IMG/VR virus record: IMGVR_UViG_3300033994_000722
Location: 1-41,873 of that record
Reading direction: 5' to 3' (one strand)
DNA length: 41,873 nucleotides
Source: a virus
Shown: piece after piece, positions 1 through 41,873 of the stretch
Layout of the letters: every line of letters starts with the position of its first letter
Numbering within the stretch: the stretch's first letter is position 1
Notes under the pieces: generated by a model
The model's database searches: none
Told to the model about the DNA's origin: nothing
Seen by the model: only the letters and a program-made list of their open reading frames with translations
Translations under genes and position numbers: made by a program

Positions 1-742
1 GATGATGATACCATCCTAACGTTTTATTGTTCTGAATCAAATATTCTTGTGTCGGATACGTGTTGTCAGTTTTCTGCCAAATATATTCCATTATTGCAAA
101 GTATTCACTTGCGTATTTTCTGAAATAATCTTTACGCATGATGTAAGTTGTCTCATAGTTTACATGGTTACCTTGAAACCAATCAATCGATTTCTTATAC
201 TCTGGAAATAATTCTAGAATTCCTTCTATAAACAAATCCCAATATTCTTGTGGCTCAGATGCCAAATATTGTCGTTCAACTGACCAGGGTATAATCGAAC
301 GTGTATTTGTTATTATATCATAACTGTCCAGAATATCAAGTGCTTTTTCTTTCTGAATGTCGGAAGAAAGAAAATTAATATGATTTGGGTCTGTTGGATA
401 AACAATCTTTGCGGTGTCTACATCTTCTGGCTGTGCGCCTTCTATTAACAGATAGCGACGGTAGGTTGTGCAGCCAATGTAGTCTGCATTACAATTTTTC
501 CAAAGCCAATATTCGGTAGCTTGTTGTCCCATTGCTTTCAAAAAATTCTTTTCAGAAACGTCAGGATAATACTTTTGATATTTCTGAATGCGGTCTTCTG
601 CTAATGATGTGTTGATTGAATATTGTTCGAACTGAGGATTTTGAAATGCAACATCACCAGCATGAGATACTTTCATCCAAGAAGAATGAAAGTTAAAAGG
701 ATAGTCACTGTGAAAGTGACTCAACGTCAAAATAGATTTCAT
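1..742 (-). CDS. DUF4422-type glycosyltransferase, 3' end cut by window edge
   Basis: I translated this frame by hand. It opens at ATG 742 and runs without a stop for 247 codons to base 1, so the C-terminus is missing. The N-terminus (MKSILTLSHFHSDYPF) leads to a segment reading YIGCTTYRRYL, which matches the 'GLxHYRRY' signature of DUF4422 capsule/LPS glycosyltransferases. Further on there is a D-I-I-T-N strand and a segment 'TTYIMRKDYFRKY' like the family's 'mfIMkke.f..Y'. The expected role is sugar transfer in surface-glycan or virion glycosylation. It follows hsp20 and its terminator. No strong ribosome-binding site is visible; a TTTAAATA octamer lies 11-18 nt upstream. Family assignment is by motif recall only. 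Confidence 0.6.
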   Translation of the reverse strand, partial: MKSILTLSHFHSDYPFNFHSSWMKVSHAGDVAFQNPQFEQYSINTSLAEDRIQKYQKYYPDVSEKNFLKAMGQQATEYWLWKNCNADYIGCTTYRRYLLIEGAQPEDVDTAKIVYPTDPNHINFLSSDIQKEKALDILDSYDIITNTRSIIPWSVERQYLASEPQEYWDLFIEGILELFPEYKKSIDWFQGNHVNYETTYIMRKDYFRKYASEYFAIMEYIWQKTDNTYPTQEYLIQNNKTLGWYHH

Positions 743-752
743 AATTTTAGGT

Positions 753-760
753 TATTTAAA
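753..760 (-). promoter_or_regulatory. possible late promoter variant TTTAAATA
   Basis: On the minus strand the octamer TTTAAATA (one mismatch to T4 late consensus TATAAATA) directly follows the hairpin after hsp20 and lies 10 nt before the ATG of the DUF4422 gene. It is AT-rich context, so chance is possible. Confidence 0.3.
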
Positions 761-779
761 GTGGGGCTTGCGCCCCACT
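756..779 (-). terminator. terminator-like hairpin after hsp20
   Basis: A perfect 8-bp stem AGTGGGGC / GCCCCACT (760-767 and 772-779) with a 4-nt loop begins 3 nt beyond the hsp20 stop. The following minus-strand bases are TTTAAATAA, a weak U-tract, so termination may be partial. Confidence 0.65.
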
Positions 780-782
780 GTA

Positions 783-1268
783 TTACGCTGCTTTTTTCTC
801 TTCTTGTAGAAGTTGAGGCTCAAAGAATTTTAGTTCGTTACCAATTTCAATACGTTTTGGTTTCTGATGTTCTGGAATAATATTGATAAGACCCACACGC
901 AGAATACCATCTTTGAGTTCTGAACTGTGTACTTCGATAGTATCAGCAACAGTAATTGTTTTTGTAAAATTACGTGCAGCAATACCTCTATGAAGATATG
1001 TCGCTTGTCCCATCTCATCTTCTTCTTTGACACCTTTAATTACAAGAGTATTTTTTTCTCTAGTAATTTCAATGTCATCTTTGCTGAAACCAGCAACTGC
1101 AAGTTCAACAATGTAGCGATTCTCATCTACTCTGATAATATTGTGATATGGAAATGTGTTGATTGTTTGTTGTGCTGGCGTAGTAGACAACAATTTCTCA
1201 ATATCGTCAAAGAAACGATCAAAGCCTAAAGTTTGATGTAGTAGTGGGCTAATACGAGTGATAGTCAT
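783..1268 (-). CDS. small heat-shock protein Hsp20
   Basis: This is a 161-residue alpha-crystallin/Hsp20 family chaperone that would hold unfolding proteins in the host cytoplasm. The N-terminal arm (MTITRISPLL...GFDRFFDDIEKLL) is typical of phage Hsp20. The alpha-crystallin domain spans roughly residues 40-140, with the 'AVAGFSKDDI' strand, a 'LKDGILRVGL' strand (the A-x-x-x-G-x-L element) and a C-terminal 'IPEHQKPKRIEI'. An upstream in-frame start at 1319 would add 17 residues unlike the family. I chose ATG 1268 because AAGGAG lies 7 nt before it. A hairpin with a UUCG loop sits in the leader. Hsp20 is common in T4-like phages of cyanobacteria and other aquatic bacteria. Confidence 0.9.
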   Translation of the reverse strand: MTITRISPLLHQTLGFDRFFDDIEKLLSTTPAQQTINTFPYHNIIRVDENRYIVELAVAGFSKDDIEITREKNTLVIKGVKEEDEMGQATYLHRGIAARNFTKTITVADTIEVHSSELKDGILRVGLINIIPEHQKPKRIEIGNELKFFEPQLLQEEKKAA

Positions 1269-1299
1269 AGTTTTCTCCTTAATTAAGCAAGTTAAATTA

Positions 1300-1320
1300 C
1301 GTGACCCCGAAGGCATCACG
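1300..1320 (-). promoter_or_regulatory. intercistronic hairpin with C(UUCG)G tetraloop
   Basis: In minus-strand RNA this forms CGUGAUGCC-UUCG-GGGUCACG: pairs around a UUCG loop closed by C-G, with one bulged or mismatched G. It lies between the stop of the 60-residue gene (1323) and the hsp20 start (1268). No U-tract follows, so it is better read as an mRNA-stabilising or processing structure than a terminator. Such C(UUCG)G hairpins are known from T4 intercistronic regions. Confidence 0.55.
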
Positions 1321-1322
1321 AC

Positions 1323-1505
1323 TCACTTGGCAACCGTAAACGCTGTACGATTGACAAGATAAGTTCGATTGGGATTAGATAATTGAAACACACGAATAAA
1401 CTCATTGTTTCCTTCACGCATTACATCATCATAATCCCTAGTATACACTTCTTCTTTGGTATACTTATTAATTAGTTTCACATGATTGGCTTTCACTTTA
1501 TTCAT
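1323..1505 (-). CDS. small protein of unknown function (60 aa)
   Basis: ATG 1505 has AAGGA about 10 nt upstream. The frame sits tightly between regA (12-nt gap) and hsp20, in the same direction. The product is basic and soluble with no membrane segment. The end '...NPNRTYLVNRTAFTVAK' and the middle 'KYTKEEVYTRDYDDVMREG' suggest a compact beta-alpha fold, but I do not recognise the family. It occupies the spot where T4 has the region after regA, before DNA polymerase gene 43, which is not in this window. Real gene status is supported by spacing, ribosome-binding site and strand. Confidence 0.6.
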   Translation of the reverse strand: MNKVKANHVKLINKYTKEEVYTRDYDDVMREGNNEFIRVFQLSNPNRTYLVNRTAFTVAK

Positions 1506-1517
1506 GACAAGTTGTCC

Positions 1518-1922
1518 TTAGTCAGGTCTACCTTTTTTACCTATATTATATTTAGCAACAAGTTCCCAATCATCTTTTTCTTTAAAAGAAATAATTTTAA
1601 TTTGATGAATTGGTGCCATATTTTCTTTTAGTATATCATAGTTTACAATCTTTAGCAAGCCCCATTCTTCAAGTAAATTAGCAATTGCATTTCGTCTTTG
1701 TATATCATTTTCGGTAATAGTTGACAGTTTACCGTCCAGTGCAAACAATTCTTTAAAATGAACTATGTAATATTTACCTTGTTTATGAAGAATGTGACAG
1801 GATTGATAAAGAACACGTTCTTTTCTACTCGACACTCCAATACGTGTCAAAGTTTCACGAACTTTTAAAAAGTCATCTTCATGTTTTAGAACGACTTCAA
1901 CGAATTTGGATAAATCAACCAT
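1518..1922 (-). CDS. regA: RegA translational repressor
   Basis: This 134-residue protein is the T4 RegA homologue, an RNA-binding protein that blocks ribosome access on early phage mRNAs, including its own and those of the replication genes. Recognisable stretches are 'DDFLKVRETLTRIG', 'VLYQSCHILHKQGKYYIVHFKELF', 'RRNAIANLLEEWGLLKIV' and a C-terminal 'LVAKYNIG', all collinear with T4 RegA (122 residues). It ends the 45-44-62-regA order known from T4. The start ATG 1922 lies 1 nt after the gp62 stop. A candidate target in this window is the gp44 initiation region, which keeps a TGAGGAAATT element. Confidence 0.95.
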   Translation of the reverse strand: MVDLSKFVEVVLKHEDDFLKVRETLTRIGVSSRKERVLYQSCHILHKQGKYYIVHFKELFALDGKLSTITENDIQRRNAIANLLEEWGLLKIVNYDILKENMAPIHQIKIISFKEKDDWELVAKYNIGKKGRPD

Positions 1923-1923
1923 A

Positions 1924-2310
1924 TCATTTTCCTAATCCACCTCTATGGGTTTCTTCTTTTATTTGTTGGATTTGTTTTTCGCTAAGAAGGCGCAAAGCTT
2001 CTCTTGCTTTGGAATTAGACAGGCCAAAAGCCAGTTTGATACATTCCAAATCATCGTTTTTTTCTGCCTTAGCCCACTTCGCAAACGGTCTTTTCATAGA
2101 CCTTATGGTATTTAGTAAAAAGTCGTTTTGAAGCTTTTTGTCCAGGTGATGCCGACGATTCATCTCGTTGGCAAAAAGAACACAGTCACTATGTTGAGAC
2201 AAAGCACGATTGGTCAGAAAAGGTTGATAATCTTTCTCGGACAAATCGTCAACAATCAGTTGCTTTTTGGACTGAAGAATAGCTTTAACGTAGTCAAATG
2301 GGTCGCTCAT
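1924..2310 (-). CDS. 62: clamp loader small subunit gp62
   Basis: This 128-residue protein is the small subunit of the gp44/gp62 clamp loader, which opens the gp45 ring and places it on primer-template DNA. The core 'QPFLTNRALSQHSDCVLFANEMNRRHHLDKK' is the conserved gp62 segment (broken here: QPFLTNRALSQHSD, then CVLFANEMNRRHHLD). It is followed by 'FLLNTIRSMKRPFAKW' and a helical C-terminal tail with 'LSNSKAREALRLL'. It is shorter than T4 gp62 (187 residues). It overlaps gp44 by 4 nt (ATGA) with GGAG upstream, suggesting translational coupling that would set the 4:1 subunit ratio as in T4. Confidence 0.93.
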   Translation of the reverse strand: MSDPFDYVKAILQSKKQLIVDDLSEKDYQPFLTNRALSQHSDCVLFANEMNRRHHLDKKLQNDFLLNTIRSMKRPFAKWAKAEKNDDLECIKLAFGLSNSKAREALRLLSEKQIQQIKEETHRGGLGK

Positions 2311-3236
2311 TTAAACTCCACGTTGGCCATCAGTTCAGTCAGACAAGCAACAAGATTGATTTCTTGGTCAGCAACGAATGCTTGTTTATATTGATAGTCT
2401 GCAATGATAACTACTGCTTGTGGAATACTCTGAGGCTTTGCAATGTCATACAAAGCATCATATAGTTTACGAAAGAATGTCGTGCTATCAATATCAGTTG
2501 TCGCTGCCCATTTACGGACGGACGTAAAGTCTTTTTCTTTCAGATGTTTGACAATCTGTGAAATAGAAATGTCACCAATCTGAGAGAGGATGCCTACATC
2601 AATCTTGCCGAGTTGAGAGTAGCGTTGTAGTTCATTGATAGCACGACGAAAATCTGGAAAGTGTTTTTTGATAAGTTCAGCAATCACTTTCTCATCATAT
2701 TCTACTTTTTCTGTGTTTAGTATGTGTGTGATGCGTTTGAAAAACGCTGATGCCATTTTGGTTTTTTCACCATTCTGCAAACGAAAATCGATTACAGCGC
2801 ACCGACTGTGTAGTGGCTCAATGATTCTGCTTTTGAAATTACAAGTGAAAATGAATGAACAGTTTACTGCAAACTCTTCAATGGCATTTCTTAGAATTGC
2901 TTGTGCGTTTGGAGTTAGATAGTCAGCTTCATCTAGGATGACAACTTTACGACCACCAGTAAACGACATTGATGATGCATAGTTCTTGATTTTTACACGA
3001 ATTGTGTCAACACCATTCTCATCAGAACCATTGAGAATCATGTAGTCGCAACCGATTTCGTTGCACATTGCTTTGGCAATTGTTGTCTTGCCTACGCCCG
3101 CCCCACCAGTCAGAAGAAGATTTGGTATCTCCTTCTGCTGTACGTACTGTTGAAAAGTTTCTTTCAAGCGTTCTGGTAGAATGCAATCTTCTACCGTTTG
3201 GGGACGATAACGTTCGGTCCACAGGAGATGTTCCAT
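2307..3236 (-). CDS. 44: clamp loader ATPase gp44
   Basis: This 309-residue AAA+ ATPase is the large clamp-loader subunit. Walker A is GGAGVGKT (residues 44-51), Walker B is VVILDEAD (about 97-104), and the sensor/arginine-finger motif reads 'LHSRCAVIDF' (about 142-151), as in RFC-type loaders. The length matches T4 gp44 (319). The N-terminus 'LLWTERYRPQTVEDCILP' is typical. The initiation region carries TGAGGAAATT just before CAATG, resembling the RegA recognition element of T4 gene 44. It sits downstream of gp45 and a 56-residue gene, and is coupled to gp62. Confidence 0.95.
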   Translation of the reverse strand: MEHLLWTERYRPQTVEDCILPERLKETFQQYVQQKEIPNLLLTGGAGVGKTTIAKAMCNEIGCDYMILNGSDENGVDTIRVKIKNYASSMSFTGGRKVVILDEADYLTPNAQAILRNAIEEFAVNCSFIFTCNFKSRIIEPLHSRCAVIDFRLQNGEKTKMASAFFKRITHILNTEKVEYDEKVIAELIKKHFPDFRRAINELQRYSQLGKIDVGILSQIGDISISQIVKHLKEKDFTSVRKWAATTDIDSTTFFRKLYDALYDIAKPQSIPQAVVIIADYQYKQAFVADQEINLVACLTELMANVEFK

Positions 3237-3248
3237 TGAATTTCCTCA
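3234..3248 (-). promoter_or_regulatory. gp44 translation start with possible RegA operator
   Basis: The minus strand reads TGAGGAAATTCAATG, with the last three bases as the gp44 start. It combines the ribosome-binding site GAGGAA with a block identical over TGAGGAAATT to the T4 gene 44 RegA target as I remember it. Because regA is present four genes later, autogenous-type control of the loader is plausible; binding is inferred. Confidence 0.4.
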
Positions 3249-3274
3249 CAATAATCATAATAAAAAAAATAATA

Positions 3275-3445
3275 CTACTGAGCAGTGTTAAGTCGAGCTA
3301 CAACATCAAGAGATGACCCCTCAACAATAATAACTCCTGTCATAGTATCAATAATACTAGAACCATCTTCTTCAAAAACACTTACAACATAACGATTATC
3401 AATCGCTACGGACTTTCCATCCGTATCAGTAAACCATACTAACAT
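3275..3445 (-). CDS. small protein of unknown function between gp45 and gp44 (56 aa)
   Basis: This gene falls below a 60-residue cut-off and is easily missed. ATG 3445 overlaps the gp45 stop by one base (TAATG) and the frame ends in TAG at 3277-3275. The product begins MLVWFTDTDGKSVAIDNRYV and ends ...SLDVVARLNTAQ; it is acidic, beta-rich and has no membrane segment. The pattern of an N-terminal beta hairpin followed by a 'TGVIIVEGSS' strand looks like a small single-domain protein. T4 carries rpbA at this position, but this protein is less than half its length and I see no similarity. Function unknown. Confidence 0.65.
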   Translation of the reverse strand: MLVWFTDTDGKSVAIDNRYVVSVFEEDGSSIIDTMTGVIIVEGSSLDVVARLNTAQ

Positions 3446-4122
3446 TATTCACCCTCGTATTTTGAACCAGTTTCAGTTGCAATCCAGTATTGAAGATTCA
3501 ATGTTTTATGTTTAAAGTTTGAAATACCTTTCGATGAAATCTTAACATCATAAGCACCAGAAATCATTTTAAGATTCTCAACCTTAAACAACATCTTGAA
3601 CTTCTTGTTGCTGGTTGCAATCTCAAGTGATTCTGTATGTGCTGCATCATTCTGTGGGTCAAATGTTGTCACAGAAAGTTTTGAGCCATCAGATTCAATT
3701 GCAATGAACGGTGAAGAGAGAACTGACGCTGCTTTAAGAATCCAGTCAAAATCTTCCTGATTCAGAGTAAAAGAAATCTCTGGCTCAGGCATTGCAATTG
3801 CTTTATCTGGTGCAGCAACAAGCATATGTGGCGCACAGAATCGATACTTGATTTTACTACGACCCTGTAGACCAGAAATCAAAACATTATTGTCTTGAAA
3901 GTCTAGGACTGGATCATCTTTGTGTAGAGAAAGAACTGAGAGAAAATTGTTCAAATCAAATACACCAAAGTCTGTAGGAATTTCTTCATTGATTGTTGCT
4001 TCAGCCATTACGTTCTTTTGACTAGACACTGTACGGAGTGTCTTACCTTTTTTGAACATAATACCTTGATTGATTGTTGCAAAATTCTTCAGCAACGTAA
4101 GTGTGTTATCAGAGAGTTTCAT
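3445..4122 (-). CDS. 45: sliding clamp gp45
   Basis: This 225-residue protein is the trimeric DNA polymerase processivity clamp, which in T4 also activates late transcription through gp33 and gp55. The N-terminus 'MKLSDNTLTLLKNFATINQGIMFKKG' aligns directly with T4 gp45, and the length (T4: 228) agrees. The segment 'FGVFDLNNFLSVLSL' matches the inter-subunit region. The start ATG 4122 is preceded by AAGGAA inside the end of the upstream gene (3 nt between genes). The order 45-x-44-62-regA is that of T4. Confidence 0.95.
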   Translation of the reverse strand: MKLSDNTLTLLKNFATINQGIMFKKGKTLRTVSSQKNVMAEATINEEIPTDFGVFDLNNFLSVLSLHKDDPVLDFQDNNVLISGLQGRSKIKYRFCAPHMLVAAPDKAIAMPEPEISFTLNQEDFDWILKAASVLSSPFIAIESDGSKLSVTTFDPQNDAAHTESLEIATSNKKFKMLFKVENLKMISGAYDVKISSKGISNFKHKTLNLQYWIATETGSKYEGE

Positions 4123-4125
4123 AAT

Positions 4126-4476
4126 TTATTTCCTTGTCAAATCGTGATTGTGTAATGCAAGTATAGCATAGTGAACAACTTTCATCAAGTCATCTCTATT
4201 GTAGCCATTCTTTTTACCGTATCGCTGTGTATACTTCAAAATATTTCCAATAAAAAATCCTTCACCGTGTCCAGAATCAACGATGAATTCTGATGCTTGG
4301 AATTTATTTTGAGCATAATGTTGACCATATGTCTTATCGATATATTCTTTCAATTCTTTAAGAATACGGTCTTCACTAAATTTATAGTTAATAGATTTAT
4401 TCAAAGATGATATATCAAAGGTTTCTATTTCAAGTTTTTCATCATCAACAACCTCATACATTTTATCATAAACCAT
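4126..4476 (-). CDS. DUF3310-like protein
   Basis: This 116-residue protein has a C-terminal half (about 50-112) that fits DUF3310, often labelled 'nucleotide kinase' in phage genomes without biochemical proof. It shows 'HYAQNKFQASEFIV', then 'GFFIGNILKYTQRYGKKNGYNRDDLMKV', matching the family's 'GNaiKYi.R...K....DL.Ka..Y' core of helices. The N-terminal 45 residues are acidic and unrecognised. ATG 4476 overlaps the stop of the upstream glycosyltransferase gene (TAATG), and gp45 follows after 3 nt. I would not assert enzymatic activity. Confidence 0.7.
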   Translation of the reverse strand: MVYDKMYEVVDDEKLEIETFDISSLNKSINYKFSEDRILKELKEYIDKTYGQHYAQNKFQASEFIVDSGHGEGFFIGNILKYTQRYGKKNGYNRDDLMKVVHYAILALHNHDLTRK

Positions 4477-5291
4477 TATAGTTTTCCTGTATATTGTGCA
4501 ACAGCAGGCATATTACCAGTGAATGCATATGTACCAATGTGTTGAGTTCTCATCCAAGGACATAACCAAACTTGTCCACCAATCTTACGCCACATTTGGC
4601 AGAACATGTAATCTTCAGATAGATAACGGTCAGAACCACCACCAGTATAACTGTCAGTAGTATCAATCACTGTATCAAAGTATGCATGAATGTAACGTGA
4701 ACCATCAAAGTGTGCTTGTCCAACATGGTCTGGCTTGTAACGAATCTTTGGAAATTCTGTTGCAAGCTTTTCGAACACATGACGCTTAATCATCATATGA
4801 CCAGTACCAATCTCCATAACTTCAAGTGGTTCGGATACTTGAAATTGTTGCGTACCCTTCACAACATTGAACACATATTCGCCAACAAGATTTTCAAGTT
4901 CACGAGGATTCAAATCTGGATGACGCCGAGCAGTATCGGCAATGTTTTGCCAATTGATTGATTTCTTCGGATATGGACCACCAATAACATCTTTATCGAG
5001 AGCCATCAATGCAACAACATCATTTGGGTCAAAATGAATATCTGAATCGATAAACATCATATGGGTATAATCTGAGCGTAGAAATTCATCTACTAGATAA
5101 TTTCTTGCTCGTGTAATGAGTGATTCATTAAAAAGGAAAGAAAATTTGACTTCAATACCATACTTAATCATAATGGTCTGAAGGTCGAGACAAGATTTCA
5201 TGTACAAACCGTGATTCATTCCACCATACATGGGTGTCGCAATGAACAGTTTGTTTTTTCTTAGGTCTTCAAGGTTGACTTGTATCTGCAT
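4476..5291 (-). CDS. glycosyltransferase (GT-A-like, DxD)
   Basis: This 271-residue protein begins with 'KLFIATPMYGGMNHGLYMKS', a GT-A-type first strand, followed by 'ESLITRARNYLVDEFL' and the DxD-containing strand 'MMFIDSDIHFDP' (D82-S-D84), which would bind metal and nucleotide-sugar. Later 'DVIGGPYPKK', 'IGTGHMMIKRHVF' and 'SEDYMFCQMWRKIGG' (an acidic ED acceptor-side motif) complete a family common in T4-like marine phages. No signal peptide is present, so it is cytoplasmic. The acceptor is unknown: host glycans, virion protein or modified DNA are all possible. The ribosome-binding site is weak (GGAT). Confidence 0.8.
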   Translation of the reverse strand: MQIQVNLEDLRKNKLFIATPMYGGMNHGLYMKSCLDLQTIMIKYGIEVKFSFLFNESLITRARNYLVDEFLRSDYTHMMFIDSDIHFDPNDVVALMALDKDVIGGPYPKKSINWQNIADTARRHPDLNPRELENLVGEYVFNVVKGTQQFQVSEPLEVMEIGTGHMMIKRHVFEKLATEFPKIRYKPDHVGQAHFDGSRYIHAYFDTVIDTTDSYTGGGSDRYLSEDYMFCQMWRKIGGQVWLCPWMRTQHIGTYAFTGNMPAVAQYTGKL

Positions 5292-5302
5292 AATTTATCC
5301 AT

Positions 5303-5344
5303 AAAAAAGAGTAGAAACACATATTATATATATGCTCCTACTCT
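5303..5344 (-). terminator. hairpin after the HTH-like gene, possible terminator
   Basis: A 7-bp stem AGAGTAG (5308-5314) / CTACTCT (5338-5344) encloses a 23-nt AT-rich loop, followed on the minus strand by five or more U residues (5303-5307). The long loop makes it weaker than the other terminators here. The loop contains a TATAAT (5323-5328), which could be the -10 of a promoter for the next gene, though no good -35 is visible. Confidence 0.45.
5323..5328 (-). promoter_or_regulatory. possible -10 box TATAAT before the DxD glycosyltransferase
   Basis: TATAAT on the minus strand lies 32 nt before the ATG at 5291. The region 16-18 nt upstream has no TTGACA-like hexamer, so if used it would need an activator. 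An ATAT run makes chance likely. Confidence 0.3.
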
Positions 5345-5359
5345 AAAACTCACTTCTTT

Positions 5360-5623
5360 TTAGGCAAAAACTTCTGCGCCAAAAACTGCATGTGCTGCTG
5401 CAACCATTTCGCGGCTAGGTTTGCCAAGACGATAGTAAGTGATTGTCTTACCGTTATCGAGGGTTTTCTTGTTGGTATAAATGCAGTGACCTTCAGAACG
5501 AAGTTCTTCAATGCGGGCACCAACATTAGTGATACCAAAACGGGCACGAATTTGTGCCGCAGTGAGTGTGTTGTAGCCAGAATCTTTAGAAAGATAGTTT
5601 AGAATTTTCTGTTTAGCAGACAT
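5360..5623 (-). CDS. small winged-helix/HTH-like protein (87 aa)
   Basis: The 87 residues read like a winged helix. Helices 'KQKILNYLSK' and 'LTAAQIRARFGI' are followed by the recognition-helix-like 'NVGARIEELRSEGHCI', then a beta wing 'YTNKKTLDNGKTITYYRLGKP'. Such proteins in T4-like phages are annotated as DNA-binding or hypothetical; the target is unknown. It would act in the cytoplasm on DNA, or possibly as a small nucleoprotein. It has its own sigma70-like promoter (5696-5724) and a leader with a hairpin, and is separated from CobS by a terminator, so it is transcribed on its own. The ribosome-binding site is GGAG. Confidence 0.7.
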   Translation of the reverse strand: MSAKQKILNYLSKDSGYNTLTAAQIRARFGITNVGARIEELRSEGHCIYTNKKTLDNGKTITYYRLGKPSREMVAAAHAVFGAEVFA

Positions 5624-5645
5624 TCAATTTACTCCATTAAAAAAT

Positions 5646-5678
5646 AGTCGCACAAAAAAAGAAATAGTAGAGGCGACT
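5646..5678 (-). promoter_or_regulatory. hairpin in the leader of the HTH-like gene
   Basis: Inverted repeat AGTCGC (5646-5651) / GCGACT (5673-5678) with a 21-nt loop holding a run of seven T on the minus strand. It would lie inside the 5' leader of the transcript starting near 5689. It could be an operator for the encoded HTH-like protein or an RNA structure; both are inference. Confidence 0.35.
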
Positions 5679-5695
5679 GTTCTCTACATATTGTC

Positions 5696-5724
5696 AGTAT
5701 ATAAAAAAAAGGGGAGTGTGTCAA
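5696..5724 (-). promoter_or_regulatory. sigma70 promoter for the HTH-like gene, overlapping the CobS terminator
   Basis: On the minus strand -35 TTGACA occupies 5719-5724, the spacer 5702-5718 is exactly 17 nt, and -10 TATACT occupies 5696-5701 (one mismatch to TATAAT). The -35 lies in the loop and arm of the terminator hairpin and its U-tract is the spacer. Predicted transcript start is near 5689, followed by the HTH-like gene. Confidence 0.75.
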
Positions 5725-5732
5725 CACTCCCC
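5703..5732 (-). terminator. strong terminator after the CobS-like gene
   Basis: A perfect 9-bp stem GGGGAGTGT (5711-5719) / ACACTCCCC (5724-5732) with a 4-nt loop is followed on the minus strand by eight T (5710-5703). It begins 15 nt after the CobS stop at 5748. This is a canonical intrinsic terminator. Confidence 0.9.
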
Positions 5733-5747
5733 TTGGTAAATGTTAGC

Positions 5748-6941
5748 TTAGAAAGGAATTTCTTCCGTATTTGTTTCTGCTGTAGGTGTTTCGGCAGTTT
5801 TGATAGAATCAACATCAGCACCACCATCAACTTTGGTATACAAGTCAAGGAAAGTAACCGAAGTATCAACATCAAAACGATTCAAGCAATACTTAATTGC
5901 TTTGATTTTATCACCGTAGATACCGTATGTTTTAACGATATGTACCAAACGGCGGGTCGAGATAACCTCATCACAACCACCTTCAGTGAAAGTATTACGA
6001 ATCACTGTAGCCCAAGTCACAAGCTTTTTGGCGAAGTCATCATCTTCACGATTAACCGACTTCAATTCTTTTTCAATGATTTTCTGTTCAACTTTCGCAG
6101 GAGGCCATTCTTGTTCCATCGTATTAGGAAAACGCTCAAGAAACGCCTCGTTCAATACGTTGGTAAACATATAGCGACCATCTTCAGAACCCTTACCCTT
6201 TGTGTTAGCAGTAGCAAACACAGTAAAGCCAGGAGCAGGAGCAACAATTTCGTTTTTCTTTTTCAAAAGAAACGGCTTACCCTCAAGGACACGCTGAAGG
6301 CAGGACAGATTTTGTGCGCCGTAATCAATCTCATCAATACACAATACAGCACCCTGGCGGGCTGCAACGGTAACAGGACCATCACGCCATTCCATCTGAC
6401 CGTTGATCAGAACATAGTTACCAAGAAGATCGCCTTCATCGGTTTCTGGTGTCATTGATACACAAACGAATTTACGTTTTGCTTTGGCACAAGCTTGCTC
6501 AATTGACATTGTTTTACCGTTACCAGAATGACCCGTAACGAAAACAGGGAAGAACATATTTGATTGTACAATTGACAACACATCAGCAAAGTTGCCAAAA
6601 GGTACATAGTTTGAATACTGCGTTGGTATCAAATCAGTAACTTCTAGGTCAGTTGTCACATTTGCAATACGATTACCAGCGACTGGCTCAGGCTTTGCAA
6701 GCGGAATCACTTGTGCAGCCATATTGATAGCCACGGACGCAGCCGGTGCCGCGTTGGATGCAGCGGGAACACGATAAACACCACGCTTTACTTTGTTAGA
6801 TTCATCATTCACGAACCACTGAGGAACGGGAATACTTAGCTTTTCAGCAATTGCAACAACATCAACTTTTGTAACTTCAGATTTGCCAGTTGCAATAAGT
6901 GCATCAATAAAAACCTGGCGTTTAGCAGAACGACTTGCCAT
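5748..6941 (-). CDS. CobS-like MoxR-family AAA+ ATPase
   Basis: This 397-residue protein has a MoxR/CobS-type AAA+ core: Walker A GHSGNGKT (137-144), Walker B VLCIDEID (199-206), and a sensor segment 'TVFATANTKGKG'. The N-terminal ~60 residues form a small helical domain, followed by an Ala/Pro-rich linker. In bacteria CobS works with CobT in cobaltochelatase, but T4-like phages carry CobS-like proteins without the chelatase subunit CobN. A role as a MoxR/vWA remodelling pair is therefore as likely as corrin metallation. The CobT-like partner is the next gene upstream (46-nt gap). It has its own perfect sigma70 promoter and GAGGAG before the start. Confidence 0.85.
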   Translation of the reverse strand: MASRSAKRQVFIDALIATGKSEVTKVDVVAIAEKLSIPVPQWFVNDESNKVKRGVYRVPAASNAAPAASVAINMAAQVIPLAKPEPVAGNRIANVTTDLEVTDLIPTQYSNYVPFGNFADVLSIVQSNMFFPVFVTGHSGNGKTMSIEQACAKAKRKFVCVSMTPETDEGDLLGNYVLINGQMEWRDGPVTVAARQGAVLCIDEIDYGAQNLSCLQRVLEGKPFLLKKKNEIVAPAPGFTVFATANTKGKGSEDGRYMFTNVLNEAFLERFPNTMEQEWPPAKVEQKIIEKELKSVNREDDDFAKKLVTWATVIRNTFTEGGCDEVISTRRLVHIVKTYGIYGDKIKAIKYCLNRFDVDTSVTFLDLYTKVDGGADVDSIKTAETPTAETNTEEIPF

Positions 6942-6972
6942 AATATAAACTCCTCATCACAGTAGAAACTAC

Positions 6973-7001
6973 ATTATAAAGAAAGTTCCACACTTTGTCA
7001 A
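6973..7001 (-). promoter_or_regulatory. consensus sigma70 promoter for the CobS-like gene
   Basis: -35 TTGACA (6996-7001), 17-nt spacer and -10 TATAAT (6973-6978), both hexamers perfect. The -35 overlaps the TGA stop of the CobT-like gene. A short inverted repeat GTAG-N3-CTAC (6962-6972) lies at the predicted transcript start. Confidence 0.88.
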
Positions 7002-9352
7002 GCAGCAATCATACCAATGAATCGTGAAACCAGAACCCGATTCACTTGACGATTTTTGGTAAACTTACCAAATGCTTTTGACAGACTAGTTGCGGTAACT
7101 TTATCGGGTGCATCAAACGTGTCATCACCAACATTCAAATCATTACCACCAGCAATGATGAAAAATGATTCGTAGCCATCATTTTTGGATTCAAGATACT
7201 TATTTTTACGGAAGATTTTTGCATACTTGCTATAAACTTCATTAGTAGCACACTTCCATTCCCAAGTATATTTTTTGTTACTATCATCGGCAGCAAGAAC
7301 TTCATCATTCACAAACCGACGGCGAATAACATTTCTAACTTGTGAATCTGGTGCAAGATAGAAACCAATTATTTTAGCACCAGTGGTTTTAGTCAACCAC
7401 TTTGATACCGCAATTCTGGCACCGTTCTCATCATCAGACAATTCAAATTGCAGTTTTTCTTTTTTGTCGCACAGAAAAACATTCTGATAACCCACACGAT
7501 AATAATTTCTTGTGCCATTATTATGATAGCTAGTTGTTGTATCAGCATCGCCATCGTGAACCACACACAGATTGACAATATCAAGATTGTTCAATTTGCG
7601 AAATTCTTTGATGACTGGCTGAGAAGCAATCAAAGCCTCAGTCAATGGTGTGTTTGATAAACTTTCACTCTTAGGACGCTGAAAGAATTTACCATACGAA
7701 TATCTGTATTGAAACGCATCCATAACGCACAGAATGTTTTTCACGGCATTCGAAAATTCAGAATTACTCATTTTCGAATTAATCATCTCACGCAGGTACA
7801 CACTAGAAAGTTGCAAGTCACCTTCTTTTTCAGAAAAGCAACCAGTGCTGTAGCTTTTCAGAATTACATTACCGTACTCATCAAACGATGGGTCCGAAGG
7901 AAAATCCATGTGTCGGACATTCTCTGCATTACCAAAACCATATGCACTGAACGGAATGCTTACTTTACGGCAGAACAATGCCAGAATCAGAATTTGTTCT
8001 AATGATGCCGTAAGATTTTCGGACATTGAACCAGACTTATCAAGTAACAGAACCAAACCGTGCGACTTACCCTTAGGAACACGCATGATTTTTTTGAAGA
8101 TATTATCATCAATCTGATATTTGAATACACGGCTGATATCAATATCACCAGTGGACGCAGTTTTTGCTTTTGCAAACCGTTGTGCAGCCTTACGCATCTC
8201 AAATTCTTTTGCCAGAAGAGAGATATACCGTTCATTTTTCTTACGAAAATCTGCATACAAATTATTGGCAACTTGCTGATAATCTTGCCGTTGTTTGGAA
8301 AAATCTTCAGTCAAAAGTTCCTGAACACGTTTTGCTGGCGTGACAATGTTTTTCAGATTCGGCGCAGGAATGTTTACATAAACATATTCACGTGAATTTT
8401 TTGCAATAAGACTAGATTCATTTGCACGAAAGTTTTCATCAGTTTCACACCGAGGTTCAAAGTCATCTAAGCCCTCTGAAAGGCTTTTCGATTCTTTATA
8501 ACGATTGATAGCATTACCCTGTTCAGATTCTTCGAAAGATTCATCATCTTCAGATTCACCGTCAGACTTTGCGGATTTTGTACCTTCACCATCTTCATCG
8601 GATTCTTCACCATCACCGTCAGATGAATCATCAGAATCTTGGTCACCATCTTGACCGTTCGCTTTTGTTTTTGCTTTTTGTTTACCTTTGCCATCAGTCT
8701 CGGCATCACCGTCACCAGAACCGACTTCAGATTCTTCACCATCTTCATCAAACTCATAGCCAAAATCATCTTGAGGCATTTCGGTTTGTTGTTGTTCTTC
8801 TTTTGAATAGTCCCAAATTTCATCCGTCAATTTCAAGGCTTCTTCAAAAGATTCACAAGCCTGAACACGTTCAACAAAATCTTTTTCAATGTCATTGAAC
8901 TGAATGTCCATTGTATAACTGGACTTTGTGTATAAGTTCAGTCGGTCAATGAATGACATTGAATTGATATCACGACCCTTTAGACCAAAGAAGTCACGGT
9001 TCATTAGTTCACTGAAGCCGTTGATAAAAGATTTACGTAGACCAGGATAACGGCGTTTTTGGCGCTTCTCAATTCGTGCATCTTCAACCACATTGAGAAA
9101 GCCCTTGTAACTACGACCGCGGTCATGAACAGCACCATGCCAACCATCGGCAGGTGTATCGATAGCGTGACCAACTTCATGACCCATTAGCAAGTCATAA
9201 AGATCGCCAGACATTTCTGTCCAGATAGGACATGTTAGAATACGATTTTTAGGATCAAATGATGCCGTATAAGTTTTGGCATGTTGAACAGTGAGATTCT
9301 CGGTTGCCATCAGTTTGGCAAGACCAGACTTTTGATTTTGAATGTTGTTCAT
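6998..9352 (-). CDS. CobT-like protein: metallopeptidase-like and vWA domains
   Basis: This is a 784-residue protein. Residues 50-100 contain HEVGH (58-62) and, about 28 residues later, 'VVEDARIEKR', which look like an HExxH zinc site with a downstream Glu. Residues ~190-280 are a long acidic, low-complexity linker (D/E/S/G). The C-terminal vWA domain (from ~430) has an intact MIDAS motif DKSGS (438-442) and continues to 'CVVHDGDAD'. The overall plan matches CobT-like proteins, where a MIDAS domain partners a MoxR-type ATPase, here CobS just downstream. The substrate is unknown. It has its own promoter (9381-9409) and GAGG ribosome-binding site. Confidence 0.82.
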   Translation of the reverse strand: MNNIQNQKSGLAKLMATENLTVQHAKTYTASFDPKNRILTCPIWTEMSGDLYDLLMGHEVGHAIDTPADGWHGAVHDRGRSYKGFLNVVEDARIEKRQKRRYPGLRKSFINGFSELMNRDFFGLKGRDINSMSFIDRLNLYTKSSYTMDIQFNDIEKDFVERVQACESFEEALKLTDEIWDYSKEEQQQTEMPQDDFGYEFDEDGEESEVGSGDGDAETDGKGKQKAKTKANGQDGDQDSDDSSDGDGEESDEDGEGTKSAKSDGESEDDESFEESEQGNAINRYKESKSLSEGLDDFEPRCETDENFRANESSLIAKNSREYVYVNIPAPNLKNIVTPAKRVQELLTEDFSKQRQDYQQVANNLYADFRKKNERYISLLAKEFEMRKAAQRFAKAKTASTGDIDISRVFKYQIDDNIFKKIMRVPKGKSHGLVLLLDKSGSMSENLTASLEQILILALFCRKVSIPFSAYGFGNAENVRHMDFPSDPSFDEYGNVILKSYSTGCFSEKEGDLQLSSVYLREMINSKMSNSEFSNAVKNILCVMDAFQYRYSYGKFFQRPKSESLSNTPLTEALIASQPVIKEFRKLNNLDIVNLCVVHDGDADTTTSYHNNGTRNYYRVGYQNVFLCDKKEKLQFELSDDENGARIAVSKWLTKTTGAKIIGFYLAPDSQVRNVIRRRFVNDEVLAADDSNKKYTWEWKCATNEVYSKYAKIFRKNKYLESKNDGYESFFIIAGGNDLNVGDDTFDAPDKVTATSLSKAFGKFTKNRQVNRVLVSRFIGMIAA

Positions 9353-9367
9353 TTGAAACCTCGTTTA

Positions 9368-9556
9368 CTATTGAAATGTAATAGTATCAGGGATATAAAT
9401 GTTTGTCAAGTCTAAATTGACGTTATCATTTACATAAGAATCAATTGCTTCCAGAACTATATCTATGCCGTAATTACTTATTGCATTTTTGATATCAAGA
9501 ATAGCATATTGATAACCAATTTCATTTTCATCAACAACATCTTGTAAAGTTGACAT
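9368..9556 (-). CDS. small acidic protein of unknown function (62 aa)
   Basis: The start is ATG 9556, with GGAGAT 5 nt upstream; an in-frame TTG at 9568 would put the ribosome-binding site inside the gene and is rejected. The product (MSTLQDVVDENEIGYQYAIL... to ...TNIYIPDTITFQ) is strongly acidic and mostly helical, with no membrane segment or known motif. It has a near-consensus promoter of its own (9585-9613) and lies directly ahead of the CobT-like gene, whose promoter is embedded in its 3' end. A small early host-interaction protein would fit, but this is conjecture. Confidence 0.6.
   Translation of the reverse strand: MSTLQDVVDENEIGYQYAILDIKNAISNYGIDIVLEAIDSYVNDNVNLDLTNIYIPDTITFQ
9381..9409 (-). 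promoter_or_regulatory. sigma70 promoter for the CobT-like gene
   Basis: -35 TTGACA (9404-9409), 17-nt spacer, -10 TACTAT (9381-9386, four of six). It lies inside the 3' end of the 62-residue gene. A 7-bp inverted repeat TACTATT / AATAGTA (9367-9373, 9380-9386) overlaps the -10 and could be an operator. The -35 and spacer resemble those of the 9585-9613 promoter (shared CATTTAT and TCC blocks). Confidence 0.7.
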
Positions 9557-9559
9557 CTT

Positions 9560-9600
9560 TATCTCCAATCATCACTATACATCTAGTATAATCGGAGATA
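9560..9600. repeat. inverted repeat around a transcript start, operator candidate
   Basis: TATCTCC (9560-9566) and GGAGATA (9594-9600) form a 7-bp inverted repeat with partial extension (A-T pairs further in), centred near 9580, which is the predicted start of the transcript from the 9585-9613 promoter. One arm is in the promoter spacer and the other is the ribosome-binding site. Confidence 0.35.
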
Positions 9601-9613
9601 AATGGATTGTCAA
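9585..9613 (-). promoter_or_regulatory. sigma70 promoter for the 62-residue gene
   Basis: -35 TTGACA (9608-9613), 17-nt spacer and -10 TATACT (9585-9590). The -35 overlaps the TGA stop of the glycosyltransferase gene, the same arrangement as at 6996-7001. Predicted start near 9578. Confidence 0.83.
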
Positions 9614-10506
9614 GCTTTGAAATTCGTTACAAGTTTCATACCATATTCGTTTGGTTCTTTTGGTAAAATGATGTCTTTTTTGTAACGCAGTTCATTCTTC
9701 TTGAATGGTGAATAGTCTACGTAATGATGCCAGCGTTTGTATCGCCAGACCATTCGTGCAACATCTGGATGCATTCTTACCAGCATCTCAGATTTGTTTC
9801 TCGTACCTTCAGCATTCACACCATCAATCCAAACATTCTTTTCAATACCTTCTTTGTGATAAAACTCTTCAGTGTTACCACCCTTAACAGTTTGTGTTGC
9901 TGCTTTACCTTGCAAGAATGCATTGAACTGAATAGTACAATCACCATCTTTCAAAACACGCAGACAGATATCAGTGTCTTCATTGTAACGACCACGCCAA
10001 CGATGTTTACAATTGTTATCTATCAACAGTGTAGAATAGATTCGAGTATTCTTTACATAAGGTGGATAACTTTGATTTGGTGCAATAAAGAATCGATACT
10101 GAAAACCAGAGATTGGTACATTCTCAAATCGGTCAACAAAATCTTCTGCTGCTTTGAAGATAACACCAGACTCTACACGGATACGATAGTTTTGATGCAG
10201 TCTATAGAAATCAGAAATATTATCATCAAGTACCCAATGTTTATCTGCACCAATAGAAATAGAATGATCCCATGCAAAGTTTCTTGCACGACCAGGGCCA
10301 TCACCATGATTACTGAATGGTGCAACAATCAACGTGACATAATCACGAATATTAAATTTATCTAATGCTTTATCATACGCTTCTTCATCTTGTGGTTCAA
10401 TCACAATATAATGAGGTACTTTCATTCTGGACAATGATTTTGACGTAATCATTGTATCAGAACGACCCTTAGAAACGATATAAACTGGATGTGTCGGATT
10501 CGTCAT
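9610..10506 (-). CDS. TET-associated-type glycosyltransferase (TAGT-like)
   Basis: This 298-residue protein begins 'HPVYIVSKGRSDTMITSKSL' and carries 'GPGRARNFAWDHSISIGADK' followed by 'HWVLDDNISDF' (DDN at 94-96), then 'RYNEDTDICLRVLKDG'. These fit the TAGT family, GT-A enzymes in phages often found near base-modifying enzymes and proposed to glycosylate hydroxymethylated bases. No TET/JBP oxygenase or thymidylate-synthase-like gene is in this window, so a DNA target is not demonstrated. The preceding gene is a methyltransferase, overlapping it by 38 nt. GGAAAAG precedes ATG 10506. Non-DNA acceptors remain possible. Confidence 0.72.
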   Translation of the reverse strand: MTNPTHPVYIVSKGRSDTMITSKSLSRMKVPHYIVIEPQDEEAYDKALDKFNIRDYVTLIVAPFSNHGDGPGRARNFAWDHSISIGADKHWVLDDNISDFYRLHQNYRIRVESGVIFKAAEDFVDRFENVPISGFQYRFFIAPNQSYPPYVKNTRIYSTLLIDNNCKHRWRGRYNEDTDICLRVLKDGDCTIQFNAFLQGKAATQTVKGGNTEEFYHKEGIEKNVWIDGVNAEGTRNKSEMLVRMHPDVARMVWRYKRWHHYVDYSPFKKNELRYKKDIILPKEPNEYGMKLVTNFKA

Positions 10507-11269
10507 TTCTTTTCCATATCAAAGGTTTGTTATTCCATATTCCACATTTGATGTTATCATAGTGTCTTCTTTTCAAATGCTGATTAAACATCTTGCTTAT
10601 TTTTTCTTGACTCACCATTGTACCATAAACATCATATTGTGTAAAGTGTCCCATCCCCCATGTGTTGAATGAGTTTGCAATTATCATATGTTTCGGTTTT
10701 AGAGTACCAATAATATCGTCAACGTGTTCAATCGGATTATAAATGTGTTCAAAGTATTCTGAAGCAAATAATATATCAACAGGTTCGCCAATCTCAGTAA
10801 TTGAGCCAACTAGATTGAAGTTCATTCTTTCTGCCATTATTTCACAGAACTTCCATTGTTTAGTATCTCTTAGATTGATTGCATAAACTTTGGCTTCAGG
10901 AAATAACTGTTTCAATAAACTTGTGCTGTAACTTATACCACAACCAATATCAACAATAACTTTAGGTTCTTTCAGTTCTCCAAAGTGTGATGACTTTAAA
11001 ATTCTTTTAACGTAGTCTCGACTATATGAGACAAAACAATTGAACACATCAATAAAATAGTAGTCATGATTGTAAACCTCATAGATGTTTCCGGTATCTG
11101 TATTTGCTAAATCATCATACCATTTGTTCGACAATTCTTGAAAGATTTTATCAGTCTTTCGAATTGCTCGACACTCTTCGGCATCTATAGAAAACAAACT
11201 GCCATAATCTTTGAGAAAATACTCAAACAATACTTGAGGCTTTTCTTTAAGAAAATCTACTTGACTCAT
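10469..11269 (-). CDS. class I SAM-dependent methyltransferase
   Basis: This 266-residue protein has a Rossmann-type SAM-binding motif I 'VIVDIGCGISYS' (104-115), an acidic-loop region 'AKVYAINLRD', and motif IV-like 'PVDILFASEYFEHI' (about 173-186). The last lacks a DPPY/NPPY signature, so it is more likely a small-molecule, sugar or protein methyltransferase than a base amino-methylase. The N-terminal ~95 residues are helical and unrecognised. It is followed, with overlap, by the TAGT-like glycosyltransferase and preceded (4-nt overlap) by a 116-residue unknown, suggesting joint function. Substrate unknown. Confidence 0.78.
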   Translation of the reverse strand: MSQVDFLKEKPQVLFEYFLKDYGSLFSIDAEECRAIRKTDKIFQELSNKWYDDLANTDTGNIYEVYNHDYYFIDVFNCFVSYSRDYVKRILKSSHFGELKEPKVIVDIGCGISYSTSLLKQLFPEAKVYAINLRDTKQWKFCEIMAERMNFNLVGSITEIGEPVDILFASEYFEHIYNPIEHVDDIIGTLKPKHMIIANSFNTWGMGHFTQYDVYGTMVSQEKISKMFNQHLKRRHYDNIKCGIWNNKPLIWKRNDESDTSSLYRF

Positions 11270-11616
11270 GCCTCAATCCATCTCTTCAAAGAGTTTTCAT
11301 CTCTTTCAAGTTTTGGATACCAGATTGATTTTGTTTTCTCTGTAAGATTTTGGTCCACCAATTTTGCAAACGCTTCATAATCTTCTTTGTTTCGGAAATG
11401 AAGATAGATTGTTTTATATGTTTTCTTATCATTCTGTTCAAACATTGGCATACCAACCCAATGCTTTTGCCATTCGGCATTTTGAACATCAACGCCTTCA
11501 TTGTCATCATCACTCTCACCAAAAAAACGATTTAGAGTTGGTGGTTGATATTCATCAGTAAGCAACTCCATACAATTTTCATATGTGCCAGTTTCTTGAA
11601 TCTCAGACTTTTTCAT
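11266..11616 (-). CDS. phage protein of unknown function (116 aa)
   Basis: This 116-residue protein ends with 'YKTIYLHFRNKEDYEAFAKLV' and 'LTEKTKSIWYPK', a segment I associate with small conserved phage proteins and with C-terminal tails of some phage DNA-modification or ParB-like proteins. The N-terminal half contains an acidic loop (SDDDNEG). The central 'EWQKHWVGMPMFEQNDKK' looks like an aromatic-rich binding motif. It overlaps the deformylase gene by 14 nt and the methyltransferase gene by 4 nt, so it belongs to the same transcript. GAGGAAAG precedes the ATG. Function not assigned. Confidence 0.65.
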   Translation of the reverse strand: MKKSEIQETGTYENCMELLTDEYQPPTLNRFFGESDDDNEGVDVQNAEWQKHWVGMPMFEQNDKKTYKTIYLHFRNKEDYEAFAKLVDQNLTEKTKSIWYPKLERDENSLKRWIEA

Positions 11617-12181
11617 TTTTCTTTCCTCTAATAATTTTCTTTACCATCTTATTAGCTTTCTGTCTTGCCATTTTTAATGCAAGTGGTTTAACATACTCAG
11701 TATATCTTATTCCATCAAGGTGGTCAAGTTCATGTAGGAAACAACGTGCAGAAAGACCTTCTAATCTCACTTGTTTTGTTTCACCGTTTTCATCCAAAAA
11801 CTCTGCTTCAATCCAAGATGGACGGTCAACATTCAAAAACAATGCAGGAAAAGAAAGACAACCTTCTTTATCTTTTACAAATGGACCAGCTGCGGTAACT
11901 TTTGGATTGATGCATACTAGTTGAAACTCTTCTGTTCCAATTACAAACATTCTTTCAGCAACACCACACTGATTTGCTGAAAGACCAAGACCAGCATAAA
12001 GCTTCATCGTCATCTTCAATCGTTTACTCAGTGTAACTAATGCTGGTGCTGGAAACGTACCAGTATATTCTGGTATTTTTTGACCAAGCATAGAAAAATC
12101 TTCTCCGTATACACGAAGAGGATCAATTCTTTCGGCTGTTTGTAGACCAGCAGATGTATCAATTGTTAGAATTTCACTCAT
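11603..12181 (-). CDS. def: peptide deformylase
   Basis: This 192-residue enzyme removes the formyl group from nascent proteins. All three family motifs are present: GLGLSANQ (64-71, standing for GxGLAAxQ), EGCLS (106-110, metal-binding Cys108) and HELDH (150-154, metal-binding His150 and His154 with catalytic Glu151). It has the usual deformylase length and no targeting peptide. Phage deformylases are common in T4-like cyanophages, where they are thought to sustain turnover of host or phage proteins. ATG 12181 overlaps the gp46 stop (ATGA), coupling it to the recombination genes. Confidence 0.95.
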   Translation of the reverse strand: MSEILTIDTSAGLQTAERIDPLRVYGEDFSMLGQKIPEYTGTFPAPALVTLSKRLKMTMKLYAGLGLSANQCGVAERMFVIGTEEFQLVCINPKVTAAGPFVKDKEGCLSFPALFLNVDRPSWIEAEFLDENGETKQVRLEGLSARCFLHELDHLDGIRYTEYVKPLALKMARQKANKMVKKIIRGKKNEKV

Positions 12182-13887
12182 TTCATTATCCTCGAAAAGT
12201 TCTTTGATTTCTCAAATCGAATTGTATTAGCAAATTTATCTTGCAGTATATCACCCTTATGACTTATAACAAAAAGATTAGCGTCATTTAGTGTATGCAA
12301 TATTTTCATCAAGTCTTCTGTACCACCAACATCAAGGCTTGAATCAAACACTTCATCAAGTATCAACAAGTTCGTATTTATGGAATTTTTTAACTTAGCA
12401 ATCGCTCTCCATGTCAACATCAATGACATATCAATACGTTGTTTCTCACCCTCTGAGAAATTATGATAGCTGAAATCATCACGATGTCTTGACTTGATTG
12501 TTTCTTTAAACGATTCATCCAAATTAAAGTTGACAAAGAAGTCCATGCTAGACAGATATTTGTTAACCAGTTTATTGATGACTGGTAAATACTGTTTTAC
12601 AATATTGGTTTTGATACCAGTATCTTTGAGTAATGTTGAAGCAACATCATAATATGCTTTATCATCAATTAACTGTTTCAATTCACTCTGTGCTTGTTTG
12701 ATCTGATTCTGAATTGTAACTAATTCGTTTTGATTTGAATCTTCTTTCTCAGTCGTTTGTAATTCTTTAATTTGTTTCTCTAATTTGGTGATTGCAGTTT
12801 GCAAGCCCTGCATACCAGTCTTCTTGGTAGCAACTTCAATCTTTAATGTATTTAATTTCTTTTCATCATCACGTATAACTGTTAGAATATTTTCTTGTTC
12901 AGTAATTTTTGTTCTCAGTTCTCCTATACCACCAGACAGTTCTTGCTCTTTCGATTGAAGTTCTGAAAGCTGCCCCTCTTTAAACTCCAGGGTAATGGCT
13001 TGCCTACAGGTTGGGCAATCAGGATTGTGTTCGTAGAAATGTCTATCATGTTCCACTTTGGATATCTTGCTTTCAATTTGCGACTCAATCTTTCTAAACG
13101 CAGCAATCTTCTTCTCAACTTCAGGTGCTTTTGCCACGTGGGCATCCAACTCGGTGATGGTTTTGCCCAACAAGTCAATTTCATTTGATAAGGAGACAAT
13201 GCTTTCTCTACTACTCTGTATCTCTTTCTCATATTCTTTTATCTTCTCTTCATTGTTTTGATTGAGTTTGTCTAGATGCTCTTTCTTCAAATCATAACGT
13301 TGCTTGTATAATTCAATTTCATTCTTCTTTTGAATCATCAAGTCTTTATTATTTGAAAGTCTCTCTTTAACAAGACTATTCATTGTGGAGAAGATTTGAA
13401 TGTCAAGCAAATCTTCTATGATTGCTCGACGGTCAGCAGCAGATAGCTGCATGAAAGGAGTAAAGGATGCTGAACCAAGGATTACAATCTGTGTAAAAGA
13501 CTTATAGTTTAGTTTGAGAATAAACTTCTCTAGATAGTCTTGATAATCTCTTACAGCCGCGTCTTGGTTCAGCAAAACTTGGTCTTGGTATATCTCAAAC
13601 GTATTTGGTTTTATACCACGAATAATCTTATATTCTTTATTACCAATAGAAAACTCAATCTCAACGACACAATCTCTGCCGTTAATACTATTTAGAAGAT
13701 TCGGTTTGTTGACATTACGGAATGGTTTGCCAAATAGCACAAAACACAATGCATCTAGCATCGTGGATTTACCTGAGCCATTTGAGCCGACAATCAGTGT
13801 GTTGGAGTTACCATTCAGTAAAATTTCTGTGAAGTGGTTGCCGGTAGATAGTAGATTTTTCCAACGTAATTTTTTGAATAGTATCAT
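12178..13887 (-). CDS. 46: recombination endonuclease subunit gp46 (Rad50-like)
   Basis: This 569-residue SMC/Rad50-type ATPase is the partner of gp47 in DNA end resection. Walker A is GSNGSGKS (34-41). Two long coiled coils (about 170-285 and 300-400) flank a zinc hook CPTC (291-294). The ABC signature reads FSEGEKQRID and Walker B reads LLILDEVFD. The Q-loop region 'FTQIVILGSASFTPFMQL' is also typical. T4 gp46 is of similar length (560). ATG 13887 overlaps the gp47 stop (ATGA). Confidence 0.95.
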   Translation of the reverse strand: MILFKKLRWKNLLSTGNHFTEILLNGNSNTLIVGSNGSGKSTMLDALCFVLFGKPFRNVNKPNLLNSINGRDCVVEIEFSIGNKEYKIIRGIKPNTFEIYQDQVLLNQDAAVRDYQDYLEKFILKLNYKSFTQIVILGSASFTPFMQLSAADRRAIIEDLLDIQIFSTMNSLVKERLSNNKDLMIQKKNEIELYKQRYDLKKEHLDKLNQNNEEKIKEYEKEIQSSRESIVSLSNEIDLLGKTITELDAHVAKAPEVEKKIAAFRKIESQIESKISKVEHDRHFYEHNPDCPTCRQAITLEFKEGQLSELQSKEQELSGGIGELRTKITEQENILTVIRDDEKKLNTLKIEVATKKTGMQGLQTAITKLEKQIKELQTTEKEDSNQNELVTIQNQIKQAQSELKQLIDDKAYYDVASTLLKDTGIKTNIVKQYLPVINKLVNKYLSSMDFFVNFNLDESFKETIKSRHRDDFSYHNFSEGEKQRIDMSLMLTWRAIAKLKNSINTNLLILDEVFDSSLDVGGTEDLMKILHTLNDANLFVISHKGDILQDKFANTIRFEKSKNFSRIMK

Positions 13888-14954
13888 TCAGTATCAGTGC
13901 TTAACGCTTCAATGTAAAGTTCGTGCATAATGTTTTTAAGTTTAACAGACTCTACATCAAGTGTCAAGTTATCTATGTACTTAGAAAGAATTGTCATTGT
14001 ATCTTCCGCTTCATCGATGGAAGTATCATCGTTTCCATTTTCTACATCACCAAAGTCTTCAACAATCGACAAGTCTGCTACGCCAGCTTTATAAAGATTA
14101 TCTATCACAATATCAAACAAGAATGGGTTTTGTTTACATAGAACAACAACTTTCACATAACTTCCTGTATAGATGGAATAATCAAATGTTCTGTAGTTTT
14201 CTGCAAAATGTTCCAAATCATCTTTATAATTTAGTTTGTAGAACATACGATGTGGATTTCGTATGAACTCAAGTTCTCTTGTATTGGTATCAAAGATATG
14301 AAATCCTCTTGGGTCGTTATAGTCTGCCCAAGTTATTTCATATGGCGTACCAACATAAGTGATTGTACCGTCAGTTGATTTGTGGTGAAAATGTCCAGTA
14401 AGAACAACATCATATTTGTCAATCTTCTTTTTATCTAGACCTTCATGACAAATATTTCCACGGTCCATTTCGAAACCAGCAAGTTCGAAATGTCCAAAAC
14501 AAATTTGTGACTTTGATTTTTTTATCTCAGATAAGATTTCAGCTTCGTTATCGTCACATATCCAAGGTACAATATCAACATCAATCCCATCAAACTGCAT
14601 TGTAGTAAAAGTATCCAATACAGTAATGTTATCATATCCGTCTAGAAGTAATTGTGATGAATTAACTTGAAGGGTGTTTTTGAACGCAACATCATGGTTA
14701 CCAAGCAATGTATAAAGTGTGATGTTGTTCTCTTTAAGTTTATCAAAAAAATATTCACGACACAAGTATAGTGAATTAAAGTTGATAAACTTACGGCGGT
14801 CGAATAAATCGCCCAGTTGTATAATGGTTGAAATACCATTTTCTTTTAGGTAAGGAAAAAATACATCGTTGTAAAACTTCTCTGCATATTTATGAAAGTC
14901 CAACGAATCATTACGCATACCAAAATGCGTATCACCTAAAATACATAGTTTCAT
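13884..14954 (-). CDS. 47: recombination endonuclease subunit gp47 (Mre11-like)
   Basis: This 356-residue calcineurin-like phosphoesterase is the nuclease of the gp46/47 complex. Metal-binding motifs appear in order: GDTHFG (7-12), GDLFDRR (about 48-54), GNHD (about 84-87) and GHFHH (about 181-185). The length agrees with T4 gp47 (339). The C-terminal third is acidic ('DVENGNDDTSIDEAEDT') and would form the capping/Rad50-binding part. It overlaps its neighbours on both sides by ATGA, with the cytidylyltransferase upstream and gp46 downstream. Confidence 0.95.
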   Translation of the reverse strand: MKLCILGDTHFGMRNDSLDFHKYAEKFYNDVFFPYLKENGISTIIQLGDLFDRRKFINFNSLYLCREYFFDKLKENNITLYTLLGNHDVAFKNTLQVNSSQLLLDGYDNITVLDTFTTMQFDGIDVDIVPWICDDNEAEILSEIKKSKSQICFGHFELAGFEMDRGNICHEGLDKKKIDKYDVVLTGHFHHKSTDGTITYVGTPYEITWADYNDPRGFHIFDTNTRELEFIRNPHRMFYKLNYKDDLEHFAENYRTFDYSIYTGSYVKVVVLCKQNPFLFDIVIDNLYKAGVADLSIVEDFGDVENGNDDTSIDEAEDTMTILSKYIDNLTLDVESVKLKNIMHELYIEALSTDTE

Positions 14955-15391
14955 TTAGATTTATTTTCCAGTTTAGCTAGTTCAGCTTCGTAAATGCGTT
15001 TTCGTAATGAAGAACTGCTGTATGGGTGTTCTCTATTATGATAATGTAATTCTATGCCATGATCTAAACACCACTGTTTTCCAGTGAAGTCTTTTGTTTT
15101 ATACTCATCACCAAGAAAACGGATATCGATGTGCTGTGTCTTCAAAAGATTCAACAAGTCTTCTTCGGTGTGATAAACAATCACTTCATCAACATATTTA
15201 CATGCTGAGACACAGACATAACGTTCATAAATGGACATTATGGGTTTATTTTTTGTGTCTGGTCTATCAACGGTTGGGTCAACTTGAATTGCAACAATAA
15301 GATAGTCACAATATCTTTTTTCTTCTCTCAACATCGTTACATGACCTGCATGAAACAAATCAAATGTACTGCAATTAAATCCTACTTTCAT
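14951..15391 (-). CDS. cytidylyltransferase-family nucleotidyltransferase
   Basis: This 146-residue protein matches the TagD / HldE-C-terminal family, which joins CTP or ATP to a sugar or polyol phosphate. It has the HxGH nucleotide motif (H14-A-G-H17), 'GFNCSTFDLFHAGHVTML' at the start, a 'FLGDEYKTKDFTGK' loop and a C-terminal 'SSSSLRKRI' standing for the family's ISSTxIR. Two activities fit: glycerol-3-phosphate cytidylyltransferase or heptose-1-phosphate adenylyltransferase. The nearby HddA-like kinase, which makes sugar-1-phosphates, favours sugar activation. It is inserted between gp55 and gp47 with ATGA overlaps on both sides. Confidence 0.85.
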   Translation of the reverse strand: MKVGFNCSTFDLFHAGHVTMLREEKRYCDYLIVAIQVDPTVDRPDTKNKPIMSIYERYVCVSACKYVDEVIVYHTEEDLLNLLKTQHIDIRFLGDEYKTKDFTGKQWCLDHGIELHYHNREHPYSSSSLRKRIYEAELAKLENKSK

Positions 15392-15924
15392 TTTTCAGTC
15401 TCATCATCCAAAAATTGTTCAAGTCCAGTTGCTTTCTTTACGCTTTTCTTTTTCTTATTCTCTTCAAAATTATGGATAAATTCTGAGATGTTATCATACA
15501 ATTCAAATTGCCTCATGTTTCCATCTTCATCTTCAAACATCTCTCCCTCATCAAGTAATCCAAATTGTTGTGTTGCTTTATACTTAACATATAACTGTTT
15601 CTTCTCACGCATAATTCTACGTAAGAATGCATAATATATTATCTGTGTAAAATAAGCAAATGGATTTGTTGATTTTGCCGGGTCAAAATTGCGGAAGTAC
15701 ATCAAACAATTTTCAACACCATCAGATATCATCTCATCACGATAAGTATATGATATGAAGTTTGGTTTTCTTGATAGATGTTCCGCAATTTTTAGAAAAC
15801 ATTCGCCAATGTAATTTGGAACTTTTGGTTCTGGTGTTCCATCTCTCTCCGATATGACGCAATCTTCTTTATATTTTATTAATGCTGCTAAAAAATCAGC
15901 GTTGTTTACGTAATGGGTTGCCAT
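15388..15924 (-). CDS. 55: late-transcription sigma factor gp55
   Basis: This 178-residue protein is the T4 gp55 homologue, a minimal sigma factor that directs host RNA polymerase to TATAAATA late promoters. Conserved segments are 'YVNNADFLAALIKYKE', 'RDEMISDGVENCLMYFRNFD' and 'NPFAYFTQIIYYAFLRRI', the sigma region 2-like helices. The C-terminus 'LEQFLDDETEK' is a short hydrophobic-acidic tail, which I infer to be the sliding-clamp contact by analogy with T4. Matching octamers occur upstream of virion genes in this window. TAATG overlap with the epimerase gene. Confidence 0.93.
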   Translation of the reverse strand: MATHYVNNADFLAALIKYKEDCVISERDGTPEPKVPNYIGECFLKIAEHLSRKPNFISYTYRDEMISDGVENCLMYFRNFDPAKSTNPFAYFTQIIYYAFLRRIMREKKQLYVKYKATQQFGLLDEGEMFEDEDGNMRQFELYDNISEFIHNFEENKKKKSVKKATGLEQFLDDETEK

Positions 15925-16865
15925 TATACATTACCATGAATATTGTTCTTGATGTATGTGTATCCCTTAATAAGTTCAACAATACCATCATCAAGTGTAT
16001 GATATGGCATCCATCCAGTTGCTTCTAACTTTTCATTTGAAACGATATAGTTACGTTGGTCAGGGTCTTTCTTGATATCGCCTTCTACGATTGTAAAGCT
16101 TGGAATATGTTTCTTAATAATTTCACACAACTCTAATTTAGAAACGTTTGCTGAAGAAAGACCTACGTTGTAAATATTACCACGCATATTTTCAAACTGA
16201 TGAATTGCGTGTAAGAATGCTTCACATACATCACGCACATGGACATAATTACGTTTGAAGTGACCCTCAAAGATGATAGTATAACCATCATTCACTGCAC
16301 GATATGTCAAGTCATTAACCAACAAATCTGTACGCATACGCGGTGACATACCGAATACTGTAGCAAGACGATAGCTGATTGAATTTTCACGCTGCATTAA
16401 TTCTTTTTCTACTGCAACTTTATCGACCGCATACTTTGAAATAGGACGTAGTGGAGAATCTTCTGTACAGAAGTTATTTTCATCACCGGTACCATAAGCA
16501 GAATTTGTTGTAGGCATAATGATGCGCTGTTCATTTGATACATTCTTTAGCATCCAGAACATTGCATCTTTATTTGTTGTGTCTGCACCAACAACATCTT
16601 TGTTACACAATGGTGCGCCAACAAGTGCAGCAAGAGGAATAATAATATCTGCTTCTTTCAGCAGTTGTGCCATATGTGCTGGATTACGAATATCACCATT
16701 CACGATGGTCAAGTCTTTATTTTCACAAAGATGATTCAATCCACTTTGACGAAACATAAAGTTATCCAATACAGTAACTTTACATCCTATTTGCAATAAG
16801 TATTCTACTAGAATACAACCAATGTAACCAGCTCCACCAGTTACTAATACTCGCCACTGTCCCAT
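15924..16865 (-). CDS. NAD-dependent sugar epimerase/dehydratase (SDR)
   Basis: This 313-residue extended short-chain dehydrogenase has the NAD motif GGAGYIG (10-16), a 'VNGDIR' acidic turn (about 55-60), catalytic Ser122 and the YxxxK pair Y145/K149 ('KYAVDKV'). It would act on a nucleotide-linked sugar as epimerase, dehydratase or 4-ketoreductase. The closest picture is the NAD-epimerase family found in LPS O-antigen operons. It follows the ColD-like gene and is fused by TAATG to the sigma gene, so the sugar operon runs into the late-gene regulator. If the ColD-like neighbour makes a 4-keto-3-deoxysugar, this enzyme could epimerise or reduce it. Confidence 0.87.
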   Translation of the reverse strand: MGQWRVLVTGGAGYIGCILVEYLLQIGCKVTVLDNFMFRQSGLNHLCENKDLTIVNGDIRNPAHMAQLLKEADIIIPLAALVGAPLCNKDVVGADTTNKDAMFWMLKNVSNEQRIIMPTTNSAYGTGDENNFCTEDSPLRPISKYAVDKVAVEKELMQRENSISYRLATVFGMSPRMRTDLLVNDLTYRAVNDGYTIIFEGHFKRNYVHVRDVCEAFLHAIHQFENMRGNIYNVGLSSANVSKLELCEIIKKHIPSFTIVEGDIKKDPDQRNYIVSNEKLEATGWMPYHTLDDGIVELIKGYTYIKNNIHGNV

Positions 16866-16866
16866 A

Positions 16867-18042
16867 TTATACCCTATTTAAAATGTTTACGATTTCATTG
16901 ATTGCTGATTCTTTTAGTGTTGGATAATTTCCAATGTAGAACGAATAAAAATGCATGTGGTCAGTATTCGGAAAGTTCCTATAATGATTTTCTGGTACAA
17001 TATTTTTCAAATATGGTTGTCTCAATTGATTTCCACCACCAGCAGAGCCACGACGAAACTCAATTCCTTCATCACGCATTTTACCCATCAAACGATTTAC
17101 AAAATATTCTGTACAATAGTCATGCTGTAGCACTATGTTAAACGCATAGTTACTACATCCTATCAATCTAAAATCTACCTTATACTTTTTCTGGTCTAGC
17201 TTTGATAAGAAGTGAAATAGATTTTTATTTCTAAGTTTAACATTTTCATCCAGATATTTCAACTGATTTTGACCAAGTATACCGCCAATTTCATTGTTAC
17301 GCATGTTGTATGCTGGATATGCGAAAATGAAATCTGGATTTAATTCTGGATTTTCTGCTTTATATTTTTCAGACATCTTTGAACTACCGCATTCACGTAC
17401 CATACCGTGTGAACGGAGCATACGAACTGTGTGATAAACTTCTTCATCATTTGTACAAACCATACCACCTTCAATCGTTGACATGTGGTGTGCAAAATAA
17501 AATGAGAAGTTTGACATCCAACCAAAGCTACCCAAAAGCTTTTGATTATGTGTTGCACCATGCGATTCACACACATCTTCAATCAAAGGAATGTTACGAT
17601 GACGAAGAACTTCTAATACTCTGTCAGATAAGCAGTCGAAGCCTTGAGCGTAAGTTATAAAGACAGCACGTGTCTTATCTGTGATAGCATTTAGTATGCC
17701 ATCCTCATTCATACCAAGAGTGTCTAAGTCGATGTCAACAAATACTGGAGTGAATCCGCATTGAAGAATAGAAGCGATATCAGATACCCATGTAAATGGC
17801 GGCACAATCACTTCACCACCTTCTGGATGTTTAATCTTCAACATTGTCATTGACAATAGATTTGCAGAAGCACCGGAATTGACAAAGACTGAATACTTTA
17901 CACCCAACCATTTAGACCATGCTTCTTCAAAAGCACGACACTCTGGTCCATTCGTAAGTTTTGGATTATCTTTTTTGAGATGTTCTATTACCAAATCTAA
18001 ATCTTCTCTTGTAATATTATCAGACATTAAAGGATACTTCAT
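16867..18042 (-). CDS. ColD-like PLP-dependent sugar 3-dehydratase (DegT family, Lys replaced by His)
   Basis: This 391-residue DegT/DnrJ/EryC1-fold enzyme has the PLP-binding 'NSGASANLL' loop, 'IVPPFTWVSDI', and 'EDVCESHGA' (Asp ring-nitrogen contact). Where aminotransferases have the Schiff-base lysine, it reads 'FYFAHHMSTIEGGM' (His185-His186), as in ColD and the E1-type 3-dehydratases (RfbH/DdhC), where His acts as base. It is therefore predicted to remove the C3 hydroxyl of a nucleotide-4-ketohexose rather than simply transaminate. ATG 18042 is chosen because GGAG lies 5 nt before it; a GTG at 18048 is in frame. No ferredoxin partner is nearby, which favours the ColD type. Confidence 0.85.
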   Translation of the reverse strand: MKYPLMSDNITREDLDLVIEHLKKDNPKLTNGPECRAFEEAWSKWLGVKYSVFVNSGASANLLSMTMLKIKHPEGGEVIVPPFTWVSDIASILQCGFTPVFVDIDLDTLGMNEDGILNAITDKTRAVFITYAQGFDCLSDRVLEVLRHRNIPLIEDVCESHGATHNQKLLGSFGWMSNFSFYFAHHMSTIEGGMVCTNDEEVYHTVRMLRSHGMVRECGSSKMSEKYKAENPELNPDFIFAYPAYNMRNNEIGGILGQNQLKYLDENVKLRNKNLFHFLSKLDQKKYKVDFRLIGCSNYAFNIVLQHDYCTEYFVNRLMGKMRDEGIEFRRGSAGGGNQLRQPYLKNIVPENHYRNFPNTDHMHFYSFYIGNYPTLKESAINEIVNILNRV

Positions 18043-18044
18043 CG

Positions 18045-19028
18045 TCACTCCATGATAATTGTGCTGCCACTATAGTCAAATTTAAATGGCACCCACACGT
18101 TGATTTCAGGTATTGCTAGTTTAATTTTTTCATGTGCATCAGGCGGAGCAAGAAACATAAAGAAACCACCACCACCAGCACCCATCAATTTACCACCATA
18201 TGCACCAGCTTTTATTGCTTTGTTATATATTGTATCTATATACTCACTCGTTACATCATTTGTTAGTTCTCTTTTGTAGTACCACTGTTCAACAAGAAGG
18301 TCGCCTAACTCTTTCATCGGTTGTTCATCAATCATTAAATCATATGCACAATTTGATACTCTGGATATAGCATCCAAATATTTTTCCGATTTGCCTGATT
18401 TAATATTTTCAACTTGTTGTTTAGCATGAACATCAGAAAATCTATCAATACCAGAAAAGCCTAACATAATATGCTTTTCTAAATTGTTTTCGTATTCAAA
18501 AGATACATCTAAAGATAAAACTTTTATTTTGTCTTTTGAAAGTTCAATAACATTTAAACCACCATAAGCGGCTGCAATCTGATCTTGTACACCGACAGAT
18601 TCACCAATTCGATTCTGTTCAATATCTATTGCTGCTCTAGCAAGGTCATATGCATGATTTGATTTGCCTAGATAAGTTGTGATGGCATTTACCAGTCCAA
18701 CAGTAAATGCAGAAGATGATCCAATGCCAGAACGAGCAGGAAGGTCGCCGTCGTGGCTAATAGAAATACCATTAGATATATCATAATACTTTAAACACTC
18801 CCTTACTGAAGGATGTTCTATCTCAGATATGTCATCAACAGTTTCTATCTTTGAATAGATAATCCGATTAGCATGTTCAAAATAAGGCGGTAACTTCTTT
18901 AAACTTATATAGCAATAATGAGCCATTGCAGCAGAGATTACTCTAGATGGATGTTTTTCATACCATGCTGGATAATCTGTGCCACCTCCAAATAAAGATA
19001 AACGATACGGTGTTTTAGATATGATCAT
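18045..19028 (-). CDS. GHMP kinase, heptose-7-phosphate-kinase-like (HddA family)
   Basis: This 327-residue GHMP kinase has motif 1 'TPYRLSLFGGGTDYPAWY', motif 2 'LPARSGIGSSSAFTVGL' (96-112; the ATP-binding loop) and motif 3 'KLMGAGGGGFFMFL'. The pattern 'HDGDLPARSG...IEQNRIGESVGVQDQIAAAYGG' (split here by ellipsis) is that of D-glycero-D-manno-heptose 7-phosphate kinase and relatives in LPS clusters. It would produce a sugar-1-phosphate for the nucleotidyltransferase nearby. No isomerase (GmhA-like) or phosphatase is seen in the window, so the precursor may come from the host. ATGA overlap with the thiamine-enzyme beta gene. Confidence 0.85.
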   Translation of the reverse strand: MIISKTPYRLSLFGGGTDYPAWYEKHPSRVISAAMAHYCYISLKKLPPYFEHANRIIYSKIETVDDISEIEHPSVRECLKYYDISNGISISHDGDLPARSGIGSSSAFTVGLVNAITTYLGKSNHAYDLARAAIDIEQNRIGESVGVQDQIAAAYGGLNVIELSKDKIKVLSLDVSFEYENNLEKHIMLGFSGIDRFSDVHAKQQVENIKSGKSEKYLDAISRVSNCAYDLMIDEQPMKELGDLLVEQWYYKRELTNDVTSEYIDTIYNKAIKAGAYGGKLMGAGGGGFFMFLAPPDAHEKIKLAIPEINVWVPFKFDYSGSTIIME

Positions 19029-19555
19029 TTTTCATTATAATAATCACCATACTCAACCAATATGGTAGATTTTCCATCTCTTCTCAGATATGCTGTGCAG
19101 TATGCATCGTAGACATGTCTTGGTTCTTCTAACTTAATTATATCAGTATTTGGGCAAAGAAGTCTATAGGCATCTGTATAATCACCGACATGTTGATGTT
19201 GTGGATGTAAAGGTCTTTCAGAACCAATACCAGTTCTTATGATAATTCTTGGCTTGTAATCGGACATCATCGTAATTTTATCTACGTGATTGACTAACTG
19301 ATTTGTTGCACACACTAGAAAATTCCAACGTGGATAAATGCTCACAGGAATATAACCAGCAAGTGCTAAACCCAATGTCATGCCCATTTGTGTGTCTTCA
19401 AACACAGGCATTTCTAATAATTGTTCTTTAGGAACATCTTTTAGTGTGTTAGACATTGCTGTACCAGCATACTCTACTGCTTGACCCATAAAGATAACTC
19501 TTGGATCACCAGCAAGCATGTTCATTGCACGTTTTAGTTCGTCAAAGTATTTCAA
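19025..19555 (-). CDS. E1-beta-like thiamine-diphosphate enzyme subunit, C-terminal domain missing
   Basis: This 176-residue protein corresponds to the pyrimidine-binding domain of 2-oxoacid dehydrogenase E1-beta. It has 'DPRVIFMGQAVEYAG', 'PVFEDTQMGMTLGLALAGYIPV' with the ThDP-activating Glu (E53) and 'RPLHPQHQHVGDY'. E1-beta is normally about 325 residues; the C-terminal transketolase_C domain is absent, with a clean stop. The start is TTG 19555, overlapping the alpha stop and preceded by GAGGG 7-8 nt upstream. The next ATG (residue 11) would remove family sequence. Together with the alpha subunit it may form a transferase passing a two-carbon unit to a sugar. Confidence 0.83.
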   Translation of the reverse strand: MKYFDELKRAMNMLAGDPRVIFMGQAVEYAGTAMSNTLKDVPKEQLLEMPVFEDTQMGMTLGLALAGYIPVSIYPRWNFLVCATNQLVNHVDKITMMSDYKPRIIIRTGIGSERPLHPQHQHVGDYTDAYRLLCPNTDIIKLEEPRHVYDAYCTAYLRRDGKSTILVEYGDYYNEK

Positions 19556-20151
19556 AATTGTACCCTCATTCCCGCACCAGCATGTGGATATTTTGTTTCA
19601 TATTCATAATAATAAATGGATTCGTGTTCACAATTCTTATATGATGATTCTGATACACCCCAAGTTTTATTTGTATCAGTACAAACAGATTTGCCATTAT
19701 CTTCAACAATAAATTTGATAGGCAGTTCATGTTGAATAGAATACTTGAAGTTTTCCATGAAGATGCCAGATTCTGATGTCATGTCACCAACAAAGCAATA
19801 CACCTTCGTGTCAATCTTTTTACGTTTCATTGCCATCGCAGTTCCTACTGCAATAGGAATATTGCCACCAACAATTGCTGATGAGTATATGTTGTATTGT
19901 GGATAACAAAGTGAGATTGACTTGCCTTCCAAAATATCTTTTTCTAAAACATCTGGCGGCACACCTTTCAACAGACATTGATAATGTGAACGCCATGAAC
20001 AAAACACCCAATCTATTGACCGAATGTTTTTGAAGATTTTTATCATTTCATTCTCATTGCCATAGTACAGATGAATTGGCGCACGAATTCTGCCATTGTT
20101 GAAATGATCAGCAATCTTATCTTCGAATGCGATAAGTTCTTGTTTAGTCAC
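19552..20151 (-). CDS. E1-alpha-like thiamine-diphosphate enzyme subunit, short form
   Basis: This 199-residue protein is the ThDP-binding domain of a dehydrogenase E1-alpha. It has 'SWRSHYQCLLKG' (the YRxH-type substrate His), 'SAIVGGNIPIAVGTAMAMK', and the ThDP/Mg motif GD...DN: GDM at 122-124 and DN at 151-152, 27 residues apart. E1-alpha is usually 330-400 residues, so both ends are trimmed. It uses a GTG start at 20151, overlapping the radical-SAM stop, with GGAAAA upstream. No E2/E3 genes are near, so full oxoacid dehydrogenase activity is unlikely. AviB1/AviB2-like acyl transfer in branched sugar synthesis is a precedent. Confidence 0.83.
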   Translation of the reverse strand: MTKQELIAFEDKIADHFNNGRIRAPIHLYYGNENEMIKIFKNIRSIDWVFCSWRSHYQCLLKGVPPDVLEKDILEGKSISLCYPQYNIYSSAIVGGNIPIAVGTAMAMKRKKIDTKVYCFVGDMTSESGIFMENFKYSIQHELPIKFIVEDNGKSVCTDTNKTWGVSESSYKNCEHESIYYYEYETKYPHAGAGMRVQF

Positions 20152-21661
20152 CTAGAATTTTCCTTTTCAATCTAATCTTGGACATCTCTTCAATATTTTT
20201 ACGTGAATCAATTCCAAATTTGTTTTCAACAAGATTCAAGAATGGTCCATGTGAAAAGTATTTGTGCCAAGCATCATCACGAAACTTCAATACTTCAGCA
20301 CCAGTTAGTGCTTTTGTTCTGAGTGGTTTACAGTCATATGATAGAAATGCGAACTCATCGAACGTCTGTGGTAATTCCCATTTATTATTAACTGCTTCCA
20401 TATAAAGTGGACTACCAGGTAATGCCATTGCTGCATAGAAGTTTGCATGTTCACAGTTTAACTCAAGTGCAAGGTCTAAAGTTTCTTGCATTGTCTCTTG
20501 TGTATCTTCTGGAAAACCAAACATGTAATTGCCCAACACATTGATACCAGCATCTTTAATGTCTTGTACAACTTCACGAATATCAACTTGCTTGAATCGA
20601 CCTTTATCAATTTCTAAACGAACTTGTGGATTACCTGCTTCGATACCAAGTGCAAGCCAATTTACTCCAGCTTCTTTGAACAATTCTAGTTGGTCTTTTC
20701 GAACGGAATCTACACGTGCATATGCCCAGAAATTAAACTTCATTCCACGGTCAACCAGACCTTGCAGAATAGGAACATAATATTTTTTGTTTAGAAAAAA
20801 CATCTCATCAGTCAAACGAACTGTGCGTACACCATTTTCCCATAGATATTCAAATTCTTTCAACATTAATTCTGGTGACCAGAAACGCATACCACGAGTA
20901 TCGGATGATACTGTGCCTTGTTGATATGATGTTCTATTGACGATATTAATCATACAGAAGTTGCAACCAAATGAACAACCCAGTGATGTTGAGATTGCAG
21001 CAAATGGTGTACGACCTTCGTCTTTGAAATATGAATGCCAATAATGCGCTCTGTATTTGTCTAATAAGTTGTTATCTTTTGGTAGCAAATCCCATGCATA
21101 ACCTGGCATAACTCTGTCCATATCTTTCGTTTGAACAATCTCACCAGGAGCACCCGTCGCAGCAAAGCCATGTTTCTTATATACCAGACCACGAACTTTG
21201 TCTAGTTCATCAACATAGTTTGTTTGCAGCAAATCTAGCAGACCATAAACACCCTCATTGATGAATACGAAATCAACATAAGGTAAACCAATAACATCAT
21301 ATGGCAATGCAGAAGCATGTGAGCCGATGAATACTGTTTTGATTGATGGATGTGATGCTTTAAGTTGCTTTGCTAGTTTTGATGCACCAATCATCATCGT
21401 GGTGCCTGAGTTTGGATTTTGTCCATAAAGAACAAAGACTGCTATATCAGTTTTTGTATCCGCAATTTTCTCTGCTGCTTGTTCAACACTTGTAGGTTCA
21501 GCATCAAAATCTAAAATACAAGGATTATATCCATCAACACGAACAGCGTTAGCAAGTAACAATGCCCATGTTGGCGGTTCAATAGCAGAATACTTATTAG
21601 AGAGTTCCTGATATGCTTGTGCAGCACTGCTTGGTATAACAAATGTCACCACTTTTGACAT
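20144..21661 (-). CDS. B12-binding radical SAM protein
   Basis: This 505-residue protein has an N-terminal cobalamin-binding-type Rossmann domain (about 1-160: 'EPPTWALLLANAVRVDGY', 'DIAVFVLYGQNPNS', 'TVFIGSHASALP') and a radical SAM TIM-barrel with the cluster motif C229-x3-C233-x2-C236. The barrel continues with 'WALGIEAGNPQVR' and 'LGNYMFGFPEDT'. Such enzymes methylate unactivated carbons or make other radical changes on lipids, sugars or peptides. It opens the sugar cassette, so a C-methylation or similar step on the sugar is a reasonable guess. The DHxLY-type B12 axial motif is not visible. AAAGGAT precedes the ATG. Confidence 0.87.
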   Translation of the reverse strand: MSKVVTFVIPSSAAQAYQELSNKYSAIEPPTWALLLANAVRVDGYNPCILDFDAEPTSVEQAAEKIADTKTDIAVFVLYGQNPNSGTTMMIGASKLAKQLKASHPSIKTVFIGSHASALPYDVIGLPYVDFVFINEGVYGLLDLLQTNYVDELDKVRGLVYKKHGFAATGAPGEIVQTKDMDRVMPGYAWDLLPKDNNLLDKYRAHYWHSYFKDEGRTPFAAISTSLGCSFGCNFCMINIVNRTSYQQGTVSSDTRGMRFWSPELMLKEFEYLWENGVRTVRLTDEMFFLNKKYYVPILQGLVDRGMKFNFWAYARVDSVRKDQLELFKEAGVNWLALGIEAGNPQVRLEIDKGRFKQVDIREVVQDIKDAGINVLGNYMFGFPEDTQETMQETLDLALELNCEHANFYAAMALPGSPLYMEAVNNKWELPQTFDEFAFLSYDCKPLRTKALTGAEVLKFRDDAWHKYFSHGPFLNLVENKFGIDSRKNIEEMSKIRLKRKILGD

Positions 21662-21675
21662 AATAAACTAATCCT

Positions 21676-22092
21676 TTAATGTAACTTTTTATTTTTTATT
21701 TCATTTATGTGTTGTAGAATTTCTTGGTATACTTCTTCTTCATTTTCTTCATCACTATCGTCATGGTCTTCTAATAATTCATTTATTTTCTTATCAGATT
21801 CTTCCATATCTTTTGATAATTTCTCAATCACTTTATCATAATACCTAATCATTTCTTCTCTAGGTTCAACAATCGTAACAATGTCTGTATAATATATATT
21901 TGCACTATTAACTTTGATAAGTTCAACCGGTAACCAGGGCATCATCATCATTACAGTTTGTCCAGTTGGCATTCTTCGAAATACTAAACGCATGGGCTCA
22001 TTCAACTGAATCATATCGGAATTTTCTTCTTCACACATAGAAGCTAATATATCTTCACCAGATTGCATTCTTATTAGTTTTACGTTATGCAT
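21676..22092 (-). CDS. conserved T4-like phage protein, Sm-like N-terminus (138 aa)
   Basis: This 138-residue protein begins 'MHNVKLIRMQSGEDILASMCEEE' and has 'IQLNEPMRLVFRR', a two-strand pattern reminiscent of Sm/LSm-like folds (modulating a 'G-E-D' loop). The second half, 'MIRYYDKVIEKLSKDMEESDKKI', is a coiled coil ending in an acidic, Glu-rich tail. Proteins of this type are widespread in T4-like cyanophages and unassigned. It overlaps the UvsW gene by 8 nt (ATGCATAA) and precedes the sugar cassette by 14 nt. A nucleic-acid role is possible given the neighbours, but unproven. Confidence 0.65.
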   Translation of the reverse strand: MHNVKLIRMQSGEDILASMCEEENSDMIQLNEPMRLVFRRMPTGQTVMMMMPWLPVELIKVNSANIYYTDIVTIVEPREEMIRYYDKVIEKLSKDMEESDKKINELLEDHDDSDEENEEEVYQEILQHINEIKNKKLH

Positions 22093-23566
22093 TTTTGACC
22101 TCTATGTTGTAGAATTTGTATTTGAACTTTTCTCCATCATATATTTTAACACGGTCGGCAAAATGTTTCAATGTGAAATTAACATGTTTACCTATGCGAA
22201 AATCATCTGCTATATCAAATAGTACCGCTTCTTTTTTGTTGTCTCCAATTCGCAAGCCTCTTCCAATTGATTGTAAATTTCTAACTCTCGACTTAGACGG
22301 TGAGGCAAAAATAACGTTATGAAGATTACGTATATTAATACCGGTAGAAAAAGTGCCGTAAGAAGCCACGATGATGGCGTTATTTTCTTTTTCGGTAATG
22401 GCACGAACTTGTTCACGGACTTGAACATCTGTTCCACCATACACAAAAAAAACATGCCTATTACTAGCTTTCTCTTCAATGAGTTTGTGAAGTTGTTTGC
22501 CATGTTTTTCAACCAAATTAAATAGCACAAGAGAATTGCCCTCTAGTGATAGTGTAAGATTACGAATAAATTCATTTCGTGCTTTGTTACTAACTATGTA
22601 GTTTATTTCACTCTGATAGTCCCATGCTCTGGACTGTTTACAAACTTCTTCAGAATATTTTAATATCAAACATTTTATTTTAAATTCTGCTAACATCTTA
22701 TCTTCAATAAGTTTAGCTGTTGTCGTTGATTGATAAACTGGTCCAAACAATCCCTCAAGAACAAGTTTGTGTGTTTGTGTACCATCAATTGTTCCTGTAC
22801 ATCCAATTCTGTAAGATGCATTCTTTAATCCAGACATAATGGTAGTCAGAGACTTTGCTTTGAACTGGTGTGCTTCATCACCAAAAACAAAATCAAACTG
22901 CTCAAAGTATTCTGGTGGATTTTTATAGATTGATTGCCATGTGGTGATTGTAAGAAACTTGTCTGTGTTCTTGTCTTTACCAGAATATTGACGATGACAA
23001 TATTTCTCTGAATCGTATCCGTAAGATGCAAAATCGGAGTACATCTGTTCAACAAGTGATGTTGTCGGAACAATCAACAAACCTTTTTTGTGTTTTTTAT
23101 GCTGAACATATCTCAGAATGAGATACAAAATGAAGGACTTACCTGAACCAGTCGGTGATAATAACAACATTCTTCTATTTCTAACGGCAGAAATGAATGC
23201 TTTTACTTGATATTCTCTTGCACCTTCTTGTATAATGGTTTTGTGCAGTTCAAGACTGTCTATAAACTCTTTAGCTTCTAATGCTGAGAAATTCTCAGTT
23301 GCAGTGATTGCTGAGTCAATCTCATACTTATATTCTCTTTCAGCGCAAAACTTTTCAATGTACGGCAACAGACCAGAATAAATTGTATGTGAACGCAAAT
23401 CGAAAAGACGAACTTTTCCATCCCACAATTTATTCTTGTATGTTGGCATGAACTGATAACCAGGAACAAAAAATTCAAAATAAGAAGAGAGTTCGTAAGC
23501 GACACTCTTCTCACAATCAATTCTTATGAACGCTTCGTTCTGTTTTCGTAAAATTAAATCAAACAC
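22085..23566 (-). CDS. uvsW: UvsW helicase
   Basis: This ~493-residue superfamily 2 helicase resolves recombination intermediates and R-loops, shutting off origin replication in T4. The N-terminal domain 'FIRIDCEKSVAYEL...YQFMPTYKNKLWDGKVRLFD' matches T4 UvsW. Walker A is SPTGSGKS, motif II is DEAH, motif III is GCTGT, and motif VI is 'QSIGRGLR'. The frame extends to a TTG at 23590, but I prefer the GTG at 23566, which overlaps the UvsY stop and fits the T4 N-terminus better. Neither start has a strong ribosome-binding site. Confidence 0.93.
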   Translation of the reverse strand: MFDLILRKQNEAFIRIDCEKSVAYELSSYFEFFVPGYQFMPTYKNKLWDGKVRLFDLRSHTIYSGLLPYIEKFCAEREYKYEIDSAITATENFSALEAKEFIDSLELHKTIIQEGAREYQVKAFISAVRNRRMLLLSPTGSGKSFILYLILRYVQHKKHKKGLLIVPTTSLVEQMYSDFASYGYDSEKYCHRQYSGKDKNTDKFLTITTWQSIYKNPPEYFEQFDFVFGDEAHQFKAKSLTTIMSGLKNASYRIGCTGTIDGTQTHKLVLEGLFGPVYQSTTTAKLIEDKMLAEFKIKCLILKYSEEVCKQSRAWDYQSEINYIVSNKARNEFIRNLTLSLEGNSLVLFNLVEKHGKQLHKLIEEKASNRHVFFVYGGTDVQVREQVRAITEKENNAIIVASYGTFSTGINIRNLHNVIFASPSKSRVRNLQSIGRGLRIGDNKKEAVLFDIADDFRIGKHVNFTLKHFADRVKIYDGEKFKYKFYNIEVKNA

Positions 23567-23993
23567 CTTGAATAAACTTTTCCCAGTCAATGAATGACCG
23601 AAGCTCCCATGTTCGGTTGTTTAGTTCTTTTATGATTGCTTGGCATACTTCCACAATTTCTTCATGTAATAGTTTTCTAGCAAGATACTTATTGATATCT
23701 TCGTCTGCTTCTAAGTATGTATTGATTTCAGATTTGAGTGTAAAAGGAAATGGTTGCCATCCATAATGATGCAACAATTCTTCGTCAAGTTTGCCAGTGT
23801 AGTATTCCCACTTTAATTTACGCCATTTGTTATATTGAAATTCGGCTTCTTTGACTAACAATCTATGTGAAGAAAGAATGTTTAAATACTTCGAATGAAG
23901 TTTTGGAATGTCAATCAGTGCTTTACCAGGTTCAGTTCTATCAATGATAGAATCAGTTGCCCACATCTGTAATACATCATCAAGTTTGCTCAT
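23559..23993 (-). CDS. uvsY: UvsY recombination mediator
   Basis: This 144-residue protein (T4: 137) loads the UvsX recombinase onto single-stranded DNA coated by gp32. Collinear features are 'LDDVLQMWATDSIIDRTEPG', 'PKLHSKYLNILSSHRLLVKE', 'KWRKLKWEYYTGKLD' and a C-terminal helix 'AIIKELNNRTWELRSFIDWEKF'. The middle lysine/arginine-rich segment is typical of UvsY. It starts the long DNA-metabolism/sugar operon and has a perfect ribosome-binding site (GGAGG) and an extended -10 promoter just upstream. The uvsY-uvsW pairing is as in T4. Confidence 0.92.
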   Translation of the reverse strand: MSKLDDVLQMWATDSIIDRTEPGKALIDIPKLHSKYLNILSSHRLLVKEAEFQYNKWRKLKWEYYTGKLDEELLHHYGWQPFPFTLKSEINTYLEADEDINKYLARKLLHEEIVEVCQAIIKELNNRTWELRSFIDWEKFIQGV

Positions 23994-24012
23994 AGTTTAC
24001 CTCCGTATTAGG

Positions 24013-24041
24013 AGTATATCACATTTAAAATAATTTTTCTA
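24013..24041 (-). promoter_or_regulatory. extended -10 promoter ahead of uvsY
   Basis: TGA-TATACT (extended TGn plus -10 at 24013-24018), 17-nt spacer, -35-like TAGAAA (24036-24041, four of six). It overlaps the stop codon of the tail-tube-like gene and lies 20 nt before the uvsY ATG. This would start the 14-kb uvsY-to-glycosyltransferase transcript. Confidence 0.6.
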
Positions 24042-24564
24042 CGTTATAATAGGTAAATCTGAAAGTTGCGTCTGCTGTGACAATTGATTCTGGAGAGTCA
24101 GTTGAAGATAAAATAAAACCAGAAAGTGAGATTGGAAATAAATCTTTGAAGTTAAAACGGTAGTACGGTTTATTTGATGCTGAGAGAATTGTTACAGAAC
24201 CATCTGCATATTGTGGTGTAGCTGATGCTTGTGCGCTAGTGAATTGAGAAAGTTTACCTAAAGACTGATACTCTTCAAATTCGGTTGGGAAAGTCATTGC
24301 ACGAAGCCAGTCATGAATCTCTAACCAACTTAACATTTCTGCATCAACAATAAAAGTAATATTTAATACATCATATATTGTCTTTTCACCTGGTGCATAT
24401 AATTCAACGAATGGATTGTTAATAGGTATTTCTGATGTTGAAACACCTGGTAAAGAAATAGTCTGACAAAAATATTGTAAATTTGGCGCACGACTAAAGT
24501 TCAACGTAAACTTGTTAGGTTGAATTGAATTTGGATTTGTTGGGGTTCTATTAAGTGCTGTCAT
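24025..24564 (-). CDS. tail-tube-like protein (gp19-family paralogue or tail completion protein)
   Basis: This 179-residue protein resembles a tail-tube fold: 'NKFTLNFSRAPNLQYFCQTISLPGV' is the typical first beta hairpin, followed by 'PFVELYAPGEKTIYDVLNITFIVD' and 'EIHDWLRAMTFP'. It is distinct from gp19 (31357-31902), so a second tube-like protein is present. In T4-like phages it may cap or complete the tube, as gp3 or gp54 do; I cannot tell which. ATG 24564 is chosen over an in-frame TTG at 24582 that would overlap the late promoter. No ribosome-binding site precedes the ATG, consistent with a predicted leaderless message. Confidence 0.75.
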   Translation of the reverse strand: MTALNRTPTNPNSIQPNKFTLNFSRAPNLQYFCQTISLPGVSTSEIPINNPFVELYAPGEKTIYDVLNITFIVDAEMLSWLEIHDWLRAMTFPTEFEEYQSLGKLSQFTSAQASATPQYADGSVTILSASNKPYYRFNFKDLFPISLSGFILSSTDSPESIVTADATFRFTYYNVEKLF

Positions 24565-24569
24565 ATGCT

Positions 24570-24577
24570 TATTTATA
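24570..24577 (-). promoter_or_regulatory. T4-type late promoter TATAAATA before the tail-tube-like gene
   Basis: Exact late consensus octamer on the minus strand, 4 nt after the U-tract of the gp23 terminator. In T4 the octamer spans -13 to -6, which puts the transcript start at 24564, the A of the start codon. Confidence 0.72.
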
Positions 24578-24580
24578 AAC

Positions 24581-24611
24581 AAAAAAAAGAGGCTCCCGAA
24601 GAAGCCTCTTT
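24581..24611 (-). terminator. strong terminator after major capsid gene
   Basis: A 9-bp stem AAAGAGGCT (24586-24594) / AGCCTCTTT (24603-24611) with an 8-nt loop is followed on the minus strand by eight T. It lies 28 nt after the gp23 stop and limits readthrough from the highly expressed capsid gene. Confidence 0.88.
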
Positions 24612-24638
24612 AAATCCCACTCTACGGTGGTTATTTAA

Positions 24639-25982
24639 TTACATCAAGTTTGCAATACGGAAACCACGGTAGTAGTTGTTTGACTGTGAATCCAAACGAC
24701 CTAGACCCTGGTCAGTACCTTCAGCAAATGGGTTAGCAACTAGACCGTAACGAGTCTTGAAGCCAATCTTTGGCTGGAATGTACCTGTATCAACTGCACG
24801 AACCATTTGTAGAGGAACGTATGGGCAGTAGAACATACCAGCATCGTATGCGTTAGTACCCTTGTAACCTACAACCGCAAACTCAGATGTTGAGCCTGTT
24901 GGGAAGTATGGGTCAATGTAAACTTTGATACGACCGAAGATTGTACCAGCAAAAGTATTACCAGTATCATCAACTGTTAGATTAACTTGACCAGCAAGTG
25001 CTGAGTTGTAATCAAGAATACCTGACATCGCTAGAGCAGAAGCTACGTCTGAAGAACAGATAACGATGTTACCTTTACCACGACGAGTTGTCTTAGCAAT
25101 TTGGTTTGCTTCACGTTCAATCTGGAATGCAAGACCTTTAATCTTTTCAACCATCCAACGACCGTTTGAATCTGTGTCAAGGTTGAATGCACCACGAGTT
25201 GTTGTACCAGCTTGACAGCCTGGTTTAGCAACTTTGTAGATTGTACGGATAACTTCACGGTTGATTTCAGCAAGAATTTCAGCAGAAAGGATATTAGCCA
25301 ATTCTGTTTCTGCGTCTAGACCATGAACTGCTTTCAAGTCTTGTGCAAGTTCCATTGAGTATTCTGCTTTCAATGCACGTGTACGTGCTGTAACAGTAAC
25401 TTTCTCAATTGAGAATGCCATTTCTTGGAATGTGTTACCAGCTGCACCGTCGCCTAATGCTTCAGCAGAACCAGTAGTCATTGCGCCTGTAGGAGCAGCG
25501 TTACCAGTAAACAGATAATCTGTTGTGTTACCAGCAATTGTCATTGAAGAAGCAACGATAGCGCCGTTAGCACCAGAGAATGCTGTGTTAGCTTCGTTGT
25601 AGAATGCTTCTCCACCACCTTGTGATGCATACTTAGTACGCATTGCAAAAATCAGACCTGTAGGACCTGTCATTGGCTGAACGCCGCAAACGTCATACGC
25701 AATCAGATTAGGTAATGAACGACGAACTAAGCTGATAAGAATTGGATCGAAACCAGCAACTGGACCTGCAGCAGCAGCACCGCCACCAAAACCGCCTGTA
25801 CCAGCAAAGTTAGTTGGTGAACCGGTCTCTTGCAGCATACCAGATTCTTTGATCATTTCAGTAGCCTGATTTTCCAGGATAACTGCTGTAACTGCCTTAC
25901 GATATGGGTCAGCAATCGCTGGCAAGTCTGGATGATTTAGAACACCATCCCATTTGTTTTGTAAATTTTCAGACAAATACAT
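24639..25982 (-). CDS. 23: major capsid protein gp23
   Basis: This 447-residue HK97-fold capsid protein begins 'MYLSENLQNKWDGVLNHPDL' and continues with 'DPILISLVRRSLPNLIAYDVCGVQPMTGPTGLIFAMR', the gp23 signature (split: DPILISLVRRSLPN, then IAYDVCGVQPMTGPTG). A likely gp21 cleavage site is L50-Q-E52 before T53, removing 52 residues that include the scaffold-binding delta peptide. It is preceded by AAAGGAGAT and followed by a strong terminator. No gp24 vertex gene follows in this window; the next gene is tube-like. It is shorter than T4 gp23 (521). Confidence 0.96.
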   Translation of the reverse strand: MYLSENLQNKWDGVLNHPDLPAIADPYRKAVTAVILENQATEMIKESGMLQETGSPTNFAGTGGFGGGAAAAGPVAGFDPILISLVRRSLPNLIAYDVCGVQPMTGPTGLIFAMRTKYASQGGGEAFYNEANTAFSGANGAIVASSMTIAGNTTDYLFTGNAAPTGAMTTGSAEALGDGAAGNTFQEMAFSIEKVTVTARTRALKAEYSMELAQDLKAVHGLDAETELANILSAEILAEINREVIRTIYKVAKPGCQAGTTTRGAFNLDTDSNGRWMVEKIKGLAFQIEREANQIAKTTRRGKGNIVICSSDVASALAMSGILDYNSALAGQVNLTVDDTGNTFAGTIFGRIKVYIDPYFPTGSTSEFAVVGYKGTNAYDAGMFYCPYVPLQMVRAVDTGTFQPKIGFKTRYGLVANPFAEGTDQGLGRLDSQSNNYYRGFRIANLM

Positions 25983-26005
25983 CTTTGTATCTCCTTTGAT
26001 TATTA

Positions 26006-27109
26006 TTAAATTTTTGTTTTAGAAATTGCTTGCATGACTGATGCAACGTAAGGATCAGAAGACATCTTCTTTTCGTTACCATCAGTGTCATCAACTGTTT
26101 CGTGAAGCTGTGCTGCATCGGCTTTTTTCATGCCTGATGGGAAATAGTTCTCACGAATTGTTTCAAGTTTTTCTACGAATTCTTCCTCTGTGGAAAATTC
26201 TACACTCTCTGCGAGTGCTTTAATCTTTTCAACTTGAGTTGCTGTGAGACCTTCACACACTTCATTTACTAGTTGTACTTTGACTGCTTCAGTAAGTTGT
26301 TTTTTATACTGAATATTAGTTTCAATTTCTTCGTTCAATTTTTCTTCCAGTTCTTCAACCTTAGAAGCAAGTTCTTCTACAAGGTCAACTTTGTCTTCTG
26401 GAACATTGATATAGTTTTCAGCAAACAGATTGCGTAGACCGGCAATAAAGTCTTCTGTAATTTCGGAACGTAAACCGCTTTCAACAGCAATTTGATTTTC
26501 TTCCATCCACTGCTCAACTACGTAGTTGAGATAGTCATCGACTTTTTCTGTTAGTTCTGCTTTGATTGTTTCAACAGCTTCTACCAATTGACCAGCATAT
26601 TCTGATTCCAATTGCTCTTGAATTTGAGCAACACGGTCAAATACACGTGCTTCAAAAATAGTAACAGCTTTAGCTTTAAAGTCTTCAGAAATGTTTTTGT
26701 CATCAGCAAAAAGAGAATCAATATCTTCTTTCATCTGAGCTTTCATTTCTTCAACTGCTGAATTATCATCAAAAATTTCTACATCTTCTTCAACATCTTC
26801 TGGCATCATGTTGGTACCTGAACCCGGACGCATGTTCTTGTCACCAAGTTGTGTATCGGCAGAAGCGTGTGAAGGCTTCATGTTCAATGAAGATTTATTT
26901 GAACCAGCTGAGTCTTTAGCTTTGTTTGAAAGCTTGTTAGAATCATCATTTGGTTTGTTGTTTTGTGGTGTAGGACCGCCCAAGTCTTCAGGTGTTCCAG
27001 AATTGCCTGGAGTGTCGTGCTGTAACTTAGGCATTGGCATACCAGGAGCCGAAGACTTGCTTGCTGCAAGAATTTCTGCCGCTGCTTCCATTAGTTTGTT
27101 TGTTGCCAT
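26006..27109 (-). CDS. 22: prohead scaffold protein gp22
   Basis: This 367-residue protein forms the internal scaffold of the prohead and is degraded by gp21 at maturation. It is acidic and mostly coiled coil (about 110-330). It includes 'LVEAVETIKAELTEKVDDYLNY', split by family-typical 'YVVEQWMEENQIAVESGLRSE' (a conserved gp22 stretch), then 'NINVPEDKV'-like and 'VEELASKVEELEEKLNEEIE'. The N-terminal ~110 residues are a Pro/Asn/Ser-rich disordered arm, which makes it longer than T4 gp22 (269). Several L-x-E sites are available for gp21. The promoter is the late octamer at 27132-27139, with AAGGAG before the ATG. Confidence 0.93.
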   Translation of the reverse strand: MATNKLMEAAAEILAASKSSAPGMPMPKLQHDTPGNSGTPEDLGGPTPQNNKPNDDSNKLSNKAKDSAGSNKSSLNMKPSHASADTQLGDKNMRPGSGTNMMPEDVEEDVEIFDDNSAVEEMKAQMKEDIDSLFADDKNISEDFKAKAVTIFEARVFDRVAQIQEQLESEYAGQLVEAVETIKAELTEKVDDYLNYVVEQWMEENQIAVESGLRSEITEDFIAGLRNLFAENYINVPEDKVDLVEELASKVEELEEKLNEEIETNIQYKKQLTEAVKVQLVNEVCEGLTATQVEKIKALAESVEFSTEEEFVEKLETIRENYFPSGMKKADAAQLHETVDDTDGNEKKMSSDPYVASVMQAISKTKI

Positions 27110-27131
27110 TGAATATCTCCTTATGATTTCT

Positions 27132-27139
27132 TATTTATA
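27132..27139 (-). promoter_or_regulatory. T4-type late promoter TATAAATA before gp22
   Basis: Exact late octamer on the minus strand, 22 nt before the gp22 ATG, with ribosome-binding site AAGGAG between them. It overlaps the 3' side of the intergenic gap between gp22 and gp21. The best-placed late promoter of the window. Confidence 0.85.
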
Positions 27140-27143
27140 AATT

Positions 27144-27794
27144 TTAAAGTTTTCGTAGAAAATTTTCGAAAAGTTGTAATCCAACAGTCTCAATTTCTTT
27201 GCGTGATGCTTGACGAATCTGTTTTTTAGCGTAGTCAATATGTGACTCAACAAAACGACCTTCAACATACATCCACTCTTTGTTCTCCATAATACCTTGA
27301 ACAAAAGCTCCTGGTGCTGAAGGGTCAGCAACGATGTCTGCTGCTGTTGCAAGACGCAAATCATCTTGGACTAAATTGTAACCCTCTTTAGTCATTACAA
27401 CTGAGCCTAGGGCACGTGAAGAAACACCCAGATTTACACCAGAATCTATTAAATTCTTGGCTATTTGTCCATAAGGTGTTTCCATAATAAGTGCTTTACC
27501 TACAAAAGTATTTCCGTCTTCTTTAAGGCTAACAATCTTATGAGATACACGTTCAAGATTGAGTGATGGTGTATCAGGATGTCCTAGTTCGCCAAGCGCA
27601 CGATTAGATTCAATAAGTTCTTTTGTGTATCGTGCGACTTCATTACGTAATGTTTTCATTTCGTACATGCGATTGTTTCGGTTAACTGTGTCACCGACAA
27701 GAAAAATACCTTCAATGTACATTTGTTTTTTACCGTCTTCTGTTTTTTCGGTAAGATATCTTACATCTTCAATATGTTCTTTAATTAGTTTCAT
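27144..27794 (-). CDS. 21: prohead core protease gp21
   Basis: This 216-residue serine protease (T4: 212) cleaves capsid, scaffold and core proteins at L/I-x-E sites during head maturation. Family features are 'ALGELGHPDTPSLNLERVSHKI' (catalytic His72 in GELGHP), 'GVSSRALGSV' (nucleophile Ser125 or Ser126) and the acidic 'AADIVADPSAPGA' after it. The C-terminal Lys/Arg tail is typical of a self-cleaving zymogen. It overlaps the preceding small gene by TAATG. The order 20-67-68-21-22-23 of T4 is kept, with two extra proteins. Confidence 0.94.
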   Translation of the reverse strand: MKLIKEHIEDVRYLTEKTEDGKKQMYIEGIFLVGDTVNRNNRMYEMKTLRNEVARYTKELIESNRALGELGHPDTPSLNLERVSHKIVSLKEDGNTFVGKALIMETPYGQIAKNLIDSGVNLGVSSRALGSVVMTKEGYNLVQDDLRLATAADIVADPSAPGAFVQGIMENKEWMYVEGRFVESHIDYAKKQIRQASRKEIETVGLQLFENFLRKL

Positions 27795-28156
27795 TAGATG
27801 GATGCTCCTGTATATGGGTCAACATTGTATGTCGCAACTTTAGAAACTTCCATAATAAAAGAACCGCCTGTATTAATTGTTACAACAATGCTTTGAGTAT
27901 TATTATTTGCAAGTGAGTGTGCAAAGTCTGCAAAATCCATAACACCACCTGTATGCAAAGCAAGTTGTGGAACACCGTTTCTAACAACTGTAATGCTACC
28001 GTTTGTTGACCACATGATTCGTTTAATATCTGCGGCCGACACACTTTCGATTGTGGTATTGGCTCTTAAATCATTCAGTGTGATTGTGTAAGTACCCGCA
28101 TCGACACCACGAATGACTGATGTTCCTCTTAAACTGTTAGTTATTTCAAATGGCAT
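27794..28156 (-). CDS. phage protein of unknown function in the head block (120 aa)
   Basis: This 120-residue protein is beta-rich ('SVIRGVDAGTYTITLNDLRA', 'GSITVVRNGVPQLALHTGG', 'SIVVTINTGGSFIMEV') and has no charge bias or membrane segment. Similar short beta proteins occur in the head block of T4-like marine phages and may be capsid decoration or structural proteins. It lies between the basic core protein gene and gp21, overlapping gp21 by TAATG. Ribosome-binding site is poor, consistent with coupling to the upstream gene (1-nt gap). Function not assigned. Confidence 0.65.
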   Translation of the reverse strand: MPFEITNSLRGTSVIRGVDAGTYTITLNDLRANTTIESVSAADIKRIMWSTNGSITVVRNGVPQLALHTGGVMDFADFAHSLANNNTQSIVVTINTGGSFIMEVSKVATYNVDPYTGASI

Positions 28157-28157
28157 T

Positions 28158-28619
28158 TTATCTTAGTCCCATAGATTTACGACGGCGCATTGACATCTTT
28201 CTCTTTAACAATGTGCGTCTAAGTTTTGCTCTTCTTGTTGTTTTCCATGCACGTTTCAATAAACGTGCTTTACGTAATCTTACTGTTGCTGGTATACGCT
28301 TTACTGTATTGCCAGACAAACGATATCCTTTTAGTGCTGATTTGCGTACATTTTTCTGTACGATAATCTTACCTTTTTTATTGCGACGAATACGGCGACG
28401 AATCTTTTGAACTCTACCCATTTTAACAACATTTGGATTTCGTTTCTTTGCAGCCTCTTCTAATACTTCTTCGTCAACTTCAATCTCTTCAAACATCTCA
28501 TCAACAACGAATGGCTTTATCTCTTCTAATTTAATAGAAGCTATCTCATCCAATTTTTCATAGATGAGTTCTTTGGCTTCGTCTAATTTATTCTGAAGAA
28601 TTAGTTCTACAAAATTCAT
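28158..28619 (-). CDS. head-core protein: acidic propeptide and highly basic C-terminal part
   Basis: This 153-residue protein has two contrasting parts. Residues 1-55 are acidic and resemble the N-terminus of the gp67-like neighbour ('FVELILQNKLDEAKELI', 'KLEEIKPFVVDEMF'). Residues 56-153 hold 41 Lys/Arg and no Asp/Glu, with blocks such as KIRRRIRR. L53-E-E55 before A56 is a predicted gp21 site. I infer a scaffold-targeting propeptide cut off to release a DNA-binding internal head protein, analogous to the small core proteins of T4. It sits in the T4 gp68 position. ATG 28619 has GGAAAA upstream; a TTG at 28631 is in frame. Confidence 0.7.
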   Translation of the reverse strand: MNFVELILQNKLDEAKELIYEKLDEIASIKLEEIKPFVVDEMFEEIEVDEEVLEEAAKKRNPNVVKMGRVQKIRRRIRRNKKGKIIVQKNVRKSALKGYRLSGNTVKRIPATVRLRKARLLKRAWKTTRRAKLRRTLLKRKMSMRRRKSMGLR

Positions 28620-29259
28620 AGAGTTTTCCAAATGTTGATGCTGATTCTGTTAATTGATTCCAAAAATATTCTTTGTTTTGCTCATCTAAACGCCCATAAA
28701 CATCTATAAACATTTCTTTTGTTTGTTCGTTTAGAGAAACATTATTACCATCATTTAAAGCGATTTCATCGGACTCTAAAAATTCTCTGACATATTCCTC
28801 AGCTTGAATTGTCGAATCTAAGGCTGGTCCATATGGAACGCTAAAATATTTCTTTAGTTTGTCGCTCCAATAAAGCGCAACTCTAGTGCCATCTGGATAC
28901 AATCTTACTGCTTTGCGTTTGATTACCAAAACAACCGGTGGGTCCGGTACTAATGGAAAAGCACTACCAACACTGTCGCTTCGTGCTTCGTTCAAATCTT
29001 CTCTAACTGCTTGTCTTGCACGTGTAAAAATTTGTTTATTGCTTGTAATCAAATCAGCCATACGATTGAAAAGATTACGCATGATTTCACGATCAGCATT
29101 ATTGAACACTGGACGTTCTTCGCCCATCTTATCCACTATTTTGTGAATACGTTGGAGCTGTGCTTTGTTTGCTAAACCTGCACGAACAAGAATGTCCAAC
29201 TTTGAGTAGTCGGACTTTTCTTCTTCAACAATACATTTAAATTGTAATAATGATTTCAT
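28588..29259 (-). CDS. conserved head-block protein of unknown function (223 aa)
   Basis: This 223-residue protein has a helical N-terminal region (about 1-90: 'DYSKLDILVRAGLANKAQLQ', 'REIMRNLFNRMADLITSN') and a middle beta region 'PPVVLVIKRKAVRLYPDGT' followed by 'RVALYWSDKLKKYFSVPYG'. The C-terminal part is helical and acidic. I recall comparable proteins at the same position (between gp67 and gp21) in T4-like marine phages, where they have no assigned role. It overlaps the basic core protein gene by 32 nt. The position suggests a prohead or virion component. Confidence 0.65.
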   Translation of the reverse strand: MKSLLQFKCIVEEEKSDYSKLDILVRAGLANKAQLQRIHKIVDKMGEERPVFNNADREIMRNLFNRMADLITSNKQIFTRARQAVREDLNEARSDSVGSAFPLVPDPPVVLVIKRKAVRLYPDGTRVALYWSDKLKKYFSVPYGPALDSTIQAEEYVREFLESDEIALNDGNNVSLNEQTKEMFIDVYGRLDEQNKEYFWNQLTESASTFGKLYEFCRTNSSE

Positions 29260-29262
29260 TAA

Positions 29263-29613
29263 TTAATCACGTGATGGTTTTGTAGCAAAAGCTTTTCCTG
29301 CTGCAACTGTTCTTTTTCTTAAACTAGCAAGACCTTCGCCAGCAACATGACCCAATGCACCACCAACAGCAGCACCAACTGGACCACCAACTGAACCTAA
29401 TGCGCCACCGATAGCAGCACCCTTTATACCTTCTTCCATCGCCTCTTCATACTCTTGCTCTTGCTCTTGACCACCAAAAAGAGTTGAAGCAATTTCTTGT
29501 TTACGAGTTTGAAGCGCATCAAACGCTTTTGCTGATAGAATATTTTCTATGCTTTCTTTTGCTGCCACGCTATCGCCAGCAGCAATGTGATTAATAACTT
29601 CTTGGATTTGCAT
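29263..29613 (-). CDS. gp67-like prohead core protein with Gly/Ala-rich segment
   Basis: This 116-residue protein begins 'MQIQEVINHIAAGDSVAAKE' and continues to 'ALQTRKQEIASTLFGG', the N-terminal helices of the T4 gp67 prohead core family. Residues 50-62 are strongly acidic (QEQEQEYEEAMEE). Residues 63-95 form a Gly/Ala-rich zipper (GAAIGGALGSVGG...), unusual for core proteins and reminiscent of glycine-zipper motifs. The tail is basic. It follows the portal gene with a late octamer upstream (29640-29647) and GGGAG before the ATG. Role in core or scaffold is by position and similarity. Confidence 0.7.
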   Translation of the reverse strand: MQIQEVINHIAAGDSVAAKESIENILSAKAFDALQTRKQEIASTLFGGQEQEQEYEEAMEEGIKGAAIGGALGSVGGPVGAAVGGALGHVAGEGLASLRKRTVAAGKAFATKPSRD

Positions 29614-29625
29614 GGTAACTCCCTA

Positions 29626-31305
29626 TTATTTGCGTCTATTATTTATACTAATTACTGACTTGTTTACCTCATCATCAAGCTGAGGCGTTAATGATTCCGT
29701 TTCATTGGCATTTTCAACGGTATTGTCAACTGGAGGTTGGTCAGATTGCGGTTGCTGTTCTTCAGCTCCGCCCTGCTGCATTATAGGTCCTTGCATATCA
29801 TCTGGTAGCGTTTCTTTTTCTTCTTGTATTTTCTCTCGCATAGCTTCAATTTCCTCATCAGTCATCATTAAAACTTTGTTCATAACATACTGTTGAGAAA
29901 AATATCGACCGATATATGGGTCAACTAAACCTACCATTTGCAATCTATTCTGCAATAACTCTGCTTCACGAAGTTCAGTGAAGTTATTATCTTTACGGAA
30001 ATCATAATAGATATCTTCTTTGAATTGTTCCCATTCTTCACGAGTACAAATACCTTTTAAAACTAATTGAATTTTTAAAGCCTCATCAAATAGTTGTGAA
30101 AATTTATTACGTAAACGAATAACAAATTTTGCAAATTTTAGTTCGTCACGTGTAACTTCTTGTGAACGACCTAGACCAGCCATTCCACCTTCTTGCGATT
30201 CTAAGCGTGAGTATGGAACGTTCAGTGATTGTAATAGTTTCTTTTGGAAATATTTTACATCTTCTAATTCACCAAGATTTTGACCAGCGGGTAAAGTAGT
30301 AATTTCTGTTCCTTTACCACCTTCTCTACGTGGCAACCAGAAATCTTCCAACATCGATAAATGTTTACGTTCATCACGCAGTTCACCAGTATTGGCATCG
30401 TAAACCATTTTGTTACGATACTTGATCATGATATCACGGAGATATTGTTCGGCTTTACCTTTTGGTAAATTACCAACGTCAATGTAGAAAATACGGCGTT
30501 CTGGCGCACGTGAAATACGATAGATAACAATCGCATCTTCAATCATACGTAACTGATTGAGTGGCTTGATTGCTTTGTGTAGATATGAAATAACAAAAGT
30601 ATTCTTTGCATCCATCAAACCTGAATTAACATTAATAATGGATTCTGGTGCAATACGAAGACCTTGAGTTACGTTTGCAGTAAACGTTTGAGTTGTTGTA
30701 CCTCGGTCATTGTACACATAATATTCAGCAACAGATTCGACAATTAAAGCACCGGTTTTGGGATCTCTTTCTTTTTTGACTTCACGCACTTTACGAATTT
30801 TACGTGGGTCAATATAACGGAGTTCTTGAATACCTTCTTTTGGATTCTTATCATTAACTACCACATGGTAGAACATGCGACCGTCAATGTACCAACGTTT
30901 AAATAAGTCGTCGGCTAAGTTTGAAAAGTTTAACATCTTTTGGACATTATCAAACTCTTCAATAATTTTTTTCTTAATTGATTCTGGTTGTTTCAGATTA
31001 TCTAAAACAATATCAACAACTTTGCCTCTATCATCGTGTGTTATGGCTTCATTGACGATTTCATCAATTGCCATTTGACACTCTGGATGATTGGACATTT
31101 CACGGTAACGAGTGATAAGTTCTATCTCATTACGAACTGAACCTTCTAAATCTACGTATGTGCCATAATACGCATTTTGCGTAATAGTAACAGCACCGTC
31201 ATCTAGTTGTGCAGCGGAAGGAAGAACGAAAGATGATTGTTCAGGTTTTTCTTTCTGAACAACATCTTTCGAACCTAAAGTAAAGCCAAACAGCTTAATC
31301 GCCAC
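29626..31305 (-). CDS. 20: portal protein gp20
   Basis: This 559-residue protein (T4: 524) is the dodecameric portal that nucleates prohead assembly and carries the packaging motor. Recognisable stretches are 'YRYISNHPECQMAIDEIVNEAI'-like ('REMSNHPECQMAIDEIVNEA' here), 'WYIDGRMFYHVVVND', 'ELRYIDPRKIRKVRE', 'RISRAPERRIFYIDVGNLPK' and 'EDFWLPRREGGKGTEI'. The start is GTG 31305, with AAAGGA 10 nt upstream. The C-terminal ~60 residues are acidic and Gln-rich. It follows the gp19 terminator, so it may need its own promoter; a weak late-like TATAAAAT lies between them. Confidence 0.95.
   Translation of the reverse strand: MAIKLFGFTLGSKDVVQKEKPEQSSFVLPSAAQLDDGAVTITQNAYYGTYVDLEGSVRNEIELITRYREMSNHPECQMAIDEIVNEAITHDDRGKVVDIVLDNLKQPESIKKKIIEEFDNVQKMLNFSNLADDLFKRWYIDGRMFYHVVVNDKNPKEGIQELRYIDPRKIRKVREVKKERDPKTGALIVESVAEYYVYNDRGTTTQTFTANVTQGLRIAPESIINVNSGLMDAKNTFVISYLHKAIKPLNQLRMIEDAIVIYRISRAPERRIFYIDVGNLPKGKAEQYLRDIMIKYRNKMVYDANTGELRDERKHLSMLEDFWLPRREGGKGTEITTLPAGQNLGELEDVKYFQKKLLQSLNVPYSRLESQEGGMAGLGRSQEVTRDELKFAKFVIRLRNKFSQLFDEALKIQLVLKGICTREEWEQFKEDIYYDFRKDNNFTELREAELLQNRLQMVGLVDPYIGRYFSQQYVMNKVLMMTDEEIEAMREKIQEEKETLPDDMQGPIMQQGGAEEQQPQSDQPPVDNTVENANETESLTPQLDDEVNKSVISINNRRK
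29640..29647 (-). promoter_or_regulatory. T4-type late promoter TATAAATA before the gp67-like gene
   Basis: Exact octamer on the minus strand, inside the last codons of the portal gene and 26 nt before the gp67-like ATG. It would add late transcription of the head-core genes. Confidence 0.65.
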
Positions 31306-31330
31306 TAGAATTTTCCTTTCATTTTATAAT

Positions 31331-31358
31331 AAAAAGTAGGGGTGTCCCCCCTACTTTT
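31331..31358 (-). terminator. strong terminator after tail tube gene
   Basis: An 11-bp stem AAAAGTAGGGG (31332-31342) / CCCCTACTTTT (31348-31358) with a 5-nt loop and flanking T/A tracts overlaps the gp19 stop codon. It separates the abundant sheath/tube transcript from the portal gene. Confidence 0.88.
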
Positions 31359-31902
31359 AGACCACACCGTCTGCTACTGCTTCCCACCACTGATAGGTAA
31401 GCGTTACAGAAAATTCTTCAATAGTATCATTTGAGCCCCAATCAACATCGATTGGAGTGATATCTGTTGGAAATAAACCTACAAATTTATATTTTTTAAT
31501 TGAGTTACCTGCTTTTCCAAACTGAGTAACTTCACCATCAACAGTATATCCTAGTGGTGTTCCAGCAATTGGATTACGAACATTAAGATTATGGCTATTA
31601 ATGCCATTCATCCAACGTTCAAATGCATTACGAACTGCAAAGTCTTCATCGTTGATAATTGTAACTGTCCAATCTGCAAAAGTACGATTACCTACGAACT
31701 TTAATTCACGACCGAAGTATTGAACAGGCACAACGCCCAGAGTTGAACCTGGAAGTTGTGCTGTTTTACACATGAACGTCATTTTTGTTTGTGCGTTTCC
31801 TGGTAATGAGAATGCAGGAAACGGCATACTCACTTCAAACAGATTAGGACGTGCGCCGTCACTTTGAAGTTGAGAGCGGAATTGATTTACGTTAAATGCC
31901 AT
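31357..31902 (-). CDS. 19: tail tube protein gp19
   Basis: This 181-residue protein (T4: 163) forms the inner tail tube. Typical elements are 'NQFRSQLQSDGARPNLFEVSMPFPA', split into RSQLQSDGARPNLFEV and a hydrophobic strand, 'MTFMCKTAQLPGSTLGVVPVQYFGR', i.e. CKTAQLPGSTLG, and 'RTFADWTVTIINDEDFAVRN'. The C-terminus 'SVTLTYQWWEAV' closes the beta barrel. A CATAAATA late octamer lies 23 nt upstream of the ATG, with AGGAGAA as ribosome-binding site, and the gene ends in a strong terminator. The order 18-19-20 is that of T4. Confidence 0.94.
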   Translation of the reverse strand: MAFNVNQFRSQLQSDGARPNLFEVSMPFPAFSLPGNAQTKMTFMCKTAQLPGSTLGVVPVQYFGRELKFVGNRTFADWTVTIINDEDFAVRNAFERWMNGINSHNLNVRNPIAGTPLGYTVDGEVTQFGKAGNSIKKYKFVGLFPTDITPIDVDWGSNDTIEEFSVTLTYQWWEAVADGVV

Positions 31903-31924
31903 TTATTTTCTCCTGTTTCTCTCT

Positions 31925-31932
31925 TATTTATG
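31925..31932 (-). promoter_or_regulatory. late promoter variant CATAAATA before gp19
   Basis: One mismatch to TATAAATA, 22 nt before the gp19 ATG, with the same spacing as the gp22 promoter. It overlaps the stop codon of gp18. Confidence 0.65.
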
Positions 31933-33616
31933 CCGCACCTACGACTTCATTGAAAGATACTCCCGTACGAACTGCTACGAAGTTCAATTGAATGAAGTTG
32001 ATAGAACGTGCTGGTTTAATATAGATGTCACCAACGAATTCATTACGATCAATAACTTCTCCAGTGTTGTTTGTATCGTCACACACAACTCGATAGTCTG
32101 TGATACCACGACGACCTTGAACGTCACGTAAGAATGGCTCAACTAGAGCAACAAACTGTGCGCGTGTGAATTGATCATTAAATTCAAACAACGAGAAACG
32201 TGCTGCACGTGAAATTGCTTTTTCAAGAGTGATGAATAAACGACGAACATTGATACGATCAAATGCACTTGGCTTGCTCAGTAATGTTTTGTCACCGAAC
32301 AGAACTGTACCTTCTCCTGGGAAAGAAACAACAGGATTTACGCCAACAGAATACAATGAATCACGTTCTGATTTTAGTGGATTCCAAGCAAGTTTTACAA
32401 CGTTCTTGATAACGCCACGATTTAAACCACCAGGTGAAAACCATGGGTCACGTTCTTGGTCTGTTCTTACACACAGACCAGCAATGTCACCGTTTAATGG
32501 TACCCAACGATAAACATCACTGTATTTGTCGTATTGATATTTGTAACCAGAATCTAGAACTGCATATGAAGATGATGTAAGTGAATTACGGAATGTAGTA
32601 ATGTCACTAACTTCATTACCAGAATTGTCCACAACACTTGCTTTGGTTGGTGAAACAAATGCAACGCAATCTTTACGTGTTCCTACAATATTGTCAATAA
32701 CATAACTTGAAATTGTAGAATTACCTGTGCCAGTTACACAGAGTGAAATGTCTACTGATTCTGCATTCTTGAATTGGTCCCAGCTTGTAGTAATTTGTGA
32801 AGTATCAACTGTACCATCTGCTCCACCAGACAACGAGAACGTTACATTACCAGTTGTGTTTGCAAAACTAGATGCATTCGCTGATGAACCCCATGCTGTT
32901 CCTACACCAGTATTTTGTGTTGGATGTGACAACCACCAAATATATTTTGACTTAGATTGAATTACATTCTTGTAGTAATTTGAATTTCCAGAGTCATCTT
33001 TAGCGTCAGATGCTTTCGAAACAAATGAATATTTTTCAAGAACTGTGCCTTCTGTACCACTAAACAATCCATCTTGGTCTACAACAACAACATGAAGTTC
33101 GTCAAACGAACCATTTCTTGCTGCTACATAACTTGAATTACTTGGTGCAGATGTAAATTGAGTTTTATATGCCCAAGTTGAATATGATGCAGCATCAGCC
33201 ATAGAAACGCTTAATGAGTTACCTAAAGCACCAGCCCAACGTGCGCCGAAACCGTTATAAGAATTTGCAGCATATCCTGTATGATTTTCTTCATAATCGC
33301 TTTGATTTTTAATCAACAAACCAGTACCGTTTGCTGTAGCATTCAAAGTAGATGATGAATTGAATGCACGAACGACTTTTAGATTATTTCCGTATGCAAG
33401 AAAGTTTGCAGCAGAGAACCAGTATTCATAATTTGTGCTATCTGGTTTACCAAATGAATCGACTAAACGAACTTCATCGGAAACAGTTGTAACTTCACCA
33501 CATGGTCCCCAAGCAAAAGGTCCTACAAAAGCACCTGTAGAAGTGCCCACTGAAGGAATAACTGTAGTCAGGTCAATCTCTGATACATTTACTCCAGGTG
33601 ATAATTGAAATGCCAT
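31928..33616 (-). CDS. 18: contractile tail sheath protein gp18
   Basis: This 562-residue protein (T4: 659) forms the contractile sheath. The N-terminus 'LSPGVNVSEIDLTTVIPSVGTS' is the sheath 'P-G-V-x-x-x-E' signature, followed by 'FVGPFAWGPCGEVTTVSDE'. The C-terminal region 'RINVRRLFITLEKAISRAARFSLFEFND' (here split: RINVRRLFITLEKAI, SRAARFSLFEFN) and 'GRRGITDYRVVCDDTNNTGEVIDRN' are the conserved core domain. The Ser/Asn-rich middle (about 150-330) would be the exposed variable domain. AAAGGAG precedes the ATG, and an ACTAAATA late-like octamer lies 45 nt upstream. Confidence 0.95.
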   Translation of the reverse strand: MAFQLSPGVNVSEIDLTTVIPSVGTSTGAFVGPFAWGPCGEVTTVSDEVRLVDSFGKPDSTNYEYWFSAANFLAYGNNLKVVRAFNSSSTLNATANGTGLLIKNQSDYEENHTGYAANSYNGFGARWAGALGNSLSVSMADAASYSTWAYKTQFTSAPSNSSYVAARNGSFDELHVVVVDQDGLFSGTEGTVLEKYSFVSKASDAKDDSGNSNYYKNVIQSKSKYIWWLSHPTQNTGVGTAWGSSANASSFANTTGNVTFSLSGGADGTVDTSQITTSWDQFKNAESVDISLCVTGTGNSTISSYVIDNIVGTRKDCVAFVSPTKASVVDNSGNEVSDITTFRNSLTSSSYAVLDSGYKYQYDKYSDVYRWVPLNGDIAGLCVRTDQERDPWFSPGGLNRGVIKNVVKLAWNPLKSERDSLYSVGVNPVVSFPGEGTVLFGDKTLLSKPSAFDRINVRRLFITLEKAISRAARFSLFEFNDQFTRAQFVALVEPFLRDVQGRRGITDYRVVCDDTNNTGEVIDRNEFVGDIYIKPARSINFIQLNFVAVRTGVSFNEVVGAA

Positions 33617-33661
33617 TGGATTTCTCCTTTATTGTTTGGGTCAATTTTCTTTTTGTTATTG

Positions 33662-33669
33662 TATTTAGT
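33662..33669 (-). promoter_or_regulatory. late promoter variant ACTAAATA before gp18
   Basis: Differs from TATAAATA at two positions; CTAAATA is the late-promoter core I recall for T4-like cyanophages. It lies 45 nt before the gp18 ATG, in the 56-nt gap after gp17. Confidence 0.55.
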
Positions 33670-33672
33670 TTT

Positions 33673-35304
33673 TTATAAATTTGATGATAAATAGCCAGCT
33701 GGAGGCTCCCATAAATCTCCATCAGCAATCTCAGCTTCTCTAGACAATCCATCTTCAATAAAACCAAATGGAAGCATGTTTTCTTCTCCAAGCATGTTTT
33801 GCTCTTCCAGCATAATTTTACGAATGTCAATTCGTGTCTCATCTTTGAAAAACGCTTGCGCTGTCAACCAAGAATATACCACCAAACCCATAACGATATC
33901 ATCATTATTGCCCTCTTCGGCAGCATAAGTATCTTTGGTGCGAACAAATGTGTTCAGTTCAGCTATGGTGTTAAAATCATTGATAATTAGTTTGTCATTT
34001 TCTATCAATGTTTTTAAGTTCGCACAACCAATTTTCTTGACTGATTTGGTGGTTTTAATACCAAAAGCCACTGAACGTTTGAATCCAGATGAGATACTTT
34101 GACCTTTGATATGATGATGCTCAAGTCTATAAATGTTTCCGTACTCCAAATCATAATGTAGTATGTCCACCACCTGCTGACCGACATTATTGGTTTCAAT
34201 CAAAACATAAGCTTCATTATACCGATTTGCCAATGCATAAATTACCGTAGGTAAAAACATTAACGGTAATTTATTATTACGATACAGTGCAACTTGTTTG
34301 TAGGGAGCTTCAGTTGCATCAATAATATTGATTGTGTGATAGTCTAGGTTAACACCTTCCGAGCAGTCTACAGTAGCAATGTAGATTCTTCCTGGTTTAG
34401 GATTTTCATATATGGCTAAATGACCATCATCTTCAATACGCATTGGGTCATGGAACGCCATTGAGCGTAGTTTGGCACCAGATATTAGGGTAGCAGCCGA
34501 ACCAATAAACTCAGTCTCAAACTCTTGTCGGAACTGTTCTTCCGAAGTGTTTCTTATCGTTTCTTCTTTCCACTTTTCATCTCGGCCTGGTACCATTGAC
34601 CAGTGAACTTCAAGTGTTTTATATGTTGACCGATTTTCAATCGCATCTGTCCACATTTTATAAAACAGATTTAAGCCATTAGGCGTAGAAACAATAATTA
34701 CTTTTGAGGATTTACCAGATGAAATAACAGGATAAGTAGAAGTGAAAAAGTCCACTGCCATGTTATGTGGAACGAACGCAAACTCATCAAGAAAAATTAA
34801 ATTATATGTACCGCCACGAACACCCGCAGAAGATGTAGCATATGCATAAATCTTAGAACCGTTTTCTAATTCAATTGAACGTTTATTCCAGTTTATGATG
34901 CCTTGTTGAAGCCATGATGGAAGATATTCAAAAGCTTTCTGAATTTTGCCTAGGATGTCTTGTGCAAGTTGGAGTTTGTTTGCAAGAATACCAATAACAT
35001 ATTCTTCATTGAACAAAGCCGACCATAACATGTAACCAACAGTCGTAGTTGTTTTACCAACTTGGCGTGGCATCTTTGCAATACAGAAACGATTGTCATG
35101 AAATGTGCGAACCATGTTTTCTTGAAAGTCCCACATTTCAAATGGCACAAGACCACGGTCAACGTTGACAATCTTTACATAGTTTCGAATAAAATATACT
35201 GGGTCTTCAGCACATTTTGCTATTTCTAAAACTTGTTCTTCAGTATAGGATATTTCAACACCGGCTTTTTTTAACCGGGCATTACCAAGGTATCCGTCTT
35301 CCAT
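33673..35304 (-). CDS. 17: terminase large subunit gp17
   Basis: This 543-residue protein (T4: 610) is the packaging motor and headful nuclease. The ATPase has Walker A 'MPRQVGKTT' (78-86, the R-Q-x-G-K-T variant of T4), Walker B 'LIFLDEFAFV' (D173, E174) and 'IIVSTPNGLN' (motif III). The RNase H-like nuclease domain begins at 'YIATVDCSEG' (first metal Asp) and continues to 'VLIETNNVGQQVVD' and 'NDDIVMGLVVYSW' (last Asp pair). No strong ribosome-binding site is visible before ATG 35304, so translation may depend on the upstream Dps-like gene (3-nt gap). No intron is seen. Confidence 0.96.
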   Translation of the reverse strand: MEDGYLGNARLKKAGVEISYTEEQVLEIAKCAEDPVYFIRNYVKIVNVDRGLVPFEMWDFQENMVRTFHDNRFCIAKMPRQVGKTTTTVGYMLWSALFNEEYVIGILANKLQLAQDILGKIQKAFEYLPSWLQQGIINWNKRSIELENGSKIYAYATSSAGVRGGTYNLIFLDEFAFVPHNMAVDFFTSTYPVISSGKSSKVIIVSTPNGLNLFYKMWTDAIENRSTYKTLEVHWSMVPGRDEKWKEETIRNTSEEQFRQEFETEFIGSAATLISGAKLRSMAFHDPMRIEDDGHLAIYENPKPGRIYIATVDCSEGVNLDYHTINIIDATEAPYKQVALYRNNKLPLMFLPTVIYALANRYNEAYVLIETNNVGQQVVDILHYDLEYGNIYRLEHHHIKGQSISSGFKRSVAFGIKTTKSVKKIGCANLKTLIENDKLIINDFNTIAELNTFVRTKDTYAAEEGNNDDIVMGLVVYSWLTAQAFFKDETRIDIRKIMLEEQNMLGEENMLPFGFIEDGLSREAEIADGDLWEPPAGYLSSNL

Positions 35305-35307
35305 TTT

Positions 35308-35742
35308 TTATCGTGTAAAACTTCTCAACATCCATCCGTGTTTTTGATGAGCATCTAAAATATCTTGTAAAAAGTTTCCTACTGCTGGCTCATCAGCAGC
35401 ATCAGCAAGAGCAATTCCTGAACGGAGTTCCATAATAAATTTATCATTATCGTTTGCAAGTTCACTCATCATAATAAGTGGTGATGGAATAGCCACCAAG
35501 TCGTTGACTTTGGAAAGCTCAATCATTCTTGCCAATGATGTTGGAGTGTATGAACCTAATGCACGAATATGTTCTGCAATTGAATCTGTTTGGTCAAATA
35601 CAGCATCATAGAATGTTCCTAAAAATCCATGATACTCTGCAAAATTAGGACCTTCTACATTCCAATGGAATGTGTGTGCTTTGAAGTACAAACCAAAATT
35701 TGTACCAAGAATAACTTTCATCTGTTCTATTAATTGTTCCAT
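35308..35742 (-). CDS. Dps/ferritin-like protein
   Basis: This 144-residue protein has the Dps helix pattern 'FHWNVEGPNFAEYHGFLGTF' followed by 'DQTDSIAEHIRALGSYTPTS'. Ferroxidase ligands map as His26, His38, Asp53 and Glu57, but the position of the second-helix Asp (D67 in E. coli Dps) is Gly42. Iron chemistry may thus be altered. Length is that of the Dps core without a basic DNA-binding tail. Dps normally protects DNA from iron and peroxide. Its place between small and large terminase suggests late expression, perhaps protecting phage DNA during packaging. GAGGAAA precedes the ATG. Confidence 0.87.
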   Translation of the reverse strand: MEQLIEQMKVILGTNFGLYFKAHTFHWNVEGPNFAEYHGFLGTFYDAVFDQTDSIAEHIRALGSYTPTSLARMIELSKVNDLVAIPSPLIMMSELANDNDKFIMELRSGIALADAADEPAVGNFLQDILDAHQKHGWMLRSFTR

Positions 35743-35753
35743 TGTTTCCTCAA

Positions 35754-36152
35754 TTATTTGTTGGATTTAATCATTTTTACAAGTTCCGCTGTTGAACCAA
35801 CAAACACAGCTTTATCTATGTTCAGATTTTGTGTTGATTCTTTTGGCTGTAATTCTTTTTTACGTTTTTGAAGTTCTAATAAATCTTTATTCATGTCTGC
35901 TAAACTCTTCATCATAGTAGCAAGAACTTCATAAGCTCTTGGAGATTCAGACTGATTTGCTACAGTAGTTAATTCTTCAAAAGATTTACTACCTTTTTCA
36001 ATGAGTTGTTTAATATTTTCTCTAGCAAAGTTGGTGTCAGTATCGATATCTGTACCAAAATCCACTGTTGTCAATTCTTTTTTTGGTTGTTCTTTTATTT
36101 CAATTGGTTCTATATCAAAAATTTCGGATAAATTTTGATTTAATTTTTTCAT
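35754..36152 (-). CDS. 16: terminase small subunit gp16
   Basis: This 132-residue protein (T4: 164) recognises phage DNA and stimulates gp17. The T4-like core is present: 'DTNFARENIKQLIEKGSKS' (first helix), 'ESPRAYEVLATMMKSLADMN' and 'KDLLELQKRKKEL' (coiled coil), ending with 'NIDKAVFVGSTAELVKMI', which corresponds to the C-terminal strand of T4 gp16. The N-terminal 40 residues are acidic and disordered. It overlaps gp15 by ATGA. The only difference from T4 order is the Dps-like gene between gp16 and gp17. Confidence 0.9.
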   Translation of the reverse strand: MKKLNQNLSEIFDIEPIEIKEQPKKELTTVDFGTDIDTDTNFARENIKQLIEKGSKSFEELTTVANQSESPRAYEVLATMMKSLADMNKDLLELQKRKKELQPKESTQNLNIDKAVFVGSTAELVKMIKSNK

Positions 36153-37150
36153 GATAATGTATCCGGATATGTTATAATAGTTTCAGTAAAACCAAAATCT
36201 TCTTCTGGTCCTGCATTTAATGGGTCAGGTTCGGTAATAACTTTAACTGCTTTTACAGCATTTTGGTCAAGAGATTGAACAGCATATCTGGAATTTGAAT
36301 AATCTCCAGTCAACACATAATTTGGCTGAAGAGTTTTATTTGCACCAGTAAGTATAATTTCACCTGTAGTTGTATTAGAAAAATAATCTACCGTAGCAAC
36401 AAAATTATTTGCAATATCTCGAACAGTTTCACCTTGAGTCAATACTCCATAACCATTTGCAAAATCAACATATGCTTTTTGTTGTGATGTATTTGATAAA
36501 TCAATAAACAATTGAGTATTAGCTCGTGTAATAAGATTGCCAGATTTGACTGGTGGCCAAATAAAGCCTTTTGCTGTAAAGTTTAAATCCCAAATAATTA
36601 AACGAGTTGTTCCATCAGCATCAACTCCCTCATAATCAACTGTAGATGATACGGAATTTAATATAATTGGAACGGTATATTTTTGATTCATCGATGGAAT
36701 AAAATCCACAACAACACTAAAATCTGGTGTAAAGAATGGTAATATCTGTTCTAATATTTGAGTACCATCTTCAGTATTACGAACATACACAGATAAAGAA
36801 AATTCATAATTATATGGAACAGGAACAAATTGTGTTTTTACAGTCGAGTCTGTTTCACCTGCAAAGTTACGTAATGTTGAAACTTGTTTACGACTTGTAT
36901 CGTATTCCAAATTTTCCAAATTAAAAGACATTCGAGGAACAAGAGTGTTGATTGTCTTAATTAAATTTGGGTCAGATGTTATTCGTGTTAGATATCTTTC
37001 TTTTGAACCATAAGAAAGTGGTACTTTTAGTTTTTCTTTTGGTGTACCTGCTTGAGTATAACGAACAATTTCAAGGTCGTTAAAAAGTGTACCAAAAGTT
37101 ACGACCATCTTTCGAATGGTGCGATGATAAAACTGTGCGTTACCTAACAT
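36149..37150 (-). CDS. 15: tail completion/sheath stabiliser gp15, extended C-terminus
   Basis: This 333-residue protein (T4: 272) caps the tail and joins it to the neck. Conserved parts are 'FYHRTIRKMVVTFGTLFNDL', 'KVPLSYGSKERYLTRI', 'LVPRMSFNLENLEYD' and 'QILEQILPFFTPDFSV', then 'IIWDLNFTAKGFIWPPVKSG'. Beyond about residue 225 there is a ~100-residue addition, beta-rich and containing 'GETVRDIANNFVATVDYF' and 'GEIILTGANKTLQPN', absent from T4. It overlaps gp16 and gp14 by ATGA and TAATG. Confidence 0.9.
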   Translation of the reverse strand: MLGNAQFYHRTIRKMVVTFGTLFNDLEIVRYTQAGTPKEKLKVPLSYGSKERYLTRITSDPNLIKTINTLVPRMSFNLENLEYDTSRKQVSTLRNFAGETDSTVKTQFVPVPYNYEFSLSVYVRNTEDGTQILEQILPFFTPDFSVVVDFIPSMNQKYTVPIILNSVSSTVDYEGVDADGTTRLIIWDLNFTAKGFIWPPVKSGNLITRANTQLFIDLSNTSQQKAYVDFANGYGVLTQGETVRDIANNFVATVDYFSNTTTGEIILTGANKTLQPNYVLTGDYSNSRYAVQSLDQNAVKAVKVITEPDPLNAGPEEDFGFTETIITYPDTLS

Positions 37151-38058
37151 TATGGCTCACCAAAAGGATTTGTTTCTGAAAAATCAATAATACCATCTGA
37201 TGCTGCCTCAATACGAGCATTATCAATGATATCTTCAAATGCATTATTTTGTGTTTCCGTATCAGAAACTAATGTGATACTCCAATTTGCTCCTGATGTA
37301 TTTCCTTTTACAGCCGAAGTGTCCACAAAACTACCTTGTGTTCTGTAAATGTCAATATGTGTATTTGGAACAAAATCAAGAACAAGTGCTTGTGCTGTTG
37401 ATGTAGCAAGAGTGGAACCCTGATAAACTATTTCATCATTAACAAACTTACCTGTACCGCCAGCAGCAAGAGATATACGAGTTCTTGGATAATATGCTCT
37501 TATATTGTTATCAATCTCAGCAACTCCAGTTTCAATAATTTCCGAAGAAAACACATATTGTTTCATTTTTAATGCATATACGTATACGTTGCCGCCACGA
37601 CCACGACCTAAAGTATAATACATTGCTTGATTACTTTCATGTTCAACATAAGTAATCTCATACAGTCCAGTCATCATTGGAATATAAATTAAATCACCTT
37701 CACGTGGACGAGTCAATCCATTCACAGCATAACGGAAACGCAATCTTGAAACTAGAAAAGTAATCTCATCACGAATCTCTAAACCAAATTTGGAAATAAA
37801 ATCACCTTCACCTTCCATTCCAGTAACATTTTCAAGATACATTTCAATAGGGCAAGCTGTACGATATTCTTTGAGAACGTCTTCGCCAAATAAGTAATCT
37901 ACTTCATCTCTTGTAGTTCTTGGTAAATAATATACATCCAATCCGTATATTTTAAGTGCTTCAATAACCAAATCTTCCACCAATAACTGTTCTGGAGTAA
38001 CGGAATTACCATTACCTAAACGAGATGGAAAAGGATTAAAATAAAAATTAGTAGCCAC
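37150..38058 (-). CDS. 14: neck protein gp14
   Basis: This 302-residue protein (T4: 256) is part of the head-tail connector. The N-terminal part is typical: 'FYFNPFPSRLGNGNSVTPEQ', 'DVYYLPRTTRDEVDYLFGED', 'FISKFGLEIRDEITFLVSRLRF' (split: FISKFGLEI, DEITFLVSRLRF) and 'RPREGDLIYIPMMTGLYEI'. Around residues 195-265 a beta module 'GKFVNDEIVYQGSTLATSTA' is inserted, a repeat-like unit also seen in other phage structural proteins. The start is GTG 38058, with AGGA 6 nt upstream. It is fused by 2-nt spacing to gp13. Confidence 0.92.
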   Translation of the reverse strand: MATNFYFNPFPSRLGNGNSVTPEQLLVEDLVIEALKIYGLDVYYLPRTTRDEVDYLFGEDVLKEYRTACPIEMYLENVTGMEGEGDFISKFGLEIRDEITFLVSRLRFRYAVNGLTRPREGDLIYIPMMTGLYEITYVEHESNQAMYYTLGRGRGGNVYVYALKMKQYVFSSEIIETGVAEIDNNIRAYYPRTRISLAAGGTGKFVNDEIVYQGSTLATSTAQALVLDFVPNTHIDIYRTQGSFVDTSAVKGNTSGANWSITLVSDTETQNNAFEDIIDNARIEAASDGIIDFSETNPFGEP

Positions 38059-38060
38059 AA

Positions 38061-39014
38061 TTATCCTATAAATATTTCAGAAGGTAATGAACCCATTTGG
38101 TACATTTCTTCTTCCATAGTTTTAAGCTCTTCTTCAGCTTCTTCATATATTTTTTGACCATTCAATGTCACACCACCCGGCATTTGAATACCTTCAAACT
38201 TTTTCAAATTATTACCCCACTGTTGTTTGATTTTTGCAGTAGCATATTTTTTTAGAAAACGGTCATTGTAAATATCTGTTAAACCATCAATTGTCACAGT
38301 CGAAGCTGTATGCGTTTGTGTTGGTGGTGAAGCTAAAGTTAAACTTGTTGGTGAAGCGATGTTCTTTACTTGAACAGATTCTCCCCCAATATTGATAAAA
38401 TCAAATGGAACAATTTCTTGGTCAAATTTTGTTCCTGTTCCTACGATTGTATTTGATGATGGACTACCTGCAACTGTACCAGTTAGAGTTACAGTATCTG
38501 GACTTAAAACACGATAACATTCCACAATAACATAATCTCCAGGCTCAACGTCACGTGTCCAGTCAATGTCTAAGAATACTTTGTTTTGATGACGATTGAA
38601 ACGAAACTGTGGAGTTCCTGAGAATAAAAGATTTAATGTACGTAAATGTTGCATTGTAATTTCATATGACACATATGATACTGATGTAAAGTCATATAAG
38701 TCATGTAAACGTAACTGATAACGCAAATCAAACATATTGATTGACGCATTTGATTGGTCAAATGGAAATATTCCAATAACAAACTGAACGGCATCAGGAC
38801 AATAAATCCATTGACGTTCAATGTCTGCTTGTGTGATTTGATGTTTCATGAACAGTTTTTCTGTTCCATCATAATGGTAATCACGCCAAAAAGATATTGC
38901 ATCATCAATACGGTCTTCCACTTGGTCATCATCAACATTAATTTCGATAACCGGAAAACCTAGCTTGCGTAGGCAATATTCTTTAAATTGTTGTCTTGTA
39001 CTTATTTTTGCCAT
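38061..39014 (-). CDS. 13: neck protein gp13 with beta-rich insertion
   Basis: This 317-residue protein is the neck/connector gp13. Flanking parts are classic: 'QFKEYCLRKLGFPVIEINVD', 'DRIDDAISFWRDYHYDGTEK' and, after the insert, 'DIYNDRFLKKYATAKIKQQW'. Between 'ECYRVLSPDT' (166-174) and 'DIYNDRF' (247-253), where relatives have only a few residues, a ~70-residue module (about 174-243) is inserted. It reads 'TVAGSPSSNTIVGTGTKFDQ' and 'INIGGESVQVKNIASPTSL', resembling a small beta domain common in phage structural proteins. Likely surface-exposed on the neck. Confidence 0.92.
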   Translation of the reverse strand: MAKISTRQQFKEYCLRKLGFPVIEINVDDDQVEDRIDDAISFWRDYHYDGTEKLFMKHQITQADIERQWIYCPDAVQFVIGIFPFDQSNASINMFDLRYQLRLHDLYDFTSVSYVSYEITMQHLRTLNLLFSGTPQFRFNRHQNKVFLDIDWTRDVEPGDYVIVECYRVLSPDTVTLTGTVAGSPSSNTIVGTGTKFDQEIVPFDFINIGGESVQVKNIASPTSLTLASPPTQTHTASTVTIDGLTDIYNDRFLKKYATAKIKQQWGNNLKKFEGIQMPGGVTLNGQKIYEEAEEELKTMEEEMYQMGSLPSEIFIG

Positions 39015-39307
39015 TTTTCGTTAGTTATCTTTGATGTTTGATTTATTGTTTCTAATAAAACTTGTTGACTATTTTCATTTGCCTTTACCATCTCATTTCT
39101 AAAGCTCTCAATCGCAGCACCTGTTTGTCTTTGTTGTTGACTATTTTCTACTAGTAAAACAGGAAACCAAGTTATTGCACAATTCCATTCGTCAATTTCA
39201 GCTCCAGTATTTGGATTAGTACCTCTAATCTGAGTGAACCAACTGCACTGAATACCAATACAGTCTTTTTTAATTAACGGACAAAAATTACCAGGTTTAA
39301 TTTGCAT
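39002..39307 (-). CDS. small conserved phage protein with Cys motif (101 aa)
   Basis: This 101-residue protein has 'NFCPLIKKDCIGIQCSWFTQ' (Cys8, Cys15 and Cys20 spacing about 7 and 5) and another Cys near 43 ('EWNCAITWFP'), so a small metal site is possible. The second half is a helical Gln/Asn-rich stretch. I recall similar proteins near tail genes of T4-like phages, all unassigned. It overlaps gp13 by 13 nt and has GGAGAT before ATG 39307. A structural or assembly role is likely from position only. Confidence 0.65.
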   Translation of the reverse strand: MQIKPGNFCPLIKKDCIGIQCSWFTQIRGTNPNTGAEIDEWNCAITWFPVLLVENSQQQRQTGAAIESFRNEMVKANENSQQVLLETINQTSKITNEKWQK

Positions 39308-39320
39308 AGTATCTCCATTA

Positions 39321-39791
39321 TCAAGCCCACTGTGGATCTGGTACCACTGGCCAATCTATTTCACCACCAACAGGATTAAAAAATATCTGACGAATCAATG
39401 TTCTATAAGCGTCAAAATCTGATTTATTTAGTATGTTGACATCAGGAAGATAAACATAGTCTGTCATGAACAATTTTACTCTAGCTATTTCTTTATTGTC
39501 TTCAGCGGTATTTACATATGGTTGTTTACGTATTTCGTCTTTTTCTAACCACTCTTCAACCAGAGGTAAATATTCATCAACAGATGTTATTCTGGTATTT
39601 GGAGGAGTAACTTCATTTTCGTCTTTTGAATGCTGTAATTCACCGTAGCCTCTTGGGCCATACCAGTGAACGAAAGTAATATCAGAAGGCATTGTATTAC
39701 TTAAATCGAATCCGTCAATGCAGTCACCATTTAAACAAACCACGCCATCTTCTTTTACAAGAGTTAAATTATAATCGTTTATGTTAATCAT
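39321..39791 (-). CDS. tail-assembly-chaperone-like protein
   Basis: This 156-residue protein has a C-terminal domain (about 105-156) reading 'YVYLPDVNILNKSDFDAYRT' then 'LIRQIFFNPVGGEIDWPVVP'. This is the 'aYR..LR...WP..P' pattern of small tail-fibre assembly chaperones (Phage_tail_APC type). The first half is beta-rich ('FVHWYGPRGYGELQH') and unknown. It lies directly downstream of the tail-fibre gene, the usual place for a fibre chaperone. AAGGATTAAC precedes ATG 39791, and the fibre stop is 1 nt away. Confidence 0.7.
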   Translation of the reverse strand: MININDYNLTLVKEDGVVCLNGDCIDGFDLSNTMPSDITFVHWYGPRGYGELQHSKDENEVTPPNTRITSVDEYLPLVEEWLEKDEIRKQPYVNTAEDNKEIARVKLFMTDYVYLPDVNILNKSDFDAYRTLIRQIFFNPVGGEIDWPVVPDPQWA

Positions 39792-39792
39792 G

Positions 39793-41873
39793 TTAATCCT
39801 TCGTTGCTATAATTACATCAACATACTGAACAGCAAAATCCATTGCTGTTCCAGTAAATGAACCTGACCATGATGGATTTGTAAAACCGTGACCGTGTAC
39901 CGAACCCGAACCTGTTCCAAGTGTGGGTGATGTCGCAGTTCTGTTTGTAGTACCAGTAGCGGAACCACCAATACGTGTACCGGTTGTAGTCATCGTTGCA
40001 ACGGATGACATTAATTGTTCGGTGTGTGCGTGAGATGCTAATTGTGCTTCTGTTAGACCCGAATCGGAAACAGCACCACCCGAGTTAGTACCAGAAACAG
40101 TACCAGCCGGTGTTCTACTTGTAAACACTGAAGTAAAGTTTGTTGTACCTCCACTACTAGCAGTTCCAGTAACTACTCGTAATGCTTTATTATCATGTGT
40201 TGTTGATTTTGTCCAACCAGTTGGTGCTGTCGTTTGAACAAATAACATAGCAGTTCCACTAGGAAAAACAACAGCACTATTTGCCACAGAAAAAGCTGCA
40301 TTTGCTTGAATGAATCCTGAATTAGCATGAACGAATGCAGCATTGGCTTGAGTAAATCCTGAGTTTGCATGATTGAATGCAGCATTAGTAAGTGCAAAAG
40401 AAGTATTGGCTTGAATGAATCCTGAATTAGCGTGATCAAATGCAGCATTGGCTTGAATGAATCCTGAATTAGCGTGATCAAATGCAGCATTGGCTTGAAT
40501 GAAACCAGAGTTTGCTACAATAAACCCTGCATTTGCAAAAATAAATGTTGAGTTCGCATAATCAAATGCTGCATTAGCATGTATTCCAGATAAATCTACA
40601 CCAAATGTTATTTCTTTAGTTGTTGAGTTGTAGTATAATACATCATCAGAACTCACGTTTCTCAATGGATCAACAAAGAACCCAGTTGTAGTAGAATCTA
40701 ATTGTCCATTAGCGGAAATAATAATACTGTTATCATTTTGATTTAGATATCCGGCACCCACGCCGATAGCAATAGCACTATTACCTTGATTTGTTTGGCC
40801 TGCCACTGCGCCAATAGCAATTGCCTGGTAACCTTGATTCATTTCGCCTGCAAATCCACCAATTGCTACTGAGTTTTCACCCTGTGTACCTGCGCCTGCA
40901 TAGTAGCCAATGGATACTGCGGTATTACCTTGAGTGGTTTCACCGGCTGCGGATCCAATAGCAATGGCACTCTCTCTTTGACCTACAGATCCCGCACTGG
41001 ATCCAATCGCCACCGTGCCTACACCTTGAACTTGTTGACCCGCATTATAACCAATTGCGGTAGCAAACTGTCCTTGGAGAAGTTGACCTGCATTATAACC
41101 AACTGCAATTGCCTGGCTACCTTGGTCTTGATATGCTGCGCCGACTCCTAACGCAGTACCATAAGCTCCCTGGTTACTGAACCCTGCTTCTTGGCCAATA
41201 GCAATGGCATAAGTACCTTGATTGTCACTACCTGCGCCAGCGCCAACTGCTGTAGCGTATTGTCCTTGGTTATTGGCTGTGGAACCAATAGCAATATTAG
41301 ATAATGATTCCAAATAAATTTTTACGTCAGTATTACTATATGTTACAGATGCAATTGTGATTGTTTTTGTGCCAGAGTTTGTATTGATGATAATATTATT
41401 ACCAGCAGTAATAGTTAATGTGTCTGTATTACTTGCTGGTGTTATACTGACACTATTTGCGGATATTGTTGTAAACCCTGTTTGTACTACACCGTTTGCT
41501 TTATTAAATGCGGAATTTGCATGTATGAATGCGCCATTAGCTAATGTGAACGCAGCATTTGCATGTATGAATGCACCATTGGCTACTGTAAATGCACTGT
41601 TGGCATATTCACCTGTTGCATTCTGAGATTGATAAGCAGAATTTGCGTGAATAAACGCAGAGTTAGACTGAATGAATCCAGAGTTTGCGTGTTTGAAACT
41701 TGCGATTGCTAAATTTTCTGCAATATTGGCAGTTGCAAATCCTGCTTTAGCTTGTTCGTTTGTACTGTTGGCAAGATTTGCACCAATAGGATAAAACTCT
41801 TTTTCATATGCTTCGAAAGTGTTATATACTGCCCATGAGTTGGCAGTTTTATTTGCAAGAAGAATATGGCCAG
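39793..41873 (-). CDS. tail fibre protein with YadA-like rungs, N-terminus beyond window
   Basis: The frame is open to the right edge, giving at least 692 residues; an in-frame TTG at 41313 is not the start. From the edge: 'GHILLANKTANSWAVYNTFE' (a beta-rich entry), heptads of ANxxFxx (41720-41470), a beta stretch, then 12 rungs of the YadA-head-like 16-residue unit AIAIGxxAGxxxQGxx (about 41295-40735). A second AN-heptad region (40600-40270) follows, then a collar domain 'TAMLFVQTTAPTGWTKS' and a tip with HxH motifs (SHAH, HGHG). HxH tips in T4 fibres bind iron. It would contact the host receptor. A chaperone-like gene follows. Confidence 0.9.
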   Translation of the reverse strand, partial: GHILLANKTANSWAVYNTFEAYEKEFYPIGANLANSTNEQAKAGFATANIAENLAIASFKHANSGFIQSNSAFIHANSAYQSQNATGEYANSAFTVANGAFIHANAAFTLANGAFIHANSAFNKANGVVQTGFTTISANSVSITPASNTDTLTITAGNNIIINTNSGTKTITIASVTYSNTDVKIYLESLSNIAIGSTANNQGQYATAVGAGAGSDNQGTYAIAIGQEAGFSNQGAYGTALGVGAAYQDQGSQAIAVGYNAGQLLQGQFATAIGYNAGQQVQGVGTVAIGSSAGSVGQRESAIAIGSAAGETTQGNTAVSIGYYAGAGTQGENSVAIGGFAGEMNQGYQAIAIGAVAGQTNQGNSAIAIGVGAGYLNQNDNSIIISANGQLDSTTTGFFVDPLRNVSSDDVLYYNSTTKEITFGVDLSGIHANAAFDYANSTFIFANAGFIVANSGFIQANAAFDHANSGFIQANAAFDHANSGFIQANTSFALTNAAFNHANSGFTQANAAFVHANSGFIQANAAFSVANSAVVFPSGTAMLFVQTTAPTGWTKSTTHDNKALRVVTGTASSGGTTNFTSVFTSRTPAGTVSGTNSGGAVSDSGLTEAQLASHAHTEQLMSSVATMTTTGTRIGGSATGTTNRTATSPTLGTGSGSVHGHGFTNPSWSGSFTGTAMDFAVQYVDVIIATKD
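40405..40503. repeat. 42-bp tandem repeat in the fibre gene
   Basis: Two identical 42-bp copies (40405-40446 and 40447-40488) plus a 15-bp partial third copy encode two heptads each (ANAAFDH ANSGFIQ). It is near perfect DNA-level identity inside a diverged repeat region, so it is recent or maintained by recombination and could change in number. Confidence 0.85.

Follow-up and report, generated by a model that had tools for sequence, protein, structure and literature searches.

Six coupled genes of a T4-like phage lie between uvsW and the gene for the late sigma factor gp55. All of the cassette genes named here are open reading frames on the minus strand of the window, the whole 41,873-nt stretch of record IMGVR_UViG_3300033994_000722. 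The first encodes a radical SAM/B12 protein (positions 20144-21661, 505 aa) with matches to the Pfam families Radical_SAM (76 bits) and B12-binding (PF02310, 37.2 bits against a cut-off of 32.1). It is followed by the short forms of two thiamine enzyme subunits, an E1-alpha-like ThDP-binding subunit (19552-20151, 199 aa, GTG start; E1_dh, 53 bits) and an E1-beta-like pyrimidine-binding subunit (19025-19555, 176 aa, TTG start; Transket_pyr, 31 bits), and then by an HddA-like GHMP-family kinase (18045-19028, 327 aa; GHMP_kinases_N, 54 bits, and GHMP_kinases_C, 40 bits). The last two are a predicted DegT/ColD-like PMP-dependent C3-dehydratase (16867-18048, 393 aa, GTG start; DegT_DnrJ_EryC1, 221 bits) and an SDR predicted to be a Cj1427-type NAD-dependent nucleotide-heptose C4-dehydrogenase (15924-16865, 313 aa; Epimerase, 104 bits). 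By their coordinates, the genes from radical SAM to DegT overlap successively by 8, 4, 4 and 4 bases, while a 1-base gap separates DegT from the SDR. The SDR overlaps the gp55 gene (15388-15924, minus strand; phrog_234, 209 bits) by 1 base, and gp55 overlaps by 4 bases the gene for an HldE-C/TagD-like nucleotidyltransferase (14951-15391, minus strand, 146 aa; CTP_transf_like, 56 bits). The original prediction had described a coupled sugar cassette across positions 14951-21661, and the reading frames, Pfam matches and coordinates agree with it; gp55 falls inside that interval and outside the sugar pathway.

The arrangement of the six genes in phages exceeds chance, since 28 of 38 other T4-like contigs carry the whole set with order and strand unchanged, and in the remaining ten a contig end falls inside the cassette. 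Across seven phage pairs, dN/dS was 0.03-0.28 for the six genes (the kinase being the loosest, at 0.16-0.28) and 0.04-0.12, where computable, for the comparison genes gp46, gp47 and uvsW; the cassette genes in phages are under purifying selection. That LPS clusters of cyanophages might be stuffer DNA has been suggested (in the accessible part of PMC3037559), but with coupled genes in one order in 38/38 contigs, these dN/dS values and retained catalytic residues, it is extremely improbable that the cassette is stuffer or a decaying acquisition functionless in the phage. The nucleotidyltransferase, which had been counted into the cassette as a cytidylyltransferase, proved not to be conserved: it occurs beyond gp55 in 3 of the 18 phage loci long enough to judge (L002, L003, L032). 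The other 15 loci carry gp47, which follows gp55 after 3-8 bases in 12 of them and is separated from it by other DNA in three (L010, L018, L019). The nucleotidyltransferase is an accessory gene outside the conserved core.

Co-occurrence of the genes, proposed at the outset as a check on the prediction, extends beyond the phage contigs, with all six present in 45 of 68 bacterial loci (Nitrospira, SAR11, Burkholderiales, Verrucomicrobia and others). At a threshold of at least 35% identity within the fetched stretch, DegT was missing from 10 of the 68, the SDR from nine, the kinase from seven and radical SAM from 14, several of these loci being cut by contig ends. Among 117 Nitrospira-order genomes, all eight with the E1-alpha protein also have the radical SAM, SDR and DegT proteins, encoded on one contig within 8.3 kb. 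The cassette is thus not phage-specific but common to many environmental bacteria, and the tree suggests that phages acquired it twice. The original remark that no phage system of this composition was known stands for 50,697 annotated phage records, where no relative of the radical SAM protein reached 80% query coverage; as a gene set, the same combination is a common bacterial cluster.

By sequence and fold the SDR is a Cj1427-type GDP-heptose C4-dehydrogenase, with that activity predicted. Its best solved relative is Cj1427 (6vo6/6vo8; 348 bits over residues 5-311, against 72 bits for the next solved sequence), whose structure was solved in the presence of GDP-D-glycero-D-mannoheptose. The AF2 model matches Cj1427 with a TM score of 0.95 at 51% identity, and Tyr145 and Lys149 of the YxxxK motif are present in 76/76 full-length members. 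The best NCBIfam model for the kinase is that of the D-glycero-D-manno-heptose-7-phosphate kinase HddA, at 144 bits and far short of the equivalog cut-off of 600, and its best solved relatives are the heptose kinases 3k85 and 4n3o; it is therefore named only HddA-like. The bacterial clusters add further genes of this type. Profiles gave candidate matches (E 1e-12 or better) to an HddC-like NTP-transferase in 54 of 67 bacterial loci and to GmhA in 20, tblastn with Solidesulfovibrio proteins recovered HddC-like genes in 49 of the 67 and GmhA in 16, and 13 Pelagibacteraceae loci carry an HddC-GmhB-like fusion. The HddC-like proteins score far under the NCBIfam equivalog cut-off (162 bits versus 300), and the GmhB- and GmhA-like proteins likewise fall below theirs. 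Of 12 phage records searched, two have an NTP_transferase (the one scanned, in G003, gave no match to the HddC model) and one a GmhA-like gene. In addition, the Solidesulfovibrio magneticus operon encodes the L-2-hydroxyglutarate oxidase LhgO (328 bits, cut-off 299); in 5 of 67 other loci relatives (35-43% identity) lie on the same strand, and in L142 one adjoins the SDR. L-2-hydroxyglutarate is a by-product of Cj1427, which LhgO would remove in these few clusters, lending circumstantial support to an alpha-ketoglutarate-dependent C4 oxidation of GDP-heptose by the SDR.

GDP-heptose is very probably the substrate of the cassette, because a Cj1427-like SDR is joined by HddC-, GmhA- and GmhB-like genes in the bacterial clusters and by LhgO in a few. 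Gene content and homology bear out the nucleotide-sugar pathway originally proposed, while the GDP- or CDP-4-keto-6-deoxyhexose substrate suggested with it gives way to the Cj1427-type SDR and the heptose genes that accompany the bacterial versions. ColD itself acts on a 6-deoxyhexose, which would fit a yersiniose-like branched product derived from such a sugar. C4 two-carbon branches also occur in yersiniose and paulomycose, according to the accessible part of PMC4753412. Yet the cassette has no 4,6-dehydratase, the SDR is by far nearest to Cj1427 and the bacterial clusters are surrounded by heptose-type genes, so that a 6-deoxyhexose origin is very improbable. In the divergent phage L036, HldA/HldC-like genes replace the GHMP kinase, and the nucleotide there may therefore not be GDP.

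The DegT-family protein has ColD (2gms and others; 187-193 bits) as its best solved relatives. When aligned to ColD, all 73 full-length members have His where DegT-family aminotransferases have their PLP-binding Lys, and HH at and before this position, which supports the original prediction of a ColD-type enzyme rather than an aminotransferase. Deoxygenation at C3 by this protein is accordingly placed as a likely step.

Within the thiamine pair, His56 of the E1-alpha-like subunit (in the RSH motif) is kept in 103/103 full-length members and Glu53 and His122 of the E1-beta-like subunit in 98/98. We take these to be E1 active-site residues, and their conservation upholds the prediction of a thiamine-dependent two-subunit enzyme. 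A point against is that 34 of 67 bacterial E1-alpha proteins have Glu instead of Asp in the ThDP-binding GDM motif. A PDH-type 2-oxoacid dehydrogenase E1 was also considered, as E1_dh and Transket_pyr are present with active-site residues; the 176-aa beta subunit matches Transket_pyr alone in Pfam and has no Transketolase_C match, and the pair was therefore not filed as a PDH E1.

Next to the radical SAM gene, the thiamine slot holds an E1 pair, either short or full, or else a pair of the transketolase type. Full E1 and transketolase-type pairs are members of families acting on two-carbon units, and such interchange is as expected for two-carbon transfer. Transfer of such a unit to C4 by the E1-like pair, with donor and acceptor both inferred, appears somewhat better supported than not. 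The same heptose pathway could also run without a C4 branch, the pair supplying or processing another unit (e.g., an acyl group or the radical SAM substrate) and an epimerase and C4-reductase finishing an unbranched modified 3-deoxy-heptose as in Campylobacter. Profiles of a GDP-fucose-synthase-like reductase (42 of 67 bacterial loci) and an RmlC-like epimerase (14 of 67) match the ending published in the accessible part of PMC10440746, and two of five second-type clusters examined (L138 and L142) have the SDR, HddA-like, HddC-like, DegT and radical SAM genes with no thiamine pair found in the fetched stretch. Against this, thiamine genes lie between radical SAM and the kinase in every phage locus reaching that far except L036, they stay linked in bacterial loci, the alternative pairs come from two-carbon-handling families, and the phage cassette has no C4-reductase. 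An unbranched product is thus a serious but rather unlikely alternative. If the thiamine enzyme does form the branch, it would consume the C4 ketone, and the reductase would have to do something else, for instance reduce the acetyl branch.

The radical SAM protein combines a CX3CX2C motif (92/92 full-length members) with a B12-binding domain, and is by these features a cobalamin-dependent radical SAM protein. Its nearest NCBIfam model is HpnJ (122 bits, under the cut-off of 578), and its AF2 model (pLDDT 92.8) has as nearest solved fold the sugar diol-dehydratase AprD4 (Z 30.5). A preprint names three of its four nearest NCBIfam models as non-methylating enzymes, and also states that cobalamin radical SAM enzymes mostly methylate. 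Methylation, as first suggested, is possible but not clearly favoured, with these models and the AprD4 fold set against the habit of the class. By our reading a radical rearrangement or dehydration would be at least as likely; neither fold nor sequence similarity decides which reaction is catalysed.

From gene content, homology, conserved catalytic residues, gene order, co-occurrence and purifying selection, we infer each reaction of the following pathway. The phage would supply the HddA-like kinase to a nucleotide-heptose pathway. The SDR would oxidise the heptose at C4 with bound NAD that alpha-ketoglutarate regenerates, as it does in Cj1427, a step that is highly likely on present homology. 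The ColD-like PMP enzyme would then strip the C3 hydroxyl to give GDP-3-deoxy-4-keto-heptose, and the short E1-like alpha/beta enzyme would place an acyl unit of two carbons, pyruvate-derived acetyl being the likeliest, onto the C4 ketone, yielding a 4-C-branched 3-deoxy-heptose of nine carbons. The radical SAM/B12 protein may further alter the sugar before it enters the surface polysaccharide of the infected host. That the cassette as a whole is the modification arm making such a branched sugar for the host surface is, on balance, the reading we slightly favour.

Use in host surface polysaccharide is, taken by itself, fairly probable. The sugar could instead decorate the phage's own DNA or virion, as a TET-associated-type glycosyltransferase gene in the window (9610-10506; PF20691 TAGT, 150 bits; phrog_842 'beta-glucosyl-HMC-alpha-glucosyltransferase', 160 bits) might use a nucleotide sugar. 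This is improbable: among 11 phage records, which may be fragments, TAGT is found in five and the cassette genes in all, ten have no thymidylate-synthase-type enzyme (the exception being that of L036), and Wzm/Wzt-type ABC polysaccharide exporter genes lie downstream of the cluster in 11 Nitrospira loci. A Tet/JBP search gave no match anywhere, the controls likewise being without a match, so that it carries no weight here.

More tentatively, and with a good deal of doubt, SAR11, Nitrospira, Burkholderiales and T4-like phages may share a dedicated pathway to a GDP-linked, two-carbon-branched 3-deoxy-heptose of nine carbons. A minimal two-subunit thiamine carboligase would be followed by an HpnJ- or AprD4-like radical rearrangement by the B12 radical SAM enzyme, possibly to a carbocycle or side-chain deoxy form, and phages would use it to remodel their hosts' surface in the course of infection; no description of this sugar class appeared in the literature searched. 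If the function proposed for the cassette is right, a class of surface sugars has gone unnoticed in SAR11, Nitrospira and similar environmental bacteria, and one group of phages has genes to alter the surface chemistry of its hosts, which would affect receptor use and superinfection. As others have already produced the key intermediate enzymatically, the decisive reaction can now be tested in vitro.

Several known systems resemble parts of the cassette. The LPS clusters of the T4-like cyanophages S-SM2 and P-TIM68 have a related thiamine enzyme (40-42% to E1-alpha) adjoining an HldA-like kinase and genes annotated as nucleotidyltransferase and phosphoheptose isomerase, but with alpha and beta fused, no radical SAM relative and, within the fetched stretches, no relative of the HddA-like kinase or of the ColD-like protein. 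The S. magneticus pDMC1 operon and second-type Nitrospira-order and Azospirillum clusters share a related radical SAM gene, the kinase, a DegT protein without the Lys, a Cj1427-type SDR where tested and often a thiamine pair. They differ in that this pair is a full-length E1 or transketolase pair, or was not found (L138, L142), and in the residue at the PLP-lysine position (Ile in S. magneticus; Gln in L138, L139 and L141; His in L140 and L142).

The E1-like pairs AviB1/AviB2 (avilamycin) and Pau11/Pau12 (paulomycin) are proposed, in the accessible parts of PMC4425429 and PMC4753412, to attach pyruvate-derived acetyl as a branch at C4 of a sugar, giving octoses. The likeness to the cassette's two-subunit enzyme is one of description; Pau11 and Pau12 have 325 and 345 aa versus 199 and 176 aa, the cassette beta has no Transketolase_C match, and the octoses are hexose-derived, unlike the proposed heptose. 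YerE likewise performs thiamine-dependent C4 branching of an LPS sugar (yersiniose), but is a single TPP-dependent flavoprotein, as far as PMC4753412 is accessible. The capsular GDP-heptose modification of Campylobacter jejuni (Cj1427; the HS:5/HS:11 C3-dehydratase) shares the Cj1427-type SDR, a PLP-family C3-dehydratase and an HddA-type kinase, as well as the GmhA-, HddC-, RmlC- and reductase-like genes of the bacterial versions. In the accessible parts of PMC10440746 and PMC10680097, no thiamine pair or radical SAM protein is described for it; the former has clusters with a C3-dehydratase begin with a 4,6-dehydratase and lead to 3,6-dideoxy-heptoses, and the latter combines Cj1427 and the C3-dehydratase in vitro. 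The cassette would thus unite heptose C4-oxidation and C3-deoxygenation with thiamine-dependent sugar branching, each known separately, and add a radical SAM step.

The six minus-strand genes at 15924-21661 are a real unit. The window is a virus record of 41,873 bases, and its PHROGs matches (major head protein, portal, tail sheath, terminase, UvsY, an SbcC/SbcD-type pair and the gp55 late sigma factor) mark a T4-like phage, and we take the SbcC/SbcD-type pair to be gp46 and gp47 and the UvsW-type helicase gene to be uvsW. Read along the minus strand from this helicase gene and a small gene to gp55, the coupled cassette encodes a radical SAM protein, E1-alpha-like and E1-beta-like subunits, a GHMP kinase, a DegT protein and an SDR; Pfam and NCBIfam concur with this naming, which was that of the original prediction. 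An IMG/VR scan with the E1-alpha protein as query found 39 further contigs with a relative, and synteny was counted over 38 of these, with L036, a divergent 221-kb phage record, reported separately. All 38 are T4-like and share a single gene order and strand; 28 hold all six genes, bearing out the cassette as first observed, and in the remaining 10 the locus ends inside the cassette. The dN/dS of the six genes lies between 0.03 and 0.28 in seven phage pairs and is highest for the kinase. The expected catalytic residues are retained, as counted in rows judged full-length (0.9-1.25 times as long as the query, more than 85% covered, start and stop found) with near-identical phage copies kept in and the relatives from cyanophages and locus L043 excluded.

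The cytidylyltransferase, which had been included in the cassette, does not belong to its core. The small nucleotidyltransferase gene follows gp55 in the window and accompanies the cassette in just three of 18 informative phage loci; among six phage records searched, the same protein occurs in that of locus L003, only distant relatives in that of L036 and two others, and none in two. L036 itself encodes the SDR, radical SAM, E1-alpha, E1-beta and DegT proteins but lacks the GHMP kinase; these genes sit in another kind of sugar cluster, which also includes HldA-like and HldC-like genes. The FAD-oxidoreductase of L036 has no match to the LhgO (L-2-hydroxyglutarate oxidase) model.

Coupling to gp55 suggests that the cassette is probably expressed together with the late sigma factor or before it. 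Late expression from TATAAATA was considered and set aside on weak evidence, as the four copies in the window show no excess over chance (as many are found in 46 of 100 shuffles) and none lies near the cassette; the three minus-strand copies are near gene starts of the virion region. Anti-phage or counter-defence genes were likewise rejected, since PADLOC gave a single weak match (35 bits), between PDC-M51A and the radical SAM protein.

The gene set is by no means confined to phages. Scanning genome contigs yielded 68 bacterial loci, and in 65 of these the identity to E1-alpha is 55-67%; the 68 span, among others, Nitrospira, Pelagibacteraceae, SAR116, Verrucomicrobia, cyanobacteria, Bacteroidales, and Piscinibacter along with other Burkholderiales. 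At a minimum of 35% identity and within the fetched stretches, 67 of these loci hold E1-beta, 61 the kinase, 59 the SDR, 58 the DegT protein, 54 the radical SAM protein and 45 all six; a looser count at E 1e-5, which took in weak matches, gave 61 of 68 for both DegT and SDR. A plasmid search with E1-alpha returned 282 records, the best 25 of which were all at 28-33% identity. In a midpoint-rooted tree of five genes (81 tips, each with at least four of the five; 11 phage loci left out), the T4-like cassettes all fall into a single clade (support 1.0), next to which stands a large clade of bacteria (0.997); L036 groups with a Bacteroidales genome (0.997). These placements suggest two acquisitions by phages, with bacteria as the inferred source.

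Co-occurrence was also assessed independently of loci chosen by E1-alpha, through a gene-by-gene search of 117 Nitrospira-order genomes at strict thresholds. The number of genomes with a match was eight for E1-alpha, 10 for DegT, 30 for radical SAM and 38 for SDR. In each of the eight E1-alpha genomes the radical SAM, SDR and DegT genes share a contig with E1-alpha, within 8.3 kb, and all 30 radical SAM genomes carry the SDR, in 29 cases on one contig and within that distance; in 22 of the 30 the radical SAM protein is a more distant one (37-43% identity). The hypergeometric values, which ignore phylogeny, are 7e-21 and 7e-11. The proposal of a branched 3-deoxysugar was partly right: the genes do travel together in other genomes, but the occurrence is wider than supposed, extending to bacteria, and the likely substrate is a different one.

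The original prediction started from a 4-keto-6-deoxyhexose, a substrate disfavoured by the SDR, which matches the Campylobacter jejuni GDP-heptose C4-dehydrogenase Cj1427 at 348 bits, against 72 for the next solved sequence. Superposition of its AF2 model (pLDDT 91.8) on Cj1427 gives a TM of 0.95 and 51% identity; the titles of structures 6vo6 and 6vo8 name Cj1427, and one Cj1427 entry was determined with GDP-D-glycero-D-mannoheptose present. The best solved relatives of the cassette kinase are heptose kinases. Counted over 67 bacterial loci, L116 (25% identity) being the one excluded, profile matches include HddC-like NTP-transferases in 54 and GmhA in 20, individual matches being unverified, and an HddC-GmhB-like fusion is present in 13 Pelagibacteraceae loci. 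The heptose-type proteins are best matches yet fall under the curated equivalog cut-offs, and are thus heptose-gene likenesses rather than certified members. On these sequence relationships, a GDP-linked heptose is most likely the substrate. Among 12 phage records searched, a GmhA-like gene turned up once, away from the cassette in the 133-kb record, the longest of the T4-like phages; the NTP_transferase of that record has no match to the HddC model.

According to excerpts of PMC10680097, Cj1427 binds NADH tightly and turns over by reducing alpha-ketoglutarate to L-2-hydroxyglutarate. In the pDMC1 cluster of Solidesulfovibrio magneticus, lhgO scores above its curated cut-off and is followed by a GmhA-like gene; LhgO relatives (35-43% identity, same strand) occur in five of the 67 other bacterial loci, and one adjoins the SDR in L142, a further Nitrospira-order genome. 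As LhgO would remove this by-product, such neighbours offer circumstantial but specific support for C4 oxidation by the SDR.

All 92 full-length radical SAM proteins keep CX3CX2C, and the B12-binding domain of the cassette protein exceeds the Pfam cut-off. The nearest NCBIfam models, all under cut-off, are HpnJ, BchE, PhpK and that of a ladderane-type lipid enzyme. According to a preprint (PMC13142503), cobalamin enzymes of this class mostly methylate, with HpnJ, BchE and ladderane synthase named among the few that do not; the HpnJ reaction turns a hopanoid bearing glucosamine into its cyclitol ether (PMC12583986). The AF2 model (pLDDT 92.8) has the sugar diol-dehydratase AprD4 as nearest fold (Z 30.5), then MgmA, CysS, TsrM and OxsB, although fold rank does not equate to reaction. 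Methylation, as first suggested, is possible; on our reading, rearrangement or dehydration would be at least as likely. On an Azospirillum argentinense plasmid (L127:4111-5856), a separate cobalamin-dependent protein adjoins a transketolase pair and the radical SAM gene.

Wzm/Wzt-type ABC exporter genes follow the cluster in 11 Nitrospira loci, with glycosyltransferases nearby, so surface polysaccharide would be the natural sink there. Decoration of DNA with the cassette sugar was prompted by a TET-associated-type glycosyltransferase (TAGT) in the window (9610-10506, minus strand; PF20691, 150 bits; phrog_842), but is down-weighted, since a TAGT is present in only five of 11 phage records and no hydroxymethylase-type enzyme was found in 10 of the 11. 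A Tet/JBP search of the phage records gave no match, as did the controls, and is not read either way. The TAGT gene overlaps a methyltransferase-like gene (10469-11269, minus strand), possibly as a DNA or surface glycosylation pair.

The same phage encodes, on the minus strand, a ferritin-like protein (35308-35742), an HSP20 chaperone (783-1319) and a peptide deformylase (11603-12181). Two long phage records hold a second sugar cluster with an HldE-C-like nucleotidyltransferase, GT2, RmlC-like epimerase and GalE-type SDR (L122:6787-9697, family-tested; L124:7656-10373, read by eye), and the 133-kb record a possible glycan cluster (L120:4857-11244) that encodes an NTP_transferase, an SDR and a protein of 317 aa to which no NCBIfam model matches.

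Both thiamine subunits are short (E1-alpha-like, 199 aa; E1-beta-like, 176 aa). The Transketolase_C domain serves partnership with a dehydrogenase complex; Pfam gave no match to it in the beta-like subunit, which argues against such a partnership and against PDH complex subunits. The His and Glu at positions expected from E1 enzymes, presumably catalytic, are invariant. At the Asp position of the E1-alpha ThDP (thiamine cofactor) motif, all 36 viral rows have Asp, and the 67 bacterial rows divide into 33 with Asp and 34 with Glu. In related clusters the thiamine slot holds a full-length E1 pair in S. magneticus and a transketolase-type pair in A. argentinense (neighbouring kinase and oxidoreductase known from annotation only) and in three of five second-type Nitrospira-order clusters examined (L139 and L140, both subunits family-tested; L141, one tested); the pattern is weakened by the other two, L138 and L142, whose fetched stretches show no thiamine pair. 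E1 and transketolase pairs have in common the handling of two-carbon units, which favours branching over other roles, and we infer that the cassette pair would add a two-carbon branch. A second, longer E1-like pair directly precedes the short one in Pelagibacteraceae loci L095, L100, L101, L103, L104 (8252-9088) and L108, and in cyanophages P-TIM68 (L041:8986-10194) and S-SM2 (L042:8983-10191) the alpha and beta halves are fused and annotated 'transketolase central region'.

ColD is the nearest relative of the DegT protein (193 bits), and all 73 full-length members have His in place of the PLP lysine, which argues against an aminotransferase and upholds the ColD-like assignment. The DegT proteins of L138, L139 and L141 have Gln there (GHQMSTIEGG), neither Lys nor His.

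A full-text search of open-access papers gave, among the matches listed, no account of the cassette gene set or of a branched 3-deoxy-heptose; PMC7029224 and PMC9602691, in the portions available, treat phage LPS genes in general and not this gene set. Among known systems, addition of the C4 acetyl group in branched antibiotic octoses has been proposed for the E1-like pairs AviB1/AviB2 and Pau11/Pau12 (PMC4753412 and PMC4425429). Cj1427 and a C. jejuni C3-dehydratase together yield GDP-D-glycero-3-deoxy-4-keto-heptose in vitro, reported at m/z 616.08 (PMC10680097), and these two types of activity seem to be paired naturally in the cassette.
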